Source of the DNA: Acidobacteriota bacterium | GTDB taxonomy: Bacteria > Acidobacteriota > Terriglobia > Acidiferrales > UBA7541 | DNA: 64,000 bases | Reading direction: 5' to 3' | Assembly: GCA_003166795.1 (NCBI GenBank) | Contig: PMUS01000097.1 | Span: forward strand, 5,287-69,286 | In this document: positions 1 to 64,000 of the stretch, piece after piece | Numbering within the stretch: the first letter of the stretch is position 1 | Layout: each line of letters starts with the position of its first letter | Notes under the pieces: generated by a model | Seen by the model: only the letters and a program-made list of their open reading frames with translations | The model's database searches: none | What the model was told of the DNA's origin: nothing | Translations under genes and position numbers: made by a program

Positions 1-1158
1 CCCGACAACGCCGAGCGCTTCGCCGAGTTCTCGCGCGTGGCGATTGAGTTCATGAAGCGCGTGTGGCTGCCGGACGTGATTCATTGCCACGACTGGCAGT
101 CGGCGCTGGTGCCGCTGCTGCTGCGGACGCAGCACCAGGCCGATCCCGTGGTGCGGTCACTGCCGGTGATCCTCACGATTCACAATCTGGGCTATCAGGG
201 ATTGTTTCCGCAAACGGCGATGAAGAGTATCGGCCTGCCCGATACTTTGTTCACCATGGACGCGCTCGAATTCTATGGCAAGGTGAACTTCCTGAAGGGC
301 GGCCTGATCTTCGCGGATTACCTGACCACCGTGAGCCGGCGATACGCGAAGGAAATTCAGACGCCGGAATACGGATGGGGGCTCGAGGGAGTGATCCGCA
401 ACCGCGGCGACCGGCTGGTCGGCATCCTGAATGGCGTGGACTACGGAGTGTGGAGCCCCGAAGTGGACACGCTGATCGCACAGAACTATTCGGCGCAAAA
501 TCTCGAGGGCAAGAAGGCCTGCAAGAAGGACCTTCTCGCGTGGTTCCGGCTGCCGGAGGAAAATCTGGACGTGCCGCTGATCGGCATCGTCTCGCGATTC
601 GCGGATCAGAAAGGCTTCGATCTGATCGCGCAGATTGCCGGAGAGCTGATGCAGGAGAATCTCGCCATTGTCGCGCTGGGCACCGGCCAGCCGGAATATG
701 AGAAGCTGTTCAAAGGGCTTGCGGACAAATATTCGGGTCGCGTGAGCGTGAAAATCGGGTACGATAACACGCTCGCCCACAAGATCGAGGCGGGTGCGGA
801 CATGTTCCTGATGCCGAGCCGCTACGAGCCGTGTGGGTTGAACCAGATTTACAGCCTGCGGTACGGCACCGTTCCGGTGGTTCGCGCAACCGGCGGCCTG
901 GACGATACGATTCAGAATTTCGGGCCGAAGGCGCAGCAGGGAACAGGTTTCAAGTTCGACGAGTACGACGGGGAAGCGCTGCTCGGATGCATTCGCGCGG
1001 CGCTGAAGGCGTACCGGGAACCGAAGGTGTGGCACGCCATACAGGCGAACGGCATGGCCAAGGATTTTTCGTGGAAAGCCTCGGCAGCCGCGTATGTCAC
1101 GCTGTATGAAGCCGCTAAAAGGGCTCGAATCCCGCGGGTTGCTGGATCATCTAAATAG
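1..1158 (+). CDS. glgA: glycogen synthase (GT5), 5'-truncated by window edge
   Basis: This is the C-terminal 385 residues of an ADP-glucose-dependent glycogen synthase, which extends alpha-1,4-glucan chains in the cytoplasm. The reading frame is open from base 1, beginning PDNAERFAEFSR, so the true start lies upstream. Visible family motifs are VIHCHDWQS and TIHNLGYQG in the N-terminal GT-B lobe, and EPCGLNQIYSLRYGTVPVV around visible residue 276, which holds the catalytic Glu region and the nucleotide-sugar binding segment. GGLDDT follows directly. The end of the family is intact (stop TAG at 1156-1158). trxA follows 50 bases downstream and may or may not share its transcript. The only other glycogen gene seen is the GAF-phosphorylase at 40.3-43.0 kb, so glycogen genes are not clustered here. 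Confidence 0.95.
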   Translation, partial: PDNAERFAEFSRVAIEFMKRVWLPDVIHCHDWQSALVPLLLRTQHQADPVVRSLPVILTIHNLGYQGLFPQTAMKSIGLPDTLFTMDALEFYGKVNFLKGGLIFADYLTTVSRRYAKEIQTPEYGWGLEGVIRNRGDRLVGILNGVDYGVWSPEVDTLIAQNYSAQNLEGKKACKKDLLAWFRLPEENLDVPLIGIVSRFADQKGFDLIAQIAGELMQENLAIVALGTGQPEYEKLFKGLADKYSGRVSVKIGYDNTLAHKIEAGADMFLMPSRYEPCGLNQIYSLRYGTVPVVRATGGLDDTIQNFGPKAQQGTGFKFDEYDGEALLGCIRAALKAYREPKVWHAIQANGMAKDFSWKASAAAYVTLYEAAKRARIPRVAGSSK

Positions 1159-1208
1159 GGGCGCGTGGAACGGCTGTTTGCCGTGAAAACCCGCCACAAG
1201 AGGAAACC

Positions 1209-1547
1209 ATGTCAGACATTCTTCAAGCGGTAACGGACGCGAGCTTTGAAGCCGACGTAATCGAAGCCAGCAAGACCCAGCCAGTAATGGTGGATTTCTG
1301 GGCCGACTGGTGCCGTCCATGCCACATGCTGACGCCCACGGTCGAGGAGATCGCACGGGAACACGCGGGCAAGATCAAGGTTGTGAAGCTCAACGTGGAC
1401 GAGAACATGAACGTACCTGGGAAATTCAGCATCCGCGGTATCCCCACGCTGCTGGTCTTCAAGGGCGGGCAGGTAGCCGATCAGATCGTCGGCGCCGTGC
1501 CGAAAGAGCAGATCGTCAAGGTCCTCGAGCGCCACATTACCTCCTAG
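1209..1547 (+). CDS. trxA: thioredoxin with WCRPC active site
   Basis: A 112-residue single-domain thioredoxin, the normal family length, and a cytoplasmic disulfide reductant. The active-site stretch reads FWADWCRPCHMLTP, so the usual WCGPC is WCRPC; both redox cysteines are present. The cis-proline loop (RGIPTLLVFKGG) is intact. The ATG at 1209 has a purine-rich AAGAGGAAACC just upstream. The Gly-to-Arg change between the two cysteines would be expected to shift redox potential or partner choice, but this cannot be decided from sequence. It lies between glgA and the CWC protein with no obvious functional link. Confidence 0.93.
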   Translation: MSDILQAVTDASFEADVIEASKTQPVMVDFWADWCRPCHMLTPTVEEIAREHAGKIKVVKLNVDENMNVPGKFSIRGIPTLLVFKGGQVADQIVGAVPKEQIVKVLERHITS

Positions 1548-1676
1548 GCGTGTCCCCACTCGATTTTGATTTTGGAATCGCGGCTGTCGAGCCTGTCGTC
1601 GGCTGAATGGCGCGCGCAGGCGGGCACCCGACGTGGGGGGCAGGCGCTGGCGCAGGCAATGAAAGGGGCGATTGCT

Positions 1677-1940
1677 GTGAATACCGGCGAGCCCAAGGCG
1701 CCCCCGGCAGGGGACAGCACGAATCAGAAGAGCTGCCCGGTCTGCAGCGCGAGCTTCGGATGCATGGCTGCAATGCAATCCTGCTGGTGCGCGGAACTCA
1801 GGCTCAGCAGCGAGGCGCTCGCCGATCTGCGATCGCGCTTCGCCGATTGCCTGTGTCCGCGTTGCTTGGCTCTTGCCGTTGCCGAACGCGGTGTCCGGCA
1901 AGACGGCGCGAAGAATCCCACCGAAAAGACCGCGATTTAA
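1677..1940 (+). CDS. cysteine-rich CWC family small protein
   Basis: A short cysteine-rich protein of about 87 residues. The cysteine pattern is CPVC, then FGC-x6-CWC, then DCLCPRCL, which matches the cysteine-rich CWC family; this suggests metal binding but the role of the family is unknown to me. I prefer the GTG at 1677 because GAAAGGGG sits about eight bases before it; an in-frame ATG at 1659 is an alternative and would add six residues. The frame overlaps nothing; tag begins 23 bases after its stop. No membrane segment or signal peptide is seen. Confidence 0.7.
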   Translation: MNTGEPKAPPAGDSTNQKSCPVCSASFGCMAAMQSCWCAELRLSSEALADLRSRFADCLCPRCLALAVAERGVRQDGAKNPTEKTAI

Positions 1941-1963
1941 ATTTCGAAAGGCGCATCCCCACC

Positions 1964-2554
1964 GTGAATCAGAATGTAAACGACGGCCGGCGGCGGTGCC
2001 ATTGGGCTCAGAGCGCGCTCATGATTGAATATCACGACGGGGAATGGGGCGTGCCGCTCCGCGATGATCGCGGCTTGTTCGAGTTTCTGATTCTTGAGGG
2101 TGCGCAGGCTGGATTGAGCTGGGAGACGATCCTCCGGAAGCGCGAAAATTATCGTCGCGCCTTCGACGGGTTCGATGCGGCGAAAATAGCGCGCTACGAC
2201 AAAAGAAAGGTTCGCAAGCTGCTTGCCGATGCCGGGATCGTTCGCAATCGGTTAAAGGTTGCGGCTTCAATCACGAATGCGGTGGCGTTTCTGGCCGTCC
2301 AGAAAGAGTTCGGCGGATTCGACCGGTACGTTTGGTCGTTCGTCGGGGGGAAGCCTAGGAAGAATTCCTGGCGGAAATCACGGGAGGTCCCCTGCCGCTC
2401 GCAGGAATCGGACGCGCTGAGCGCGGACCTGAAGAAGCGCGGATTTCGCTTCGTAGGCACTACGATCTGCTACGCGTTCATGCAGGCTGTCGGGATGGTT
2501 AACGACCACACCATCGGCTGTTTTCGGCGCGGAGCGACTGACGGCGCGAAGTAA
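1964..2554 (+). CDS. tag: DNA-3-methyladenine glycosylase I
   Basis: A 196-residue Tag-type base excision glycosylase that removes 3-methyladenine from alkylated DNA. The zinc ligands of the E. coli enzyme have clear counterparts: Cys in RCHWA, His in IEYHDGEWG, and the C-terminal pair in NDHTIGCF. The core motifs LILEGAQAGLSWETILRKR (substrate pocket) and RFVGTTICYAFMQAVGMVNDH are present. The start is placed at GTG 1964, giving NQNVNDGRRRCHWA; the same frame is open further upstream but that part has no family similarity and overlaps the CWC gene. A GAAAGG lies 12 bases before the start. Confidence 0.92.
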   Translation: MNQNVNDGRRRCHWAQSALMIEYHDGEWGVPLRDDRGLFEFLILEGAQAGLSWETILRKRENYRRAFDGFDAAKIARYDKRKVRKLLADAGIVRNRLKVAASITNAVAFLAVQKEFGGFDRYVWSFVGGKPRKNSWRKSREVPCRSQESDALSADLKKRGFRFVGTTICYAFMQAVGMVNDHTIGCFRRGATDGAK

Positions 2555-2605
2555 TCGTCGCACGCCACCGATGCCTCGTTGGGGCTTTGGTTGCTGCGTT
2601 CCCTC

Positions 2606-2634
2606 TTGACAACCGGAGAGGGAGCAGCCATGTT
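2606..2634 (+). promoter_or_regulatory. possible sigma-70 type promoter for the DHH gene
   Basis: An exact TTGACA hexamer at 2606-2611 is followed 17 bases later by CATGTT, a weak -10. The spacing is ideal and the site lies 60-90 bases before the TTG start of the DHH gene. The -10 is poor, so confidence is low. Confidence 0.3.
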
Positions 2635-2694
2635 AGTTGACTTTACTCTCGGGGCGACGGCGCTCCGGAGGCTTGCGCGCAACGGGAGAGCGAC

Positions 2695-3648
2695 TTGAAG
2701 GTTCGCGTCTGTTTCCACGACAAATGTTTTGATGGGGCGTCGTCCGCGGCGATCTTTTCGCGTTTTTACCATGAGCGCATCGATCCCAGCGCCGAATTTC
2801 TCTACACCGGGATGACGCACAAGGCGTCGGCGCCGTTCGAGGACGGCACATTTGATGGCGACGAAAACGCGATCGTGGACTTCAAGTATTCGAGCTCGCC
2901 GGCTCTGACGTGGTGGTTCGATCATCACCAGAGCGCGTTCCTGAAGCCGGAAGACGCCGAGCATTTCAGGCACGACCATTCGGGAAAGAAATTTTACGAT
3001 CCCACCTACAAATCCTGCACGAAATTGCTCGCTGACATCGCTTCGGAAAAATTTGGATTCGACGCCAAGCCCCTCGCGGATTTGATTAAATGGGGCGACA
3101 TCATTGATGGCGCGCAGTTCGCCTCGCCCGAGGAGGCTGTGGGACTCACCGAGCCTGCCACCCAGCTCGCGTTGGTGATCGAGGCCGCGCCGGAGCCGTA
3201 CCTGGTCCCGCGGCTGATTCCGGATCTGGCTGAGCTGCCGCTGGCCGAAATCGTGCAACTGCCGCTGGTGAAGAAGCACCTCGGTCCATTGCTCGAGCGG
3301 CACCGGCGGTCCATTGACATCATGCGGGAGCGGGCCGATTTTCGCGGCGGCGTGATTTATTTCGACGTGAGCGATCTCGATCTCGAGGGCTACAACAAGT
3401 TCGTGCCGTACTTCCTGTATCCTGACGCGCTTTATTCGGTGGGCGTAAGCGCCTCGCCGGCGCGCGCAAAGGTTTCCGTGGGTACGAATCCGTGGAAGGA
3501 TATTCCGCCGGACGTCAATCTGGCGTCATTGTGCGAAAAATACGGCGGCGGCGGGCACGCCCGCGTAGCCGCCATTTCGCTGGGTCCGGGCGATTTGGTC
3601 CGAGCGCGCCAGGTGGCGAAGGAAATTGCCGCTTCGTTGCGCCGCTGA
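2695..3648 (+). CDS. DHH/DHHA1 family phosphoesterase
   Basis: A 317-residue cytoplasmic protein of the DHH phosphoesterase superfamily. Metal-binding motifs are visible in order: HDKCFDGASSAA near the N-terminus (the DxDG-type motif in variant form), IVDFKYS, the signature WWFDHHQSAF, and IKWGDIIDGA. The C-terminal DHHA1 glycine-rich motif is KYGGGGHARVAA. Family members include RecJ, NrnA-type nanoRNases and cyclic-dinucleotide phosphodiesterases; nothing in the sequence fixes the substrate. The start is a TTG at 2695 preceded by GGGAGAG. It stands alone between tag and tRNA-Lys. Confidence 0.8.
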   Translation: MKVRVCFHDKCFDGASSAAIFSRFYHERIDPSAEFLYTGMTHKASAPFEDGTFDGDENAIVDFKYSSSPALTWWFDHHQSAFLKPEDAEHFRHDHSGKKFYDPTYKSCTKLLADIASEKFGFDAKPLADLIKWGDIIDGAQFASPEEAVGLTEPATQLALVIEAAPEPYLVPRLIPDLAELPLAEIVQLPLVKKHLGPLLERHRRSIDIMRERADFRGGVIYFDVSDLDLEGYNKFVPYFLYPDALYSVGVSASPARAKVSVGTNPWKDIPPDVNLASLCEKYGGGGHARVAAISLGPGDLVRARQVAKEIAASLRR

Positions 3649-3714
3649 CTGCGGTTTGGGCTGTTTCCCGCCGCGTGGGGAACGATATTCACCGTGTTAG
3701 AATAACAGTTTGCT

Positions 3715-3789
<75 letters not shown>

Positions 3790-4026
3790 CTTCTCTTCGG
3801 TAAGCAAGCCCCTCAGGTTTTGGTCATTGCGTGCGAGCCGCGTCCCGAAGCCGAAATAAAGACTCCCCTGGGGACAATTGCCTTCAATCGGGCAGGTATC
3901 GCATGAAAAGCCTTAATTCGAAAGTGTTCACAACGTGACAGACGAACAGCGCTCCTCCGGCTAGTCTGTGGCTCGGAAACACATGGTCGCGGCTCTTTTC
4001 GCGGTCAGACAGAAGGAGATAAGGAC

Positions 4027-4179
4027 ATGCTTGGGATAATCGCCGCAGTTTTGATCGTTCTCTGGTTGCTCGGGTTTTTCGCGTTTCACATAACCGGTGC
4101 TTTTATTCATGTCGCCCTTGTTTTAGGGCTGATATTGCTCGTGCTGCATTTCGTGAGAGGCAGCGCAGCAAGCGCCTAG
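4027..4179 (+). CDS. lmo0937-type small membrane protein
   Basis: A 50-residue, almost wholly hydrophobic protein starting MLGIIAAVLIVLWLLGFF, with two predicted transmembrane helices and the HITGAFIHVALVLGLI segment typical of the lmo0937/DUF5670 family. A strong ribosome site AGAAGGAGATAAGG lies directly before the ATG. Members are widespread in stress-linked gene neighbourhoods, but the function is unknown. It opens a run of tiny membrane-protein genes extending to 6.16 kb. Confidence 0.75.
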   Translation: MLGIIAAVLIVLWLLGFFAFHITGAFIHVALVLGLILLVLHFVRGSAASA

Positions 4180-4244
4180 ACCGCTGGTGAACAAGCCGAG
4201 CTCCCGGGCGAAAGCGGCCACGGTTGGCTCGAAACGGAGTTGTC

Positions 4245-4418
4245 ATGTCTTTCGGAATTTACGCGACCGGGTTTGCAATCGTCATCGGCGGACTGATTTA
4301 CGCGGCGTACCTGATGCACATGCCCGCTCACTGGATCGCGGTGGGCGCGATCGTACTTTTGGGGCTCGGGATACTGAAAGCTGTAAAGGCGACGCGTCAG
4401 AAAGATCCTGTGGGATAG
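4245..4418 (+). CDS. 57-residue membrane protein, copy 1 of a duplicated pair
   Basis: A 57-residue protein with two hydrophobic helices separated by LMHMPAHW and a basic tail KAVKATRQKD. It is a clear paralogue of the gene at 5986-6159: same length, about 80 percent identical by eye, and similar at DNA level. ATG 4245 has AACGGAG upstream; a TTG at 4224 in the same frame is less likely. Function unknown; inner-membrane location inferred from hydrophobicity. Confidence 0.65.
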   Translation: MSFGIYATGFAIVIGGLIYAAYLMHMPAHWIAVGAIVLLGLGILKAVKATRQKDPVG

Positions 4419-4702
4419 CAGATTTGGCAGAGGGCCTTAGTCCGGAAGTTTCGGGACAAGTCCTGGCACGCTCACAACTTCACCTACTTAAGGCAGCTTT
4501 TCGCGTGTTCCGCATCAGCCCCCTACCGTTAATCTACCCGCTTTCCTAGCGGCACTCTAAGGTCCTTTCTGTAGCGACGCCCGGTCTATTGGGTATGGTC
4601 GTCCGCCAGCCGCTAGAGCAGGATCGTTGCGCAATAACGGCCACCGGTTCGGAATCGGTCATCAAGAAGAAGTAAACGAAGCGGAACGAAAGAGGAAATC
4701 AT

Positions 4703-5533
4703 ATGGCTAGCGTTGCGTACTCAACGAATCATTACCCCGAGACCTCGGTAAGAACCGACGAACATTCGTCTGGCGTTACCTGGTCTGCAATTACAGCTGG
4801 AGCATTTTCTACCGCGGCGCTGTCCCTAATATTGCTGGCGTTGGGCACAGGGATAGGCTTGTCCGCGATATCACCGTGGACGAACGCGGGACTATCTTCG
4901 TCCGGTGTCGGCATGGCCGCGATTATCTGGCTGATTGTGGTTCAGATAATTGCTTCGGCAATTGGAGGCTATCTCGCGGGAAGGCTTCGCGTGAAATGGG
5001 TTGCCGTTCACACCCACGAAGTGTTCTTCCGCGATACCGCGCATGGATTCCTGGTGTGGGCGGTGGGGCTGGTAATTTCGGCCGTATTCTTCGCCGCGCT
5101 GACCGCAGCAATGGCAACCGGGGCGGCGCGGAACACGCCGAGCTATTCGACTGAAGGCGCAGCGCCGAGCGCGAATGGGTACTTTGTCGATACCTTGTTT
5201 CGGACGGACCATCCGAGCACAGATCAAAATGACTCGGCAGTGCGCGCCGAAGCCGGCGTCATTCTTGCCCACGCGCTTCGCCAGTCCGATTTGTCCGTGC
5301 AGGACAAGGCGTATCTCGCCCAGTTGGTTGCCGCAAGAACAGGTCTTAGCCAACCGGAGGCCGACCAGCGGGTGTCCGACACGGTTGCGGCCGCGACTCA
5401 AGCGGCTGACAACGCACGCAAGGCCGTGGCCCACATGCTGTACTGGCTTTTCGTGGCGCTCTTGATAGGAGCGTTTTGCGCCAGCTTTGCCGCGACGATC
5501 GGCGGAAGACAGCGCGATCACGTCCTGATTTAG
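4703..5533 (+). CDS. four-helix membrane protein of unknown function
   Basis: A 276-residue integral membrane protein. Hydrophobic segments lie at roughly residues 27-53, 70-93, 114-136 and 245-265; the stretch 140-240 is a hydrophilic, helical, probably periplasmic or cytoplasmic domain (SDLSVQDKAYLAQLVAARTG). A small-residue-rich segment AIGGYLAGRLRVKW follows the second helix. The ATG at 4703 is preceded by AGAGGAAATCAT. Similar proteins accompany small stress-type membrane proteins in soil bacteria, sometimes labelled PhnA-like, a name I would not trust for function. The 284 bases before it contain nothing I can identify. Confidence 0.75.
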   Translation: MASVAYSTNHYPETSVRTDEHSSGVTWSAITAGAFSTAALSLILLALGTGIGLSAISPWTNAGLSSSGVGMAAIIWLIVVQIIASAIGGYLAGRLRVKWVAVHTHEVFFRDTAHGFLVWAVGLVISAVFFAALTAAMATGAARNTPSYSTEGAAPSANGYFVDTLFRTDHPSTDQNDSAVRAEAGVILAHALRQSDLSVQDKAYLAQLVAARTGLSQPEADQRVSDTVAAATQAADNARKAVAHMLYWLFVALLIGAFCASFAATIGGRQRDHVLI

Positions 5534-5593
5534 GGTGGCCCGATTCCCGAAGTCAAATGATGGAGAGCGGTTTGCACAAAATGGAGGCTCACG

Positions 5594-5671
5594 ATGCGTT
5601 CGATTTTACTGTTGTTGTTAGGCGTGCCGATACCGTTCATCATCTTGATCGGGCTCTTTAGCCACTTTTAG
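5594..5671 (+). CDS. 25-residue hydrophobic micropeptide
   Basis: A possible 25-residue protein beginning MRSILLLLLGVPIPFIILIG, essentially one transmembrane helix. Its ATG has a good GGAGG six bases upstream. It lies between two other small membrane-protein genes on the same strand, which supports it as real. Homologous micropeptides of the same pattern (helix with a GVPIP turn) are familiar from soil bacteria, but I know of no function. Confidence is limited by its length. Confidence 0.5.
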   Translation: MRSILLLLLGVPIPFIILIGLFSHF

Positions 5672-5791
5672 TGCGCGATCTAGGCCGGCGAGCGGATTTT
5701 TCCGTGTTACTTCCTGTGTCGGACGTGAATCTAAGTTTCGGTCGGTAGGCGCAGAGGGCGAATATCGGTTCCGCCCGGCGAGGAAAGATAA

Positions 5792-5944
5792 ATGAGAACA
5801 CTCCTGATCGTTTTGTTGGTCTTGCTTGTGCTCGGTGCGCTGCCGACTTGGCCGTATAGCATGCACTGGGGATATTATCCCAGCGGCGGATTGGGTCTTT
5901 TGTTGCTGATTCTTCTTGTCCTGGTCATCGCTGACAGGGGTTGA
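5792..5944 (+). CDS. DUF3309-type small membrane protein
   Basis: A 50-residue protein starting MRTLLIVLLVLLVLGALPTW, then YPSGGLGLLLLILLVLVI. The two leucine-rich helices joined by a turn with a LPTWP motif and PSGGLGL match the DUF3309 family. AGGAAAG precedes the ATG. A related but distinct gene is on the minus strand at 57751-57906. Function unknown. Confidence 0.7.
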   Translation: MRTLLIVLLVLLVLGALPTWPYSMHWGYYPSGGLGLLLLILLVLVIADRG

Positions 5945-5985
5945 ATCGCGGATTCGTATCTCAATTCTCGCCGGCGGGAGTTTTT

Positions 5986-6159
5986 ATGTCCTTCGGGCTA
6001 TACGCGATCGGTTTCGCAATCGTTATCGGCGGCCTGATTTACGCTGCGTATTTGGTGCATATGCCCGCGCACTGGATTGCAGCGGGCGCGATCGTCCTTG
6101 TGGGACTGGGAATACTCAAGGGTGTAAAGGCGACGCGTCAGGAGGATTCAGTGGCGTAA
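5986..6159 (+). CDS. 57-residue membrane protein, copy 2 of a duplicated pair
   Basis: A paralogue of the gene at 4245-4418 (MSFGLYAIGFAIVIGGLIYA). The central segments MPAHWIA and KATRQ are identical and most changes are conservative. GGGAG lies five bases before the ATG, fixing the start. Its stop lies 47 bases from the end of the convergent phosphatase gene. Confidence 0.65.
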   Translation: MSFGLYAIGFAIVIGGLIYAAYLVHMPAHWIAAGAIVLVGLGILKGVKATRQEDSVA

Positions 6160-6206
6160 CCGGTTCGATATTGGGCTGCAAGTTCGGCGCCTCCTGGCTC
6201 AGGGGT

Positions 6207-7148
6207 TCAGGCGCGCCAGCGGCGGCCCAGGGCCGGAATGATCGCGCCGCCGACGTTTGGCAGGCTGAAGTCCGGAAGCGGCGGGCGTTCGGCCCGGGGA
6301 TTGATCCCGCGAATCATAGAGCCGAGAAGGCGCATGGTAGCCGCGAACTTTTCTTTGAACGAATGGCGCGGCTGGCGTCCGTTGGCGCGAACTACGAGCA
6401 CCGTCACGTCGTCTTCGGATAGATTCTCCGGGTAGCGCTCCTCAATTTCTTTCAGCAGCGTTTCGATCAGCTTTTGCGGCTCTACTTCACCAAGAAGGCT
6501 CAAAATCCGCAGCACGCCGGCCTCGCCGAGCATCTCTCCATCCGCGTCGCGGGATTCAATTAGCGCATCGGTGTAGCTGAGCAGGCAATCGCCGGCTTCC
6601 AACTCGACGTCGAATTCCTCGTATTCCGTCAGGTCCATGATGCCCAGGGGCATGTTGCTGAACGTATGCTTGTCGTCCGCGCCATCCTGGCCCAGCAAAG
6701 TCCATTGCTTTTTCTCGGCGCGATACAGAACCGGCCGCGGATGGCCCGCATTGGAAACGAGCAGCCGCCGGCTGGGAGCGAAGAACGTGGTGACGACCGC
6801 CGTCGCGAAACTCCCTGTCCGCGACAAGGCAACGAACTGCTGGTTGAGCAGGCGCACAAATTCTTTTTGATCCAGACGATTCACGAACCGCCGCATAAGC
6901 GTGCGCAAATCCGCCGCGGTTGATGCGACGGAGGTTCCATGTCCGGAGACATCCGCCAGCAGCAGGCGGCTGATTCGTCCGGTGGCGCAGCTCGATGCGT
7001 AGTAGACGTCCCCGCCGCGCTGGGCCTGGCCGAAGGGTTTGCTGTAAACCCAAGCGTCCAGTCCTCCCATTTCAATGCCGCGCGCGGTGAGCTGGCTGTC
7101 ACCCCAGACTTCCATGCAGGTCATGTGTTGCGTTTGCGGTTCGCTCAC
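6207..7148 (-). CDS. SpoIIE/PP2C-type serine phosphatase
   Basis: A 313-residue cytoplasmic protein phosphatase of the SpoIIE/RsbU type, expected to dephosphorylate an anti-anti-sigma-like protein or another phosphoprotein. Motifs in order: GGDVYY (metal Asp), LLLADVSGHG, GSFATAVVTTFF, NAGHPRPVLY, GDCLLSYTDALIESRD and the metal-binding SEDDVTVLVVR. No receiver, PAS or membrane domain is attached, so its input must come from a partner. The frame is open 144 bases further upstream, but the family-like sequence starts with SEPQTQHMTCMEVWG, so GTG 7148 is chosen. A TATAAT lies six bases before it, so the message may be leaderless. Confidence 0.85.
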   Translation of the reverse strand: MSEPQTQHMTCMEVWGDSQLTARGIEMGGLDAWVYSKPFGQAQRGGDVYYASSCATGRISRLLLADVSGHGTSVASTAADLRTLMRRFVNRLDQKEFVRLLNQQFVALSRTGSFATAVVTTFFAPSRRLLVSNAGHPRPVLYRAEKKQWTLLGQDGADDKHTFSNMPLGIMDLTEYEEFDVELEAGDCLLSYTDALIESRDADGEMLGEAGVLRILSLLGEVEPQKLIETLLKEIEERYPENLSEDDVTVLVVRANGRQPRHSFKEKFAATMRLLGSMIRGINPRAERPPLPDFSLPNVGGAIIPALGRRWRA

Positions 7149-7154
7149 GAGTTC

Positions 7155-7160
7155 ATTATA
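7155..7160 (-). promoter_or_regulatory. -10 box immediately before phosphatase start
   Basis: On the minus strand a perfect TATAAT occupies 7160-7155, and the GTG start is at 7148. A transcript starting the usual 6-7 bases after this box would begin at or next to the GTG, with no room for a ribosome site. No convincing -35 is seen. Confidence 0.45.
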
Positions 7161-7257
7161 CCGGGGGAAATGGTGGGGAGGATGATCGATTGTCCGGTGC
7201 TCGGACCTTCGACCGATGGCGCGATCTGAGCCAAGAATCATCGCGCGCATTCGATTT

Positions 7258-8580
7258 CTACGAAGCTGATTCCGTGACTGGCTGCGGGACATCCGTTGCG
7301 GGCGCGTCCGCCGCAGGGCCGCTCCTGCGAACGGTGGCGACGAGCATCAGAATGTTGCTCAACAGAATTACCGAGAAAGCGAGGCCGGGTAGAAAACTGA
7401 AGCTCGCGCCCTTTGCGTCAACGATTTCGAAGGCCAGGACCGCCGTGATGAGTCCGCGGGGCACGAGCAAACTGATGGTTTCGATGTCCAGCGGATCGAC
7501 ATCTTTCATGGCGACGCGGCTGACCTGCGCCGAAATCCATCGCGCGATAAAGATGGCCGCCACAATCCCCGCGGCCGGAAGAGCGGCGGCGCGGAGCCCG
7601 GAGAACTTCACGATCAGGCCGAGCAGGACGAAGAAAAACGTGCGCACGAGAAATGCCAGTTCGGAATGGAACATGAGCAGCTGGCGGTGAGTGTTGCCGG
7701 ATTTTGGCGCGACCCACCAGGCGAATTCGAATTCGGCTCTTGTCTTGCCGGGAAGGTTCGCCAGGGTGGCCCCAAACGCGATTACCGCGAAAAGATTACT
7801 GCCCCCCACTAAATCGGAGATGGAATAGACGAGCAAAACGGCGGCGAACGTGAGCACCTGCCAGAAACGCTCTTCCGAAATCAGCGGAAGCAGCCGGGAC
7901 CACAGAAACCCAACCGCCAGGGCCAGTGCTATAGAGATCAACACACGCAGGAGAAAGCCTTCCACGACGCCGGCGGCCAACGACGATTTCGTGCCCTGGG
8001 CGGCGGCATGCCGCATCAGCAGGGACGTAACATTCGACTGATTTCCCTCGTGTGGGGTCGAGGTGAAATCGAGGACCGCGCCCACTCCGAGGACGCCGAG
8101 CGCGTCGCTCAGGGCGCCTTCGACGACTAGCGTGGTCTTCAGCGCGGTGGTGAGATTCATCTGTTGCAGCACGGGCAGCATCACCGAACTACTGACGCAC
8201 GCAAACGCCGCCGCCACCAGAAAAGCGTCCATTCGCGGCAGGTGAATCGCTGCGATCAGGAACTCGGCGATCGCCACGAGGGACAGGCCGTAGCTCAACA
8301 GGGCCAGCAGCACGCCGCCCGGAAAATGCCTCAGCGTGTTGCGAAACTCAAGGTCTAGCCCGGCCTCGAAAAGGATCAGGATCAGCGCGAGTGCGCCGAA
8401 TCCATGAGCGACGTACTCGAATTTCGCTGGGTTGAGGAGATGGAAGACGGGACCGAGCAACATCCCCGCGGCCATCAAGACCACTACGTCTGGCACGCGG
8501 GTCCATCCAGCCAGACGATTGGCAACAAAGGCGAGAACCACGATCCCGCCGAGCAAACCAAAAAATACGGTCAAGCTCAT
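7258..8580 (-). CDS. cation:proton antiporter (CPA family)
   Basis: A 440-residue inner-membrane monovalent cation/proton antiporter. The hydrophobicity pattern gives about 12 helices, with VPDVVVLMAAGMLLGPVF near the N-terminus, ILILFEAGLDL, the VEGALSDALGVLGVGAVLDF segment with the family acidic pair, and RGLITAVLAFEIV near the C-terminus. No C-terminal TrkA-N or TrkA-C regulatory domain is attached. Ion specificity (Na+ or K+) cannot be read from sequence. ATG 8580 is chosen; a TTG nine bases upstream is possible. The amidohydrolase upstream ends 58 bases away on the same strand. Confidence 0.87.
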   Translation of the reverse strand: MSLTVFFGLLGGIVVLAFVANRLAGWTRVPDVVVLMAAGMLLGPVFHLLNPAKFEYVAHGFGALALILILFEAGLDLEFRNTLRHFPGGVLLALLSYGLSLVAIAEFLIAAIHLPRMDAFLVAAAFACVSSSVMLPVLQQMNLTTALKTTLVVEGALSDALGVLGVGAVLDFTSTPHEGNQSNVTSLLMRHAAAQGTKSSLAAGVVEGFLLRVLISIALALAVGFLWSRLLPLISEERFWQVLTFAAVLLVYSISDLVGGSNLFAVIAFGATLANLPGKTRAEFEFAWWVAPKSGNTHRQLLMFHSELAFLVRTFFFVLLGLIVKFSGLRAAALPAAGIVAAIFIARWISAQVSRVAMKDVDPLDIETISLLVPRGLITAVLAFEIVDAKGASFSFLPGLAFSVILLSNILMLVATVRRSGPAADAPATDVPQPVTESAS

Positions 8581-8638
8581 CGCTCTCAATATTACCCGGT
8601 ATTTCGCTGTTATTTATCTGAATTGAGGAGCGGGCCGG

Positions 8639-9493
8639 CTAGGCATTTTTTAATTCGATCCCCAGGAACTTGGCTGCATTGTGCAGCAGGATTTTCGGCC
8701 GGACGGTGTCTTTCAGGGGGAGCTCGGCGAATTCGGCGAGCCATCGCTCGGGAGTCATCATCGGGAAATCGGTTCCGAAGAAAGCTTTGTCCTGCACGAG
8801 CGTGTTGATGTTGTGCACGGTGGACGCTGGAAAATACTTTGGCGCCCAGCCCGAAAGGTCCATGTAGGTGTTTCCCTTGTGGCGCAGCACGGCGAGCTGA
8901 TCGTCGTGCCAGGGCCATGCGGGATGCGCCATGATGATGCGCATCTCCGGGTACCACGCCGCGAGGTTGTCAATGTAAGGAATCGGCTTACAGTATTCGA
9001 GCGTGATTCCCTTACCGCCTGGCGAGCCTGCTGCGACGGCGGTTGTTCCGGTGTGAAAAATTACCGGCAAATTGAGCTTCACAATCGCTTCGTAGATCGG
9101 GAAAAAGCGCTCGTCGTTGGGATTAAATCCCTGCGCGGCCTGCTGGAATTTCATGCCGCGCAGACCCATCTCGGCGCAGCGCTTCACTTCGTTTTCTGCA
9201 ATCTTGCCCTTCCAGGGATCCACGCTCCCGAAGCCGATGAACGTGTCCGGGTATTTTTTCATCCAGGCGGCAGTCTCGCCATTGTCCATCTTCACGCCGC
9301 TGCGGGTTTCGCCGTCCACATCGAAGATCACAGCCATCATGTTCTGGCTTTGATACATCTCGGCCATTCCATCAGGATCGGGGCGCCATTTGCCGGTGTT
9401 CATCGGCAGCCCGGCTTTCGCCACGTGGCCCCAGCCCTGCTTGGCGCGCTCGCCCGTCTGGATGTGGGCGTGCATATCAATCGCTTGCAACAA
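8639..9493 (-). CDS. ACMSD-like amidohydrolase
   Basis: A 284-residue TIM-barrel metal-dependent hydrolase or decarboxylase of the amidohydrolase_2 (ACMSD) group. Metal ligands are visible: H8 and H10 in DMHAHIQTG, the strand-5 His in VIFHTGTT, the strand-6 His in RIIMAHPAWPWH, and the strand-8 Asp in FFGTDFPMM. The TTG at 9493 follows GGAGG by six bases; the longer frame upstream runs into the CoA-transferase gene and is rejected. It is the last gene of a four-gene set (MFS, two CoA-transferase subunits, this). Hydrolysis or decarboxylation of an aromatic or keto-acid intermediate is inferred; the substrate is unknown. Confidence 0.8.
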   Translation of the reverse strand: MLQAIDMHAHIQTGERAKQGWGHVAKAGLPMNTGKWRPDPDGMAEMYQSQNMMAVIFDVDGETRSGVKMDNGETAAWMKKYPDTFIGFGSVDPWKGKIAENEVKRCAEMGLRGMKFQQAAQGFNPNDERFFPIYEAIVKLNLPVIFHTGTTAVAAGSPGGKGITLEYCKPIPYIDNLAAWYPEMRIIMAHPAWPWHDDQLAVLRHKGNTYMDLSGWAPKYFPASTVHNINTLVQDKAFFGTDFPMMTPERWLAEFAELPLKDTVRPKILLHNAAKFLGIELKNA

Positions 9494-9510
9494 GTGAGCC
9501 CTCCGTGGAA

Positions 9511-10200
9511 TCAGGTCGTCGGCTGAGCGGCGTGGAATTTGGGGGGAACATTCATCTCTTTGCAATCGGCCGCTACCCGAAGGGGAGCTTCCGTCTTGGA
9601 CTGGACCGTCTGCGGATCGAGCCCGGGCGCGAATTCGCGCAGCACCAGCCCCTCCGGCGTCACATCAACGACGGCCATGTCCGTGTAAATGCGCTTCACA
9701 CAGTGCGGCGCTGTAAGCGGCAGGGAACACTTGTTCAGAATCTTCGGTTTGCCCTTGTTAGTCACGTGCGTCATGGTCACAAGAACGTTCTTCGCGCCGA
9801 ACGCGAGATCCATCGCGCCGCCCACGCCGGGAACTTTTTCGCCGGGCGTGCGCCAGTTGGCCATATCGCCATTGGCCGCCACTTCAAGCGCTCCCAGCAC
9901 CGCGAAGTTGATGTGGCCGCCGCGAATCATGCTGAACGAAGTGGGATGGTCGAAGAAGCTCGCGCCCGGATTCAGAGTTACGTACTGCTTGCCCGCGTTG
10001 ATCAGGTCCGGATCTTCGTGGCCCGGCTGCGCCAGAGCGCCCATGCCCAGAATCCCGTTCTCGCTGTGGAAGAAAACGTCCTTTCCCGCAGGGATGTATC
10101 CCGATACGAGCGTCGGAATACCGATGCCGAGGTTGACGTAGCTGCCTTCAGGCAGGTCGCATGCGACGCGATAGGCGATTCCGTCTCGAGTGAGCGACAT
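9511..10200 (-). CDS. 3-oxoacid CoA-transferase, subunit B
   Basis: A 229-residue beta subunit of a class I CoA-transferase, which with subunit A moves CoA between a 3-oxoacid (such as 3-oxoadipate or acetoacetate) and succinyl-CoA. The catalytic glutamate motif SENGILGMG is present, as are YVNLGIGIPTLV and GGHINFAVLGALEV. The start ATG at 10200 is four bases from the subunit A stop, so the two are translationally linked. The sequence cannot separate the PcaJ and ScoB substrate types. Confidence 0.9.
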   Translation of the reverse strand: MSLTRDGIAYRVACDLPEGSYVNLGIGIPTLVSGYIPAGKDVFFHSENGILGMGALAQPGHEDPDLINAGKQYVTLNPGASFFDHPTSFSMIRGGHINFAVLGALEVAANGDMANWRTPGEKVPGVGGAMDLAFGAKNVLVTMTHVTNKGKPKILNKCSLPLTAPHCVKRIYTDMAVVDVTPEGLVLREFAPGLDPQTVQSKTEAPLRVAADCKEMNVPPKFHAAQPTT

Positions 10201-10203
10201 TGG

Positions 10204-10905
10204 CTACCTTCCTTCCGTGGTGATTTTCAGATACTCGGGATGCCGGGCCACTTGGACCACGTGGTCTACAAAAATCCCCGGCGTGTGCACGTTTTCCGGA
10301 TCAATCGAGCCGACGGGGACGAGCTCGTCAACCTCCGCGACGACATGCTTCGCGGCCGTGCACATGGGCACGTTGAAATTGCGCATGGCCATGCGGTAAT
10401 TCAGGTTGCCGAGGCGGTCGCCACGATACGCGCGCACGAAAGCGAAATCGGCATGCAGCGCCCTTTCGAAGATCATCTCGCGGCCGTCGATCACGCGGGA
10501 TTCCTTGCCGGCGGCGAGGTCCGTGCCCGCACCGGTCGGCGTGAAAAATCCGCCCAACCCTGAGCCGGCCGCGCGGATGCGTTCCGCGAGCGTGCCCTGC
10601 GGCACCAGCTCCAGCTCGACCTCGCCCTTGAGGTACCTCTCCTGAAACGACTGGTTGCCGGGATTGCTTGGGAACGAGGCAATGAGCTTCTTGACCTTGC
10701 CGTCGTGGATCAGGCCGCCGAGCGAATGCGTGCCGCCGCCGGAGCCATTGTGCACAACTGTAAGATTCTTCGCGCCTTGCAGCCGCAGCGCCTCAAGGAT
10801 TTGCCCAGGCAAGCCAGGATCGCCGAAACCGCCGAGCAGAATTGTCGCGCCGTCAAATACGGGCGCTACCGCTTCCGTCACTGTCGCCAGAGTTTTATTG
10901 ACCAC
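10204..10905 (-). CDS. 3-oxoacid CoA-transferase, subunit A
   Basis: A 233-residue alpha subunit of a class I CoA-transferase. GGFGDPGLPGQILEAL forms the N-terminal glycine-rich loop, and ELVPQGTLAERIRAAG and GGFFTPTGAGT are family signatures. It starts at GTG 10905 after GGGGGAAC. It sits between the MFS gene (63 bases upstream) and subunit B (3 bases downstream). With a 3-oxoacid product it would feed a thiolase, but no thiolase is in the window. Confidence 0.9.
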   Translation of the reverse strand: MVNKTLATVTEAVAPVFDGATILLGGFGDPGLPGQILEALRLQGAKNLTVVHNGSGGGTHSLGGLIHDGKVKKLIASFPSNPGNQSFQERYLKGEVELELVPQGTLAERIRAAGSGLGGFFTPTGAGTDLAAGKESRVIDGREMIFERALHADFAFVRAYRGDRLGNLNYRMAMRNFNVPMCTAAKHVVAEVDELVPVGSIDPENVHTPGIFVDHVVQVARHPEYLKITTEGR

Positions 10906-10968
10906 GTTCCCCCGTGCCGTTTGCTTTTGAAATTTAGCACGCAGCCTGCTGGAGAATCAAATCCGACC

Positions 10969-12279
10969 CTAATCGGTTAGGGTCCGGGCCACGTCACGTT
11001 TCAGGAACTGCGCGGCGACGATGAAGAGAATGCCGCCGAGAATCGTTGTGACGGCCGCCGTCGCCATCGAGTATCGGATCACGTCCACGCCCAGCCGGCT
11101 CGCGTAACGGTCGTTGAAAGCGCCGATGAAGTAAGGACCCAACCCAAGCCCGATTAACTCAGAGATCAGATACAGCACGGATGTCGAGAATGCCCGCATG
11201 CCTACCTTCACGACGGAATGCGAAACACTGACGATGGGGCCCACATGAACCGGGCTCATCGCGGAAATCAGGAAGAAACCGGCCGCGGAAATCGGAAGGC
11301 TCGGCGAGAACAGAAACACCAGCACGGCGGGTCCGGCAATCATCGAGCAGATCGCGGACACGTAGATTCTCCAGCGCGGATCTCTGCGGCCCGCCCAGTC
11401 CGATAGATAGCCGCCGATGAGCGTGCCGACAAGGCCGGCCACTCCTCTTACGGTGCCAAGGTAGGTGCCGATCTGAGCGGAATTGAGATGCCGGATCCTG
11501 CCCAGAAATGGAGCGGTCCAAGTGCCAAACCCAAATTGCGTGAAAGTGGTTAAGCAGAATCCTAAGAGAAGCAGCACGTAGCATTTCTGGCCCATCATGA
11601 ACCGAAGCGTCTCTTTCACCGGTTGCTGGCGTGTGTCCACCTTCTGCCGCTCCGATGTGCCGCGCACCGGTTCCTTCACGGTCAGGCGGAACAAGAGCGC
11701 CACTGCCAGGCCCGGCAGTCCTGCCACCAGGAACGCGCGATGCCACCCGTAGTATTGGTTGATCCAGCCTCCGATGAACGCTCCCAGAAATCCGCCGAAC
11801 ACAGGTCCGAGCTGATAAACGGACATCGCCATGGCGCGCTGGTCGCCCGGGAAAAGATCGGAAATCATGGAAGCGGAGGGCGCCGTGCCCGCTGCTTCTC
11901 CGATGCCGACGCCAAATCTCGCAAGGGTAAGTTGCAGGGCATTGCGCGCGATTCCCGCGAGCGCGGTCATGCCGCTCCAGAGGATCAGCCCCCACGTGAG
12001 GATGGACCTGCGGTTGCCACGGTCCGCCCACCGCGCCACCGGCGCCGCGAGAATTGAATACATGATCACGAAGCCGAATCCCGAGATAAATCCCATCGCT
12101 TTGTCGGACAAATGGTAATCGTGTTTGATGGGATCAATCAGGATGGTGATGACGGTGCGGTCGAGAAAATTAAGGGAATAGATGATGGTCAGCATCGCCA
12201 GCGCGTAGCGCGGCGAAGAGAAGCTTTTTTCGAGACCCGCGCTGATGTTCCGGCCGCTCGAAGTGTCCATGTCCGGCAT
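10969..12279 (-). CDS. MFS transporter, spinster-like
   Basis: A 12-helix major facilitator of about 436 residues. The first helix carries SLNFLDRTVITILIDPIK, followed by the A-motif-like PVARWADRGNRRSILTWG and GVGIGEAAGTAPSASMISD in helix 5, a pattern typical of spinster-like and aromatic-acid importers. The second half has IGGYLSDWAGRRDPRWR. It is the first gene of the set with the CoA-transferase and amidohydrolase, so uptake of the same organic acid is likely (inference). Start: ATG 12279; GTG 12297 and ATG 12270 are alternatives. It is transcribed divergently from the Ser/Thr kinase. Confidence 0.85.
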   Translation of the reverse strand: MPDMDTSSGRNISAGLEKSFSSPRYALAMLTIIYSLNFLDRTVITILIDPIKHDYHLSDKAMGFISGFGFVIMYSILAAPVARWADRGNRRSILTWGLILWSGMTALAGIARNALQLTLARFGVGIGEAAGTAPSASMISDLFPGDQRAMAMSVYQLGPVFGGFLGAFIGGWINQYYGWHRAFLVAGLPGLAVALLFRLTVKEPVRGTSERQKVDTRQQPVKETLRFMMGQKCYVLLLLGFCLTTFTQFGFGTWTAPFLGRIRHLNSAQIGTYLGTVRGVAGLVGTLIGGYLSDWAGRRDPRWRIYVSAICSMIAGPAVLVFLFSPSLPISAAGFFLISAMSPVHVGPIVSVSHSVVKVGMRAFSTSVLYLISELIGLGLGPYFIGAFNDRYASRLGVDVIRYSMATAAVTTILGGILFIVAAQFLKRDVARTLTD

Positions 12280-12374
12280 GTGCCGCCCCACTGGCACGGG
12301 CGAGACTATGCCGTGCGAAGCGCTGCGTCAACATCGAGATTCTCTCGCGCGTGGCGTTGCGGACCGCCGGGCGG

Positions 12375-12380
12375 TATAAT
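12375..12380 (+). promoter_or_regulatory. -10 box close to kinase start
   Basis: A perfect TATAAT at 12375-12380 precedes the kinase ATG (12393) by 12 bases, implying a leader of about six bases. There is no Shine-Dalgarno sequence in TCGGCGCTCCTC. TTGCGG at 12357 is too close to be a normal -35. Confidence 0.45.
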
Positions 12381-12392
12381 TCGGCGCTCCTC

Positions 12393-14987
12393 ATGGCACT
12401 CGCCTCCGGCACAAAGCTCGGTCCATACGAAACCCAGGCGCTTCTTGGCGCGGGCGGCATGGGCGAGGTGTATCGCGCGCGCGACACGCGGCTGGGGCGC
12501 GAAGTAGCGATCAAAATCCTGGCGCAGCACCTCTCCGCGCAACCCGAGCTGAAAGAACGCTTCGACCGCGAGGCTCGCGCGATTTCGTCGTTGAATCATC
12601 CGCGAATCTGCACCCTGCACGATATCGGGCATCAAAATGGCGTCGATTTCTTAGTGATGGAGTACCTGGAGGGCGAGTCGCTCGCGGACCGTTTGAAGAA
12701 AGGTCCACTGCCGCTGAAAGAAACGCTGAAGATCGGAATGGAAGTTTGCGAAGCGCTCGAGGTGGCGCACCGCGCGGGAATTACTCACCGCGATCTAAAA
12801 CCGGCAAACATCATGCTGACCCGGAGCGGCGCCAAGCTGATGGATTTCGGGCTGGCGAAGGCCGCGGGCCTGGATGGGGGATCCACAAACGCCCTTTTGT
12901 TGTCGACTGCCAAGACCATGGACGGAGGGAGCCCTCTCTCGCCTCTAACCACTGCGGGAGCTGTCATCGGCACGATCCAGTACATGTCACCCGAGCAGAT
13001 TGAAGGCAAGCCCGCGGATCAACGATCGGACTTGTTCGCGCTGGGCGCGGTTCTTTACGAATTGGCCACAGGCAAACGGCCGTTTGACGGCAAGAGCCAG
13101 ATCAGCCTGGCCAACGCAATTTTGGAAAAGACTCCCGAGCCCATCTCGGTGTTTCAGCCCGTCACGCCGCCGGCGTTCGAGCGTGTCGTGAGCACATGCC
13201 TGGAGAAGAATCCGGATGACCGTTTTCAATCCGCGCGCGACGTGAGGCTCGAGTTGAACTGGATTTCGGACACGGCCGTCCAGCTCGCCGCGCACGACCC
13301 GGTAACTGCAGCGCACAAAGTGCCCAACATTCTGGCATGGGGTATCGCGCTGATTTTGGCGCTGGTCGCCGCCGGCCTGTTTTTTCTTGGCAATCGCGAA
13401 AAACCTCAGCCGCGGTTTACGAATGTGACCTATCGTGAAGGAACGTTGCAAGCCGCGCGTTTTTCTCATGACGGACAAACGATCGTTTACAGTGGCGAGT
13501 GGGAAGATCAGCCTCCGCAGGTCGCCGTTGCGCGCGTGGGCAGTCCGGAATCGCGGTCACTCGGAATTCCATCGGCTACTATCGCGTCCGTTTCTGTATC
13601 CGACGACTTGGCCGTTCTTCTAGGTTGCGAGCAAGTGTTCCTTTTTGATTGTAAAGGCACCTTGGCAACCGTGAGCTTGGCCGGGGGAGCGCCGCGTAGC
13701 CTCGCGGAGCATGTCGCCTTTGCCGACTGGGATCCGGACGGCAAGCAACTTGCCATATCTGTCTTCTCGGGTGAGGGAGCCCGTCTGGAGTTCCCGCCCG
13801 GACACGTGCTGTGCCAGCAGAATGCCGGATGGTTTGGTCATCCGAGATTTTCACCCGACGGCTCCCGCATCGCTTTCGAAAACCACCCCATTAATGGCAA
13901 CGACTCGGGCGCGCTGGAATTGGTCGATCTCAGCGGCAAGCGAACGGTGCTTGTGCCCGACGATGTGAGTTTGGAGGGGGTCGCCTGGCGCCCGGATGGG
14001 AAGGAAATCTGGTATGCAGGAGCGAGTAATGGCGGCTGGGCTGACACGATCTTTGCCGTGAGCTTGTCCGGGAAGAAGCGAAGCGTCTTGACGATGCCTT
14101 ATTTACGCCTGCACGATATCGCGAAGGATGGGCGCGTCCTTTTGTCCCACGAGAGCTGGCGCAGGCAGCTGAAAGGATTTTTCCCGGGAGATAAAATCGA
14201 GCACCCTTATTCCTGGCTCGACGACACGAAAGCGACAGGGATTTCCGACGACGGCCGCTCGATTACTTTTACGGAAGCGGGCGACACGTACTATCTCGAA
14301 AACGACTTTATGGCTTACTATCGGGCGACGGACGGTTCTCCAGCCGTTCTGCTGGGCGCCGGCACTGCGGCGATTTCACCTGATGGCAAGTGGCTTCTCT
14401 CAACCAATTCCAAGAGTCACAAGTTGCAGCTCCAGCCGATCGGGCCCGGGGAATCGCGGGAGTTACCCACGCCCGGACTCAAGAACTTTGACCATCAGGG
14501 CTGGTCCGGTGATGGCCGGCAGGTCGTCTACGAGGCACAGACAAACCAAAATGACTGGAACGTCTACGAACAGAGGATTGACGGTGGGCCACCGGGACTG
14601 GTGAAAGCCGGCGCCCGCAACGTTTTCCCCCACCTTTCGCACGATGGCGAACTGTTGGCCCTGCATGAAGAGCAGGGAGGTATTTCGCTCTATCGTGCAG
14701 GTAATCCCCAACCTGTCGCAATGAAAGGAGTGCTCGAATCGGAGTACCCAGTCTGTTTCCCCACTGGCGGACGATCGCTGCTCGTAGGTGCGACGTCGGG
14801 CCACGAGCTCGTGCTCACGCTGGTGGACCTGGCCAGCGGCCACCGCGAATCATGGAAAAGCGTTCCGATCGAGGTTCAAACGATAGGTCAGCAGTTCGCT
14901 TTTAATGTGACGCCCGATCTCAAGTACTACACATATTCCTCCCCACGGTATACGTCGGACCTCTTTATTGTGGACAACTTGCATTAG
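12393..14987 (+). CDS. membrane Ser/Thr kinase with TolB-like propeller
   Basis: An 864-residue Hanks-type protein kinase. Cytoplasmic kinase domain: glycine loop GAGGMGEVYRARD (about 19-31), K41 in VAIKIL, catalytic HRDLKPAN with D134, DFGLAKA with D151, and SPEQIEG. A proline/serine-containing activation loop (about 158-190) may be autophosphorylated. One transmembrane helix lies at about 312-334, followed by an extracytoplasmic half made of repeated TolB/PD40-like blades (ARFSHDGQTIVYSG, PRFSPDGSRIAF, WSGDGRQVVYEA). The propeller presumably senses a ligand or protein and signals inward. This architecture is frequent in Acidobacteriota. ATG 12393 gives the natural kinase N-terminus. No genetic partner is adjacent. 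Confidence 0.93.
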   Translation: MALASGTKLGPYETQALLGAGGMGEVYRARDTRLGREVAIKILAQHLSAQPELKERFDREARAISSLNHPRICTLHDIGHQNGVDFLVMEYLEGESLADRLKKGPLPLKETLKIGMEVCEALEVAHRAGITHRDLKPANIMLTRSGAKLMDFGLAKAAGLDGGSTNALLLSTAKTMDGGSPLSPLTTAGAVIGTIQYMSPEQIEGKPADQRSDLFALGAVLYELATGKRPFDGKSQISLANAILEKTPEPISVFQPVTPPAFERVVSTCLEKNPDDRFQSARDVRLELNWISDTAVQLAAHDPVTAAHKVPNILAWGIALILALVAAGLFFLGNREKPQPRFTNVTYREGTLQAARFSHDGQTIVYSGEWEDQPPQVAVARVGSPESRSLGIPSATIASVSVSDDLAVLLGCEQVFLFDCKGTLATVSLAGGAPRSLAEHVAFADWDPDGKQLAISVFSGEGARLEFPPGHVLCQQNAGWFGHPRFSPDGSRIAFENHPINGNDSGALELVDLSGKRTVLVPDDVSLEGVAWRPDGKEIWYAGASNGGWADTIFAVSLSGKKRSVLTMPYLRLHDIAKDGRVLLSHESWRRQLKGFFPGDKIEHPYSWLDDTKATGISDDGRSITFTEAGDTYYLENDFMAYYRATDGSPAVLLGAGTAAISPDGKWLLSTNSKSHKLQLQPIGPGESRELPTPGLKNFDHQGWSGDGRQVVYEAQTNQNDWNVYEQRIDGGPPGLVKAGARNVFPHLSHDGELLALHEEQGGISLYRAGNPQPVAMKGVLESEYPVCFPTGGRSLLVGATSGHELVLTLVDLASGHRESWKSVPIEVQTIGQQFAFNVTPDLKYYTYSSPRYTSDLFIVDNLH

Positions 14988-15111
14988 GTTGGCACCGTTG
15001 GCGCCGGTCGCGCTGTAGCGCGCTCATTGCACCAGTGGGTAAGCGGAAAATTCGCATCTTTTCGCGCAGAAATGACCTTGCCTAAATCCTCTGCCTGCAA
15101 TCGTTTCTCGT

Positions 15112-15133
15112 AATCGACAATTGAATGTCGATT
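15112..15133. promoter_or_regulatory. inverted repeat 1, candidate operator
   Basis: AATCGACA at 15112-15119 and its exact complement TGTCGATT at 15126-15133, separated by six bases. It shares TAATCGACA with the repeat at 15264-15294 and the half-site at 15331. It is located upstream of the aromatic operon with no T-tract, so an operator is more likely than a terminator. Confidence 0.5.
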
Positions 15134-15263
15134 TGCATCGTGTGATAGCGTGGATGTGTAGGCTGGCGCGAAACAAATCGCGCCCAGTGCAAAAGGAGAA
15201 GAAGAGAGTGCATCGAGCCGATGAAGAACGTGGCCACCACCCGAGCGCGCTGAAGACGTGCGA

Positions 15264-15294
15264 ATTTCTAATCGACACAGTGGCGATTAGAAAT
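15264..15294. promoter_or_regulatory. inverted repeat 2, candidate operator
   Basis: Eleven-base perfect arms: ATTTCTAATCG at 15264-15274 and CGATTAGAAAT at 15284-15294, with a nine-base spacer. The left arm plus spacer start (TTCTAATCGACAC) is repeated exactly at 15331-15343. Arm length and symmetry fit a dimeric regulator; no regulator gene is adjacent. Confidence 0.5.
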
Positions 15295-15330
15295 GGACGC
15301 AACCTATTGAAAACATGGAGTCGCGATGAG

Positions 15331-15343
15331 TTCTAATCGACAC
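15331..15343 (+). repeat. direct copy of operator half-site
   Basis: The 13-base TTCTAATCGACAC is identical to 15266-15278. It lies about 135 bases before the first gene of the aromatic operon and just upstream of the TTGACA at 15407. Confidence 0.45.
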
Positions 15344-15476
15344 TCAACGGGGGCCAGCGCAATGCGCGGAAATAGGCCCAGCCCTCATGGCGAGAAGTAC
15401 TATCGGTTGACATCGACGGAGTTCGGAGATAAGAGAAGCAATACGTTGCTGAGATTCTCCGCGGGGGTGGAATGCA

Positions 15477-16505
15477 ATGGTAATTGACGTTCACGGTCAT
15501 CTGACTGCGCCCGATTCCCTGTACGTTTACAAGGCAAACGTATTGTCGCACCGCGGGTCGCACGGCCGCGGAAGCGTGAAGATCAGCGACGACGAGATGA
15601 TCGCGTTTCTGAACCAGCCCACATTTGAGACTGGCAAATCGCATTTCGAGCTGCTCAAGGAAGTCGGCACGGACATTCAGCTGCTTTCTCCTCGACCGTA
15701 CCAGATGATGATGGCTGAGAAACCCGCGAAGGTTTCGCAGTGGTTCATCGAAGAGTGCAACAACATGGTCGCGCAGCAATGCCGCCTGTTCCCCAATGTG
15801 TTCAGGGGCGTTTGCGGCCTTCCGCAGTCTCCCGGCGTGAGCCCGAAGAACTGCATCCCGGAACTCGAGCGCTGCGTGAAGGAATTCGGTTTCGTCGGTT
15901 GCCTGATCAATCCAGATCCAAGCGAGGCCACGAACTACGACACGCCGGGAATGGGCGACGAGTATTGGTATCCGCTGTACGAAAAGCTCGTGGAACTCGA
16001 TGTCCCCGGCTACATCCACGGCGCGGGTTGCCGCTCAGTGCGGCATAGCTACTCGACGCATTTCATCAACGAAGAGACGATTTCCGTGGTTTCGCTCGTG
16101 AACTCGCGCGTGTTTCAGGATTTCCCGAAGCTGAAAATCGTTTGCTCACACGGAGGCGGCGCGGTTCCTTATCACGCCGGGCGATTTCTCGCGCCGACTC
16201 TGCGGCGCGGAGCGCAGAGCAACTTCATGGACAACATGCGCAAGCTCTACTACGACACGGTGCTCTACACCGCGCTCGCCTGCGAGCTTTTGATCAAAAC
16301 GGTCGGCGCGGACCGCTGCGTGTTTGGCACTGAGCGTCCCGGCGTCGGCACCGCGAAGGATCCGAAAACCGGAAGGTGGATGGACGACGTAAGGTCCTAC
16401 ATTGACGCGTTTACCTGGCTGAGCGACGCAGACAAGAAGGCAATCTTCGAGGACAACGCGAAAAAGCTCTTCAAGCTCAACGTGGGCGCAAAAACCGCGG
16501 GATAA
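15477..16505 (+). CDS. ligJ: 4-oxalomesaconate hydratase-like amidohydrolase (LigJ type)
   Basis: A 342-residue amidohydrolase-superfamily protein with the length and motif set of LigJ, which hydrates 4-oxalomesaconate to 4-carboxy-4-hydroxy-2-oxoadipate in protocatechuate/gallate meta-cleavage. Metal-site residues visible: H6 and H8 in DVHGH, H181 in GYIHGAGC, H225 in VCSHGGGAVPYHAGR, and E286 in FGTERPG, a Glu where most amidohydrolases have Asp, as in LigJ. The genes downstream encode an extradiol dioxygenase and two RraA-type aldolases, which are the steps before and after. The start is ATG 15477 after GGGGGTGG. The enzyme assignment is a strong inference from motif plus context; related decarboxylases share the fold. 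Confidence 0.8.
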   Translation: MVIDVHGHLTAPDSLYVYKANVLSHRGSHGRGSVKISDDEMIAFLNQPTFETGKSHFELLKEVGTDIQLLSPRPYQMMMAEKPAKVSQWFIEECNNMVAQQCRLFPNVFRGVCGLPQSPGVSPKNCIPELERCVKEFGFVGCLINPDPSEATNYDTPGMGDEYWYPLYEKLVELDVPGYIHGAGCRSVRHSYSTHFINEETISVVSLVNSRVFQDFPKLKIVCSHGGGAVPYHAGRFLAPTLRRGAQSNFMDNMRKLYYDTVLYTALACELLIKTVGADRCVFGTERPGVGTAKDPKTGRWMDDVRSYIDAFTWLSDADKKAIFEDNAKKLFKLNVGAKTAG

Positions 16506-16523
16506 AAACGGACGCGAGCGGTT

Positions 16524-17663
16524 GTGAAATCCGATTTGGAATGGGCGAGCAAAGAGATGTCCATCGAATACCGAGCAGATCAGGTCGGCAGTTTCCTGCG
16601 GCCGAAAGAGCTTCTGGAAGCGCGTCGGAGCGATCCGCCAAATCCGGAACGGCTGCGTGACGTCGAGGATCGTTCCATTCTCCGTGTGCTTGCCAAGCAG
16701 AAGGAACTCGGGTTCGATATTTTCACGGACGGCGAGTTCCGCCGGTCGAATTTCATGGGCGATTTCACTGACGCGGTCGAGGGTTTTGATTTTGGCGACG
16801 GCGTGGCGCGCAGTTGGAAAACGGCAGCGGTGGCGGCTCCTTCCCTTGGCAGGGGCCGAGTGGCAGGCGTGGTTGTCGAAAAGCTACGGGCCGTTCGTCC
16901 GCTCACGGGCCACGAGCTGCCATTTCTGAAGCAACACAGCCCGGGACCGATCAAGATGACGCTGCCCAGCGCCACTCAGTTCCCGGCTATTTCCTATAAG
17001 CCCGGCCGATCCGACAAGGCGTACCCGACTTACTCCGCTCTGCTGTGGGACATCGTCGAGATCATGAAAGCGGAAATGGCCCGGCTCGCCGCGGAGGGCG
17101 TGAAGTACATCCAGATTGACGCGCCGCGGTACAGCTACTTCATGGACCCGAAATGGCGCGAATGGATTCGCACGGAAATGAAGGTAGAGCCGGAGGCGTG
17201 GTTCGACGAATCTATACGCGCCGACAATGCGTGCTTCGAAGCGGCACGGCAGCCCGGCGTCACGCTTGCGATTCACCTTTGCCGGGGCAACAGCCAGAGC
17301 CACTGGTACGCCGAAGGCGGCTACGACGCAATCGCCGAGAAAATGTTTGGAACGCTGGCCGTGGATCGTTTCCTGCTGGAATACGACGACAGCCGATCGG
17401 GAACATTCGAGCCGCTGCGATTTATTCCGCGAAACAAAATTGCAGTGCTGGGTCTGGTCAGTTCGAAGCGTCCCGAACTCGAAAGCGCCGACGAAATCGT
17501 TCAGCGAATCAAGGAGGCGGCGAAATATGTGCCGCTCGAAAACCTCACGCTGAGCCCGCAATGCGGCTTCGCCTCGACCATGGAAGGGAATCTGATAACC
17601 GAGGACGAGCAGTGGGCTAAATTGAAGTTGGTGGTCGAAGCCGCCCGCCACGTGTGGAGCTGA
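16524..17663 (+). CDS. MetE-like zinc methyltransferase (C-terminal domain type)
   Basis: A 379-residue stand-alone protein resembling the catalytic C-terminal half of cobalamin-independent methionine synthase. All zinc-ligand positions have counterparts: H251 and C253 in AIHLCRGN, E286 in LLEYDDS, C347 in SPQCGFAS. N-terminal RADQVGSFLRP and FDIFTDGEFRRSNFM also fit. The methionine synthase motif DEPA is IDAPRYSYF here, so the homocysteine contact Glu is replaced. It is embedded between a LigJ-type hydratase and an extradiol dioxygenase, which suggests methyl transfer linked to methoxy-aromatic breakdown rather than methionine synthesis (inference). Start is GTG 16524 or, giving the usual family N-terminus, ATG 16557; neither has a good ribosome site. 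Confidence 0.75.
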   Translation: MKSDLEWASKEMSIEYRADQVGSFLRPKELLEARRSDPPNPERLRDVEDRSILRVLAKQKELGFDIFTDGEFRRSNFMGDFTDAVEGFDFGDGVARSWKTAAVAAPSLGRGRVAGVVVEKLRAVRPLTGHELPFLKQHSPGPIKMTLPSATQFPAISYKPGRSDKAYPTYSALLWDIVEIMKAEMARLAAEGVKYIQIDAPRYSYFMDPKWREWIRTEMKVEPEAWFDESIRADNACFEAARQPGVTLAIHLCRGNSQSHWYAEGGYDAIAEKMFGTLAVDRFLLEYDDSRSGTFEPLRFIPRNKIAVLGLVSSKRPELESADEIVQRIKEAAKYVPLENLTLSPQCGFASTMEGNLITEDEQWAKLKLVVEAARHVWS

Positions 17664-17702
17664 TCGCTTTCCGGCGTTTGAGAAGCAACGGAGGACAGGA
17701 TC

Positions 17703-18710
17703 ATGGCTAAAGTGGTACTCGGCATGGGGTCATCGCACGGACCGATGCTCTCAACGCCGCCCGACATGTGGCATTTGCGCGGAGATGCGGACAGAAAGAA
17801 TCCGAAGCATTTCTATCGCGGCGAGCCTTACGACTTTCCCAAATTGCTCGCCGCGCGACAGCCGGGTTTTGCCGCCTCGATCACTCCGGAGGCGCGGAAG
17901 AAAAATTACGACCGGTGCCAGAGCGCGCTCGATAAATTGGCGGCAAAATTCGGAGAAGTCAAGCCGGACGCAGTGGTGATGATTGGCAACGACCAGCGCG
18001 AAATGTTCACCGACGAAAACACGCCTGCATTCCTGGTGTTCACGGGAACCAAGCTTGAAAATATTCCGGAGACGGAAGAAGCCAAGGCAAAATTCCCACC
18101 AGGAATCGCCATCGCGGAAATCGGGCATTGTCCTCCGGGCGGCGCCGTTTATAACGCAGCATCCGATCTCGGCGTGCATCTGGTGAATTCGCTGATGGAT
18201 CAGGAATTCGATGTTTCGGAGTCGTCCAAGCTGCCGCAAGTGAACGGTCACGACCACGGCGTTCCGCACGCGTTCGGATTCCTTTATCGGCGCATCATGG
18301 TAGATAGCCCGCCTCCCAGCGTTCCGATTTTTCTGAACGCGGGGATTCCGCATAACCTGCCGAAGATCGGGCGCTGTCTCAAGTTTGGACGCGCGCTGAT
18401 GAAAGCCATCGAGAGCTGGAAGGAAGACGCCAGAGTGGCTGTGTTTGCCTCGGGCGGCCTCACTCACTTTGTGATTGATGAGGACCTTGACCAGCGCATA
18501 TTGAAGGCGATGCAAACGCCGGACGAAGCCGCGCTCGCAGCGATTCCCGAAAACTATTTGCTGGGGAATACTTGCGAAATACGGAACTGGATTCCTCTGT
18601 CGGTCGGGATGAACGCGCTGAACAAGAGGATGACGCTGGTGGATTATGTGCCGTGCTACCGCACCGAGGCGGGCACGGGCAACGCGATGGGATTCGTTTA
18701 CTGGCAGTAG
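17703..18710 (+). CDS. class III extradiol ring-cleavage dioxygenase (LigB superfamily)
   Basis: A 335-residue member of the protocatechuate 4,5-dioxygenase (LigB) superfamily, non-haem Fe(II) enzymes that cleave catecholic rings. Visible motifs: GSSHGPML near residue 11, VVMIGNDQREMF, NGHDHGVPHAFGF and ASGGLTHFVIDEDLD; histidines in the first and third and the Glu/Asp cluster in the last are candidate iron ligands. The C-terminus VDYVPCYRTEAGTGNAMGF is shared by a poorly characterised subgroup. No separate LigA-type small subunit gene is present. Context (LigJ and RraA-type genes) suggests gallate or protocatechuate as substrate. Start ATG 17703 follows GGAGGACAGG. Confidence 0.82.
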   Translation: MAKVVLGMGSSHGPMLSTPPDMWHLRGDADRKNPKHFYRGEPYDFPKLLAARQPGFAASITPEARKKNYDRCQSALDKLAAKFGEVKPDAVVMIGNDQREMFTDENTPAFLVFTGTKLENIPETEEAKAKFPPGIAIAEIGHCPPGGAVYNAASDLGVHLVNSLMDQEFDVSESSKLPQVNGHDHGVPHAFGFLYRRIMVDSPPPSVPIFLNAGIPHNLPKIGRCLKFGRALMKAIESWKEDARVAVFASGGLTHFVIDEDLDQRILKAMQTPDEAALAAIPENYLLGNTCEIRNWIPLSVGMNALNKRMTLVDYVPCYRTEAGTGNAMGFVYWQ

Positions 18711-18729
18711 GGATGTTGAGGGAAAGCGG

Positions 18730-19401
18730 ATGAGCGCAGACGCGGCGGCAGGCGATTTTGTTACCCGGCTGAAGAAGCTGGATTGCTGCGCGGTGTCCGA
18801 CGCGCTCGATAAGTTGCATCTGAAGGGCGCGGTGACGGGACTTACCGAATTGGTATCCTCGCGGCGGATCGCGGGCCGCATTCTGACTGTGAAGCTCGGT
18901 GTAGGCGAATCTCCGGCGGGAAAGCCGCGCCACGTGAGCACTACGGCGATCGAGGCGGCGCAGCCCGGCGACATTATCGTGGTCGAGCAACACAGCGGCG
19001 TGAATGCCGCGAGTTGGGGCGGCATTCTAACCCTCGGCGCGAAATTGCGCGGCGTTGCCGGCGTGATCGCCGATGGCCCGGTGAGGGATATTGACGAAGC
19101 GCGCCAGCATGATTTTCCGGTTTTCGGGAAGGGTGTGACCACGTTTACGGCGCGCGGTCGAATCGTGGAGCTTTCGACGGGCGAGCCAATCAGGGTTGGG
19201 GAGATTCCTGTGAAGCCGGGCGACTACGTGATCGCCGATGGCAGCGGCGTCGTCTTCATCTCCGCGGAAAATATCGAACGAGTCCTGGCAGCGGCGGAGG
19301 AAATCTTCGCGCGCGAAGCGGCCATGGCTCAGGCTTTGCGCGAAGGCAAACCCATCACCGAAGTGATGGGCGCGAACTACGAAAACATGCTGCGCAATTA
19401 A
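18730..19401 (+). CDS. RraA-family aldolase, copy 1
   Basis: A 223-residue member of the RraA / HMG-aldolase family, Mg-dependent enzymes that include the 4-carboxy-4-hydroxy-2-oxoadipate aldolase releasing pyruvate and oxaloacetate. Key motifs are VSDALDKLHLKG at the N-terminus, WGGIL, and the metal/substrate motif ADGPVRDIDEA with its Arg-Asp pair. The following GDYVIADGSGVVFI is the family C-terminal strand. With LigJ and the dioxygenase in the same operon, this or the next gene fits the final cleavage step. The ATG at 18730 lies 20 bases after the dioxygenase stop, with GAGGGAAAGCGG upstream. Confidence 0.83.
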   Translation: MSADAAAGDFVTRLKKLDCCAVSDALDKLHLKGAVTGLTELVSSRRIAGRILTVKLGVGESPAGKPRHVSTTAIEAAQPGDIIVVEQHSGVNAASWGGILTLGAKLRGVAGVIADGPVRDIDEARQHDFPVFGKGVTTFTARGRIVELSTGEPIRVGEIPVKPGDYVIADGSGVVFISAENIERVLAAAEEIFAREAAMAQALREGKPITEVMGANYENMLRN

Positions 19402-19415
19402 ACTAGGAAAACTTC

Positions 19416-20075
19416 GTGCCAACGCAGGACCCATCGGTCGAGCGCGCAAGCAAGCTCGACACCTCCACAATCAGCGACGCGCTGGACAGGCTTGGCATCA
19501 GCGGCCAGTGCCTGAATATCAAGCCGCGCGACTCCCGCTTTCGCATGACCGGCCGCGCATTTACGATGCTCTATCGTCCTGTCGGAAAGCCGGCCGGCAC
19601 CGTTGGCGACTTTATTGACGACGTCGCTCCGGGTTCGGTTGTGGCGATTGATAATGGCGGACGCGAGAACGCGACTGTATGGGGTGACATTCTGACCGAG
19701 ATCGCGCACCACCGGGGAATCGCCGGCACCGTGATAGACGGCGCTTGCCGCGACACCGCGCTTTGCATGGAGCTCGGTTATCCGGTCTTCAGCAAGAGTT
19801 ATTCAATGCGCACCGGAAAAGATCGCGTGCAGTTGGACGCGACGGAGATTGCCGTCAATATCGGGGATGCGCGAGTGGCGCCGGGAGACATCCTGCGCGG
19901 TGACGCGGACGGCGTCGTGGCGATCCCGCGGCAACACGAAGCGGAGGTGCTGGCCGTCGCCGAAGGAATCGCGACGGCCGAGGAAGCGATTCGCAAGAGC
20001 GTACGCGGAGGAAAGCGCCTGGACGAGGCTCGCAAAGAGTTCGGCTACCACCGCCTGCAAACGAAGCGCTCCTGA
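19416..20075 (+). CDS. RraA-family aldolase, copy 2
   Basis: A 219-residue second RraA-family protein directly after the first (15 bases apart) but clearly divergent from it, so not a recent duplicate. Motifs: ISDALDRLGISGQC, VWGDILTEIAHHRGIAGTVIDGACRD and PGDILRGDADGVVAIP. The Arg-Asp pair of the active motif is retained, so it should be catalytic. It could be a second aldolase, an oxaloacetate decarboxylase-like enzyme, or a subunit partner. The start is GTG 19416 after TAGGAAAAC. It ends the operon; the next gene is convergent. Confidence 0.8.
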   Translation: MPTQDPSVERASKLDTSTISDALDRLGISGQCLNIKPRDSRFRMTGRAFTMLYRPVGKPAGTVGDFIDDVAPGSVVAIDNGGRENATVWGDILTEIAHHRGIAGTVIDGACRDTALCMELGYPVFSKSYSMRTGKDRVQLDATEIAVNIGDARVAPGDILRGDADGVVAIPRQHEAEVLAVAEGIATAEEAIRKSVRGGKRLDEARKEFGYHRLQTKRS

Positions 20076-20097
20076 CCGGAAATTCCCGCCCGAAAAT

Positions 20098-20949
20098 CTA
20101 CGCCTCTATTTGAGTTTTGAACGGCCAACTCATCCCCCAGGAATAAAACGCGAGGATGATGAGCACGTCCACCGGCAAGCCAAAGACGATGTAAAGCACC
20201 GGCATGAAGAGCACCGATTTCTGCAGGACCATGGTCTGCAGCAGAATTTGCAGTGGGACGAAAAGGGTCAGGTGGCCCATGGTCATCCCCGTAAGCAGGG
20301 CCTTTCGGATGATGCCGAAATTGAAAATATAATAGGTCAATCCAAACAGAACCGGGACGAACGCGATGAGCGCTATGGCGTAGCCGGTGAGTCCTTCCAT
20401 GTAGCTGTCGGGAGTGTGTGGAAAACGGGCGGGCAGAAACAGAAAGAACAGCAATGACGTGACGTGGAGGAAAAGGACGGCGCGCAGAAGATACATGACG
20501 GGCATGAATTTGTTCGAGAAAAGAAAGCTTGTGGCGAACAACACAACCACCACGGCGGCTGAAGTCCACCACGTTCGCGCGTCCGGGAGGATCCCGGGCA
20601 TTCGCGGAAAGGGAATGGCGAAGCCAAAATGCGAACCGAACTGATGCTGGGTGAGGCCGAGTTCGGCGTGCAGTGGGAGCATTCGCATTCCAGACTCAAG
20701 CACGGCCCGCCAGAAGCGGCAGACCAACGGCAACGCGGCAATCCACCCAAAAGTGAACAGAATCACCATCAGGGCGGCGGTGACGAGTTCGAGGGGCTCT
20801 AGAACGAACCGCGCGAGGGCGCGGTGCATGACGATCACGCCGCCGCGGTATCCGCGAAAGCGGCTGCGGTCGGCGAATCTCGGCGGCTGCTTCCCGCCGA
20901 CTGGCGGCGCATGGCGATTAGAACTCTTTGAAGAGTCCAAAGCTGCCAC
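20098..20949 (-). CDS. six-helix membrane protein, last gene of polysaccharide operon
   Basis: A protein of up to 283 residues with six strongly hydrophobic helices from about residue 55 onward (LVTAALMVILFTFGWIAALP, WTSAAVVVVLFATSFLF, LLRAVLFLHVTSLLFFLFLP and three more). I do not recognise the family. The GTG at 20949 overlaps the upstream YaiO-like gene by 32 bases; the first 45 residues are hydrophilic and basic, so an internal start such as GTG 20835 or ATG 20829 is possible. Its place as the last gene of the wecB-GT2-deacetylase operon suggests a role in polymer synthesis, modification or precursor movement (inference). Confidence 0.7.
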   Translation of the reverse strand: MAALDSSKSSNRHAPPVGGKQPPRFADRSRFRGYRGGVIVMHRALARFVLEPLELVTAALMVILFTFGWIAALPLVCRFWRAVLESGMRMLPLHAELGLTQHQFGSHFGFAIPFPRMPGILPDARTWWTSAAVVVVLFATSFLFSNKFMPVMYLLRAVLFLHVTSLLFFLFLPARFPHTPDSYMEGLTGYAIALIAFVPVLFGLTYYIFNFGIIRKALLTGMTMGHLTLFVPLQILLQTMVLQKSVLFMPVLYIVFGLPVDVLIILAFYSWGMSWPFKTQIEA

Positions 20950-21778
20950 CGCCTCGCTGGTAGAAGGGGCTGTGGTAATAGTCCGCCACGAAATTGAACC
21001 CCCAGTTCTTACCGGTCCATTGGCGCCACGTGACCGTAAGGCTCTGGCTCTGGAATCGTGTCAGAACCGTGCTCGGCGCGACGAGTTGATACGCCTCCTC
21101 CCCGAATCCCGCATTGACGGTGACGTAGTGATGTTTGTTGGTTCCTTCCGTGACCGCGACGAATCCGGCGGGTGAAAAAACGGAGTTGGGATCGCTAATG
21201 GTGAACCGGATGCCTTCCTCGATGATCCACGGTTTTTGGAAATAGTAGTCGGTCCCAAGGAAAAGGCTTTGGTCGCGGTGGACGTCCTTGGCGGCGTAGT
21301 ATCCGTAGCCGAACGTGGCGACGAGTTGCTTTCGCGAAAGCAGTTTGTGGTTGACGAATGTATCGGCGCGGAAGCGGGGCCAGAAAAATCCCCCGGTGCT
21401 GGAACCGAGCGTAAGCGAAGCGTACCAATCCGGGTTGAAGTTGTACGTGTCGCCGGCGGCCAGGTACACGCCGGCATCGCCGAATTCGTGCTGGCCGTTG
21501 ATTTCTCCGCTCCAGGTGTTATTTCCTTCGGCGAAGATGCCGCGAGCGTAGCCGCCGCTCCAATGGCCGAAGCCGTTCGAGAGTTGGAGATAGCTGCTGC
21601 CGACCTCGACAAAGTTGGTGACCGCCTTGTCGGGCGGCGGCGCGACTGGAACGTCCGTGCCGGGTTGCTGAGGCGACGACGTGGTGGTCGAATCCTGCTG
21701 AGCACTCACGACCAGCGCGGAGGCGCTGCTGAGGAACAGAGCAATGCCGATGTTTAGGATGCAGCGGCTGCGGCTCAT
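20918..21778 (-). CDS. YaiO-like outer-membrane beta-barrel protein
   Basis: A 286-residue exported protein: signal peptide with hydrophobic core LNIGIALFLSSASALVVSA, a Pro/Thr/Ser-rich linker to about residue 52, then alternating amphipathic strands (FVEVGSSYLQLSNGFGHWSG, WYASLTLGSSTGGFFWPRF, LVATFGYGYYAAKDVH) ending in an aromatic residue, GLFKEF, as expected for a barrel. The pattern matches YaiO, an outer-membrane protein found beside a glycosyltransferase in E. coli. Its ATG overlaps the stop of the deacetylase gene by four bases (ATGA). Probable role: passage or anchoring of the polymer at the outer membrane (inference). Confidence 0.82.
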   Translation of the reverse strand: MSRSRCILNIGIALFLSSASALVVSAQQDSTTTSSPQQPGTDVPVAPPPDKAVTNFVEVGSSYLQLSNGFGHWSGGYARGIFAEGNNTWSGEINGQHEFGDAGVYLAAGDTYNFNPDWYASLTLGSSTGGFFWPRFRADTFVNHKLLSRKQLVATFGYGYYAAKDVHRDQSLFLGTDYYFQKPWIIEEGIRFTISDPNSVFSPAGFVAVTEGTNKHHYVTVNAGFGEEAYQLVAPSTVLTRFQSQSLTVTWRQWTGKNWGFNFVADYYHSPFYQRGGGSFGLFKEF

Positions 21779-23622
21779 TGGCCAAGCGTCCTGGCTTGCA
21801 CGTCCAGCAGAGTCCCTTCGCCGGACACCACGAGCCAGCCGTCCCCCTCTTTCCGCACCGCAGCCGAACCGCGCACGATCACCGGCTCGCTGAACTTATC
21901 GGCCGGGAATCTCCATGCCTGATGGGCCAAAGTTTTGGGATCGGCGGCACTGAGAAAAGCGATGCCATCTCGCTCCGTCAATTTCCACCGAACCTCCTGG
22001 CGCGAGTTCAGGAAATTGGCCATCTGAGTCATCGTGTACCAGCGGAAACGGCCCTGAGCCTTGAGCCGAGCCGTCAGCTCCATCCAGTTGTCGACTTCCT
22101 GGTGGAAAGGGAGAATACCGGGCGGGTGGAAGTAGACAAGCCGCACTTGTTCGTGACTGGTGACGAAATCGGTCAGCGCATCGAGCCACTGCTGGATGAC
22201 AGCGGTTGGAACGTCCTCGCTAGTCAACTCCTCGAAAGACGCAGCGCGATCCATCTCGGCAATGGGGAACGCCCACATGTTTTTCGGTCCGCGCCGGCCG
22301 TCGCGATAGTCATGGGTCGGGGCCATCCCCGTGTCGCCCGTAAAGTAATAGGCGACAAAACCGTGGTCCTCGAGCCAGTGAGTGACCCACACGGGCTGGT
22401 CGCCATTGGGAGCGGAATATTCGACAACGGGCTTTCCCGTTACCTGCTCGAGAGCAGCCTTGTTCAGTTCGAGATACTTCACCATTTCCTTAGTTTCGGT
22501 CTCGACGTGCGCCGCGAAATAGTTGTGAATCCAACCGCCGTGGCTCCCGATTTCGTCGCCGCGAAGCGAGTGGGCGCGCACCAGCGTCTGGCTGACGGGA
22601 TTGTGGAGGACGTCGAAGCCCTTGCCGTCGCCAATGGCGTAGGTATCGGGACCGGCGGTGACGTCAATGGAGTAGGGCCCCTGCTGCGCCATCGACCAGG
22701 AGTCGAGTTCCTTGAGCGACTGAATGGCGGCGTTCGAGTCCACGTGCCAATCAAGCACCAGGCCGCCGACTCCGTCCGGCACGGCCAGCAAATAGGGGAG
22801 CGACAGCGTATGCGTCGCGAAATATTTTAGAAATGCGTGCAGAGGGAGCCCGTCCGTATTGCTTTTGAGATACCCGAGAGGCAGATTCACAAACAGCACG
22901 GAGCCTTTCTCATATGAATGCTCGCCGGCGACAACGCCCGCGAGCGAATGCAGCAAAATACGGCCCGAGTAATCGCCGGATGTGACGAAGCTGGGGTAGG
23001 GTAGGTCGCCGTATTGATAACGGCGAATTTGAGTTTCCACCGGGATGGGCGCGCCGGAATTGCCGGGCAGCGGTTGGATAAACGGAAAATACTTTCCCGG
23101 CGGCACGCCGAGTTCGTCCATCACCGGAATGCCGCCGCTGACGTCGCTCGCCTTGATTGTTGCGGAGCGAAGTGTCTTATACAGAGCGTAATCAACGCCC
23201 GCCAGATCGGAAAGCCGGGAGCGTTCTCCGGAATAGAATCCCTGCAGTGACTCCGCCGCTGCGTCGTAGACGAGCATCAGGTGACCGCCGGTGGCCACGT
23301 AATCGCGGATCGAGCCGACAAAAAGGTCGCTGGCTTGCCCGTGAATCGAATCCGGCAAAATCACGCCCGCGCACGGTGGCCTGGGAAAGACGGGGCGGAT
23401 AAAAGTGGAATCGTGCATGGGGACGACGTGAAGGCCTTCTTCGTTTCCTGCGTCGAGCCACGCGCTGACTTCCGGCTTCGAGAAGCTGGTGCCGTCGGGC
23501 ACCAGAAGAATGATGCGATCCGCGCCAGGGCTGAACGGGTCGTGGGAATACCACTCAAATCCGGCTCCCAGGAAAAGCGCCGCAACAGCGCCGCAGACGA
23601 GAATGCGCCGGCGTATCGTCAT
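21775..23622 (-). CDS. periplasmic polysaccharide deacetylase-like protein with N-terminal Rossmann-like domain
   Basis: A 615-residue protein with one N-terminal signal anchor (about 7-24) and a periplasmic body. Residues 35-130 look like an alpha/beta GATase-type fold (DRIILLVPDGTSF, AGVILPDS, GGHLMLVYDAA). Residues 285-560 carry deacetylase-like features: LDWHVDSN with D291, H293 and D295, then EIGSHGGWIHNYF with H361 and H366, then YSAPNGDQP. In standard NodB domains the metal histidines are in HxxxH spacing; here they are HxxxxH, so the fold is divergent. The start ATG overlaps the bactofilin stop by four bases. Probable role: N-deacetylation or trimming of a nascent amino-sugar polymer (inference). 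Confidence 0.68.
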   Translation of the reverse strand: MTIRRRILVCGAVAALFLGAGFEWYSHDPFSPGADRIILLVPDGTSFSKPEVSAWLDAGNEEGLHVVPMHDSTFIRPVFPRPPCAGVILPDSIHGQASDLFVGSIRDYVATGGHLMLVYDAAAESLQGFYSGERSRLSDLAGVDYALYKTLRSATIKASDVSGGIPVMDELGVPPGKYFPFIQPLPGNSGAPIPVETQIRRYQYGDLPYPSFVTSGDYSGRILLHSLAGVVAGEHSYEKGSVLFVNLPLGYLKSNTDGLPLHAFLKYFATHTLSLPYLLAVPDGVGGLVLDWHVDSNAAIQSLKELDSWSMAQQGPYSIDVTAGPDTYAIGDGKGFDVLHNPVSQTLVRAHSLRGDEIGSHGGWIHNYFAAHVETETKEMVKYLELNKAALEQVTGKPVVEYSAPNGDQPVWVTHWLEDHGFVAYYFTGDTGMAPTHDYRDGRRGPKNMWAFPIAEMDRAASFEELTSEDVPTAVIQQWLDALTDFVTSHEQVRLVYFHPPGILPFHQEVDNWMELTARLKAQGRFRWYTMTQMANFLNSRQEVRWKLTERDGIAFLSAADPKTLAHQAWRFPADKFSEPVIVRGSAAVRKEGDGWLVVSGEGTLLDVQARTLGQ

Positions 23623-24698
23623 GCTTTGGGAACCACTCGCCCTTCATTTCGGGCCCAGAGCGAACCGAACACCACGACGCCCTCTTCCAACTCAATGGTG
23701 GGAGCAGCGACGGTTGTGGGATTGTCGGCGGCGCCGCAGTGGGTACCGCACTCGATGCTGACACCCTGCTCGGCCAGTACAGGGCCGCCAATCCGGCAGT
23801 TGGGACCTACGTGCGTGGTGGTAGCGCTAAGCAAGCTGCCATCCACGGACACTCCGGCGTCAATGGTCAAGTGGCCGTTACTTTTCACGCTGCCGAGCAC
23901 ATGTGCACCTGCGCCGATGTGAAGTTTTCCCCGGGTCACGATGCTGCCGGGAATGACTTCGCCCGCGCGAACCTCGAGATCGCCGTCGTACAAGGTGCGG
24001 CCCGCTGGAGCCGGTGTCGCATCAGCGGCGGCATTCATGGACCGGGACGGAGATTGGCTGGCGGAAGTGTCCGAGAATCCCAAAACGATCATCGGCGCAC
24101 CCATGCGTTGAAAGACACAGCCGGACTGCAACTGGATTTCCTGATCCGCGGAGATGCGCCCAAACAGGTCGCAATCGTGATCGGCCCGAAATATTCGCGC
24201 AGCGTGCGCCCAACGGATGACTTTGCTGCCGCGCTGGAGATGAATGTCCTTGTCTCCGAGAATCGCGCGGAAGGTGCTGCGTTCTCCGCCGGTCAAATCC
24301 CCTACGGCGTAAATTTCCTTGGCGAACGTCAGACCGTCAGGGAGCGCAAGATCGGTGCCGGCGGCGACAACGGACCGCCAGGTTGAATCCAGTTTGGTGG
24401 CAGCAACAAGGTAGGATTCGCCCGCACCGCCGAGCAATACGTATTCGTCACCATCGGGCAATGTGCCGATAGCCGTGGCGCTCGACGCAACGCACTCCTG
24501 CAACTGAGGGTGCAGCTCGACGGCGATCTTGCGGAACCCCTGGGCGAAGTGCCGGATGTCCCCGCCATATTGCTGAATCACGTTGAGCGGTTGAGCGTCG
24601 CGCTTGAGCCGCAGCTCGACGATAGCCGGCAGCAACGGAGCCACGAACAACAGTGCCGCCGACAAAATCAGAACGAGAGTGGCGATCGCAGGGTTCAC
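23619..24698 (-). CDS. membrane-anchored bactofilin-like (polymer-forming) protein
   Basis: A 359-residue protein with one N-terminal helix (NPAIATLVLILSAALLFVAP), followed by the basic ELRLKRD, suggesting the body is cytoplasmic by the positive-inside rule. The C-terminal 110 residues have the short turn-strand rhythm of a right-handed beta-helix (GDLEVRAGEVIPGSIVTRG, KLHIGAGAHVLGSVKS, HLTIDAGVSVDGSLLS), the bactofilin/polymer-forming cytoskeletal pattern. The middle (60-225) also contains similar strands. GTG 24698 overlaps the GT2 stop as GTGA; a TTG 33 bases upstream is less likely. In this operon it could scaffold the synthase (inference). Confidence 0.72.
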   Translation of the reverse strand: MNPAIATLVLILSAALLFVAPLLPAIVELRLKRDAQPLNVIQQYGGDIRHFAQGFRKIAVELHPQLQECVASSATAIGTLPDGDEYVLLGGAGESYLVAATKLDSTWRSVVAAGTDLALPDGLTFAKEIYAVGDLTGGERSTFRAILGDKDIHLQRGSKVIRWAHAARIFRADHDCDLFGRISADQEIQLQSGCVFQRMGAPMIVLGFSDTSASQSPSRSMNAAADATPAPAGRTLYDGDLEVRAGEVIPGSIVTRGKLHIGAGAHVLGSVKSNGHLTIDAGVSVDGSLLSATTTHVGPNCRIGGPVLAEQGVSIECGTHCGAADNPTTVAAPTIELEEGVVVFGSLWARNEGRVVPKA

Positions 24699-25936
24699 GG
24701 CGTGGTCCGGAAACGCTCGGTTTTGTCCCAATGAAATTGAGCTCCGGTGATGGGGGCCAACACCTGAGAGACAAACGCGCGGGAGACGGAGAAAATGCTC
24801 ACGGCGAATCCAAGCACGAGGAATGGCAGCAGGCAGATGCGCCGGCGCGTGTAGTCCAGGCGAACGGCCGCCGCGATTTCAAAAAATGCTGCAAAGTTTC
24901 CCACCGCGGCGTAGGCGGTGAATGCGAACAGCGCGATAATGCCGTGCAGCGGCACGATACCTTCATAGAAAACTCCCAGAGCCAGGAGCCAGCCGACCAA
25001 TGTGACCGGCGCCATCGCGTACACACCCAGGAGCAGAGTTCCGTCAATGCGTTCGCGGAACGTCGCGCGATGCTTTCCGAAAAGCAGGTAAAGGCCGTAG
25101 GCCGCCAGTGCCTGGTTGTGTCCCTTGGCCCAGCGCATGATTTGCCTGATGCGCACCGGCCAGTTTTCCGGAACTTCCTCGTAGCACTCCGAGCGATTCT
25201 GATAAACCGTCTGCCAGCCGTTCAGGAGAAGGCGGTAGGTGAGGTCGGTGTCTTCCGTGAGGGAGTTTTCGTTCCAGCCACCGATCTCGCGCAACGCGCT
25301 GAGCCGGACGCCCGCGACCGTGCCGCCATGCTGCGGCACCAGGTGAAGATTCATTCGCGCCTGCTGGTCCACCTGATAGCCGCCGGACCGTTCGAGGTCG
25401 AGCAACCGCGTCAACAGATTTGTGCCGACATTCAGGGGCACGACGCGCCCCATTACGCCACCCACCTCGGGATCGAAAAATGGCGCCACGAGTTGTTTGA
25501 TCAAACCGCTGCCGGGAATGTAATCGGCGTCGAAGATTAGGATCGCTTCGGTCTCGACCAGTTCCATGGCGTCTTTCAGCGCGGCGGCCTTGCCTCCCTT
25601 TCCGCCCGTGCGGTGAAAGGGGCGGATGCGGCCGGGGAATTGTTCGACGAAGCTATCGATGATTTCGCGCGTGCGGTCGGTGGACCGGTCGTTGACCGGA
25701 ACGACGAGCATTCTGTCCGAAGGATAATTGACGCTCATCAACGCGGACAAAATATTGGCGACGACTTTCTCTTCGTTGTGCGCGGCCACGAGAATCGTGA
25801 CCTGCGGCCAATTGGCCGTGTCCGTATCAATGTAGGGGTGGCGTTGAACGCCAAAGAGGCGATTCAGCGTGAACCAGTAGTGGCGCGCCGTATAAACGGA
25901 GATGACAAAAACGATGGTGAAGAGGCAATAGATCAT
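24695..25936 (-). CDS. processive family 2 glycosyltransferase (polysaccharide synthase)
   Basis: A 413-residue inner-membrane GT2 synthase. An N-terminal helix (1-20) is followed by the catalytic domain: VTILVAAHNEE, VVPVNDRSTDRT, DAD at 136-138 (metal/UDP), TED at 227-229 (catalytic base) and QIMRW at 265-269, the QxxRW signature of processive synthases such as BcsA and PgaC. Three or four helices follow (LLLGVYAMAPVTLVGWLLALG onward). No PilZ domain is attached. The start is ATG 25936, 17 bases after the wecB stop; the same frame continues into wecB without meaning. The product is probably a beta-linked hexosamine polymer given its neighbours (inference). Confidence 0.88.
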   Translation of the reverse strand: MIYCLFTIVFVISVYTARHYWFTLNRLFGVQRHPYIDTDTANWPQVTILVAAHNEEKVVANILSALMSVNYPSDRMLVVPVNDRSTDRTREIIDSFVEQFPGRIRPFHRTGGKGGKAAALKDAMELVETEAILIFDADYIPGSGLIKQLVAPFFDPEVGGVMGRVVPLNVGTNLLTRLLDLERSGGYQVDQQARMNLHLVPQHGGTVAGVRLSALREIGGWNENSLTEDTDLTYRLLLNGWQTVYQNRSECYEEVPENWPVRIRQIMRWAKGHNQALAAYGLYLLFGKHRATFRERIDGTLLLGVYAMAPVTLVGWLLALGVFYEGIVPLHGIIALFAFTAYAAVGNFAAFFEIAAAVRLDYTRRRICLLPFLVLGFAVSIFSVSRAFVSQVLAPITGAQFHWDKTERFRTTP

Positions 25937-25952
25937 GGTGTGCAGCCGCGGG

Positions 25953-27200
25953 CTACGCGTGGACCTTTTCGGGGCGCGCCGCGCTCGCGTCTTCCACGGC
26001 GTCGCTTTTGCGGCGCCGAAGCGGAGGCCTCGGCGGAAGTTTGAATTCCTTTTCGGGCTCAAGCAGGGGCATTTTCCCCTGGTGCCAGCGGGTGATGGCC
26101 TCAAGAATTCTCTCCGCCGCCCTACCGTCCCCATACGGATTTTCGCCCGCCGACATGTCCAGGTACGCTTCCTTGTCGGTAAGGAGACGTTCCGTTTCGC
26201 GCACGATCGCCTCGCGCGACATGCCGATAATCCTGGCCAATCCGAACTCGGAGGCTTCGGGACGCTCGGTAACCCTGCGTAATACGAGCACGGGCTTGCG
26301 GAATGAGGGCGCTTCTTCCTGGATTCCGCCCGAATCGGTGAGGACCAGGAAACAACGGCGCAGCAGGCTGACGAACGTGATGTAGTCGAGCGGCTCGGTG
26401 AGGTGAATTCTGTCCGTGTCGCCCAGCAGCGAGTGGATCGTGCTGCGCACGTTCGGATTCATGTGGACCGGATAGATCACGCGAATGTCGGGGTGCGCCG
26501 CCACAAGGTCCTTCAATGCCAGGCACATGTTTTGCTGGTCGGTTCCTAAGGATTCGCGGCGGTGGGAAGTGACCAACACCAGGCGCGAATCGTCCATGGG
26601 AATAGCGGCAAGAGGAGTGTTCTCCCAGGAATGCGGCAACTCGCTGAGCCCTCGCAGCGCGTCCACAACCGTGTTTCCGGTGACGACGATTTTTTCTGCG
26701 GGAACTCCTTCGGCGAGTAGCGCGTCACGCGAGTTGGCCGTGGGCGCGAAGTGAATTTCAGTTACCACCGAAACCAGCCGACGATTGGCTTCCTCGGGGA
26801 ACGGGTTGTAGATGTCGTGGCTTCGCAGGCCGGCTTCGACGTGCCCGACGGGAATTTTGCAGTAGTAAGCAGCCAGTGCCGAAGCAAAAGCAGTAGTCGT
26901 GTCTCCCTGGACCAACACCATGTTGGGCTCGAAACGATGGCATGCGTTTTCCACGGTGTCGAGAACGCGGCCGGTGAGCGAATTCAAAGTCTGATTCGGA
27001 CGCATTACGTCGAGATCGAAGTCCGGTTTGATTTTGAAGTAGTGCAAGGCGTGGTCGAGCATGGTGCGGTGCTGCCCTGTATGCACAACTGCCGTTTCAA
27101 ATTCCGACGGGCGTCGGCGCAATTCATTGATGACGAGGGCTAGCTTGATTGCTTCCGGACGTGTTCCCAGCACTGCGACAATCCTGCAAGGTTTACTCAA
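25953..27200 (-). CDS. wecB: UDP-N-acetylglucosamine 2-epimerase (non-hydrolysing)
   Basis: A 415-residue cytoplasmic epimerase interconverting UDP-GlcNAc and UDP-ManNAc. Signatures: VLGTRPEAIKLA, VVHTGQHRTMLD, VGHVEAGLRSHD, HRRESLG and LTDSGGIQEEAPSF, all WecB active-site segments. The C-terminal 35 residues (KEFKLPPRPPLRRRKSD) are an unusual basic Pro-rich tail. The TTG at 27200 follows AGGAG and gives SKPCRIVAVLG; the longer frame upstream is not family-like. It is the first gene of the polysaccharide operon and presumably supplies its sugar nucleotide. It is divergent from the sensor kinase with 344 bases between. Confidence 0.92.
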   Translation of the reverse strand: MSKPCRIVAVLGTRPEAIKLALVINELRRRPSEFETAVVHTGQHRTMLDHALHYFKIKPDFDLDVMRPNQTLNSLTGRVLDTVENACHRFEPNMVLVQGDTTTAFASALAAYYCKIPVGHVEAGLRSHDIYNPFPEEANRRLVSVVTEIHFAPTANSRDALLAEGVPAEKIVVTGNTVVDALRGLSELPHSWENTPLAAIPMDDSRLVLVTSHRRESLGTDQQNMCLALKDLVAAHPDIRVIYPVHMNPNVRSTIHSLLGDTDRIHLTEPLDYITFVSLLRRCFLVLTDSGGIQEEAPSFRKPVLVLRRVTERPEASEFGLARIIGMSREAIVRETERLLTDKEAYLDMSAGENPYGDGRAAERILEAITRWHQGKMPLLEPEKEFKLPPRPPLRRRKSDAVEDASAARPEKVHA

Positions 27201-27544
27201 TGGCGCTAACTCCTGGGGAAGGGGAGTCCCCACGGCGCCTGATGGAGTGACGCCGCTGGAATCATTTTCCCATGCCTGATGCAGAGCGGATGACCGTCGT
27301 AGCGGGAGAGTTAGCGAGGATGCGCAATCGTGCACTAGAGAGACTCGCTTACGCGCGCGGGGAGCGTTAGGCAGGGTTGTGCGTCACCCGTTCCGATCTG
27401 AAACTGTTTTTTTTGAATTGAGCGGGGAACTGATACCGAAGATGGTTGTCGAATCCTTGTGAAGTCATGCCCAACTGCAGCCGATCAATTCTTTCAGGGA
27501 CTTGCAGTTAACCATTTGCCGGCTAGGTCCTGACAGGAGCAGTT
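27201..27544. other. divergent intergenic region, wecB / sensor kinase
   Basis: 344 bases between two divergent start codons. No open frame of interest is seen. Elements for both directions must lie here; I see an AT-rich run (AACTGTTTTTTTTGAATTGA, around 27400-27420) but no clear -35/-10 pair. Confidence 0.5.
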
Positions 27545-29797
27545 GTGAAGGAGACCAATTCGCATCAGGACCAGGGTGTGCCGGCTGGGCACTCGTCCGC
27601 CAGGTTTCGCAGAATTGAAAGGCGGGAGTGGTGGCTCTGGTCGTCCGCCATTGCGGTCAGCCTGCTGCTTACGGTCGGGCTGAGCTCGTTCATCATGCCG
27701 CGGTTGTGGAACGCGGACGACAACTTCATGCGGTTCTCGCTGCCACAGGCGGTGCGCGGCCTGCTTGGACTGGTTCTAATTTTCGATGTGTACACGGTCT
27801 ATCAACAACTGCAGATCCATCGCATCCGGCGCCAACTGTCGGTGAGGGACGAGTTATTCCATCTGATCAACGAGAACGCTGCTGACATGATTGCGGTCGT
27901 GGACATGGAAGGCCAGCGAATCTACAACAGCATGGCCTACCAAAAAATTCTGGGATACTCGCCGGAAGAGTTGAAAGGATCTTTCGCATTTCAACAAATT
28001 CATCCGGAGGACCGGCCGCGCGTGCAGGCGGCCGCCGAGCAAGCGCGCCGCACCGGAGTCGGCATTAGTTCGGAGTATCGGATCCGTCACAAGGACGGGA
28101 CGTGGCGAACTCTGGAATCGACATCGAACGTGATCCACAACGCGAAAGGCGTCCCGGAAAAGCTTGTCATCGTGAACCGGGACATCAGCGATCGAAAGCG
28201 GGCGTCGGAGGCCCTGCGGCTATCGGAAGGCAGTTTCCGGTCGATGATCGAAAATGCGCCTTATGGAATTTACCGCGCGACCGCCGCGGGACAACTGCTC
28301 CGCGTGAACCCGGCGCTGCAAAAAATGCTCGGGTACGACTCACCGGGCGATCTGCTGGAAATGAACTTGGCCAGGGACCTCTACGTTGAACCGCAGGAGC
28401 ATCAGCGAATCCTCGACGAGCTTGCCGCGCGGAAGAGCTTCAAAGATATCGAGGTCGAATGGAAGCGCAAGGACGGCGCGTTGACCAAGGCGCGGTGCAG
28501 CGGCCTATTGGTAAAGGACGAGGCAGAAGAGGAAGCCTTTTTCGAAGTGTTTGCGGAAGATGTGACCGAGAAACGCCTGCTGGAGCGCCAGCTTCAACTC
28601 GCTCAAAAGATGGAAGCGGTCGGAAGGCTTTCCGGAGGGATCGCGCACGATTTCAACAATTTGCTCGGGGTGATCATCGGCTATAGCGAAGTGCTCAAGA
28701 AAAAACTGGACGTTTCAAACCCCCTGCGGGAACACGCCGAAGAAATCGAAAAAGCCGGGCAACGGGCTGCATCGCTTACGCGCCAGCTGCTCGCGTTCAG
28801 CCGCCAACAGGTGCTGGCGCCCGCTGTCCTGAATCTGAATGCACTGCTCACAGATATGGGAAAGATGATACCTCGGTTGATCGGCGAAGACGTTGAACTG
28901 GCCTTGCAGCTCGATTCGAAGCTCAAGCTCGTGAAAGCGGACCAAAGTCAGATCGAACAGGTTGTGATGAACCTGGTGGTCAACGCTCGGGATGCCCTGC
29001 CACAGGGCGGCAGGCTGGTTATCGAGACAGCGAATGTAAGTCTGACTCCAGCGTACACGCTGCAGCACCCCGGCTCGAGAATCGGACCTTACGTGATGCT
29101 CTCGGTAACCGACAACGGCACGGGCATGAATTTGGAGACGCTGACACACCTCTTCGAGCCTTTCTTCACCACGAAGGAGCGCGGCAAAGGAACGGGGCTT
29201 GGCCTCGCGACGGTTTACGGCGTGGTGAAACAGAGCGGCGGATACATCTGGGTGGATAGCGAAGTGGGCAAGGGAAGTTCCTTCAAAGTGTACCTACCTC
29301 AGATCGACGAGCCCGTGTGTACGCCTGTCCTGGCCGCACTGCCGGCGAAGTCTTTTCAGGGGGCGGAAACCATTCTGCTGGTGGAGGACGCCGACGCGCT
29401 GCGAAAACTGGCGCATGCCTTGCTGAAAGAAAACGGCTATCACGTGTTGGCGGCGGAAAACGGAGCGAAAGCGCTGGAGATCGCAGAGCAAAAACAAGGG
29501 CGGATCCACCTGCTGCTGACGGACGTCATCATGCCCGGAATGAACGGCCGAACGTTGGCGGATCGCCTGGTCGCACAGCACCCGCGGCTGAGGGTGCTCT
29601 ACATGTCGGGCTACACGGACAGCGCCATTGCGGACCATGGCGTACTCGAACCGGGAACGTACCTGCTTCACAAGCCCTTCACTGAGGAGGCTCTGATTCG
29701 GAAGGTGCGCGAAGTGCTGGACGCGGAAGCGCCTGGATTGTCCACCCCGAAAGATGCAGAGGTTTTGGCCGAGAGCGAATCGCGCAGGACGCGATAA
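27545..29797 (+). CDS. hybrid sensor histidine kinase (2 TM, 2 PAS, HisKA, HATPase, REC)
   Basis: A 750-residue membrane sensor. Two helices (about 28-52 and 68-88) flank a very short outer loop, so sensing is probably by the two PAS domains (about 100-220 and 228-350; IHPEDRPRVQ, GTWRTLESTSNVI). The phospho-acceptor is H368 in GGIAHDFNNLL. ATP-binding boxes are NLVVNARDAL, VTDNGTGM and KGTGLGLATVYG. A C-terminal receiver has the phosphorylatable D660 in LLTDVIMPGMNG and the FLHKPF-like lysine in YLLHKPFT. GTG 27545 follows ACAGGAGC. A PilZ response regulator is 13 bases downstream, and the polysaccharide operon is divergent. Confidence 0.93.
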   Translation: MKETNSHQDQGVPAGHSSARFRRIERREWWLWSSAIAVSLLLTVGLSSFIMPRLWNADDNFMRFSLPQAVRGLLGLVLIFDVYTVYQQLQIHRIRRQLSVRDELFHLINENAADMIAVVDMEGQRIYNSMAYQKILGYSPEELKGSFAFQQIHPEDRPRVQAAAEQARRTGVGISSEYRIRHKDGTWRTLESTSNVIHNAKGVPEKLVIVNRDISDRKRASEALRLSEGSFRSMIENAPYGIYRATAAGQLLRVNPALQKMLGYDSPGDLLEMNLARDLYVEPQEHQRILDELAARKSFKDIEVEWKRKDGALTKARCSGLLVKDEAEEEAFFEVFAEDVTEKRLLERQLQLAQKMEAVGRLSGGIAHDFNNLLGVIIGYSEVLKKKLDVSNPLREHAEEIEKAGQRAASLTRQLLAFSRQQVLAPAVLNLNALLTDMGKMIPRLIGEDVELALQLDSKLKLVKADQSQIEQVVMNLVVNARDALPQGGRLVIETANVSLTPAYTLQHPGSRIGPYVMLSVTDNGTGMNLETLTHLFEPFFTTKERGKGTGLGLATVYGVVKQSGGYIWVDSEVGKGSSFKVYLPQIDEPVCTPVLAALPAKSFQGAETILLVEDADALRKLAHALLKENGYHVLAAENGAKALEIAEQKQGRIHLLLTDVIMPGMNGRTLADRLVAQHPRLRVLYMSGYTDSAIADHGVLEPGTYLLHKPFTEEALIRKVREVLDAEAPGLSTPKDAEVLAESESRRTR

Positions 29798-29810
29798 GGG
29801 AGATCCTCAC

Positions 29811-30473
29811 GTGCGACGACTGCTGATTGTGGATGATGACGAAGCGATACGCCGGCTATTCCGTTTGAACCTGGCGGATGACTACGAGATCATCGATACC
29901 GAGGATCCCGAACAAGCCCTGGCTCTGGCCATGGAGCACAAGCCCGACGCCATCCTACTGGACATGCACATGCCCAAGATGTCCGGTTTCGATCTGTGCC
30001 GGACGTTCAATTCCTTCAGCCGGACGCATCTCGTTCCCATATTTGTTGTCAGCGGCGCAATCAGAGAGGACGAGAAGGAAACCTGCGCGGCGCTGGGTGC
30101 GACCGGTTTTTTCGGGAAGCCAATCGATTTTGACGCTCTCAGGACTCGTCTAGCCACGGTGAAGAGACATACGACCGTGCCGCGAAGCGAGGTTCGCGTC
30201 CAGTTGAGGGTTCCGGTGAAACTTCGTGGAACCGACATTGATGGCAGGCAATTTGAGGAAATAACCTTGACAGAAAACGTGAGCCTCAGCGGATTTCTTT
30301 GCAATTGCAAAGTGGCGCTGCGAAACGACTCGGTCGTGGAGGTTTATCTCACCAACACCGGGGGCAGGCTCGTGGGCAAGGCGCGCTGCGTTCGCTCCGA
30401 CGGGCACGAAGGCGAGCCGCCACAATACGCTTTCCGTTTCCTCGAAAAGGCAGAGACCTGGATCTTGCGATAG
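29811..30473 (+). CDS. response regulator with C-terminal PilZ domain
   Basis: A 220-residue cytoplasmic protein: receiver domain 1-120 (acidic VDDDEA, phosphorylatable D51 in ILLDMHMPKMSG, FVVSGA, K in FGKPID) joined to a PilZ domain from about 124. The c-di-GMP binding signature is present: RSEVR (RxxxR) and ENVSLSGF (NxSxxG). It therefore could couple phosphorelay input to c-di-GMP level. GTG 29811 follows AAGGGAG and is 13 bases after the kinase stop. The obvious candidate target is the divergent polysaccharide operon, whose synthase lacks its own PilZ domain (inference). Confidence 0.9.
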   Translation: MRRLLIVDDDEAIRRLFRLNLADDYEIIDTEDPEQALALAMEHKPDAILLDMHMPKMSGFDLCRTFNSFSRTHLVPIFVVSGAIREDEKETCAALGATGFFGKPIDFDALRTRLATVKRHTTVPRSEVRVQLRVPVKLRGTDIDGRQFEEITLTENVSLSGFLCNCKVALRNDSVVEVYLTNTGGRLVGKARCVRSDGHEGEPPQYAFRFLEKAETWILR

Positions 30474-30492
30474 GCGCGCGAAACTTGCGCGC
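30474..30492. terminator. possible bidirectional hairpin between convergent genes
   Basis: GCGCGC at 30474-30479 pairs with GCGCGC at 30487-30492 around a seven-base loop, located exactly between the stops of the PilZ regulator and gltD. There is no T-run, so it would be a weak terminator at best. Confidence 0.35.
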
Positions 30493-30509
30493 TCCGCTTC
30501 GTTTGCAAC

Positions 30510-31925
30510 TTATCTTATGCGGCCGCCGCTCACCAGGTAGTCGTTGATGGCGCTTGCGGCGCTGCGACCCTCCGCGATGGCCCACACCACAAGGGACTGG
30601 CCGCGGCGCATGTCGCCGGCCGCAAAAATACCGGGGACCGAACACATGTAATTTCCCTTGGTGGCGATATTGCCGCGGCCGTCGAGATCCACGCCGAGCT
30701 GATCCACCATCCCGCGCTGTACGGGACCCGTGAAGCCGAGCGCCAGCAAAATCAGGTCGGCATCAATCGCGAACTCGCTATCGGGCAGAGGCTCGAACCT
30801 GGGCGGCGGACCCACGCGAACGGCGTGCAGTTGTTTCACGTTGCCGTTTTCGTCGCCCGTGAACTTTGTCGTTCCGGCAGCCCAATCCCGCGCGCCGCCT
30901 TCTTCGTGCGCGCTTTCAGTGCGTAACTGAAGCGGCCACAGGGGCCACGGCGTGGTGGACGATCGCTCCGCCGGAGGCATCGGCATGATCTCGAATTGGA
31001 GCACGGACTTCGCGTTCTGCCGGTGGCAGGTGCCCAGGCAGTCCGCGCCGGTGTCTCCGCCGCCGATGATTACCACGCGCTTTCCAGTGGCGAGGATTTG
31101 ATCCGGCACGGAGTCGCCGGCGACGCGCTTGTTCTGCTGAGGCAGGAAGTCCATAGCGAAATGAATGCCTTTGAGTTCGCGTCCGGGTACCTTCAAGTCG
31201 CGGGGATTTTCCGCGCCGCCAGAGAGCAGAATCGCGGCAAATTCCTTGCGAAGGTCCGCGGCAGGCACGTTGCCGCCGACGTGAGCGTTGGGCTTGAATA
31301 TAACGCCCTCGGCAGCTATCTGTTCGAGGCGCCGGTCCAGCACATTCTTTTCCATCTTGAAATCGGGAATGCCGTAGCGCAGAAGCCCGCCAATGCGGTC
31401 CGCTTTCTCGAAGAGCGTCACCCAGTGGCCCGCCCGATTCAACTGTTGGGCGGCAGCCATGCCGGCCGGTCCCGATCCCACGACGGCGACGCGCTTGCCC
31501 GTGCGTGTTGCGGGCGGTTCGGGCTTGATCCAACCTTCTTTCCACGCGCGGTCGACGATCGTTTTTTCGATTACCTTGATGCTGACCGGCGGCTCGTTGA
31601 TGCCAAGAACGCAGGCGGCTTCGCACGGCGCCGGACAGATGCGCCCGGTAAACTCGGGGAAGTTGTTCGTGGAATGCAGAACCCGAATCGCTTCCTGCCA
31701 TTCGTCGCGGTACACCAGGTCGTTCCAGTCGGGGATGACGTTGTTCACCGGACAACCCGTGTGACAAAAAGGAATGCCGCAATCCATGCAGCGAGCCGCC
31801 TGCGTGCGGACCTTCTCGTCGGCGAAGGGAAGGTAGACTTCGAAATAATCCTTCACGCGCTCCGGGACGGGGCGGCGCGCGGGCGTCTCTCTCTCATATT
31901 CCTTGAAGCCGGTAACCTTACCCAC
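30510..31925 (-). CDS. gltD: glutamate synthase small subunit
   Basis: A 471-residue beta subunit of NADPH-GOGAT, carrying electrons from NADPH through FAD and Fe-S clusters to GltB. Cysteine motifs for the clusters are [14 protein letters not shown] and [12 protein letters not shown]-binding [13 protein letters not shown] and NADPH-binding GGGDTGADC are present, as is the C-terminal ALGF...[14 protein letters not shown]. The GTG at 31925 overlaps the end of gltB by eight bases, so the two are coupled. The C-terminus ends normally. Confidence 0.95.
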
Positions 31926-34900
31926 GGATGACCTGCCCGCCGGACTGTTTCCCGGCTCGCGCGGCAAGCATCGCAGCGGGCACGCGCGGTATTCCGAGCA
32001 CACGCTTGTATTCGTGCGGAAATACCTTGACGAACTTAGGCAGCGTGGATTCCCAATTTTCCATGATCCACTTCGCCTGCGTGCTGCCGGTCAGCTCGCT
32101 GTGGCGCGCGATGAGCTGGTAGAGCCGATCGATATCCTTTTGATCCGAGACTGGCTCGAGGTCTACCTCCGCGCGATTGCAGCGCACCGACGGGAAATCG
32201 CCAAACTGATCGAGGACGTACGCGATGCCACCGGTCATTCCGGCCGCGAAGTTGCGCCCGGTACGGCCCAGCACGACTACCAGGCCGTTCGTCATGTACT
32301 CGCAACCGTGATCGCCGACGCCTTCGACCACCGCCGTGGCGCCGGAGTTGCGCACCGCGAATCGCTCACCAGCCATGCCGCCGAAGTACGCCTCTCCGCT
32401 GGTGGCGCCGTAGAGGCAGACGTTGCCGATCAGGATGTTTTCCTCGGGCACAAATTCCGACTGGCGCGGATGGTAGATGACTAACTTCCCGCCGGAAAGC
32501 CCTTTGCCGACGTAGTCGTTCGCGTCGCCTTCGAGGGTTAGAGTCACGCCCCTGGCAAGGAACGCGCCAAAGCTCTGCCCCGCGCAGCCCGTGAACTGAA
32601 CCTGGATCGTATCGTCCGGCAGGCCCGTGGAGCCGTACCTTCGCGCAATCTCTCCGCTCAGCATGGTGCCGACCGTGCGGTGAATATTCCGGATCGGCAT
32701 GCTCAGAGAAACGGGCGCGCGATTCTCGATCGCCTCCTGGGTCATTTCGATCAGCTTGTAATCGAGGGCTTTTTCCAGGCCGTGGTCCTGCGCCTCCGTG
32801 CAGCGCCGCCCCACGTATGCTGGCATGGGAGGATTGTAGAGAATCGCGGAGAGGTCAATTCCTTTGGCCTTCCAGTGGCTGATATCCGTGCGCTGGACCA
32901 GGCAGTCCACGCGGCCGATCATGTCATTCGTGGTACGGAAACCAAGCTCCGCCATCACCCTGCGGAGGTCCTCCGCAACATAGAAAAAGAAATTGATTAC
33001 GTTCTCCGGCTGCCCCTGGAATTTCTTCCGCAGCTCGGGATCTTGCGTCGCGATGCCGACCGGGCAGGTATTCAGATGGCATTTGCGCATCATGATGCAG
33101 CCCATCGAAATCAGCGGCGTGGTGGAGAACCCGAACTCCTCGGCGCCGAGCAGCGCCGCAATTGCCACATCGCGGCCGGTCTGCAGCTTGCCGTCAACCT
33201 GCACGCGCACGCGGCTGCGCAGATCGTTGAGCACCAGAACCTGCTGCGTTTCTGCGAGTCCAAGCTCCCACGGAACGCCCGCATGCCGAATCGAGCTGAT
33301 GGGAGAAGCGCCTGTGCCGCCGTCGTAGCCGCTGATGAGGATCACGTCCGCATGAGCCTTCGCAACGCCGGCCGCCACCGTCCCTACGCCCGTCTCGGCG
33401 ACCAGCTTCACCGATATCCGCGCGCGCGGATTTGCGTTCTTGAGGTCGTGAATAAGTTGAGACAGGTCCTCAATCGAATAGATGTCGTGGTGTGGAGGCG
33501 GAGAGATCAGGCCCACTCCCGGAATCGAGTGGCGCACTCGCGCGATGACCTCGTCCACTTTGTGCCCGGGTAATTGGCCGCCTTCACCCGGCTTCGCGCC
33601 TTGCGAAATCTTGATCTGCAGATCATCCGCATTGACAAGGTAATTTGTGGTCACGCCAAAGCGCGCGGAAGCGACCTGCTTGATCGCGCTGCGCCGCAAA
33701 TCCCCGTTCGAATCGGGCTTGAATCGCGCTTCATCCTCGCCGCCTTCGCCCGTGTTGGACCTTCCGCCGATGCGATTCATGGCGATCGCCAGAGTCTCGT
33801 GCGCTTCCTTGCTGATCGAGCCGAAGGACATGGCGCCGGTGGCAAAGCGCTTCACGATTTCGGCGGCGGGCTCAACGTCGTCGAGCGGCACGGGCGAGCC
33901 GTTCGGCTTGAAATCGAACATGCCCCGCAGCATCAGCAGATCGCGATTCTGCTGGTTAACGATTTTCGCGAATTCCTCGAAGCTCTCGAAGCTCGATTGC
34001 CTGACGGCGTGTTGCAGCTTGCTCACGGTCACCGGATTCAGCAAGTGGCGCTCGCCGCGCACGCGGTACTGATACTCGCCGCCAATGCGAAGCTGCGTAT
34101 CCGATTCGCTCGGGGGCTGCATGGCAAATTCGTGCTTCATACGGGCTTCGCGCGCCAGCACCCGAATGTTCACGCCCTCGATGCGCGAGGCCGTTCCGGT
34201 GAAATAGCGCTCGATCACCGAGCGGCTCAAACCGACAGCCTCGAATATCTGCGCGCCCTGGTAGCTTTGCAGCGTCGAAATTCCCATCTTCGAAAAAGTT
34301 TTCAGCAGGCCTTTGTCGGTGGCCTTCATATAGCTCTTGAAAACCTTGTCCCAGGAGCTCTCGGCAGGGAAATGGCCGTCTATGTAGAGATCCTCGAGCG
34401 TTTCGATGGCGAGGTAGGGATTGACGGCGCTCGCGCCATAGCCGAGAAGCAGCGCGAAGTGCATTACCTCTCGGGGCTCGCCTGACTCGACGATCAAGGC
34501 GACCTGGTTGCGCGTCTTCTCGCGGATTAAATGATTGTGGACCGCGGAAAGCGCCAGCAAGCTCGGGATGGGCGCGTTCGCGGCATCCACGCCACGGTCC
34601 GAGATAATCAGAATCGTGTAGCCGGCCTTGACCGCGGCGGATGCCCGCACGCAGAGCCCTTCGACGGCTTTTTCGAGTTGGCGTTCGCCGCCCTTCAGTG
34701 GGAAAAGCGCCGACAAAGTGGTGGCGAGAAAATCACCCCAGCTGACGCTGCGCATTTTTTCCAGCCGCCAGTTCGAGATGATGGGGTGACGCAGCTTGAG
34801 CGTGTGGCACTGCTTCGGAGTTTCATCCAGCAGATTTCCCTCGCGCCCGATATAGCTATTCAGAGACATAACCAAGTCTTCGCGGATCGGGTCAATCGCG

Positions 34901-36519
34901 GGGTTCGTCACCTGGGCAAACGTCTGCTTGAAATAGTTGAACAGGAGTTGAGGCTTATCCGACAGGCAGGCCAGCGGCGTGTCGATCCCCATCGAGCCGA
35001 CCGGTTCCTCGCCCTTTATTGCGGAGGGTTGCAGGATCGTCCGCAAGTCTTCGTCGGTGTAACCGAACGCGCGCTGCCGCATCAGGATTGTTTTGTGGTC
35101 CGTCGGCTGAACGTTTGTCGGGCTCGGAAGATCATCCAGCGTGATCTGATTTTCTTTCAGCCATTGCGCATACGGCTGCCGGGCCGCGAGATGTTTTTTC
35201 ACTTCTTCATCCGAAATCAGGCGCCTTTGTTCGGTGTCCACCAGAAGCATGCGGCCGGGAGCGAGCCGCCCCTTCATGCGCACTTCTTCCGGCTTCACCG
35301 GGAGCACGCCCGCTTCCGATGCCATGATGACGAGGCCATCCGACGTGACCACGTACCGGCCGGGCCGCAGGCCATTGCGATCGAGTTTAGCCCCGATCAC
35401 GCGGCCATCGGTAAATGCGACGGCAGCCGGTCCATCCCAAGGCTCCATAAGAGACGCGTGGTATTCGTAAAATGCTTTCACATCCTGCGGCATTTCGGGA
35501 TCGTTGTCCCACGCCTCGGGAATCAGCATGGACATTACGTGCGGCAGAGTGCGGCCGCCGAGCGTTATCAACTCGACTGCGTTGTCGAGCGTCGCCGAGT
35601 CGCTGCCGCCCGGAGTGATGATCGGCAGCAGCTTCTCCATGTCCTTGCCAAACAGAGGCGAAGCCAGCACGGATTGCCGCGCGGACATCCAATTCGCGTT
35701 GCCGCGCAGTGTGTTGATTTCTCCGTTGTGGCAGATGAAGCGGTACGGGTGCGCCAGTTGCCAGCTCGGGAACGTGTTGGTCGAGAATCGCTGGTGCACC
35801 AGGCACAGCGCGCTCATTACATCGGGATCGGAGAGCTCCTTGTAAAAGGTCGCGATCTGCGGAGCCAGAAGCAATCCCTTGTAGACGATCGTGCGCGACG
35901 AAAGAGAGGGGATGTAGAAGAAGTCCTTTTCTTTCACGCTCGATTTGCCCACGGCGGCTTCCGCAGCTTTGCGCAGGACGTAGAGTTTGCGTTCGAGCGC
36001 GTCCTGACCCATGCCCGGCGCGCGCCGGATGAAAATCTGCTCGATGTAAGGCTGGGTGTTGCGCGCCACGCGTCCGATCGTGTCGCCGTTGATCGGCGTG
36101 TCGCGCCAGCCGAGCACCGTCAACCCTTGCTCCTTCGCGGTTTTCTCGAGGATACCTTCGCAGAGGATGCGATCCTGCGGATCCACGGGAAGGAATACCA
36201 TTCCCACGCCATATTCGCCGGGCGCGGGAAGCGTGAATCCCAAACTCGCGCACTTGCGTTCAAAGAACTTGTGAGGAATCTGAATCAGGATGCCCGCGCC
36301 GTCGCCCGTCTCCGGATCGCAGCCGCACGCGCCCCGGTGCGTGAGGTTCACGAGTATCTGAATACCCTTCAGCACGATATCGTGGGATTTCTGGCCTTCG
36401 ATATTGGCCACGAACCCCAGTCCGCAAGCGTCGTGCTCGTCCTCGGGGCGGTACATGCCCTGGGCCTTCGGCAGGCCCGAAAATGGATAGACGAATTTCG
36501 TTTTGCGCCGCGTCTTCAT
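31918..36519 (-). CDS. gltB: glutamate synthase large subunit
   Basis: A 1533-residue GOGAT alpha subunit that makes glutamate from glutamine and 2-oxoglutarate. The N-terminal amidotransferase starts at Cys in EHDACGLGF (residue 32), so a propeptide of about 31 residues is expected to be removed. FMN-binding/synthase domain motifs include [20 protein letters not shown] and [12 protein letters not shown], and the 3Fe-4S cysteines are in [15 protein letters not shown]. The C-terminal beta-helix GXGXG region ([19 protein letters not shown]) is complete. Length is normal. It is followed by gltD with an eight-base overlap. A long open frame antisense to it is a composition artefact. Confidence 0.96.
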
Positions 36520-36697
36520 GAGGCAGATATTCCTGAGCGAAAAAACATCTTAGCATTTCTATCCAGCGCGTTCGGCGTGGACCCGGCCCTCCCGAATGCC
36601 ACATTTTCTTCGATGCAACCCATCAGGAATTCAAATCCGACCGATTTTGGAGAATCGCGCGGGCTGCTGGAAGGCGGGCCGAAAGCTGCGGGACGCA

Positions 36698-38104
36698 CTA
36701 TTCCGGGTGCAAATGTGGCTGCGGAACGCCGCTGATGATTCCGGAGACCGCTGTGGCCCCAGCGCCGAACATGAGGGCGAGGCTCGCGCCATGGAGTGAG
36801 ACCCCGCCGTGCGCGGTTATTTCGAAAATCACAGCAACGACCGAGACGCCGATCGATTGCCCGAGCAGGCGAGACATTGTGCTGATGCCACCGGCGCCGC
36901 CGCTCCTCTCCCTGGGTGCGCTTGCGACCATGGCGCGGTTGTTCGGAGCGCCAAAGAAACCGAAACCCGCGCCGCCGAGCGCGGCCCGCCATACGATCTG
37001 AAATACGGTGGGATGCTGCCCGACCAGGGCGAGTAGGATCAGTCCGGACGTCATTCCGGCCATGCCGATCGTGCCGAGGACGCGAATCGGTACGCGGTCC
37101 GCCATTCGCCCGGACACATGCGACATGATTCCGGCCGCGATCGGCCACGGACTCAGCAGCAGTCCGGCCATCACCTGCGAGAAACCCATCACTTCAATAA
37201 AGTAAAAAGGCAGAACGACGACGGCGAGCCCCTGCGCCATAAAGGCACACAGCGACGCCGAAGAAGAGAGCGCGAAAATCGGCCGCTTAAATAAATCGAT
37301 GGCCAGCATCGGAACTCTAAGATGGCTTTGCCGGCGCACGAGGGCCACGCCGGCGATCAGCGCGCCGACAAGCTCGGCTACAACCACTGCGCTGCCTTTG
37401 CCGTTGCCGATGCCATCAATTCCGGTGATCAGCAGAGTCACGGTGATCCCATTCAATACGGCGCTCCACAAGTCCCAGCGATGTCGCGAACCTTCCGCCG
37501 GCGCCAGGCATCGCTCCGATAGACTCAGCGCCAGAAGTCCGAACGGGATATTGATGGCGAACAGCCAGTGCCACGTGGTGACAGCAAGAATCGCCGAGGC
37601 GACGCTCGGCCCGGCCGCCGCCGAGGTGAAAACAACGAACCCACCGAGACCAATCCCGCGGCCCAGCAGCGCGCGCGGATAGGTGTATCGCATGACCGCC
37701 GCGGACACGCTCCAGATACACGCAGCCCCTATGCCCTGTATCACGCGCGCAAGAACTAGCGTGTTCAGCGAATGTGGAAGCGAGCAGCCCGCCGAAGCCA
37801 GCGTGAAGATCACCAGACCGGCCTGATACACGCGCTTGTACCCGATGATGTCCACGAGCGAAGAGAGCGGCACCACGCAGATTCCCACGGTCAGCAGGAA
37901 TGCGTTTACGACCCAAATTGACGCGGCGGGACTGGCGTGGAGCTGCGTTGCGATGCTGGGCAATGCCGTATTGGCGATATTGCCGTCGAGCACGGACATC
38001 GCGAGCCCGACCAGGTAACTGAGCATCGCCCATCGGCGCTGGGTACTGGGCAAGCCGTCGGTGAAACCCATTTCACCCGAAACTGGAATTGTTATTTCGG
38101 ACAT
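36698..38104 (-). CDS. MFS efflux transporter, QacA/EmrB (DHA2) type
   Basis: A 468-residue major facilitator with about 14 helices. Motif C-like and family segments: MSVLDGNIANTALPSIATQL in helix 1 (D for the proton path), VVNAFLLTVGICVVPLSSLVDIIGYKRVY (motif A) and LVLARVIQGIGAACIWSV. It probably exports drugs or organic compounds by proton antiport; substrate unknown. It ends 178 bases upstream of gltB on the same strand and is preceded by the ABC exporter, from which it runs in the same direction (52 bases). Confidence 0.85.
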   Translation of the reverse strand: MSEITIPVSGEMGFTDGLPSTQRRWAMLSYLVGLAMSVLDGNIANTALPSIATQLHASPAASIWVVNAFLLTVGICVVPLSSLVDIIGYKRVYQAGLVIFTLASAGCSLPHSLNTLVLARVIQGIGAACIWSVSAAVMRYTYPRALLGRGIGLGGFVVFTSAAAGPSVASAILAVTTWHWLFAINIPFGLLALSLSERCLAPAEGSRHRWDLWSAVLNGITVTLLITGIDGIGNGKGSAVVVAELVGALIAGVALVRRQSHLRVPMLAIDLFKRPIFALSSSASLCAFMAQGLAVVVLPFYFIEVMGFSQVMAGLLLSPWPIAAGIMSHVSGRMADRVPIRVLGTIGMAGMTSGLILLALVGQHPTVFQIVWRAALGGAGFGFFGAPNNRAMVASAPRERSGGAGGISTMSRLLGQSIGVSVVAVIFEITAHGGVSLHGASLALMFGAGATAVSGIISGVPQPHLHPE

Positions 38105-38156
38105 TTCTCCTGCGCCACTCCCGGGTCTGTTCGATAATTCAGGATTGTGCGAGCGC

Positions 38157-40115
38157 TCAAGTCCGCCGCTCGCGGATCAGACGGATGGCATCCGGCAGAG
38201 CGCCGCCGCTCGCGTCCGCCTCTCCGTTCGTGCCCTGAGGCACTTCCATTGGCGTGTCGCCTTCGCCGGGCGCCAGAAATAAATTTGTTTCGATGCCGTG
38301 CTGCCTGGTGTAGAGATCGTAGTAGCGGCCTTTGTCGGAATAGAGCGACGCATGGGTGCCGCGCTCGATGATTTTCCCGGCCTCGACGACCAGAATCTGA
38401 TCGGCGCGCCGGATCGTGGACAAGCGATGGGCGATCACGAATGTCGTGCGTCCGTGCATCAGGAAGCGCAGCCCCTCCTGAATCAGCGCCTCCGATTCGG
38501 AATCGAGGCTCGACGTGGCTTCGTCGAGGATCAGGATGCGCGGGTCCGCCAATATGGCGCGGGCGATTGAGACACGCTGTTTCTGGCCTCCGGAAAGCTT
38601 CACGCCGCGTTCGCCGACCACCGTTTCGTACTTTTTCTCGAATCCTTCCGCGAATTCATCCACGCGAGCGATGCGACACGCCGCGAGAATTTCCTCGTCG
38701 CTGGCGTCAGGGCGGGCAAAAGCGACGTTTTCGCGGATCGAGCCGTCGAAGAGAAACGTCTCCTGCAACACAACTCCAAGCTGCGTGCGGTAGGAATCAA
38801 GGCGCACGTGCGCCAGATCCACGCCGTCCACAAGCACCCGGCCCCCCGTGGGGACGTAGAACGCCGCGATCAGCCCGATGATCGTGGATTTTCCGGCCCC
38901 CGACGGTCCTACCAGCGCGGTCGAAGTGCCGGGAGCGGATTCAAAACTGACGTCACGCAGAACCGGCTTCCCGGGATCATAAGCGAAGTCCACATTTTCG
39001 AAGTCGACGCGGCCCTGGACGCGATCGAGCCTCTCAGTCCGCTGCGGGTCCTGATCCTCGAGTTTTTCGCTTAGCACTTCCCGGGTGCGCTCGAGTCCCG
39101 CCAGCGCCTCCGTCATTTGCGGCCCAACCGACGCAATCTGCGCCACGGGCGCGATCAGAAAAGCGAGAAAGCCCATGAACGAAATGAGAGTCCCAACCGA
39201 CATCGTTCCGGCAAGAATATTTCGCGCGCCGAGAAACATCATGGACGCGGTGACAATTCCCATCAGTGCCGTGGCGGAAAAACTCATCAGAGACGTGGCT
39301 GTCAAAGTCTGCAACACGTTGTCGAGCAGTTTCTGCACGCCGCCTTGAAAGACTTTCTCTTCGCGCTCTTCGGCGTGGTAACCCTTCACCACGCGGACTC
39401 CGCCGAGCGACTCCGTCAGGCGTCCGGTCACTTCGGCATTGAGTTTCGGCCGCGCCCGATACATCGGGCGAATCGTCTTGAACGCCTTGCTTAGCCCGAG
39501 CCCAAAAATCACGACCGCCACGAACGCCGCAGCCGTCATCGAGACGCTTACACTCAATAGGTAGCCCAAAGCCAGGGTCGCCGTCACGATCCCGCCGGCG
39601 AAATCCACCAGACCCGTGCCGATCAGATTTCGGATACCCTCCACATCGTTCATGATCCGCGAAACGAGAACGCCCGTCTTGTTTGCGTCGTAGAAAGATA
39701 CCGGCAGGCGTCCGATATGCGCCTGCACTGAGATGCGCAACTCCGTGATCATTCGCTGCGAAGATTTCGAGAGCAACTGGGTGAGCAAGTAAGAGGTAAT
39801 ACCTTGCAGGATCGTCGCGCCGACTACCGCCAGCACGATGCGCGGCAACAGATTGGCTTGGTGCTTGCCGATCACCCTATCGAACAAAGCGCGTAGCGTA
39901 TAGGGAGCGACCAGCCCAGAGACGCGGTTGACGAGCATCAGAGCAAATCCGCCGGCGAGCACCCACCGGCGCGGCTTGATCAACTCCCAAACGTGGGGCA
40001 GCAACTTCCAGAATGGCTGCTTCGAGGGACTGTTCTGGCTAGCCGTTGCGGATCGCGGCGATCGTTCAGCTCCTCTGGTCGCCTTGCCCGAAGGGGATGA
40101 TGGAAATGGTGGCAT
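38157..40115 (-). CDS. MsbA/LmrA-like ABC exporter (fused TMD-NBD)
   Basis: A 652-residue half-transporter working as a homodimer. Six helices in the first 330 residues (VLAGGFALMLVNRVSGLV, LLPRIVLAVVGATILQGITS and so on), then an ATPase domain: Walker A GPSGAGKST, Q-loop VLQETFLFDG, signature LSGGQKQR, Walker B ILILDEATSSLD, H-loop IAHRLST. A C-terminal tail of about 50 residues (NLFLAPGEGDTPMEVPQGTN) is not part of the core fold. Start: ATG 40115; the frame is open to TTG 40211 but a TATAAT lies at 40166-40161, which fits the shorter form. The substrate may be a lipid or drug. Confidence 0.88.
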   Translation of the reverse strand: MPPFPSSPSGKATRGAERSPRSATASQNSPSKQPFWKLLPHVWELIKPRRWVLAGGFALMLVNRVSGLVAPYTLRALFDRVIGKHQANLLPRIVLAVVGATILQGITSYLLTQLLSKSSQRMITELRISVQAHIGRLPVSFYDANKTGVLVSRIMNDVEGIRNLIGTGLVDFAGGIVTATLALGYLLSVSVSMTAAAFVAVVIFGLGLSKAFKTIRPMYRARPKLNAEVTGRLTESLGGVRVVKGYHAEEREEKVFQGGVQKLLDNVLQTLTATSLMSFSATALMGIVTASMMFLGARNILAGTMSVGTLISFMGFLAFLIAPVAQIASVGPQMTEALAGLERTREVLSEKLEDQDPQRTERLDRVQGRVDFENVDFAYDPGKPVLRDVSFESAPGTSTALVGPSGAGKSTIIGLIAAFYVPTGGRVLVDGVDLAHVRLDSYRTQLGVVLQETFLFDGSIRENVAFARPDASDEEILAACRIARVDEFAEGFEKKYETVVGERGVKLSGGQKQRVSIARAILADPRILILDEATSSLDSESEALIQEGLRFLMHGRTTFVIAHRLSTIRRADQILVVEAGKIIERGTHASLYSDKGRYYDLYTRQHGIETNLFLAPGEGDTPMEVPQGTNGEADASGGALPDAIRLIRERRT

Positions 40116-40160
40116 CCTAAATGAGTTCGTCCACGTTGATTTATTTTGAGCTGTTCGGAT

Positions 40161-40166
40161 TATAGC
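40161..40166 (-). promoter_or_regulatory. -10 box for the ABC exporter
   Basis: TATAAT on the minus strand at 40166-40161, 45 bases before ATG 40115. No clear -35 at 17 bases. It lies inside the longer possible reading frame, which supports the shorter start. Confidence 0.4.
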
Positions 40167-40230
40167 GGAACGGCCGTGCGAGCGCGATCTTTGCACAATC
40201 GAATGCGGCAAACGAAGGTTAGCTTTGTAG

Positions 40231-40250
40231 GGGCACGATATATCGTGCCC
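40231..40250. repeat. 20-base perfect palindrome, copy 1
   Basis: GGGCACGATATATCGTGCCC, a perfect palindrome, followed by GGC. An identical 23-base copy (palindrome plus GGC) is at 47047-47069. It lies downstream of the glucan phosphorylase and upstream of the ABC exporter on the same strand. The flanks of the two copies are unrelated apart from purine-rich bases 5'. Confidence 0.7.
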
Positions 40251-40325
40251 GGCAAACGCGCCTCGCGAAGCTGGGCACCTGGCTAGATTCTGTTGGTAGC
40301 GTTCGCGCGCCGGGTGCGCGATAAA

Positions 40326-43037
40326 TTAAAGCGTCGTGCTCATGTCGCTCGACGTGCCGCCCGCCGCGGGAACGTAGCATTTCCGGGTGTAGTCCATCAC
40401 CATACGATCGGCATTGAATCGCCAGCCGAGCGTTCGGATGGTTCGCTTCATGCGCTTGATCCAGCCGCGCGGCAGTCCGTCGCGATCGCGGTTATAGTAG
40501 AGGGGAATTACCTCTTCGAGCAGCGTGCGGTATAGGTCTTCGCCGTCTCGCGCGTCGTGAACGTCCATGTGGGAATGCGTCCTACCGGTGCCGATCGCGA
40601 AACCGTTCAGGCCGTCGTACGCTTCCGCCCACCAGCCGTCGAGCACGGAAAGATTCAGTCCGCCGTTCAACACCACTTTCTGGCCGCTCGTACCCGAAGC
40701 CTCCAGCGGCCGCCGCGGATTATTCAACCACACGTCAACGCCCTGGACGAAATGGCGTCCGACGTTGATGTCGTAGTCTTCAACGAAGACGAACTTGTCG
40801 GCGAACTGGGGATTGCGCATCATCTGCGCGATTTCCTGCAGCATGCGCTTGCCGGGATCGTCCCGCGGATGCGACTTGCCGGCGAACACGAACTGCACCG
40901 GCCGCTTCGGATCGTTCACCAGCGAAGCCAGTCTTTCGATATCCCTCAGGATCAGGTCGGCGCGCTTGTACGTTGCGAAGCGGCGCGCAAATCCTATTGT
41001 AAGAGCATCCGGACTGAAGACGTTTGCGAGTCTCTGCAGAACTTCCGGCGCTTCGTTGCGGCGCTCGGCCTGTTTCACCGCGCGACGGCGCACGAACTCC
41101 AGCAGGCGCGATTTCAGGCTGAGATGCGTCTCCCAAAGCTCGCCGTCGTCCACATTTTCGATGCCTTCCCAGATGCGCGCCTCGCTGCTCTGTTCGTGCC
41201 ATCCGGTTCCCAGGTGGCGGTCGTAGAGGCGAAACATTTGTGGCGCGAGCCACGTGGGGACATGAACGCCGTTCGTGATGTGTCCTATGGGCACGGCGTC
41301 TTCCGTTTTGCCGGGGTAAAGGCCCACCCACATCGCCCGGGACACCTCGCCGTGGAGCGCGGAAACGGCGTTGGCGCGCCGCGCGATTTTCAGGCCCAGC
41401 ACGGTCATGCAGAATTCTTCGTCGTTGTTGGCCGGGTTTTCGCGTCCAAGCGCCATCAGCTGGTTGTGAGAGAGCCCCAGAAATTCTCCCAGAGGTCCCA
41501 GATGTTCTTCGATCAGGTCCGCGCCGAACCGGTCGTGTCCCGCCGGCACCGGCGTGTGGGTGGTAAAAACGACTTCGCGCGAAACGCGATGAACGGCCTG
41601 GTCGAATCCCAGGCCTTCCTCCTGCATACGATTGCGAATAGCTTCGAGTACCGCAAATCCGCTGTGTCCCTCATTAAGGTGAAGAACGCCTGGTGTAATG
41701 CCCATCGCTTTCAGCGCGCGGAATCCTCCCACACCGAGCAGCAGCTCCTGACGGATTCGAATGCGCGCGTCTCCGCCATAGAGACGCGAGGTGAGCTCCA
41801 CGTCTTGCGGGGCGTTTCCTTCGACGTTGGAATCAAGAAGAAGCAGATCACACCGGCCCACTTTCATTCGCCAGACTTTCGCGCGTATCAGTCCGCTTCG
41901 CGTCTCGATTTGTACCGTCACGGCTTCGCCATTGGTTCCGATCGCCAGCTCCATGGGAAGGTGGGTCACATCCGTCTGCAAATATTCTTCCTGCTGCCAG
42001 CCGCTCGGATCGAGCGATTGCCGGAAATAGCCCTGGCCGTAAAACAATCCCACGCCGACCAGCGGGATGCCCAGGTCAGACGCGCTCTTGATGTGATCGC
42101 CGGCGAGGACGCCCAGACCGCCGGAATATTCGGGAATCGATTCGTGCAATCCGAATTCGGCTGAGAAATACGCCACCGGGCGAGGCCGCAGCACACCGGC
42201 GTGCCTTGTGCCCCAGGTGCGATCTGCTTCGAGGTATTCGAGCTTGCGCCGGTACGCGTAATTGATTCGGCTGTGCAGCACCAGCTCGCCGGCTCGGCGC
42301 TCGATCTCGGCGAACGGAATTTCGCTCAGCATGGAAACGGGATTGTGATTGAGCTCCCTCCATCGCACGGGATCGAGGTCGCGGAACAGACTGGTCGAAT
42401 CGTGGTCCCACGACCACCACACATTGTGGGCCAGCGACCAGAGCCTTTCCTGTGCCGGAGCGATGAAGCGGTCGAGAGTGCGGGCCTCGCTGACGACCGG
42501 CGCCACTTCGGCGGCGGCTTTCGCCAGCATCTGAATCTCGTCCTCGCGAAAAACGCGCGCCTCGGTGGTTTGGACGACTAGGACGCCCTGCAGAACGCCT
42601 CGGTCAATCAGCGGAACGCCGACAAACGACTGGTATGCATCTTCACCGGCCTCGTGAAAGTACTTGAACCGCGGATGGTCCTTCGCCCGCTCCACGGCAA
42701 CAGGCCGCACCTGCTCTGCGACCAGGCCCGCCAAACCTTCATGGATTCCCATACGAAGGGAGCCGATACATTGGCGGCGAAGCCCTACCGTGGCCGCCAG
42801 GACCAGGTTCGCTCGATCGGGCTCGATCAAATAGACCGAACACACATCGGTTTCAAACCGCTTGGCAATCAGCGCGACCACGTTCATCAGCGTCTCGGCC
42901 GGCTTGCCGCCCTGTTTGGCGAGGTTTCCAATCTCTTCCAGAGTCAGAACGTAGCTCGCGTCCCGCGCTTCCGTGCCTTGGCTCACGCTCTGCATTCCCC
43001 TGTCATCCGGTTTCCGTCGGACGCCCGATTGTCCCAT
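40326..43037 (-). CDS. glgP: alpha-glucan phosphorylase with N-terminal GAF domain
   Basis: A 903-residue protein. Residues about 30-180 form a GAF domain closely like that of PtsP (EI-Ntr): LTLEEIGNLA, RFETDVCSVYLIEPD, GIHEGLAGLVAEQVRPV, SFVGVPLIDRGVLQGVLVVQT. From about 185 it is a GT35 phosphorylase of the short bacterial type: WSLAHNVWWSWDHD, YFSAEFGLHESIPEYSGGLG, HLNEGHSGF, FTTHTPVPAGHDRF, and EASGTSGQKVVLNGG with the PLP lysine near 785. It should release glucose-1-phosphate from glycogen, with small-molecule control by the GAF domain (inference). The start ATG 43037 follows GAGGTAG. Confidence 0.92.
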   Translation of the reverse strand: MGQSGVRRKPDDRGMQSVSQGTEARDASYVLTLEEIGNLAKQGGKPAETLMNVVALIAKRFETDVCSVYLIEPDRANLVLAATVGLRRQCIGSLRMGIHEGLAGLVAEQVRPVAVERAKDHPRFKYFHEAGEDAYQSFVGVPLIDRGVLQGVLVVQTTEARVFREDEIQMLAKAAAEVAPVVSEARTLDRFIAPAQERLWSLAHNVWWSWDHDSTSLFRDLDPVRWRELNHNPVSMLSEIPFAEIERRAGELVLHSRINYAYRRKLEYLEADRTWGTRHAGVLRPRPVAYFSAEFGLHESIPEYSGGLGVLAGDHIKSASDLGIPLVGVGLFYGQGYFRQSLDPSGWQQEEYLQTDVTHLPMELAIGTNGEAVTVQIETRSGLIRAKVWRMKVGRCDLLLLDSNVEGNAPQDVELTSRLYGGDARIRIRQELLLGVGGFRALKAMGITPGVLHLNEGHSGFAVLEAIRNRMQEEGLGFDQAVHRVSREVVFTTHTPVPAGHDRFGADLIEEHLGPLGEFLGLSHNQLMALGRENPANNDEEFCMTVLGLKIARRANAVSALHGEVSRAMWVGLYPGKTEDAVPIGHITNGVHVPTWLAPQMFRLYDRHLGTGWHEQSSEARIWEGIENVDDGELWETHLSLKSRLLEFVRRRAVKQAERRNEAPEVLQRLANVFSPDALTIGFARRFATYKRADLILRDIERLASLVNDPKRPVQFVFAGKSHPRDDPGKRMLQEIAQMMRNPQFADKFVFVEDYDINVGRHFVQGVDVWLNNPRRPLEASGTSGQKVVLNGGLNLSVLDGWWAEAYDGLNGFAIGTGRTHSHMDVHDARDGEDLYRTLLEEVIPLYYNRDRDGLPRGWIKRMKRTIRTLGWRFNADRMVMDYTRKCYVPAAGGTSSDMSTTL

Positions 43038-43326
43038 CGCGTCTACCTCTATTTTCTCATGCCTTCAACGCTGTCCGCGGTCGCGGCGGAACTCCCGTTG
43101 CGGAGATGCAACCCTGTTGACGCCGACGTCACGTCCCCAACTCCCGGCGCGATGAGATACCCTCCAAACCCCGTGCACCCGCCAAACTCTATTAGCCGGG
43201 CGCACGCTAAGTCCAATCCAAATTGCTGATTGTGGACATCACTCCCCGTGGATAGCGTTCGCGGACGAGTTGCCGCTTGGCGAGTTGAACTCCAGAATTT
43301 GAAGACAAACTTCGAGAGGCTGCGTG

Positions 43327-44796
43327 TTAATGCGAGGGGGTTGCGAGATGAAACGTAAGGTCCACTTCTCTCTGGAATTGGACAGGCTTCCCATCGAGGA
43401 GTGTCGGGGTGTAGCGCCATTGGCGAACGGCTCTTTCGGCGGCGTCCAACAGCAATCGCGGCCCGCCCAGGACAGCAATTGCGCGAACAGCACCATCTGG
43501 GCCGATCGAGACGTTGAGCCTGACCGTTCCTTCCTGACGCTGGTCTCTGGCGATTGTCGGATACTCGGGATCTATGCGACGAATCAACTGGCCCTGCTTC
43601 ACGATTCCGGCCGGCTGCGATGGTTCGGGCACGCGCAGGGACGGCGCTCCCGCCAAAGCGTGAGAGTTAATCGCTCCGGAGGTCGTGAGGGCCCCATCAG
43701 TGCCAGCGGCAGGAACGTCCGGCAGGACCGGCGGGTTCTCCTTTGCGACCCCTCCGTCAGTGGCCGCTGGTCGTGATTGTTGCGGGGGCGCAAGGACCCA
43801 TGTCTGAAAGTTCGTCTGCGGTTTCCGCGCGTGCGTTGCACCATTTTCGGAGACTTGCTGATGGGTGGCGTCCGCGGGACCGTTCATCGGGCCGTCGAAG
43901 GGAATCGTCCAATGTTGGTCGCTCGCGCTTACGACTTCAATCTCCGTGGGCCGCGCGGCCGGGATCGCAGGGCTCGGCGTTGGTTCACGAGTGTCCTCGC
44001 CGTTCTGCGATGCCATGGCAAGAAACTCTCGAAGGCGCTTTCCGACCTCTCCGTGTCCGGTGGACCACCCCGCCGCGAGGGAAGCAACTGCCAGAAGCAA
44101 CAGGACTGCTGCGGCAGCCAGGCGATTCGCGAACAGTTTTTCGGCGCCGGCAGGGTGCTCGTCGGCCGACTGGCCGCTGAGATTGGGGTTGTATTCACGC
44201 GAGCGACCCAGGATTCGCGCGAAAGCGTCCGGCGCCGGATACGAAAACACCCCCGGGGTTGGCGCGGCGCGCGGCGGCGTCCCAAATTCCGCATTGGCAG
44301 CTGCAACCTGGCCGCGATCTTCCGAAGGGAAAGCTGGTTCCCCAGCTGTGCCATTCGAAACCGTGCTCTTGTGGGTGTCGGGCGGCGTGACTGACGGCTC
44401 ATTTTCTTTCGGAGTCGAGGTGGCGCCTTCCTCGGGTGCCGCTCTGGGCAATAGCGCCTCACGGATCAACCATTCCTTGATCTGGAGGCGGGCATCATCG
44501 GGGAGATCGACAAATTCCAGCCCTGCCAATTTTCTGGACTCGCTCGTCCAGCTGACTCGCGCGTTCGCGTGGATCCAGCCCTCTGACTCTGACAGCTGAA
44601 AGCGCACCTCGGGCAGGACGTCGTCTATGACGCTCGTATAAGCCTGCACGGAAAGGCCGCCCTCGCTGATGTTTAGGACTATCCCGCCATTGCCTTCATC
44701 GAGTTCCACATACGCAAGCGACCGGAACGGTTGCCGGTAGTAAAGGCGACGATCGGCAGGCCGGTAGTTCTGGGCCCGCGCGAGCGGGTTGGACAT
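43327..44796 (-). CDS. PilZ - transmembrane - TonB C-terminal fusion protein
   Basis: A 489-residue protein with an N-terminal cytoplasmic PilZ domain (about 12-110; RRLYYRQPFRS and LNISEGGL with N42, S44, G47 as NxSxxG), a Pro/Ser/Thr-rich linker, one helix (NRLAAAAVLLLLAVASLAAGW, about 228-248), a second long Pro-rich periplasmic linker, and a TonB C-terminal domain (VKQGQLIRRIDPEYPTIARD, EGTVRLNVSIGPDGAVR, AVRQWRYTPTLLDGKPV). It could transmit a c-di-GMP signal to an outer-membrane partner. No ExbB/ExbD or TonB-dependent receptor is adjacent. ATG 44796 is chosen as the first Met before the PilZ fold. Confidence 0.85.
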   Translation of the reverse strand: MSNPLARAQNYRPADRRLYYRQPFRSLAYVELDEGNGGIVLNISEGGLSVQAYTSVIDDVLPEVRFQLSESEGWIHANARVSWTSESRKLAGLEFVDLPDDARLQIKEWLIREALLPRAAPEEGATSTPKENEPSVTPPDTHKSTVSNGTAGEPAFPSEDRGQVAAANAEFGTPPRAAPTPGVFSYPAPDAFARILGRSREYNPNLSGQSADEHPAGAEKLFANRLAAAAVLLLLAVASLAAGWSTGHGEVGKRLREFLAMASQNGEDTREPTPSPAIPAARPTEIEVVSASDQHWTIPFDGPMNGPADATHQQVSENGATHARKPQTNFQTWVLAPPQQSRPAATDGGVAKENPPVLPDVPAAGTDGALTTSGAINSHALAGAPSLRVPEPSQPAGIVKQGQLIRRIDPEYPTIARDQRQEGTVRLNVSIGPDGAVRAIAVLGGPRLLLDAAERAVRQWRYTPTLLDGKPVQFQREVDLTFHLATPSH

Positions 44797-44941
44797 GGTT
44801 GACTTAATTTCCTTCAGTTGCGGGCCTGGGTCCCGCCGCAATTCTTTGGTGCCCGAGATTGTATGCCGGCCGATCGGTCAGTTCAAGCCGGCCACAACGG
44901 GTAAATACGCGACCGAGCCGGACCGCTTCGCTCAGAGCTGG

Positions 44942-45502
44942 TTAATTTTGACCTGTCGAGACCGGCGCTTGCTGGAATGCGGGCGAGGTCGCCGCGAGTT
45001 CGATTTGATATCGCGTCGCCTGATCGAACAGTACGAATCCTTCCACGCCTGCGACCTGGTCCGCCACGAACTGCCTGACCTGACGCTCCGCTGCGGCGTC
45101 TCTCTGCACTGGCCAGTCGAACGCATGGCTTATTTCAAGCGCAACGCGCGTTCGATTCTTGGCCGGCACAAATGCCGCCGAGTCCAGGTTGATCGGCTCA
45201 TCGCTGCTCAAACTGCCGGTGGGCTGGAGCCGGCTCATAATCACGACGTCCGGCCCGCTCGAGAGCCGGTAGTCAATATCCGTCCTATTGTCCAGGTCAT
45301 AGAAAAAGACCACGGCCGCGTGAGTGGAATCCACTTCGCGTACCCGCACTCCCGCGAGCGTGCTCTGAATCGCGCCCGAGTTCCATGCGTCGGCGGGCGA
45401 GGAGGAAGGCCGAAGACGCGAAAATCTCGCGACAATGAATACCAACAGCGCGAGCGCGCAAACCGCTAGACCAAGCCACCCGAGTTTCTTCCATGGCGCC
45501 AT
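44942..45502 (-). CDS. single-helix anchored extracytoplasmic protein, unknown
   Basis: A 186-residue protein beginning MAPWKKLGWLGLAVCALALL, an N-terminal helix that anchors a soluble, probably periplasmic domain of about 150 residues. The body alternates strands and helices (THAAVVFFYDLDNRTDIDYRL, NRTRVALEISHAFDWP, VRQFVADQVAGVEGFVLFDQ). I do not recognise the family. It lies upstream of the PilZ-TonB gene on the same strand (145 bases), and divergent from the secreted protein at 45641. The longer frame upstream of ATG 45502 lacks coding character. Confidence 0.65.
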   Translation of the reverse strand: MAPWKKLGWLGLAVCALALLVFIVARFSRLRPSSSPADAWNSGAIQSTLAGVRVREVDSTHAAVVFFYDLDNRTDIDYRLSSGPDVVIMSRLQPTGSLSSDEPINLDSAAFVPAKNRTRVALEISHAFDWPVQRDAAAERQVRQFVADQVAGVEGFVLFDQATRYQIELAATSPAFQQAPVSTGQN

Positions 45503-45569
45503 GAAAAACGAATCTACCACATCCGCGGCGGTTGCACGATGCGTCCGATCCTCCCGCGTGCCCGACAGC

Positions 45570-45598
45570 TTGACATAGGTGGGCCGCCGGACTACTCT
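45570..45598 (+). promoter_or_regulatory. sigma-70 type promoter for secreted protein gene
   Basis: An exact TTGACA at 45570-45575, a 17-base spacer, and TACTCT at 45593-45598. The predicted transcript would start near 45605, leaving room for the GGAGGAAAG ribosome site before ATG 45641. Confidence 0.5.
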
Positions 45599-45640
45599 GC
45601 GGGCCGCACGCGGATCCCAGCCCAAATTTCCGGAGGAAAG

Positions 45641-46408
45641 ATGAAATTGAAGAAGTATGTCTACGTGTTAGTCGTCGCCGCACTGGCGACGTTTTCAGCC
45701 TCGGCACAGACCAACCCGGGAACCATAGCCGCCATGGAGTCCCAAACTCCCAAGCCCGGCATGTCCCAGCAGTATGAACAAGGACGCAAACAAAAGGCGG
45801 ATTGGCACAAGCAGCAAAAAGACCCCCAGGAGCTATATGTCTTCGCAACCATCAGCGGCGATAACACGGGAACGTACCTCGTCGGCCGTATGGATCAGCA
45901 TTGGGCGGATTTCGACAAGCCGGCGATTTCCGACGCTGCCGACACCGAGGAATTCAACAAGGCGGTCGGTTCATTCGTGCAGTCGGTAACAGACCGCTAT
46001 TACGCGTTTATGCCGAAGGTCAGCAATCCCGATCCTTCTGCGACGGGGCCCGCGAAATACACGGAGTTGATCACTTTTCGCGTGCATCGCGACAAGATAG
46101 GAGCATTTCGAGGCGCTCTGGTGAGGCTCGGCGAAGCGGTTCAGAAAACCAAATGGCCTGTTCACTTTGAATTCTATGAGCTGGTCAACGGCGGTGCCGA
46201 AGGCACATTCGTATTGGCCGAACCCCACGCGAACTGGGCGGATTTCGAGGAAAAACCAGACGTGAAGCCTTTCCGCGATATGCTCAAGGACGCATTTGGG
46301 CAAAACGAGGCCGATTCCGTCTACGACCGGATCGAGAATTCGATTGAAAGCGAGTCCAGCGAGATTCTCGAATTTCGCCCGGACCTCAGCTATATCCCTG
46401 CCAAGTAA
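45641..46408 (+). CDS. secreted protein of unknown function
   Basis: A 255-residue protein with a clear signal peptide ([19 protein letters not shown], cleavage near AQTN). The mature part is acidic and alpha/beta, with two similar-looking halves: [18 protein letters not shown]...WADFDKPA and FELVNGG-type [31 protein letters not shown]. The repeated strand-WADF pattern suggests an internal duplication, perhaps two ferredoxin-like (dimeric alpha/beta barrel) folds. GGAGGAAAG precedes ATG 45641 and an intrinsic terminator follows at 46439. Family not recognised. Confidence 0.8.
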
Positions 46409-46438
46409 CGGAATCAGAGGCGGTCGTTTGCAGTCAAG

Positions 46439-46478
46439 GCCTGCGGGCCTCCCACAGGGGCCCGCGGGCTCTTTTTTT
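46439..46478 (+). terminator. intrinsic terminator
   Basis: GCCTGCGGGCC at 46439-46449 pairs (one G-U) with GGCCCGCGGGC at 46459-46469, followed by a run of seven T at 46472-46478. It lies 30 bases after the stop of the secreted protein gene. Confidence 0.8.
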
Positions 46479-46526
46479 CGCAAGCGAACCATGCATCCGC
46501 GCGGGACCTCGTGTAATCTAATGGTC

Positions 46527-46940
46527 ATGAGCGAAAAAATTCGCAAGGACGACGCGGAGTGGCGGGCGAAGCTGACGGACGAGCAATACCACGTGACGAG
46601 GAAGAAGGGAACTGAGCCACCCTTCACCGGAGAGTACGAGAATACGGACACCGACGGGACGTACGTGTGCGTCTGTTGCGGACAGCCTCTATTTGCTTCC
46701 GACGCGAAATACCATTCCGGCTCCGGCTGGCCCAGCTACTACCGACCGATCAAGGCCGAAAATGTTGAAATGGAGAGCGACACCGCCCACGGCATGCGCC
46801 GAACGGAGGTTATGTGCAGCCGGTGCGACGCTCACTTGGGGCACGTGTTTGAAGATGGTCCGCAACCTACCGGCCTGCGCTTCTGCATCAACTCCGCCGC
46901 GTTGCGTCTAGAAGAGAAAGACGGCGACAAGAAGAGCTAA
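46527..46940 (+). CDS. msrB: peptide-methionine (R)-S-oxide reductase
   Basis: A 137-residue MsrB that repairs methionine-R-sulfoxide in proteins. The two zinc CxxC pairs are CVCC and CSRC. The catalytic Cys is in [11 protein letters not shown], with the HLGHVFEDG motif before it. The substrate-binding [12 protein letters not shown] is intact. The resolving Cys found in some members is not obvious. The start is ATG 46527 or 46521; neither has a ribosome site, and TAATCT at 46514-46519 could be a -10 box giving a leaderless message. Confidence 0.93.
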
Positions 46941-47046
46941 CGCATCCGCAGATCTCACGCACACCGCCCGCGGACGTACCCCGTTCCAAACCCGCAGTTG
47001 AAGAGCGCGTTGAATCAGCAGGATGCCCTCAGGTTTTTCCGAGAAA

Positions 47047-47066
47047 GGGCACGATATATCGTGCCC
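47047..47066. repeat. 20-base perfect palindrome, copy 2
   Basis: Identical to the palindrome at 40231-40250, again followed by GGC. It lies between the convergent ends of msrB and the Ig-domain lipoprotein gene. Confidence 0.7.
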
Positions 47067-47126
47067 GGCGCTAACGCTTGCCGCGATGAAGCCATTTGCA
47101 CTGGCGGAAAAGACGATTCTAGGTTT

Positions 47127-49976
47127 CTAGTGGTCCAGCAGAATAAGCTGCGGATGCGTGTCGGTCGCGTCTTCCGAAAGTATTCGAACACTCCCAGGTG
47201 AAACAACGTAGAAGACGGAGCTTGTCGGGAAACCGCTCGGCACCGTGCCAGTTCCAGTGAGCGTGCCTCGCCCGTTTGGAGCGGGGCTCGAGAAGGTTGC
47301 CGTCAGGGGTTGAGCCAGTTTGGGCGCCGTCGCTCCCGTCGGATCAATCTCATCCACCACTCCCGTGAGCGCCCCGGCGCCGTTTGCGGTCGTCTGTCCA
47401 ATCACATTCTTAACAGCGGCCTCCGCGATGGAGGGCGCGGTCAAGGTGTAGCCGTCTACAAACGACGTCAGAGAAAACGATGGCCCGCTCGTCTGCTGTT
47501 CGAGCCGTCCGGTGGTGACCGCAGCATCACTGCCGATCAGGAATCCTTGAGCCGGACCTGTCAAGTACGCCGCCGCTACGCGCGTTGCCGCCGCGGTGGA
47601 CCCGAGCCCCGTGAAGCTGACGCGTCCATTCGAGGTGATCGCGCACGTTCCCGCAAACGAAATGGGCGTCGCTGCTCCGCCATTGATCGTGCCAGCGTTG
47701 TTTTCATCGTAGGTCAAATCCACGGCTGCGTTCTGGTTGCACAGTGTTGACGTCAGCAGTCCCGCAAACACGCTGGCACTGCCGCTCGAGCCCAGGCCCG
47801 TTCCGCTCGCTACGCTCGCGCCTGCTAGCGCTGTCTGGTCGAACTCCGTATTCGTCTGCTGCAGCACCACCTCGCCGGCGAGTCTGAACACTGTCGGCAA
47901 TCCGGTGTTCTTATCGCTGTCCGCTTCAATGAAATACAAGTCCGAGGGCGTGACAAAGTAGAAAATAAAATTCAGCGTCACCTGCGGCGTGTTGTTCGGC
48001 GCGAACGTGAACTCCGCCGTCCCGCGAGTCCCCGCACCGAAGGTGTAATCGCCGGAAAGCGACTGGGAGCTATAAGTCCCCGCATCATTAAAATCGCTCA
48101 CGCCCGGACTCAGGGTCTGGTTGCCATCCGAATGGAAAACGCCGGCCAGGGCCGCGGGCTTCTCGGTCAAATCATAGCCGGGCAATTCGAACGCGTAGTT
48201 CCCACTTAGGTTGTTGTTGCCAAAACTTGCGGGTCCCACAACAGGTTTCAAGGCGCCCTCCCCATGCGTGTGCTTGAGATCTTTACTTGTCGTGGTGGTG
48301 TAGTTTTCAAAGAAAGTCGCGTTCCCGTTCGAGTCGAGCACCAGATCGTAATCCGCGACGATCGTCGCATTAGCGCCAAAAGCGAACGTCAGCTCCATTG
48401 TCCCGCGCCCGTCGGAGCCCATCACATACGTGCTGCCCGCAATTGTGGAACTCTGCGGGATGATGGCGCCTCCCAGCGCGACGCCGGAGACGCGGTTGCT
48501 GTCCACGCTGCCAGCCGTGATCTGCCCGTCGCCATTCGCTGTAAGCGTGCCGGCCAGGGCAACTGGACCATCGCTGTCAAAGCCATTGAAGAGGAACGCG
48601 TATTGTCCGCTCAGCAGGGTGTTGTTTGTGGTGCCCGCGTTGATGGTAATTGTAAACTGCGCCGAATTGGTCTCGGGATCGGGAGTGCCATTCGAAGGAT
48701 TGACTTCGGAATCGGCTACTTGAACCGTAAAAGTCGAAGCGGTCACCAGGGTGGGTGTTCCAGTAATAGTCGCGGGGCCGTTCGCCAGAGTCGAGAGGAT
48801 CAATCCGGCAGGCAGCTGTCCTTGCGTGATGGTCCAGATGTACGGCGGTACGCCGCCCGTGGCGTTCAAATTGGCGCTGTACGCCGTTGCGGTGGTACCG
48901 GTTGCCAAAGGCCCCTCCGTCGAGATCAGAAGCGGCTGCGGAGCCTGAATCGTAATCGAGAATGGTGCGGGCGTTGCCGGGACCTTCTGAGGCGTCGGCA
49001 GGGAAGAGTCCGAGACCTGCACGGCGAAAGTGTAAATCGCCGGGTATGCCACAGGCGGTGTGGCGTGCGACTCGTTGATTGGGATGCCTGTGATCTGACC
49101 GGTGCTGCTATTCAGCGACAGACCAGGCGGCAGACTGCCGGACGTTATGGTCCAGGTCAGCGGTGCAACTCCACCCAGCGTCGCGATCGAACCGCTATAA
49201 GTCGAATTAAGCGTCCCGGCAGGAAGCGGCGCCACCGTCACGGAAAGCGTTGGCGGCGGGGCAATGGTTATGATGAATTGCTGACTGACCGCGGGCGCGC
49301 CTCCGCTGTCCACAACCTGTATCGTGAACGCGGAAGTCCCCGAGCCGCAGGGCGTCCCCACGATCGTACCCGTGGCGCTCGTGGACGACGTGTTCAATTT
49401 CAAGCAGTTCGGCAGCGAGCCGATCGGAACGCTGTAGGTGTAGGGTGATACGCCGCCGGTAAACGAGAAACTCTGGGTGTACGGTACGGCGTTGTTTCCA
49501 TTGACCAGGGTGCACGGAAGCACGCCGCTCGGATTGCATTCCGTCACCGCAAAAACGGGAGGAAGCACTATGGAAAGGGTCGCGGTTTTGGTGACGTTTA
49601 CGTCCGCGACGGATGTGGCCGTGATAACCACGGAGGTCGTGGCCGTGATCGCCGGCGCCGTATAAGTGACGCCAAAAGGGGCGTTATTTGTGAGAGTCCC
49701 ACAATTTCCAACAGCCAATCCTGAACCGGCGCAGCCCGATTGCTTGGCGAAAGTCCACGTAACTCCCAGAGCCTTCGTGTCGCCGCCTACCGTAGCCGTA
49801 AAGTTGAGCGCGTTCGAAGTCGCGGAACCAAGCGGAGTCTCGTCCATCATCAACAGGCCGTTGGCGGACTCCACTTCGACCGAAATCATCAAGCCGCTGC
49901 CACCGCCGCAGCCGGAAAGTATCACTAGGCCCAGACAGGCGGCGCAAAACACCGCAGCGAATCGCATTTTCTTCAT
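47127..49976 (-). CDS. large Ig-like domain lipoprotein
   Basis: A 949-residue exported lipoprotein: signal peptide with lipobox LVILSGC (lipidated Cys about residue 23). Three putative-Ig (He_PIG-type) repeats follow, each with a GGVxPYxW core and a GLSLNSSTGQITG-like end. The second half has two modules starting LSGQYAFLFNGFDSDG and LSGNYAFELPGYDL, each followed by a variant of ALAG-x4-DG, and a third more diverged one. This layout is common in Acidobacteriota surface proteins of unknown role. The start ATG 49976 is preceded by AGGTGG. The downstream end is convergent with msrB. Confidence 0.85.
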   Translation of the reverse strand: MKKMRFAAVFCAACLGLVILSGCGGGSGLMISVEVESANGLLMMDETPLGSATSNALNFTATVGGDTKALGVTWTFAKQSGCAGSGLAVGNCGTLTNNAPFGVTYTAPAITATTSVVITATSVADVNVTKTATLSIVLPPVFAVTECNPSGVLPCTLVNGNNAVPYTQSFSFTGGVSPYTYSVPIGSLPNCLKLNTSSTSATGTIVGTPCGSGTSAFTIQVVDSGGAPAVSQQFIITIAPPPTLSVTVAPLPAGTLNSTYSGSIATLGGVAPLTWTITSGSLPPGLSLNSSTGQITGIPINESHATPPVAYPAIYTFAVQVSDSSLPTPQKVPATPAPFSITIQAPQPLLISTEGPLATGTTATAYSANLNATGGVPPYIWTITQGQLPAGLILSTLANGPATITGTPTLVTASTFTVQVADSEVNPSNGTPDPETNSAQFTITINAGTTNNTLLSGQYAFLFNGFDSDGPVALAGTLTANGDGQITAGSVDSNRVSGVALGGAIIPQSSTIAGSTYVMGSDGRGTMELTFAFGANATIVADYDLVLDSNGNATFFENYTTTTSKDLKHTHGEGALKPVVGPASFGNNNLSGNYAFELPGYDLTEKPAALAGVFHSDGNQTLSPGVSDFNDAGTYSSQSLSGDYTFGAGTRGTAEFTFAPNNTPQVTLNFIFYFVTPSDLYFIEADSDKNTGLPTVFRLAGEVVLQQTNTEFDQTALAGASVASGTGLGSSGSASVFAGLLTSTLCNQNAAVDLTYDENNAGTINGGAATPISFAGTCAITSNGRVSFTGLGSTAAATRVAAAYLTGPAQGFLIGSDAAVTTGRLEQQTSGPSFSLTSFVDGYTLTAPSIAEAAVKNVIGQTTANGAGALTGVVDEIDPTGATAPKLAQPLTATFSSPAPNGRGTLTGTGTVPSGFPTSSVFYVVSPGSVRILSEDATDTHPQLILLDH

Positions 49977-50538
49977 GCAGCCACCTGAATTACCATGGTC
50001 AAATCTGCTCCCTCGCGCGGTATTGCGTTCCATTTGGGCATGGGCCTTCGGAACCGTCTTACTCCCACGGATTTCCATTTCGACGCGGCCGGGATTCGGA
50101 TAGTCTCACAGGACGCTCCGGCGCATCTAGCGAATTGAGCTGAATAACAAAACGGCCGGAGAGAGTCAATCCACATATCTCCGGCACCACCCCTCCCCCA
50201 ACCTAACGTAGGTGTGTTGCATCTTAACTACCGGGCGCATTTGATCCTGGACGCTGCAATCTGCGGCATGATTCAGCCATGGTGGATGCGCGTAGCGTGG
50301 CGCTCGTTGCCTGCCGGTATAGAGCTCGTTGGTGTTGCGTGGCACCCTCCAGCCTGACTCGCCCACTCTTGCGCTGCGCTCGCGTAGAACAGGCGGCATG
50401 AATCTTGATTGGAAATGTCGCGATTCAATTGCGCGATTTTCTATTTTGAATGGTTTTTTGGTATAAGGGAGTGCGCATAAAGGGCTTGGGTAGCTTGTTT
50501 GTCCTCTTTTTTTCGCACGGCTCATACGGAGGAAGGCA
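49977..50538. other. divergent intergenic region, lipoprotein / ABC operon
   Basis: 562 bases with no acceptable gene. It holds an inverted repeat, GCCGGAGA at 50155-50162 and TCTCCGGC at 50178-50185 (15-base loop), and an extended -10-like TGGTATAAG at 50459-50467 in front of the ABC operon. Confidence 0.5.
50459..50467 (+). promoter_or_regulatory. extended -10 promoter for ABC/Gld-like operon
   Basis: TGG-TATAAG at 50459-50467 fits an extended -10 (TGnTATAAT). It is about 72 bases before the TTG start, in a locally AT-rich stretch. No good -35 is seen. Confidence 0.4.
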
Positions 50539-51498
50539 TTGATTGAAGTTCAGAATCTGACCAAGGCCTACGGCCTGGTCACGGCAGTGGACCACGTCTC
50601 ATTCACCGTCAATAAAGGTGAAATCCTAGGCTTTCTGGGCCCGAACGGCGCCGGAAAAACCACCACGATGCGCATCCTGACCGGGTTTATGCCCGCAACG
50701 TCGGGAACGGCGCGCGTCTCCGGATTTGACGTCGCGCAGGATTCACTCGAGGTGCGCCGTCACATCGGCTATTTGCCCGAGGCGCCCCCTCTCTATCCCG
50801 ATATGGCGGTGGGCACCTATCTCGACTTCGTTCTGCGGATCAAGAATATTCCGGCGGAACGGCGGCGCGCTCGCGTGGACGACGCGATCGAGAAAACCAA
50901 TCTTGGCGACAAGCGCACCCAGCTGATCAAGCGGCTGTCGCGCGGATACAAACAGCGCGTCGGCCTGGCGCAAGCCCTGGTCCACGATCCGGACGTCATC
51001 ATTCTGGACGAGCCGACCGTGGGGCTTGACCCCAAGCAGATCATCGAAGTGCGCCATCTCATCAAGAGTCTCGCGGGAAGCCACACGATCATCCTTTCGA
51101 CGCACATCCTGCCGGAAGTCAGCATGACGTGCGATCGCGTGGTGATCATCAACAAAGGCAAGATAGCGGCGGTGGATACTCCGCAGAACCTGACTACCCA
51201 GCTGAAGAGCGGCCAGAGAATTCAACTCGAGGTTCGCGCCCCTGAAAAGCCCATGCAGGAACTGCTTGGGCAGATTCCGGGGACCAGCCGTGTGCAACTG
51301 GACTCCTCGCGAGCCGATGGCCATTTGACGGCCACGGTCGAAGCCGCGCCGGGCCAGGACATCCGCAGCGTGATTGCCGCGAAGATCGTCGAAAAGGGCT
51401 GGGAGCTCTACGAATTGCGCGGCGTGAGCATGAGTCTGGAAGACATTTTCCTCGAACTTACGACCGACGATGCCGCCCACGCGCAGCCGTCCAACTAA
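50539..51498 (+). CDS. ABC transporter ATPase, GldA-like
   Basis: A 319-residue ABC ATPase: Walker A GPNGAGKTT, Q-loop YLPEAPPLYPDM, signature LSRGYKQR, Walker B VIILDEPTVGLD, H-loop LSTHIL. The C-terminal 95 residues form the extra domain seen in NosF/GldA-type ATPases. The signature LSRGY instead of LSGGQ is typical of this subgroup. TTG 50539 has an excellent GGAGGAAGG before it. It is the first of four co-directional genes (permease 13 bases downstream, GldG-like, DUF4340), as in gliding-associated Gld clusters, but actual gliding is not implied. Confidence 0.92.
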   Translation: MIEVQNLTKAYGLVTAVDHVSFTVNKGEILGFLGPNGAGKTTTMRILTGFMPATSGTARVSGFDVAQDSLEVRRHIGYLPEAPPLYPDMAVGTYLDFVLRIKNIPAERRRARVDDAIEKTNLGDKRTQLIKRLSRGYKQRVGLAQALVHDPDVIILDEPTVGLDPKQIIEVRHLIKSLAGSHTIILSTHILPEVSMTCDRVVIINKGKIAAVDTPQNLTTQLKSGQRIQLEVRAPEKPMQELLGQIPGTSRVQLDSSRADGHLTATVEAAPGQDIRSVIAAKIVEKGWELYELRGVSMSLEDIFLELTTDDAAHAQPSN

Positions 51499-51510
51499 TC
51501 GGAGGAAACG

Positions 51511-52254
51511 ATGCGCAGTTTGTACGCCATTTATCGCAAGGAGATGGGCCACTACTTCGTTTCCCCTATCGCCTATGTGCTCGTGGGTCTGTTCCTGTTC
51601 CTCAGCGGGTTCTTTTTCGATCTGTACGTGAACGCGGCGAACGATCAGGCGCCCGACGCCCCCACCTGGGTGCTTCGCGCCTTTCTTGGTTTTCTGGCTC
51701 TCGTTTTTCTCTTCTTCCTTCCGATGGTTACCATGGGCGTTTATGCCGAGGAAAGAAAGCGCGGCACGATGGAGCTGTTGATGACGTCGCCCATCACCGA
51801 GCTGCAAATCGTGCTCGGCAAATTTTTCGCATCGCTCACGTTGTTTGGCGCGATGTTGCTACCGACCGCGGGCTGCGTCGTTTTCATCTGGTTGCACAGC
51901 GATCCCGTGCCGCCATTTCGCATCGTGCTCTCCGGGTATCTGGGGGCGCTGTTGTTCGGGGGATCCTTGCTGGCGCTGGGTTCGTTCCTCTCATCGCTGA
52001 CCGAAAATCAGATTATTGCTGCCGCGCTCACGTTCGCCGCGTTTCTGGTGTTGTGGGCCATTGATTTCGGCACGCGCGGAGCCAGCGGCCCGGCGGGGCA
52101 GGTTTTGCAGTATCTCTCGGTCATCAATCATTACGACGATTTTACCCGAGGCATCATTGATACGGCGGGTGTGACCTATTACCTGAGCTTCATAATTCTT
52201 TTTATTTTCTTAACGGTCCGCTCCGTGGATTCCATGCGTTGGCGGCGGGCGTAG
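51511..52254 (+). CDS. ABC transporter permease, GldF-like
   Basis: A 247-residue ABC-2 type permease with six helices. The N-terminal IYRKEMGHYFVSPIAYVLVG and the EERKRGTMELLMTSPITELQIVLGKF segment are signatures of the GldF/NosY group. GGAGGAAACG precedes the ATG. It pairs with the upstream ATPase and the downstream GldG-like protein to form one export or surface-organisation complex (inference from gene order). Confidence 0.9.
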   Translation: MRSLYAIYRKEMGHYFVSPIAYVLVGLFLFLSGFFFDLYVNAANDQAPDAPTWVLRAFLGFLALVFLFFLPMVTMGVYAEERKRGTMELLMTSPITELQIVLGKFFASLTLFGAMLLPTAGCVVFIWLHSDPVPPFRIVLSGYLGALLFGGSLLALGSFLSSLTENQIIAAALTFAAFLVLWAIDFGTRGASGPAGQVLQYLSVINHYDDFTRGIIDTAGVTYYLSFIILFIFLTVRSVDSMRWRRA

Positions 52255-52288
52255 CGCGGTTTTCGGGGTTCCGGGAGGGATTCATAGT

Positions 52289-53833
52289 ATGAATTGGGAT
52301 CGGAAAGAAACGGCACGATCGCTCGCGGCGGTGGGCGGCGCCTGCGTGGTCGCCGGATACCTTCGTTATTCGATACAGGCCGAATTGCTGCGGACGAGCG
52401 AGATTCTTCTGATCGGCGGCGGTGTTCTTCTGCTCGCTGCAATTGTGATTGGCTTCGAGTACATCGTGAACTTTTTCTCGAAGCGTTCCTCGCAGCTCGG
52501 CACGAACGCCATCATTCTGTCGGTCGCGGTCGTCGCCATCCTGGTGCTCTTGAATTTCCTGAGTTTTCGGCACTCCAAGCGTTTCGATCTGACCACCGAC
52601 AAGCAATTCAGCGTCTCCGACCAGACTCGCAAAATCGTCGGCGGCCTGCAAAGGGACGTGACCATCGTTCGCTTCGCGCGGCCTTCGGATTCGACTCCGG
52701 ACTCCCAGCGCTTCGAAGATTTGATGATCGAGTACAAGCACCTTAGCCCGCATTTCCAGTTCAAGGACGTCAACCCGCAGGAAAAACCCGAGGTGGCCAA
52801 GGAATACGGCGCGAAGCACATCGGCGACGTCATCGTGGCGTCCGGCCAGCAGAAGGTGAATCTCGAAGGCAGCCCCGAGGGTGGATTCTCCGAATCGGAT
52901 GTCACCAACACGATCTTGAAAGCAACGCGCGACACTGTGAAAACAGTGTGTTTCGTCACGGGCCACGGCGAGAAATCGTTAACCGACAGTGGCGTGGATG
53001 GCTACGCGCAGATGGCGGAGAACCTCAAGCGCGAAACCTATACCGCGGATTCCATCAATCTGGTCACCGGGGGCATTCCTTCCGACTGCGATGTCGTCGT
53101 GATCGCCGGGCCAACGAAGCCTTTTTTCCCGCAGGAAACAGCGATGGTGTCCAAGTACCTGGACGCCGGCGGCAAAGTGCTGATCGAGGTTGATCCCGAG
53201 ACGGACCCCAAGCTCGATACCGTCTTCCAGCCTTGGAACATCAATGTCGGGAACAACGTGGTGATTGACGCGAGCGGAATGGGCCAGTTGCTGGGCGCCG
53301 GGCCCGAGATCCCGCTTGTCGTGCAATACGGCGATAGTCCGATCACAAAGGGCCTCGAGCGCCAGATGACCTATTTCCCGATTGCGCGCACGGTTTCGAT
53401 CGCGGACAAATCGAAATCCGATCCCGAGGCTGTCGAGCTGCTCAAGACTTCGCCGCAAAGTTTCACGAAGCCCAAGCTCGAGCACACCGTGAAATACGAT
53501 CCGAAGACGGACACGCTCGGACCTCTTTCGCTGGGCGTGGCCGCCAGCCGGAAGGTGGACGACAAGAGCGCTCGGCTCGTTGTCATCGGTGACTCCGACT
53601 TCGCGACCGATCAGGTGCTTGGCGGTCCGGGAAGCGATGGCGACCTCTTCCTCAACACTATCAATTGGCTCGCGCAGGACGAGAATCTGATTTCCATCCG
53701 GCCGAAACCCGAAACGAGCCGCCACATCACGCTTACCGTGGCTCAGGGAACTGCTCTCGCATGGATCGATCGGTTTTTTCTGCCGGGCATCGTGATTATC
53801 GTCGGGATCTCCATCTGGTGGAAGCGGCGGTAG
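52289..53833 (+). CDS. GldG-family membrane protein
   Basis: A 514-residue protein: helices at about 14-25, 34-60 and 72-92, then a large extracytoplasmic domain, then a C-terminal helix (FFLPGIVIIVGISIWW) with basic end. The soluble part contains the GldG/ABC_transp_aux pattern: RFDLTTDKQFSVSDQT, VCFVTGHGEKSL, DCDVVVIAGPTKPFFPQE, LDAGGKVLIEVDPETDP and ARLVVIGDSDFATD. GGGAGGG lies upstream of ATG 52289. It follows the permease by 34 bases and is followed by the DUF4340 gene at 19 bases. Confidence 0.9.
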   Translation: MNWDRKETARSLAAVGGACVVAGYLRYSIQAELLRTSEILLIGGGVLLLAAIVIGFEYIVNFFSKRSSQLGTNAIILSVAVVAILVLLNFLSFRHSKRFDLTTDKQFSVSDQTRKIVGGLQRDVTIVRFARPSDSTPDSQRFEDLMIEYKHLSPHFQFKDVNPQEKPEVAKEYGAKHIGDVIVASGQQKVNLEGSPEGGFSESDVTNTILKATRDTVKTVCFVTGHGEKSLTDSGVDGYAQMAENLKRETYTADSINLVTGGIPSDCDVVVIAGPTKPFFPQETAMVSKYLDAGGKVLIEVDPETDPKLDTVFQPWNINVGNNVVIDASGMGQLLGAGPEIPLVVQYGDSPITKGLERQMTYFPIARTVSIADKSKSDPEAVELLKTSPQSFTKPKLEHTVKYDPKTDTLGPLSLGVAASRKVDDKSARLVVIGDSDFATDQVLGGPGSDGDLFLNTINWLAQDENLISIRPKPETSRHITLTVAQGTALAWIDRFFLPGIVIIVGISIWWKRR

Positions 53834-53852
53834 AAGGTCCGCACGGGAATTC

Positions 53853-55223
53853 ATGATCAAGAAAACCACTCTGCTCGTGCTTCTTTGCGCAGCCGCTCTC
53901 GGCGCGGCGGTCTACTATTTTGATTGGAAGAAGGGCAACGAACCTAAGCCTGCCGCGGACGCGTCCAAGCCGGCCTTTTCGTTTCAGGCCTCCGACATCG
54001 TGGCATTCATGCTCGCTCACCCGGCTCAACCGGGAGATTCCCCGGTCCGCTTTGAAAAGCGCGATGGTGCGTGGCGAATCGTGCAGCCGATCGAGACCGA
54101 CGCCGATCAATCAACAGCCGAGGGAATCGTGGACCAGCTCGCCACCGCGCGAATTGCGCAAACCGAATCCGGGTCCGCGGACCGGCGAAAAGCGTTTGGC
54201 CTGGACCCGCCCCAGGCTTCGGTGGATTTTCAGCTCGCCAATGGTTCAAAGCATACGATTCTGATCGGGGACAAGGATTTCACCGGCGAGTCTGCTTACA
54301 CAATTATAGACAACGGCCACGACGTAACGCTGCTGCCGCAATTGCTTTCCACAAGCGTAAGCAAGTCGCTCGATGATCTGCGCGATCGCGCCGTCCTCCA
54401 CATGGACACTGAACAGGTAACTTCGTTCGAGCTCAAGAATTCCTCCGGTGACCTCGCGGTTACGAAGGACAAAGACGAATGGAAGTTCGCAACGCCTGCG
54501 GGCTCGCTGGCAGGCAAGGACGCTGTGGACGCGCTCCTCCAGGCGGTGGCCAACGCCAAAATGGTCTCGGTCGCGAGCGAGAAGCCCGACAACCTGGCGC
54601 GCTATGGCCTGGCGTCTCCTGCCATCACGTTCACGGCCTCTGGCGACAAAGGCGCCAAGTCCACGCTCGTGGTCGGAAAGCAGGATGGCGCTGCGTACTT
54701 CGCGCGCGATCTTTCCCGGCCCACGATTTTTCGCATAGATGGGGATGCCGAAAAGAAACTGTCGGAGAAGTTCGGCGACCTGCGCGACAAACAGGTCCTT
54801 CACGCCGATATAGCCGATACACAGCGCATTCAAATCCAGGACGCAGCCGGCGCATTCGTCTTGAGTCGGAAGCCGGGCAATTCGGACGAGTGGACGTTCG
54901 AATCACCCGCCGATCGGAAGGGTAAGCCGGTCTCTAGTTGGAAGGTTCTCGATCCCTTGGGAACCATGCGAGCCGAGGAGGTGATTGACCACCCCGCGCC
55001 GAATCTGCTGGCGCAGCTCTCCACTGCGGCGATAGGGCTGGTCCTCACCGGCAAGGATGGCAAGGATCTGAATTTGCGAATCTCGAAGCCCACCGGTGAT
55101 TTTGTATACGCGCAGGCGAGCGGCGACCCAGCGCTCTATAAGCTGAAGAAGGAAGTTTTCGACCAGTTGAATCTCAGCGGAGCCGATCTCGCCGCCGGCG
55201 ACGCCGCCGCGGCCCCGAATTAA
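53853..55223 (+). CDS. DUF4340 domain protein
   Basis: A 456-residue protein anchored by one N-terminal helix (TLLVLLCAAALGAAVYYF), with an extracytoplasmic body containing at least two DUF4340 repeats. Repeat-like segments: FGLDPPQASVDFQLANGSKHTILIGD and YGLASPAITFTASGDKGAKSTLVVG, both followed by a YFARD- or YTIID-like strand. This domain regularly follows GldG-like genes. Role unknown, presumably part of the same envelope complex. The stop is seven bases from the convergent 82-residue gene. Confidence 0.87.
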   Translation: MIKKTTLLVLLCAAALGAAVYYFDWKKGNEPKPAADASKPAFSFQASDIVAFMLAHPAQPGDSPVRFEKRDGAWRIVQPIETDADQSTAEGIVDQLATARIAQTESGSADRRKAFGLDPPQASVDFQLANGSKHTILIGDKDFTGESAYTIIDNGHDVTLLPQLLSTSVSKSLDDLRDRAVLHMDTEQVTSFELKNSSGDLAVTKDKDEWKFATPAGSLAGKDAVDALLQAVANAKMVSVASEKPDNLARYGLASPAITFTASGDKGAKSTLVVGKQDGAAYFARDLSRPTIFRIDGDAEKKLSEKFGDLRDKQVLHADIADTQRIQIQDAAGAFVLSRKPGNSDEWTFESPADRKGKPVSSWKVLDPLGTMRAEEVIDHPAPNLLAQLSTAAIGLVLTGKDGKDLNLRISKPTGDFVYAQASGDPALYKLKKEVFDQLNLSGADLAAGDAAAAPN

Positions 55224-55230
55224 TCGGGCG

Positions 55231-55479
55231 TTAGGACGCCTCGCCTGCCGGAACGCCTTCGTTTTGCCATGTGGCGAGCAGCAGAACCTTGCCCGTCACT
55301 GGCGAGAGGTGAATGTAATAGACCACCGAATCGCTTTCGATCTCGTAGAAACCTCTGCGCTTAGGGTCGGCAATCGTGCTTGCGCCGCTCGCCAACAGAC
55401 TTCGCAGCGCTGCCACGGTCTCCGTCGGATGATTCCCCAGGTCTTCGATCTGCGCTTTACTGCTCAGGTTTGCAACCAT
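55231..55479 (-). CDS. small soluble protein, unknown
   Basis: An 82-residue protein, MVANLSSKAQIEDLGNHPTE, with a helical first half and a strand-rich end (GFYEIESDSVVYYIHLSP, GKVLLLATWQ). AAGGAGCAGGCA before the ATG supports it. It has no membrane segment or known motif. Convergent with the DUF4340 gene. Confidence 0.65.
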   Translation of the reverse strand: MVANLSSKAQIEDLGNHPTETVAALRSLLASGASTIADPKRRGFYEIESDSVVYYIHLSPVTGKVLLLATWQNEGVPAGEAS

Positions 55480-55692
55480 TGCCTGCTCCTTGGCCTCTCA
55501 CAGATATTACGCGGCCCGATGGCAAAATGTTCCATCGCGTCGTGAGTTGTTTCCAAGGCATCCATTCCCATGTTGCTCGAACGAAAGACGTGCATCGTAA
55601 TTGTTAAATAATAATAGAGTTAACCTTCTTCTTGCTACTTGCGCGGCCAAATTAAAATTGCGATAGTCGCGGGCATTGAGGTTCATCCGATC

Positions 55693-55908
55693 GTGAAGAA
55701 GAAGACAACGAAGGCGAAGTCAAAAGGTTCCAGCCGGTTCCACCAGGACCGCAGGCGCAAGCATCGCCACTGGCAGGTCACCGTGTATTACCATGACGGT
55801 GAGAAGTTTGGTCGCGTTTATATCGATCGCGAACGCGCCGAGCGGTTTGCCGAACGTCAAAAGAAGTCGCCCGTCGTGAAGGCAACTCGCATCATGGAAG
55901 TGGATTAG
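55693..55908 (+). CDS. small basic protein, unknown
   Basis: A 71-residue very basic protein: Lys/Arg-rich start KKKTTKAKSKGSSRFHQDRR, then a short strand-rich part HWQVTVYYHDGEKFGRVYID and a helix RAERFAERQKKS. The GTG at 55693 follows GAGGTT; the frame is open to 55639. The basic tail could bind nucleic acid, but this is only a composition argument. Confidence 0.55.
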   Translation: MKKKTTKAKSKGSSRFHQDRRRKHRHWQVTVYYHDGEKFGRVYIDRERAERFAERQKKSPVVKATRIMEVD

Positions 55909-56002
55909 GCGAGTCGCAATTTACTTCGCCTCGGTTCCCGGGCCACGTCGCCTCAGGTGACCTCCGCTTTCTCCATCACGGACTCATGCTTCCGAGCGGG
56001 TC

Positions 56003-56031
56003 TTGTCCCTCCGTAGGGGGCATGCTATAAA
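56003..56031 (+). promoter_or_regulatory. promoter of tRNA-Gly
   Basis: TTGTCC at 56003-56008, a 17-base spacer, and TATAAA at 56026-56031. The transcript would start near 56038. A seven-base perfect hairpin, ATGCGTC (56031-56037) with GACGCAT (56042-56048), follows at once. Confidence 0.55.
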
Positions 56032-56061
56032 TGCGTCAGGCGACGCATGGTCGTTGCGTAC

Positions 56062-56135
56062 GCGGGATTCGTATAGTGGTAGTACGCCACCTTGCCAAGG
56101 TGGAGGCGAGAGTTCGATTCTCTTATCCCGCTCCA
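56062..56135 (+). tRNA. tRNA-Gly (anticodon GCC), CCA encoded
   Basis: The acceptor GCGGGAT pairs with ATCCCGC. The anticodon stem CCACC/GGTGG closes the loop TTGCCAA, giving GCC. The T stem is GAGAG/CTCTT with TTCGATT. The discriminator is U and CCA is encoded at 56133-56135. Confidence 0.95.
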
Positions 56136-56231
56136 TTTTCTCCCCAAACTGCCCTCCCGAACCACATGTCGGCATATCGTTCTGCTTCAATCGATTTCGC
56201 GTCGTAAGGATTGGCAGGCTAGCAGTCGCGG

Positions 56232-56834
56232 ATGGATAAGCTCACTGTCGCCGTCGGCAGTACGCGCAGGCCGAAGTTGGACGCCGTCCGCGAGGCTCTG
56301 GCGATGATTTCGCCTCGCCTCGGCGCGGGGGCGCTGTTCGAAGTAGTGGGAGTGGAAGTGCCGAGCGGCGTTCGCCACACCCCGCTCTCTCGCGACGAAA
56401 TCATGACCGGCGTCCGCCAGCGCGCCGAGGCTCTCCTGCGTATCGCCCGCGACAAAAATGAGCCCTGGAACTATTTTGTCGGACTTGAAGGCGGCATTGA
56501 CGTGATTCACGACCGCGGCGCGCGCTGGGTGTTCCTCGAAAACTGGGCTTACGTAACGGACGGAACGGAGCGGGCGTCGTTCGGCCAGTCTGGCGCCATT
56601 TTGATTCCCGAGCAGCTCGTGAAGAGTGTCGTGGACGAGGGTGTCGAACTCTCGCAAGCCATTGACGCGTTCGCCGGGGGTCACGGCATTCGCGACGCCC
56701 AAGGCGCATGGGGCGTCTTGACCGATAATCTGGTCACGCGGCAGGATTCCTTCCGCATTGCGGTTATCAACGCCTTCGCGCCCTTCTTCACCCGAGTCAT
56801 ATCTCCGAAGCCCCGTACGGGCGCCCAAGACTGA
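56232..56834 (+). CDS. inosine/xanthosine triphosphatase-like protein (YjjX/DUF84)
   Basis: A 200-residue protein similar to YjjX/DUF84 NTPases, which hydrolyse non-canonical ITP and XTP and so keep deaminated purines out of nucleic acid. Family motifs are AVGSTRRPKLDAVREAL at the N-terminus (substrate loop), VEVPSGVRHTPLSRDEIMTGVRQRA, and YFVGLEGGID with the acidic metal site. A DAFAGGHGIRDAQGAWGVLTD segment near the end fits YjjX-like C-termini. ATG 56232 lacks a clear ribosome site. It stands alone between tRNA-Gly and a membrane protein. Confidence 0.8.
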   Translation: MDKLTVAVGSTRRPKLDAVREALAMISPRLGAGALFEVVGVEVPSGVRHTPLSRDEIMTGVRQRAEALLRIARDKNEPWNYFVGLEGGIDVIHDRGARWVFLENWAYVTDGTERASFGQSGAILIPEQLVKSVVDEGVELSQAIDAFAGGHGIRDAQGAWGVLTDNLVTRQDSFRIAVINAFAPFFTRVISPKPRTGAQD

Positions 56835-56981
56835 CCGCGCGGTAACTTCGATTCATCATCGCGAGCTTGCCCTCAGAAGTGTCCCGTTGTGAACAGATTT
56901 CCGATCCTGTCGCTTCTATTATTCTGCCGGTCGAGTTCCTCGGCCCGAACCAAAGATTCGTGGAAGCAACGGAGGCAAGTC

Positions 56982-57563
56982 ATGAATATGAGTGCATTGA
57001 GCACCACGCAATGGGCCCTGATCATCGCCGCTGTAGTGATCGTCGTTGGCGGCATCGCCGCGATGCTGTATATGCGAAAGCGCCGCACCGCCAGGCTCCG
57101 TGGGCAGTTTGGTGGCCCGGAATATGCCCGCGCGGTCCAGGAAGGCGGGAACCAACGCCGTGCGGAAGCCAAACTCGAAAAGCGCGCCGAGAGGGTGGAA
57201 AGTTTTCACATCCGGGAGCTTGCTCCGGCAGATCACGCCCGTTTCGTGGAATCGTGGGGCAAAATCCAGTCGCGATTCGTGGACAGTCCCGGAGGGGCAG
57301 TCACGGAGGCCGATCAATTGATGGGCGACGTGATGTCAATGCGCGGCTATCCGGTCAGCGACTTTGAACAGCGCGCGGCAGACATCTCGGTGGACCATCC
57401 ACTCGTGATGGAAAATTACCGGGCAGCCCATGCAATCGCGGCGCGCCAAACCTTGGGGCGAGCGAGCACGGAAGAATTGCGCCAGGCGATGATTCATTAC
57501 CGAACCCTGTTCGAGGAACTCGTAGGGGAGCCAGCGAAGGTCCGGGCGGCGTCCGCGTCCTGA
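56982..57563 (+). CDS. single-helix membrane-anchored helical protein
   Basis: A 193-residue protein: N-terminal helix (TTQWALIIAAVVIVVGGIAAMLYM), basic stop-transfer RKRRTARLRG, then a cytoplasmic, mainly helical domain (FGGPEYARAVQEGGNQRRAEAKL, RFVESWGKIQSRFVDSPGGAV, EADQLMGDVMSMRGYPVSDF). The FGPEY...ADxLMxxVMxxRGYP pattern is common in soil bacteria, without assigned function. GGAGGCAAGTC before ATG 56982 fixes the start; the in-frame region upstream is not needed. It lies close to CsbD and DUF3309-like genes, a stress-type neighbourhood. Confidence 0.78.
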   Translation: MNMSALSTTQWALIIAAVVIVVGGIAAMLYMRKRRTARLRGQFGGPEYARAVQEGGNQRRAEAKLEKRAERVESFHIRELAPADHARFVESWGKIQSRFVDSPGGAVTEADQLMGDVMSMRGYPVSDFEQRAADISVDHPLVMENYRAAHAIAARQTLGRASTEELRQAMIHYRTLFEELVGEPAKVRAASAS

Positions 57564-57750
57564 ACTGAGGCCGCAAAAGAAGGAACCTGCACCACCGCAG
57601 GAGAATCGTTCAGTTCAAGTCCCTCGACGGTGCTGGCGGCAATCGTGCCGCCAGCGCCGGAGGTCATTCCGAACTTGGCTGCGAATGCGCCGGCATTCGC
57701 CCGGATAATTCTTTCTCCCCGGCAAACCGCAAAACCGCCGTTGAGCGGTC

Positions 57751-57906
57751 TTACAGCCGCAGACCACCGAACAGATACACGATCAAGACGATCAGCAGGA
57801 CCGTCCCGACAACTCCAAGTCCACCGCCTGTTCCCCATCTCGAGTATCCGTAGTAACCGCCGCCACCACCGAACAAGAGCAGCAGAATAATAATCAATAG
57901 CAACAT
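57751..57906 (-). CDS. DUF3309-like small membrane protein
   Basis: A 51-residue protein starting MLLLIIILLLLFGGGGGYYG, then WGTGGGLGVVGTVLLIVLIVYL: two helices with a glycine/tyrosine-rich turn, like the gene at 5792-5944. AAAAGGAGACCCAA before the ATG is a very good ribosome site. Function unknown. Confidence 0.7.
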   Translation of the reverse strand: MLLLIIILLLLFGGGGGYYGYSRWGTGGGLGVVGTVLLIVLIVYLFGGLRL

Positions 57907-57950
57907 TTGGGTCTCCTTTTACTTCGCGAACTTTATCAATCGCTTCGCCA

Positions 57951-58133
57951 CTATTGCCCCAGAACTTTCTCCACCTGTCCGACTTTCTTTTGGATCTTTC
58001 CGGCTATCTTTTCGGCTTGGCCTTCAGCTTCGAGATTCGGATCGTTCACTGCCTTCCCCGTCTTTTCCTTCACTTTTCCCTTCAAGTCGTGAAGATTGCC
58101 TTCCACCTCGTCTTTCGTGCTTGGCTTGATCAT
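57951..58133 (-). CDS. CsbD-family stress protein
   Basis: A 60-residue hydrophilic, highly charged protein, MIKPSTKDEVEGNLHDLKGK and on, matching CsbD (general-stress, predicted helical; KEKTGKAVNDPNLEAEGQAEKIAGKIQ is the family core, seen in full). GAGGAG lies six bases before ATG 58133. In Bacillus, CsbD is under the general-stress sigma factor; no comparable promoter is claimed here. It lies 44 bases upstream of the small membrane-protein gene on the same strand. Confidence 0.88.
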   Translation of the reverse strand: MIKPSTKDEVEGNLHDLKGKVKEKTGKAVNDPNLEAEGQAEKIAGKIQKKVGQVEKVLGQ

Positions 58134-58228
58134 CGTTAGCTCCTCGTCCACGTCTCATTTTCCGCTTCCTATTTTGGGAGAGGGGAAGGCGAATGTCTGT
58201 TCACTAAGAGACATTCCGTCGCAAATGG

Positions 58229-58867
58229 CTAGGCGCGGGCGCGCCGTCGTCGCCGCTTACCTGTGAAGAAGACAACGAAAACCACAACGGTGACGACAAT
58301 TAGTCCGATGACTGTCACCAGTACTGGGTGTCCGTGGTGCGAGAAGTAAGCCAGCATCGGCCGTCCATAGCGAGCGGCCAGAAATCCCAGCAGCATGAAT
58401 CTGGCCAGCCTGCCCACGGTTAGCGCGGTCAGGAATTTCTGGACCGAATACTGTAGGGCGCCCGCCGCCAGAACGAACGGAACCATGGGCACCGGCGGCG
58501 GCAGCAGCGCGGGGAGGGCGATCGCGCCAAAGCCCCATCGCTCGAAGATTGCATAAACTCTCTTCAGCGTTCGGGCTGAAAACCTGCGCGCGAGCATTTC
58601 CTTCCCGCCCTTGCGGGCAAGCCGGTAGGTGGTAAATCCTCCCAACACCGAACCAACGGTTGCCATGATGGCGTAGTAGATCCACAGCTCGCTTTGCCGT
58701 GCGCATAAGACGATCGTCAGCACATCCATGCTGCCGGGGACCGGAATGATCGAGGCGTCGAGGAGTCCGAGCGGAATGAAACCCAAACCGCCGAGGCTAT
58801 AGATCCAGTGCCTCGCGCGATGGACGATAGTGGGTGCGACGACCGCGATGAGCAGGCGATAGAGCAT
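58229..58867 (-). CDS. VTT/DedA-like membrane protein (YqaA type)
   Basis: A 212-residue inner-membrane protein with about five helices. It has the VTT-domain landmarks: PLGLLDASIIPVPGSMDVLTIVL (re-entrant loop with Pro-Gly), MATVGSVLGGFTTYRLARKGGKE (the G...GxxxxYxxGR-like segment) and the second loop LPALLPPPVPMVPFVLAAGALQY. Members are linked to membrane lipid scrambling or envelope maintenance. The C-terminus is very basic (GKRRRRRARA). ATG at 58867. Confidence 0.82.
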   Translation of the reverse strand: MLYRLLIAVVAPTIVHRARHWIYSLGGLGFIPLGLLDASIIPVPGSMDVLTIVLCARQSELWIYYAIMATVGSVLGGFTTYRLARKGGKEMLARRFSARTLKRVYAIFERWGFGAIALPALLPPPVPMVPFVLAAGALQYSVQKFLTALTVGRLARFMLLGFLAARYGRPMLAYFSHHGHPVLVTVIGLIVVTVVVFVVFFTGKRRRRRARA

Positions 58868-59067
58868 TTTGTTTCGGCGACTTGACGCCCCATTCTTGCA
58901 CGCGGCGCGCGTCCAGGGAATCCATTCGATTCAACCGGCGCGATGCGCGATTTCGGGTATCGGCCGGCGTACACTCTCGCCTAGGGATCTGCCGGGGCCG
59001 CTCCCTGCCCTCTGTTGAACTTGCTATTCCCGAAGCGGGGCAAACGCCGTAGAATGGGGAAACCGGA

Positions 59068-59952
59068 ATGGGCGTTCAGTTCAGCATCGCGCTCTTGGTT
59101 GCGCTCGCATTAGGAGCGGACATCCCCGGTTTGACTTCTTTCCGTTCCGCTCCTCCGAGTCTTGGAAACGCTTTTCCGGCCGCGCTGGCGATTGCGCGCC
59201 CGGACGCGTCAGACTCCCCGGCCGTTCAATCCTCCGATCATCCGTCGAAAGTTTTGCAGCCGCAATCGCGCTTGCTATTGGTGCGTTTTGTGGATGGCGA
59301 ATTCGCCCGCGTCGTGCAGCCTCTGCCAGGCGGCAGGAAGGGCTACAAGATTCCGGCGGGAAAACCGCTCGACATGCAGCATTTGAGCGACGCGCTAAGG
59401 CTCTATGGCACGGCTGCCAGCCAGGGCGATACCGTGCAGATCACGTCCATTGAATTTCGCGCCGACCAGATCGTGCTGCAGATCAACGGCGGCGGTAAGA
59501 AGCATTTCCATTTGCGCGATCACCTGCAGATCGGCATCGGCGGCACTTCCACCCCGCCCCCCGAACAGACGCAACAATCGTATGCGCAGCAGCAGCTGCC
59601 CGGCGCGACGCTGGTTCTGGACTACGGACATAACCTCCCGGATATGAGCCCGGACGACTTGAAACGTGACCTCTCTGTAATGCTGGATTTCTCGCACCAG
59701 CATTCCGCCACCGTGAACTGGATTGATACCCTGGCGCCCCAGTTCCAGCAGGCAATCAAGGATGAGCGTGCCGTGGTGGGAATGGATTCAGAGATGGTGC
59801 TCGCGGCCATGGGGCGCCCGGAACACAAAGTCCGGGAGCGAGATCCCGAGGGCAACGACACGGAAGACTGGATCTACGGCACGCCCCCCTCGAAAACAAC
59901 ATTCGTCACCTTTGAAGGCAATACCGTCATCCGTGTGAAGGAGTACAACTGA
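59068..59952 (+). CDS. secreted protein with BamE/SmpA-like C-terminal domain
   Basis: A 294-residue exported protein: N-terminal hydrophobic stretch (VQFSIALLVALALGADI), a low-complexity region to about 65, a mixed domain (LLLVRFVDGEFARVVQPLPGG; HLSDALRLYGTAASQGDTVQI), a Gln-rich linker, and a C-terminal region AVVGMDSEMVLAAMGRPEHK...DWIYGTPPSKTTFVTFEGN that has the BamE/SmpA pattern (helix, GxP, then strands). ATG 59068 has GGGGAAACC upstream; TAGAAT at 59050-59055 may be its -10 box. Full-length family not recognised. An outer-membrane or periplasmic role is inferred. Confidence 0.72.
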   Translation: MGVQFSIALLVALALGADIPGLTSFRSAPPSLGNAFPAALAIARPDASDSPAVQSSDHPSKVLQPQSRLLLVRFVDGEFARVVQPLPGGRKGYKIPAGKPLDMQHLSDALRLYGTAASQGDTVQITSIEFRADQIVLQINGGGKKHFHLRDHLQIGIGGTSTPPPEQTQQSYAQQQLPGATLVLDYGHNLPDMSPDDLKRDLSVMLDFSHQHSATVNWIDTLAPQFQQAIKDERAVVGMDSEMVLAAMGRPEHKVRERDPEGNDTEDWIYGTPPSKTTFVTFEGNTVIRVKEYN

Positions 59953-60074
59953 GAAGCACCGCGGCGAACCCGCGTTGACTTTTTTCCGCGCGCACCCTAG
60001 CATCGTTCGTTCCATGGAAGTCCAACTGGCTCTTCTCGCCGGCAAGTAAGTCTCGACAATTCTCAGGAGGAAGC

Positions 60075-61079
60075 ATGGCCGTCAAAGTCGCTATCAACGG
60101 GTTTGGCCGCATCGGCCGCAATATTTTTCGCGCCGCGCTGGGCGACCCGGCGATCGAGATTGTCGCCGTCAACGACATCACCGATTCGAAGACGCTGGCG
60201 CATCTCCTGAAATACGATTCGATTCTGGGCAACCTCACGCATAAAGTCACCCACACGGACGATACGATTTCCGTGGACGGCAAAGCCTTCAAGGTTTTTC
60301 GTGTAAAGGATCCCGCCGAAATCGATTGGGCATCCGTGGGCGCCCAAATCGTTGTCGAATCAACGGGCCTATTTACCAAAGGCGCCGACGCGCGCAAGCA
60401 TATTCGCGGGACGGTGAAGAAAGTCATCATTTCCGCGCCCGCCACCGATCCCGACGCCACCATCGTCCTCGGAGTGAACGAAAAGACCTACGACCCTGCG
60501 AAGCACCATGTCATCTCAAACGCCTCCTGCACCACGAACTGCCTCGCGCCCGTCGCTAAAGTTTTGCAGGACACCTTTGGCATCGTCGTGGGCACCATGA
60601 CCACGATTCATTCCTACACGAATGACCAGAAGCTGCTCGATTTGCCGCACAAGGATCTGAGGCGCGCGCGTGCTGCGGCCATGTCCATGATCCCGACTTC
60701 GACTGGCGCAGCGAAGGCCTTGAGCCTGGTGATCCCCGAACTCAAAGGCAAGCTCGATGGGTACGCCATGCGCGTGCCAACCCCCAACGTCAGCGTGGTG
60801 GACCTCACGGTCATCACGGAAAAGCCGGCGACCGTGGCCGGCGTAAACGCGGCTCTCAAGAGCGCGGCCGAAGGGCCGATGAAGGGCATCCTCGAATATA
60901 CGGATGAGGAATTGGTGTCCATCGATTTTCGCGGCAATCCGAGTTCTTCGATCGTTGATTCAGGTTACACGCTCGTTGTCGGTGGCAATTGCGTGAAGGT
61001 GCTTGCCTGGTACGACAATGAGTGGGGTTACTCGTGCCGCTGCCGCGACCTGATCAAGTTCTTTGCCGCTCGTTTTTAG
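60075..61079 (+). CDS. gap: glyceraldehyde-3-phosphate dehydrogenase
   Basis: A 334-residue type I GAPDH. NAD site [10 protein letters not shown] and [18 protein letters not shown] (Asp at the adenine-ribose position, so NAD-preferring); catalytic Cys in [13 protein letters not shown]; His in [10 protein letters not shown]. Full length. A good ribosome site CAGGAGGAAGC precedes the ATG. First gene of gap-pgk-tpiA-secG. Confidence 0.97.
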
Positions 61080-61118
61080 CAGCGAAGTTCCCGACTGGCG
61101 CATCTTTCCACAATTACC

Positions 61119-62312
61119 ATGAGCAAGCTCTCCATTCGCGATCTCGAAATGAGCGGTAAGCGCGTCTTCATCCGCGTGGATTTCAATGTTCCACTCGATG
61201 GCGGCCGCGTTTCCGACGACACGCGCATTCGCGAGACCTTGCCCACCCTGCGCCTCGCCATCGAACGCGGAGCGCGCCTCGTGCTCGCCTCGCACCTGGG
61301 CCGTCCAAAAGGCAAAGTTGATCCCAAATACAGCCTCGCGCCCGTGGCCGCGAAGCTTGGCGAGCTGCTGGGGAAGCCGGTGGCATTCGCCGCCGATTGC
61401 GTGGGTGCCGACGCGGAGGCAAAGAGCAAGGCGCTTCGCAACGGGGAAGTGCTGCTTCTTGAAAACGTCCGCTATCATGCCGAGGAAGAAGCGAACGACC
61501 CCGCGTTTGCAAAGCAGCTCGCTGCGCTATGCGATCAAATTTTCGTTTGCGATGCGTTCGGCTCCGCGCATCGCGCCCATGCGTCGGTGGTCGGCATCAC
61601 GAAGTTTGTCCGCCAGTCCGCCGCTGGCCTGCTGATGGAAAAGGAACTGACACATCTCGGCAGGGCCATCTCGAATCCCGAGCGGCCGTTCGTCGCGGTC
61701 CTCGGCGGAGCAAAAGTTTCCGACAAGATCGAGGTCGTGCAGAACCTGATGAAGCTCGCCGACGCCATGCTGATCGGCGGCGCGATGGCTTACACGTTTC
61801 TGAGGTCGCAGGGCCTGCCGGTAGGGAAGTCGCTCGTCGAAAACGACAAGCTGGATCTCGCGCGCGGCCTGCTCGAGGAAGCGCGCACCCGCAAATTCCG
61901 CCTGCTCTTGCCGGTGGATCACGTGCTGGCGGAATCGCCCGATTTCAGCACAACGAAGACGACCGATATCGCGGATACGCCCGATGGCTGGATGGGTCTC
62001 GACGTCGGCCCCAGGACCATCGCACAATTCAGCCAGGAAATTTCGAAGGCGCGCACCATCGTCTGGAATGGTCCGCTGGGCATGTTCGAAAAGCCTGCGT
62101 TCGCGCAGGGCACCCTCGCCATGGCGCGCGCCGTCGCTGCCGCCACCGTGGCCGGAGCCACTTCCATCGTCGGAGGGGGCGATTCCGTTGCGGCCGTCGA
62201 GCAATCCGGCGTCGCCAGTCAGATTTCGCACATTTCGACGGGCGGCGGCGCTTCGCTCGAATTTCTCGCGGGCGAAAAATTGCCCGGAGTCGAAGCGCTC
62301 AGCGAAAGGTAG
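61119..62312 (+). CDS. pgk: phosphoglycerate kinase
   Basis: A 397-residue PGK. Signature [41 protein letters not shown], and the nucleotide-binding [12 protein letters not shown] and [15 protein letters not shown] are intact. The ATG is 39 bases after gap with no visible ribosome site. tpiA follows 6 bases after the stop. Confidence 0.97.
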
Positions 62313-62318
62313 AGTTCA

Positions 62319-63068
62319 TTGCGCCGACCGGTAATCGCCGGCAATTGGAAGATGTACAAAACGCAGGCGGAGACCCACGCCTTCCTTGACGTGTTTTGCC
62401 CGCTTGTTGCGAAATCAAAGCATTGCGACATTGTCGTGGCCCCGCCATTCACGTCGCTGGACGTTGCCGCGCAGGCGGTTCGCGGGACTTCCATCGCCAT
62501 TGCCGCTCAGAATGTCCACGGCCAGCGGGAAGGCGCATTCACCGGAGAAATCTGCGCGCGGATGCTGGTCGAGATCGGTTGCACGGGAGTAATCATCGGC
62601 CACTCCGAACGCCGGCAGTATTTCAACGAAACGGAAGAAGGCGTGCATCGCAAAACCAAGGCCGCGCTCGAGGAAGGGCTGACGCCGATCGTGTGCGTCG
62701 GCGAAATTCTCAGTGAGCGCGAGGGCAATCTTACCGAAACCGTTCTCCAGCGCCAGTTTGAGGGCGGCCTGGGCGCGTTGACCCCTGCGGAGTTCTCGCG
62801 TATTCTGTTGGCGTACGAGCCGGTTTGGGCGATTGGCACGGGAAAAACTGCGACACCGGAGCAGGCCGCGCAGGCGCATCGGTATCTGCGGGAACTTGCC
62901 GCGGTCCGGTTCTCTTTCGAGGAAGCCTCCGCACTCAGAATTCTCTACGGTGGCAGCGTCAAGCCCGACAACATCAAGGGATTGATGGCGCAGGCGGAGA
63001 TTGACGGAGCGCTTGTGGGCGGAGCGAGCCTCGACCCGCGGTCATTCGCATCAATCGTGAATTATTAG
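62319..63068 (+). CDS. tpiA: triosephosphate isomerase
   Basis: A 249-residue TIM: AGNWKMYKT with the catalytic Lys, IIGHSERRQYF with His, LLAYEPVWAIGTGKTATPEQ with Glu and the flexible loop, and ILYGGSVKPDN. TTG start at 62319, six bases after the pgk stop, with AAAGG upstream, so translation is probably coupled. Confidence 0.97.
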   Translation: MRRPVIAGNWKMYKTQAETHAFLDVFCPLVAKSKHCDIVVAPPFTSLDVAAQAVRGTSIAIAAQNVHGQREGAFTGEICARMLVEIGCTGVIIGHSERRQYFNETEEGVHRKTKAALEEGLTPIVCVGEILSEREGNLTETVLQRQFEGGLGALTPAEFSRILLAYEPVWAIGTGKTATPEQAAQAHRYLRELAAVRFSFEEASALRILYGGSVKPDNIKGLMAQAEIDGALVGGASLDPRSFASIVNY

Positions 63069-63119
63069 GCGCGCCAAACGGGCGAGATCGTCCTCGGCGC
63101 GGAGCGGAGTGGAGCAGAA

Positions 63120-63563
63120 ATGCCAACGTGGGCAAAATGGGCAGTTTCGATGCTAGTAGCCCTCGGGCTAATTTGGATCGGCTGGCGAGTATCCGCCGTG
63201 CTGGTGACGCTGCACGTGATTGTGTGCTTCGTTCTGATTATCGTCATCATGCTGCAGAGCGGCAATGCTGCGGATCTTGCGGGCGCGTTCGGTGGAGCAG
63301 GCAGCCAGACGGCGTTCGGCCCGCGTGGAGCTGCCACGTTCCTTTCGCGCGCCACCACCTGGTGCGCCATCGTCTTCATGATGACTTCGCTGACGCTTTC
63401 CTTCAAACGCTCCACGCCTCAGTCGAGCACAGGCTCGATCCTGGAGCAAACTTCGAAATCGGGCACAGCTCCGGCGAAGCCGGCTGCACCTCCCATTCAG
63501 ATTCCGGTCCAGCCTGTGCCGCAGGCCCCAGCGCCCGCGTCGAACCCGGCTCCCAAGAACTAG
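63120..63563 (+). CDS. secG: preprotein translocase subunit SecG
   Basis: A 147-residue SecG, part of the SecYEG channel. The core is standard: VLVTLHVIVCFVLIIVIMLQ, then AGAFGGAGSQTAFGPRGAATFLSR, then a second helix WCAIVFMMTSLTLSF, and a long Pro/Ala-rich tail. With the ATG at 63120 there is an extra N-terminal hydrophobic segment (AVSMLVALGLIWIGW) before the usual first helix; a later start such as GTG at 63198 would remove it. Its location after tpiA is a common arrangement. Confidence 0.9.
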   Translation: MPTWAKWAVSMLVALGLIWIGWRVSAVLVTLHVIVCFVLIIVIMLQSGNAADLAGAFGGAGSQTAFGPRGAATFLSRATTWCAIVFMMTSLTLSFKRSTPQSSTGSILEQTSKSGTAPAKPAAPPIQIPVQPVPQAPAPASNPAPKN

Positions 63564-63597
63564 CGGCTTCTGTTACAATTTTGTCGTTGACCTCTTT

Positions 63598-63681
63598 GCG
63601 GTCGTGGCGGAACTGGCAGACGCACCAGCTTGAGGGGCTGGCGCTCGCAAGAGCGTGGTGGTTCGAATCCACTCGACCGCA
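63598..63681 (+). tRNA. tRNA-Leu (anticodon GAG)
   Basis: The acceptor GCGGTCG pairs with CGACCGC. The anticodon stem CCAGC/GCTGG closes the loop TTGAGGG, giving GAG. The long variable arm CGCTCGCAAGAGCG marks class II. CCA is not encoded (TATC follows). TACAAT at 63574-63579 may be the -10 box. Confidence 0.95.
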
Positions 63682-63780
63682 TATCTTTTCTGACAGTCCG
63701 AGTTTTGCTTTGGATTTGCGTCGATTCGCAGGCGAAGCAGGTCTACGCGAGATCGATCCCGGTTCAACGCACACTTCGAT

Positions 63781-64000
63781 CTAATTCCCTTCCACATCCT
63801 GACACCGAAAGGAATGATTCCCGCCTGAATCAGCTGTGATCGGCTCGACGGCGATTCCGCGTTCCGCAATCCACTCATGCGCCTTTTCCAGATTTCTGGC
63901 GAAGAAGATGACATGCCGGTTCTCGGCGGATGCTCCTGATTCCAGCTCCACCAATGAAAGAAACATGTCGTTGCTCGAAATACTCAGGTCCGTGACTGGT
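63781..64000 (-). CDS. VOC (glyoxalase-type) family protein, 3' end only, possibly cut short
   Basis: The C-terminal 72 residues of a VOC-superfamily protein; the frame is open to the window edge at 64000 (PVTDLSISSNDMFLSLVELE). The second beta-alpha-beta unit is visible: HVIFFARNLEKAHEWIAERG, then GGNHSFRCQDVEGN. It stops (TAG at 63783-63781) exactly after EGN, where the family motif continues as GNxIE; the codons after the stop in frame read I-E-V. The start and function lie outside the window. Related proteins include glyoxalases and extradiol dioxygenases. Confidence 0.7.
   Translation of the reverse strand, partial: PVTDLSISSNDMFLSLVELESGASAENRHVIFFARNLEKAHEWIAERGIAVEPITADSGGNHSFRCQDVEGN

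Follow-up and report, generated by a model that had tools for sequence, protein, structure and literature searches.

Glycogen phosphorolysis is known to be regulated in E. coli, where GlgP responds to HPr and the signal is PTS-linked, and in muscle, where glycogen phosphorylase responds to AMP and to phosphorylation. A different sensor is found in the nitrogen PTS. In proteobacteria, the GAF domain of PtsP (EI-Ntr) is needed to bind glutamine, which inhibits PtsP, and 2-oxoglutarate, which stimulates it (review PMC13104625), and a GAF mutation in EI-Ntr of Caulobacter abolishes the inhibition by glutamine (PMC4848567). How glycogen breakdown is linked to nutrient status is poorly known in bacteria outside the well-studied groups. 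No description of a GAF domain fused to a glycogen or glucan phosphorylase was found in the literature searched, and GAF is never mentioned in the available portion of a 2024 review of prokaryotic alpha-glucan enzymes, although automatic listings of such architectures probably exist in domain databases. Here we describe such a fusion in the window, meaning the whole acidobacterial DNA stretch of 64,000 nucleotides that was analyzed.

Gene structure and domain layout

The first-pass annotation of the window had proposed a GAF domain fused to a glucan phosphorylase, and this was borne out. The reading frame is complete, starts with ATG and is open over exactly the span 40326-43037 (minus strand), the domain profiles match, and the architecture recurs in at least 55 loci of Acidobacteriota and Planctomycetota, a comparison set that includes the window's own locus and a few duplicates. 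The features discussed below are as follows.

40326-43037, minus strand: whole gene, GAF-DUF3417-alpha-glucan phosphorylase, 903 aa (ORF, Pfam, NCBIfam)
43046-43050, minus strand: AGAGG, Shine-Dalgarno-like, 8 nt 5' of the ATG (read from the sequence)
42498-42899, minus strand: PtsP-type GAF domain, residues 47-180 (Pfam, PRK11061, PDB sequences, fold, tree)
42429-42545, minus strand: C-terminal helix of the GAF and junction into DUF3417, residues 165-203, of constant length in all fused proteins (model helices, alignment)
42135-42449, minus strand: DUF3417, the N-terminal part of TIGR02094-type phosphorylases, residues 197-301 (Pfam)
40368-42176, minus strand: alpha-glucan phosphorylase catalytic domain (GT35, TIGR02094), residues 288-890 (NCBIfam, identity to 9l6i/20yr)
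40677-40679, minus strand: PLP-binding lysine K787 in EASGTSGQK (alignment with solved phosphorylases)
37-1158, plus strand: glgA (glycogen synthase), 5' end truncated by the window edge, on the same contig as the fused gene but not adjacent to it

In the 903-aa protein, Pfam detected GAF (PF01590, E=1e-14, residues 47-179), DUF3417 (E=3e-26, residues 197-301) and Phosphorylase (PF00343, E=5e-27). The GAF domain had been assigned to the first 180 residues; the domain is present, but this span is slightly too wide, as the GAF begins at about residue 45; before it, disorder is predicted for residues 1-27 and conservation is lacking over the first ~29. An artefact of assembly joining or frameshift was ruled out by the identical architecture in dozens of assemblies from two phyla.

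The catalytic part matched the alpha-glucan family phosphorylase model TIGR02094 over all of its positions (1-600 of 600; E=4e-250, 831.7 bits against a cut-off of 191.7; NCBIfam), while the cut-off of the classical glycogen phosphorylase model TIGR02093 was missed (91.6 against 552.9 bits). The closest solved structures were those of the Segatella copri glycogen phosphorylase, 9l6i and 20yr, with 36-37% identity. K787 in EASGTSGQK aligned with the lysine in EASGTSNMK of solved phosphorylases and was invariant across 41 relatives, and the catalytic motifs were conserved. Judged from its sequence, the catalytic signature is intact and the enzyme part looks active; it would convert glycogen to glucose-1-phosphate. 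The presence of glgA indicates that the organism can make glycogen. Because no second GT35 phosphorylase was found in the window's genome (PF00343 search; genome 93% complete), the fused gene appears to be the organism's sole route of glycogen phosphorolysis.

Relationship of the GAF domain to PtsP

The PtsP profile PRK11061 matched the protein at residues 47-203 only (E=2e-32; NCBIfam). The match covered model positions 19-175 of 748 and ended there, and the enzyme I domains with the phospho-histidine that come after the GAF are absent. In sequence and profile searches of the PDB with the GAF, the crystal structures of PtsP GAFs (3trc and 3ci6) and the Geobacter GAF 3e0y were far ahead of the rest. 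When the GAF was modelled by itself (mean pLDDT 83), the best fold matches were again the PtsP GAFs 3trc and 3ci6, with TM scores of 0.83-0.91. Six residues (S67, G85, L86, H121, G140 and L153) were common to the fused and PtsP GAFs but seldom occurred in the remaining GAFs of the class, and the fused GAFs displayed invariant residues of their own, E72, R75, K125 and Q150.

Phylogenetic analysis of 78 GAFs placed the 28 fused sequences in one clade (support 100/99), a long, separate and divergent branch within a moderately supported group of PtsP and fused GAFs. The best trees joined the fused GAFs to PtsP with moderate support (85/59 and 89/78). In the tree without long branches, the starred branches nested the fused clade inside the PtsP GAFs, which thereby became paraphyletic. 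A tree that instead joined the fused clade to ordinary GAFs of Acidobacteriota scored 13.8 log units lower, yet the AU test did not reject it (p=0.24). A NifA-type GAF was also considered and dropped, the matches being weak (32.8 bits) and the NifA sequences lying far from the fused clade.

By profile, by sequence match to solved structures, by predicted fold and by tree, the GAF of the fused enzyme is of the PtsP (EI-Ntr) type. The resemblance to EI-Ntr noticed in the first-pass annotation therefore held, and the phylogeny agreed with it at the moderate support given above. Derivation of the domain from PtsP is only probable, because the AU test keeps the rival grouping and the root of the tree rests on NifA. 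Within the Acidobacteriota sample, the fused phosphorylases were the sole carriers of a PtsP GAF at E<=1e-24, and the enzyme I proteins lacked this domain. A PtsP-like protein was seen in a planctomycete (L176), with an open frame of 1133 residues and ~370 residues N-terminal to its GAF.

Distribution and conservation of the fusion

Among the matches listed from one scan of genome contigs, fused genes were present in many Terriglobia, one Vicinamibacteria MAG and several Planctomycetota. Two cultured acidobacteria, Paracidobacterium acidisoli and Occallatibacter savannae, have the fused gene. Even surveys covered one acidobacterial class, the Terriglobia, to which the window belongs, and one planctomycete class. 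The full fusion was detected in 42 of 250 genomes of the former, where about three more carried pieces, and in 14 of 249 genomes of the latter, 12 of which also held a GAF-less paralogue, so that its occurrence extends across two phyla. Many Terriglobia carried GAF-less phosphorylases instead, and control by the GAF would thus be dispensable at the class level. At one locus (L199, G230:C6) the GAF-phosphorylase was split over two reading frames, indicating a pseudogene or an assembly error. Another fused gene, of planctomycete/acidobacterial type, was found in a record titled as a Bifidobacterium breve MAG (CALQBJ020000207.1), whose organism label is probably wrong.

In the phylogenetic tree of the phosphorylases, a single change sufficed to account for the GAF-bearing group, on a branch that was weakly supported; the nearest relatives were GAF-less planctomycete enzymes (60-65% identity). 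Alignment of 55 fused proteins from the two phyla revealed no insertion or deletion across residues 58-240; thus the GAF core, the junction and the start of DUF3417 hold a constant register. Over 72 pairs, the GAF had a median dN/dS of 0.11 and the catalytic part one of 0.13, rough values with many dS near saturation. These sequence comparisons suggest that the fusion is old, conserved and of one origin, not a chance join, and that purifying selection acts alike on the GAF and on the catalytic part.

The enzyme I N-domain (PF05524) was not found in the window's genome, nor in 37 of the 42 Terriglobia genomes with the fusion. It was present in the five genomes reached via planctomycete-type loci and in one acidobacterium outside Terriglobia. 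Some surveyed genomes are incomplete, and among the 31 that are at least 90% complete it was detected in four. A PTS phosphorelay is thus probably missing from most Terriglobia that carry the fusion, and any control by the GAF in those carriers would bypass the PTS.

Gene neighbourhood

No conserved neighbour was found across the fused loci of Terriglobia, and a conserved glycogen operon around the fused gene was not seen. A gene for PEP carboxylase (PF00311) was located within ~2 kb of the fusion in six of nine planctomycete loci. Two of 26 Terriglobia loci also had one nearby, at 84 bp and at 3.6 kb, and none occurred near GAF-less phosphorylases at 27 loci with flanks of up to 5 kb. The fusion-linked PEP carboxylases belonged to several distant lineages (~32-39% mutual identity) and displayed differing orientations. 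Such repeated pairing of glycogen phosphorolysis with an anaplerotic enzyme would agree with a function in feeding carbon into the TCA cycle, from which 2-oxoglutarate comes.

In the window, gltB (glutamate synthase) is located 3.8 kb downstream of the fused gene. This vicinity was dropped as evidence for a nitrogen signal, as only the window's genus and, in a different arrangement, one further locus (L039) have the gene close by. The window also encodes, at 43327-44841 (minus strand), a 504-aa ORF with an unusual pairing of an N-terminal PilZ (residues 30-125) and a C-terminal TonB_C domain (residues 425-499); an ORF of 42% identity was found at the same position in a relative (L048/L234).

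Possible function of the fused enzyme

The first-pass annotation had also suggested that a small ligand directly controls glycogen breakdown, and as a whole it is supported in part. Allosteric gating of the phosphorylase by a small molecule at the GAF is likely. The ligand may be a carbon/nitrogen metabolite, with glutamine and/or 2-oxoglutarate as the first candidates, although we would put this slightly below an even chance. In the mechanism that we propose, the GAF, descended from or sister to that of PtsP, would bind a small metabolite reporting carbon/nitrogen status, and its long C-terminal helix would relay this state via the constant-length junction to DUF3417 and on to the catalytic oligomer. 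The AlphaFold model places the last GAF helix at residues 165-187 and, after a short break, the first DUF3417 helix at residues 194-203, a plausible path for the signal. Glutamine would activate and 2-oxoglutarate inhibit phosphorolysis, so that glycogen would be burned when nitrogen is plentiful and carbon is short; this sense of regulation comes from physiology only and is less likely than the class of ligand itself.

The association with PEP carboxylase ties the fusion to carbon entry into the TCA cycle and favours a carbon/nitrogen ligand. The divergence of the fused GAFs and their own invariant residues indicate that the ligand may differ from that of PtsP. A GAF scaffold taken from PtsP may have been re-tuned to a cyclic nucleotide, an adenylate, or a glycolytic or other intermediate. 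The next fold match after the PtsP GAFs and 3e0y is the cAMP-bound Lcd1 GAF 5w10, and glycogen phosphorylases elsewhere respond to AMP (PMC11046441). However, the residues typical of PtsP are kept, every measure ranks PtsP GAFs first among the matches, and the PEP carboxylase neighbourhood suggests central-carbon status; we regard such a ligand as possible but rather unlikely.

Since dimerisation is common among GAF domains and phosphorylases form oligomers, the GAF might serve a structural purpose, fixing the oligomer state or the localisation of the enzyme, and have no physiological small-molecule ligand. The constant length of the junction would agree with such a role, as would the fact that close relatives work without a GAF. 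The invariant glycines, the EGLxG motif and the GVP/GVLVVQ strands of the fused GAFs, however, are those of a typical ligand-binding GAF, which makes a purely structural role improbable. The GAF could also serve as a docking site for a PTS protein, in the manner of HPr on the glycogen phosphorylase of E. coli; regulation of that enzyme by HPr is described in PMC11046441, and a structure of the GlgP-HPr complex exists in the PDB (9s8k). Docking of this kind is nevertheless very improbable given the distribution of PF05524, and action via a PTS partner was rejected for most carriers, which lack this domain.

We thus tentatively favour an alpha-glucan phosphorylase with a GAF that would sense a carbon/nitrogen metabolite and gate glycogen breakdown, a reading that may well be right but for which we stop short of even confidence. 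Its most specific form, a one-protein switch in which a glutamine/2-oxoglutarate-sensing GAF from the nitrogen PTS directly controls glycogen breakdown and persists in lineages without enzyme I, is doubtful. As sensor and enzyme lie in one polypeptide, the question can be reduced to a single in-vitro assay, and the planctomycete isoenzymes that naturally have no GAF could serve as controls. Should the ligand prove to be glutamine or 2-oxoglutarate, carbon storage in common soil bacteria with no enzyme I would be under a signal of the nitrogen-PTS type that involves no phosphotransfer.

Comparison with known systems

The fused enzyme shares with PtsP (enzyme I-Ntr; PRK11061, 3trc, 3ci6) the GAF subfamily, the signature residues and the position of the GAF N-terminal to the catalytic part. 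It differs in having no PEP-utilising, phospho-histidine or PEP-binding domains, in its output, which is a phosphorylase, and in occurring without enzyme I. With other TIGR02094 enzymes, such as S. copri GlgP (9l6i/20yr) and planctomycete GlgP, it shares DUF3417, the catalytic domain and the PLP lysine, whereas those enzymes start at or near DUF3417 and have no GAF. In the E. coli and muscle enzymes the regulator is a separate protein or consists of sites within a TIGR02093-type enzyme, while here it is a GAF covalently joined to a TIGR02094-type enzyme. Each of the parts is known, the combination is undescribed in the literature searched, and we see the protein as a known enzyme in a new, putatively regulated form. 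What appears to be new is that the only GT35 phosphorylase found in a genome bears a GAF, and that a PtsP-type GAF would work without the PTS in most carriers of the same class.
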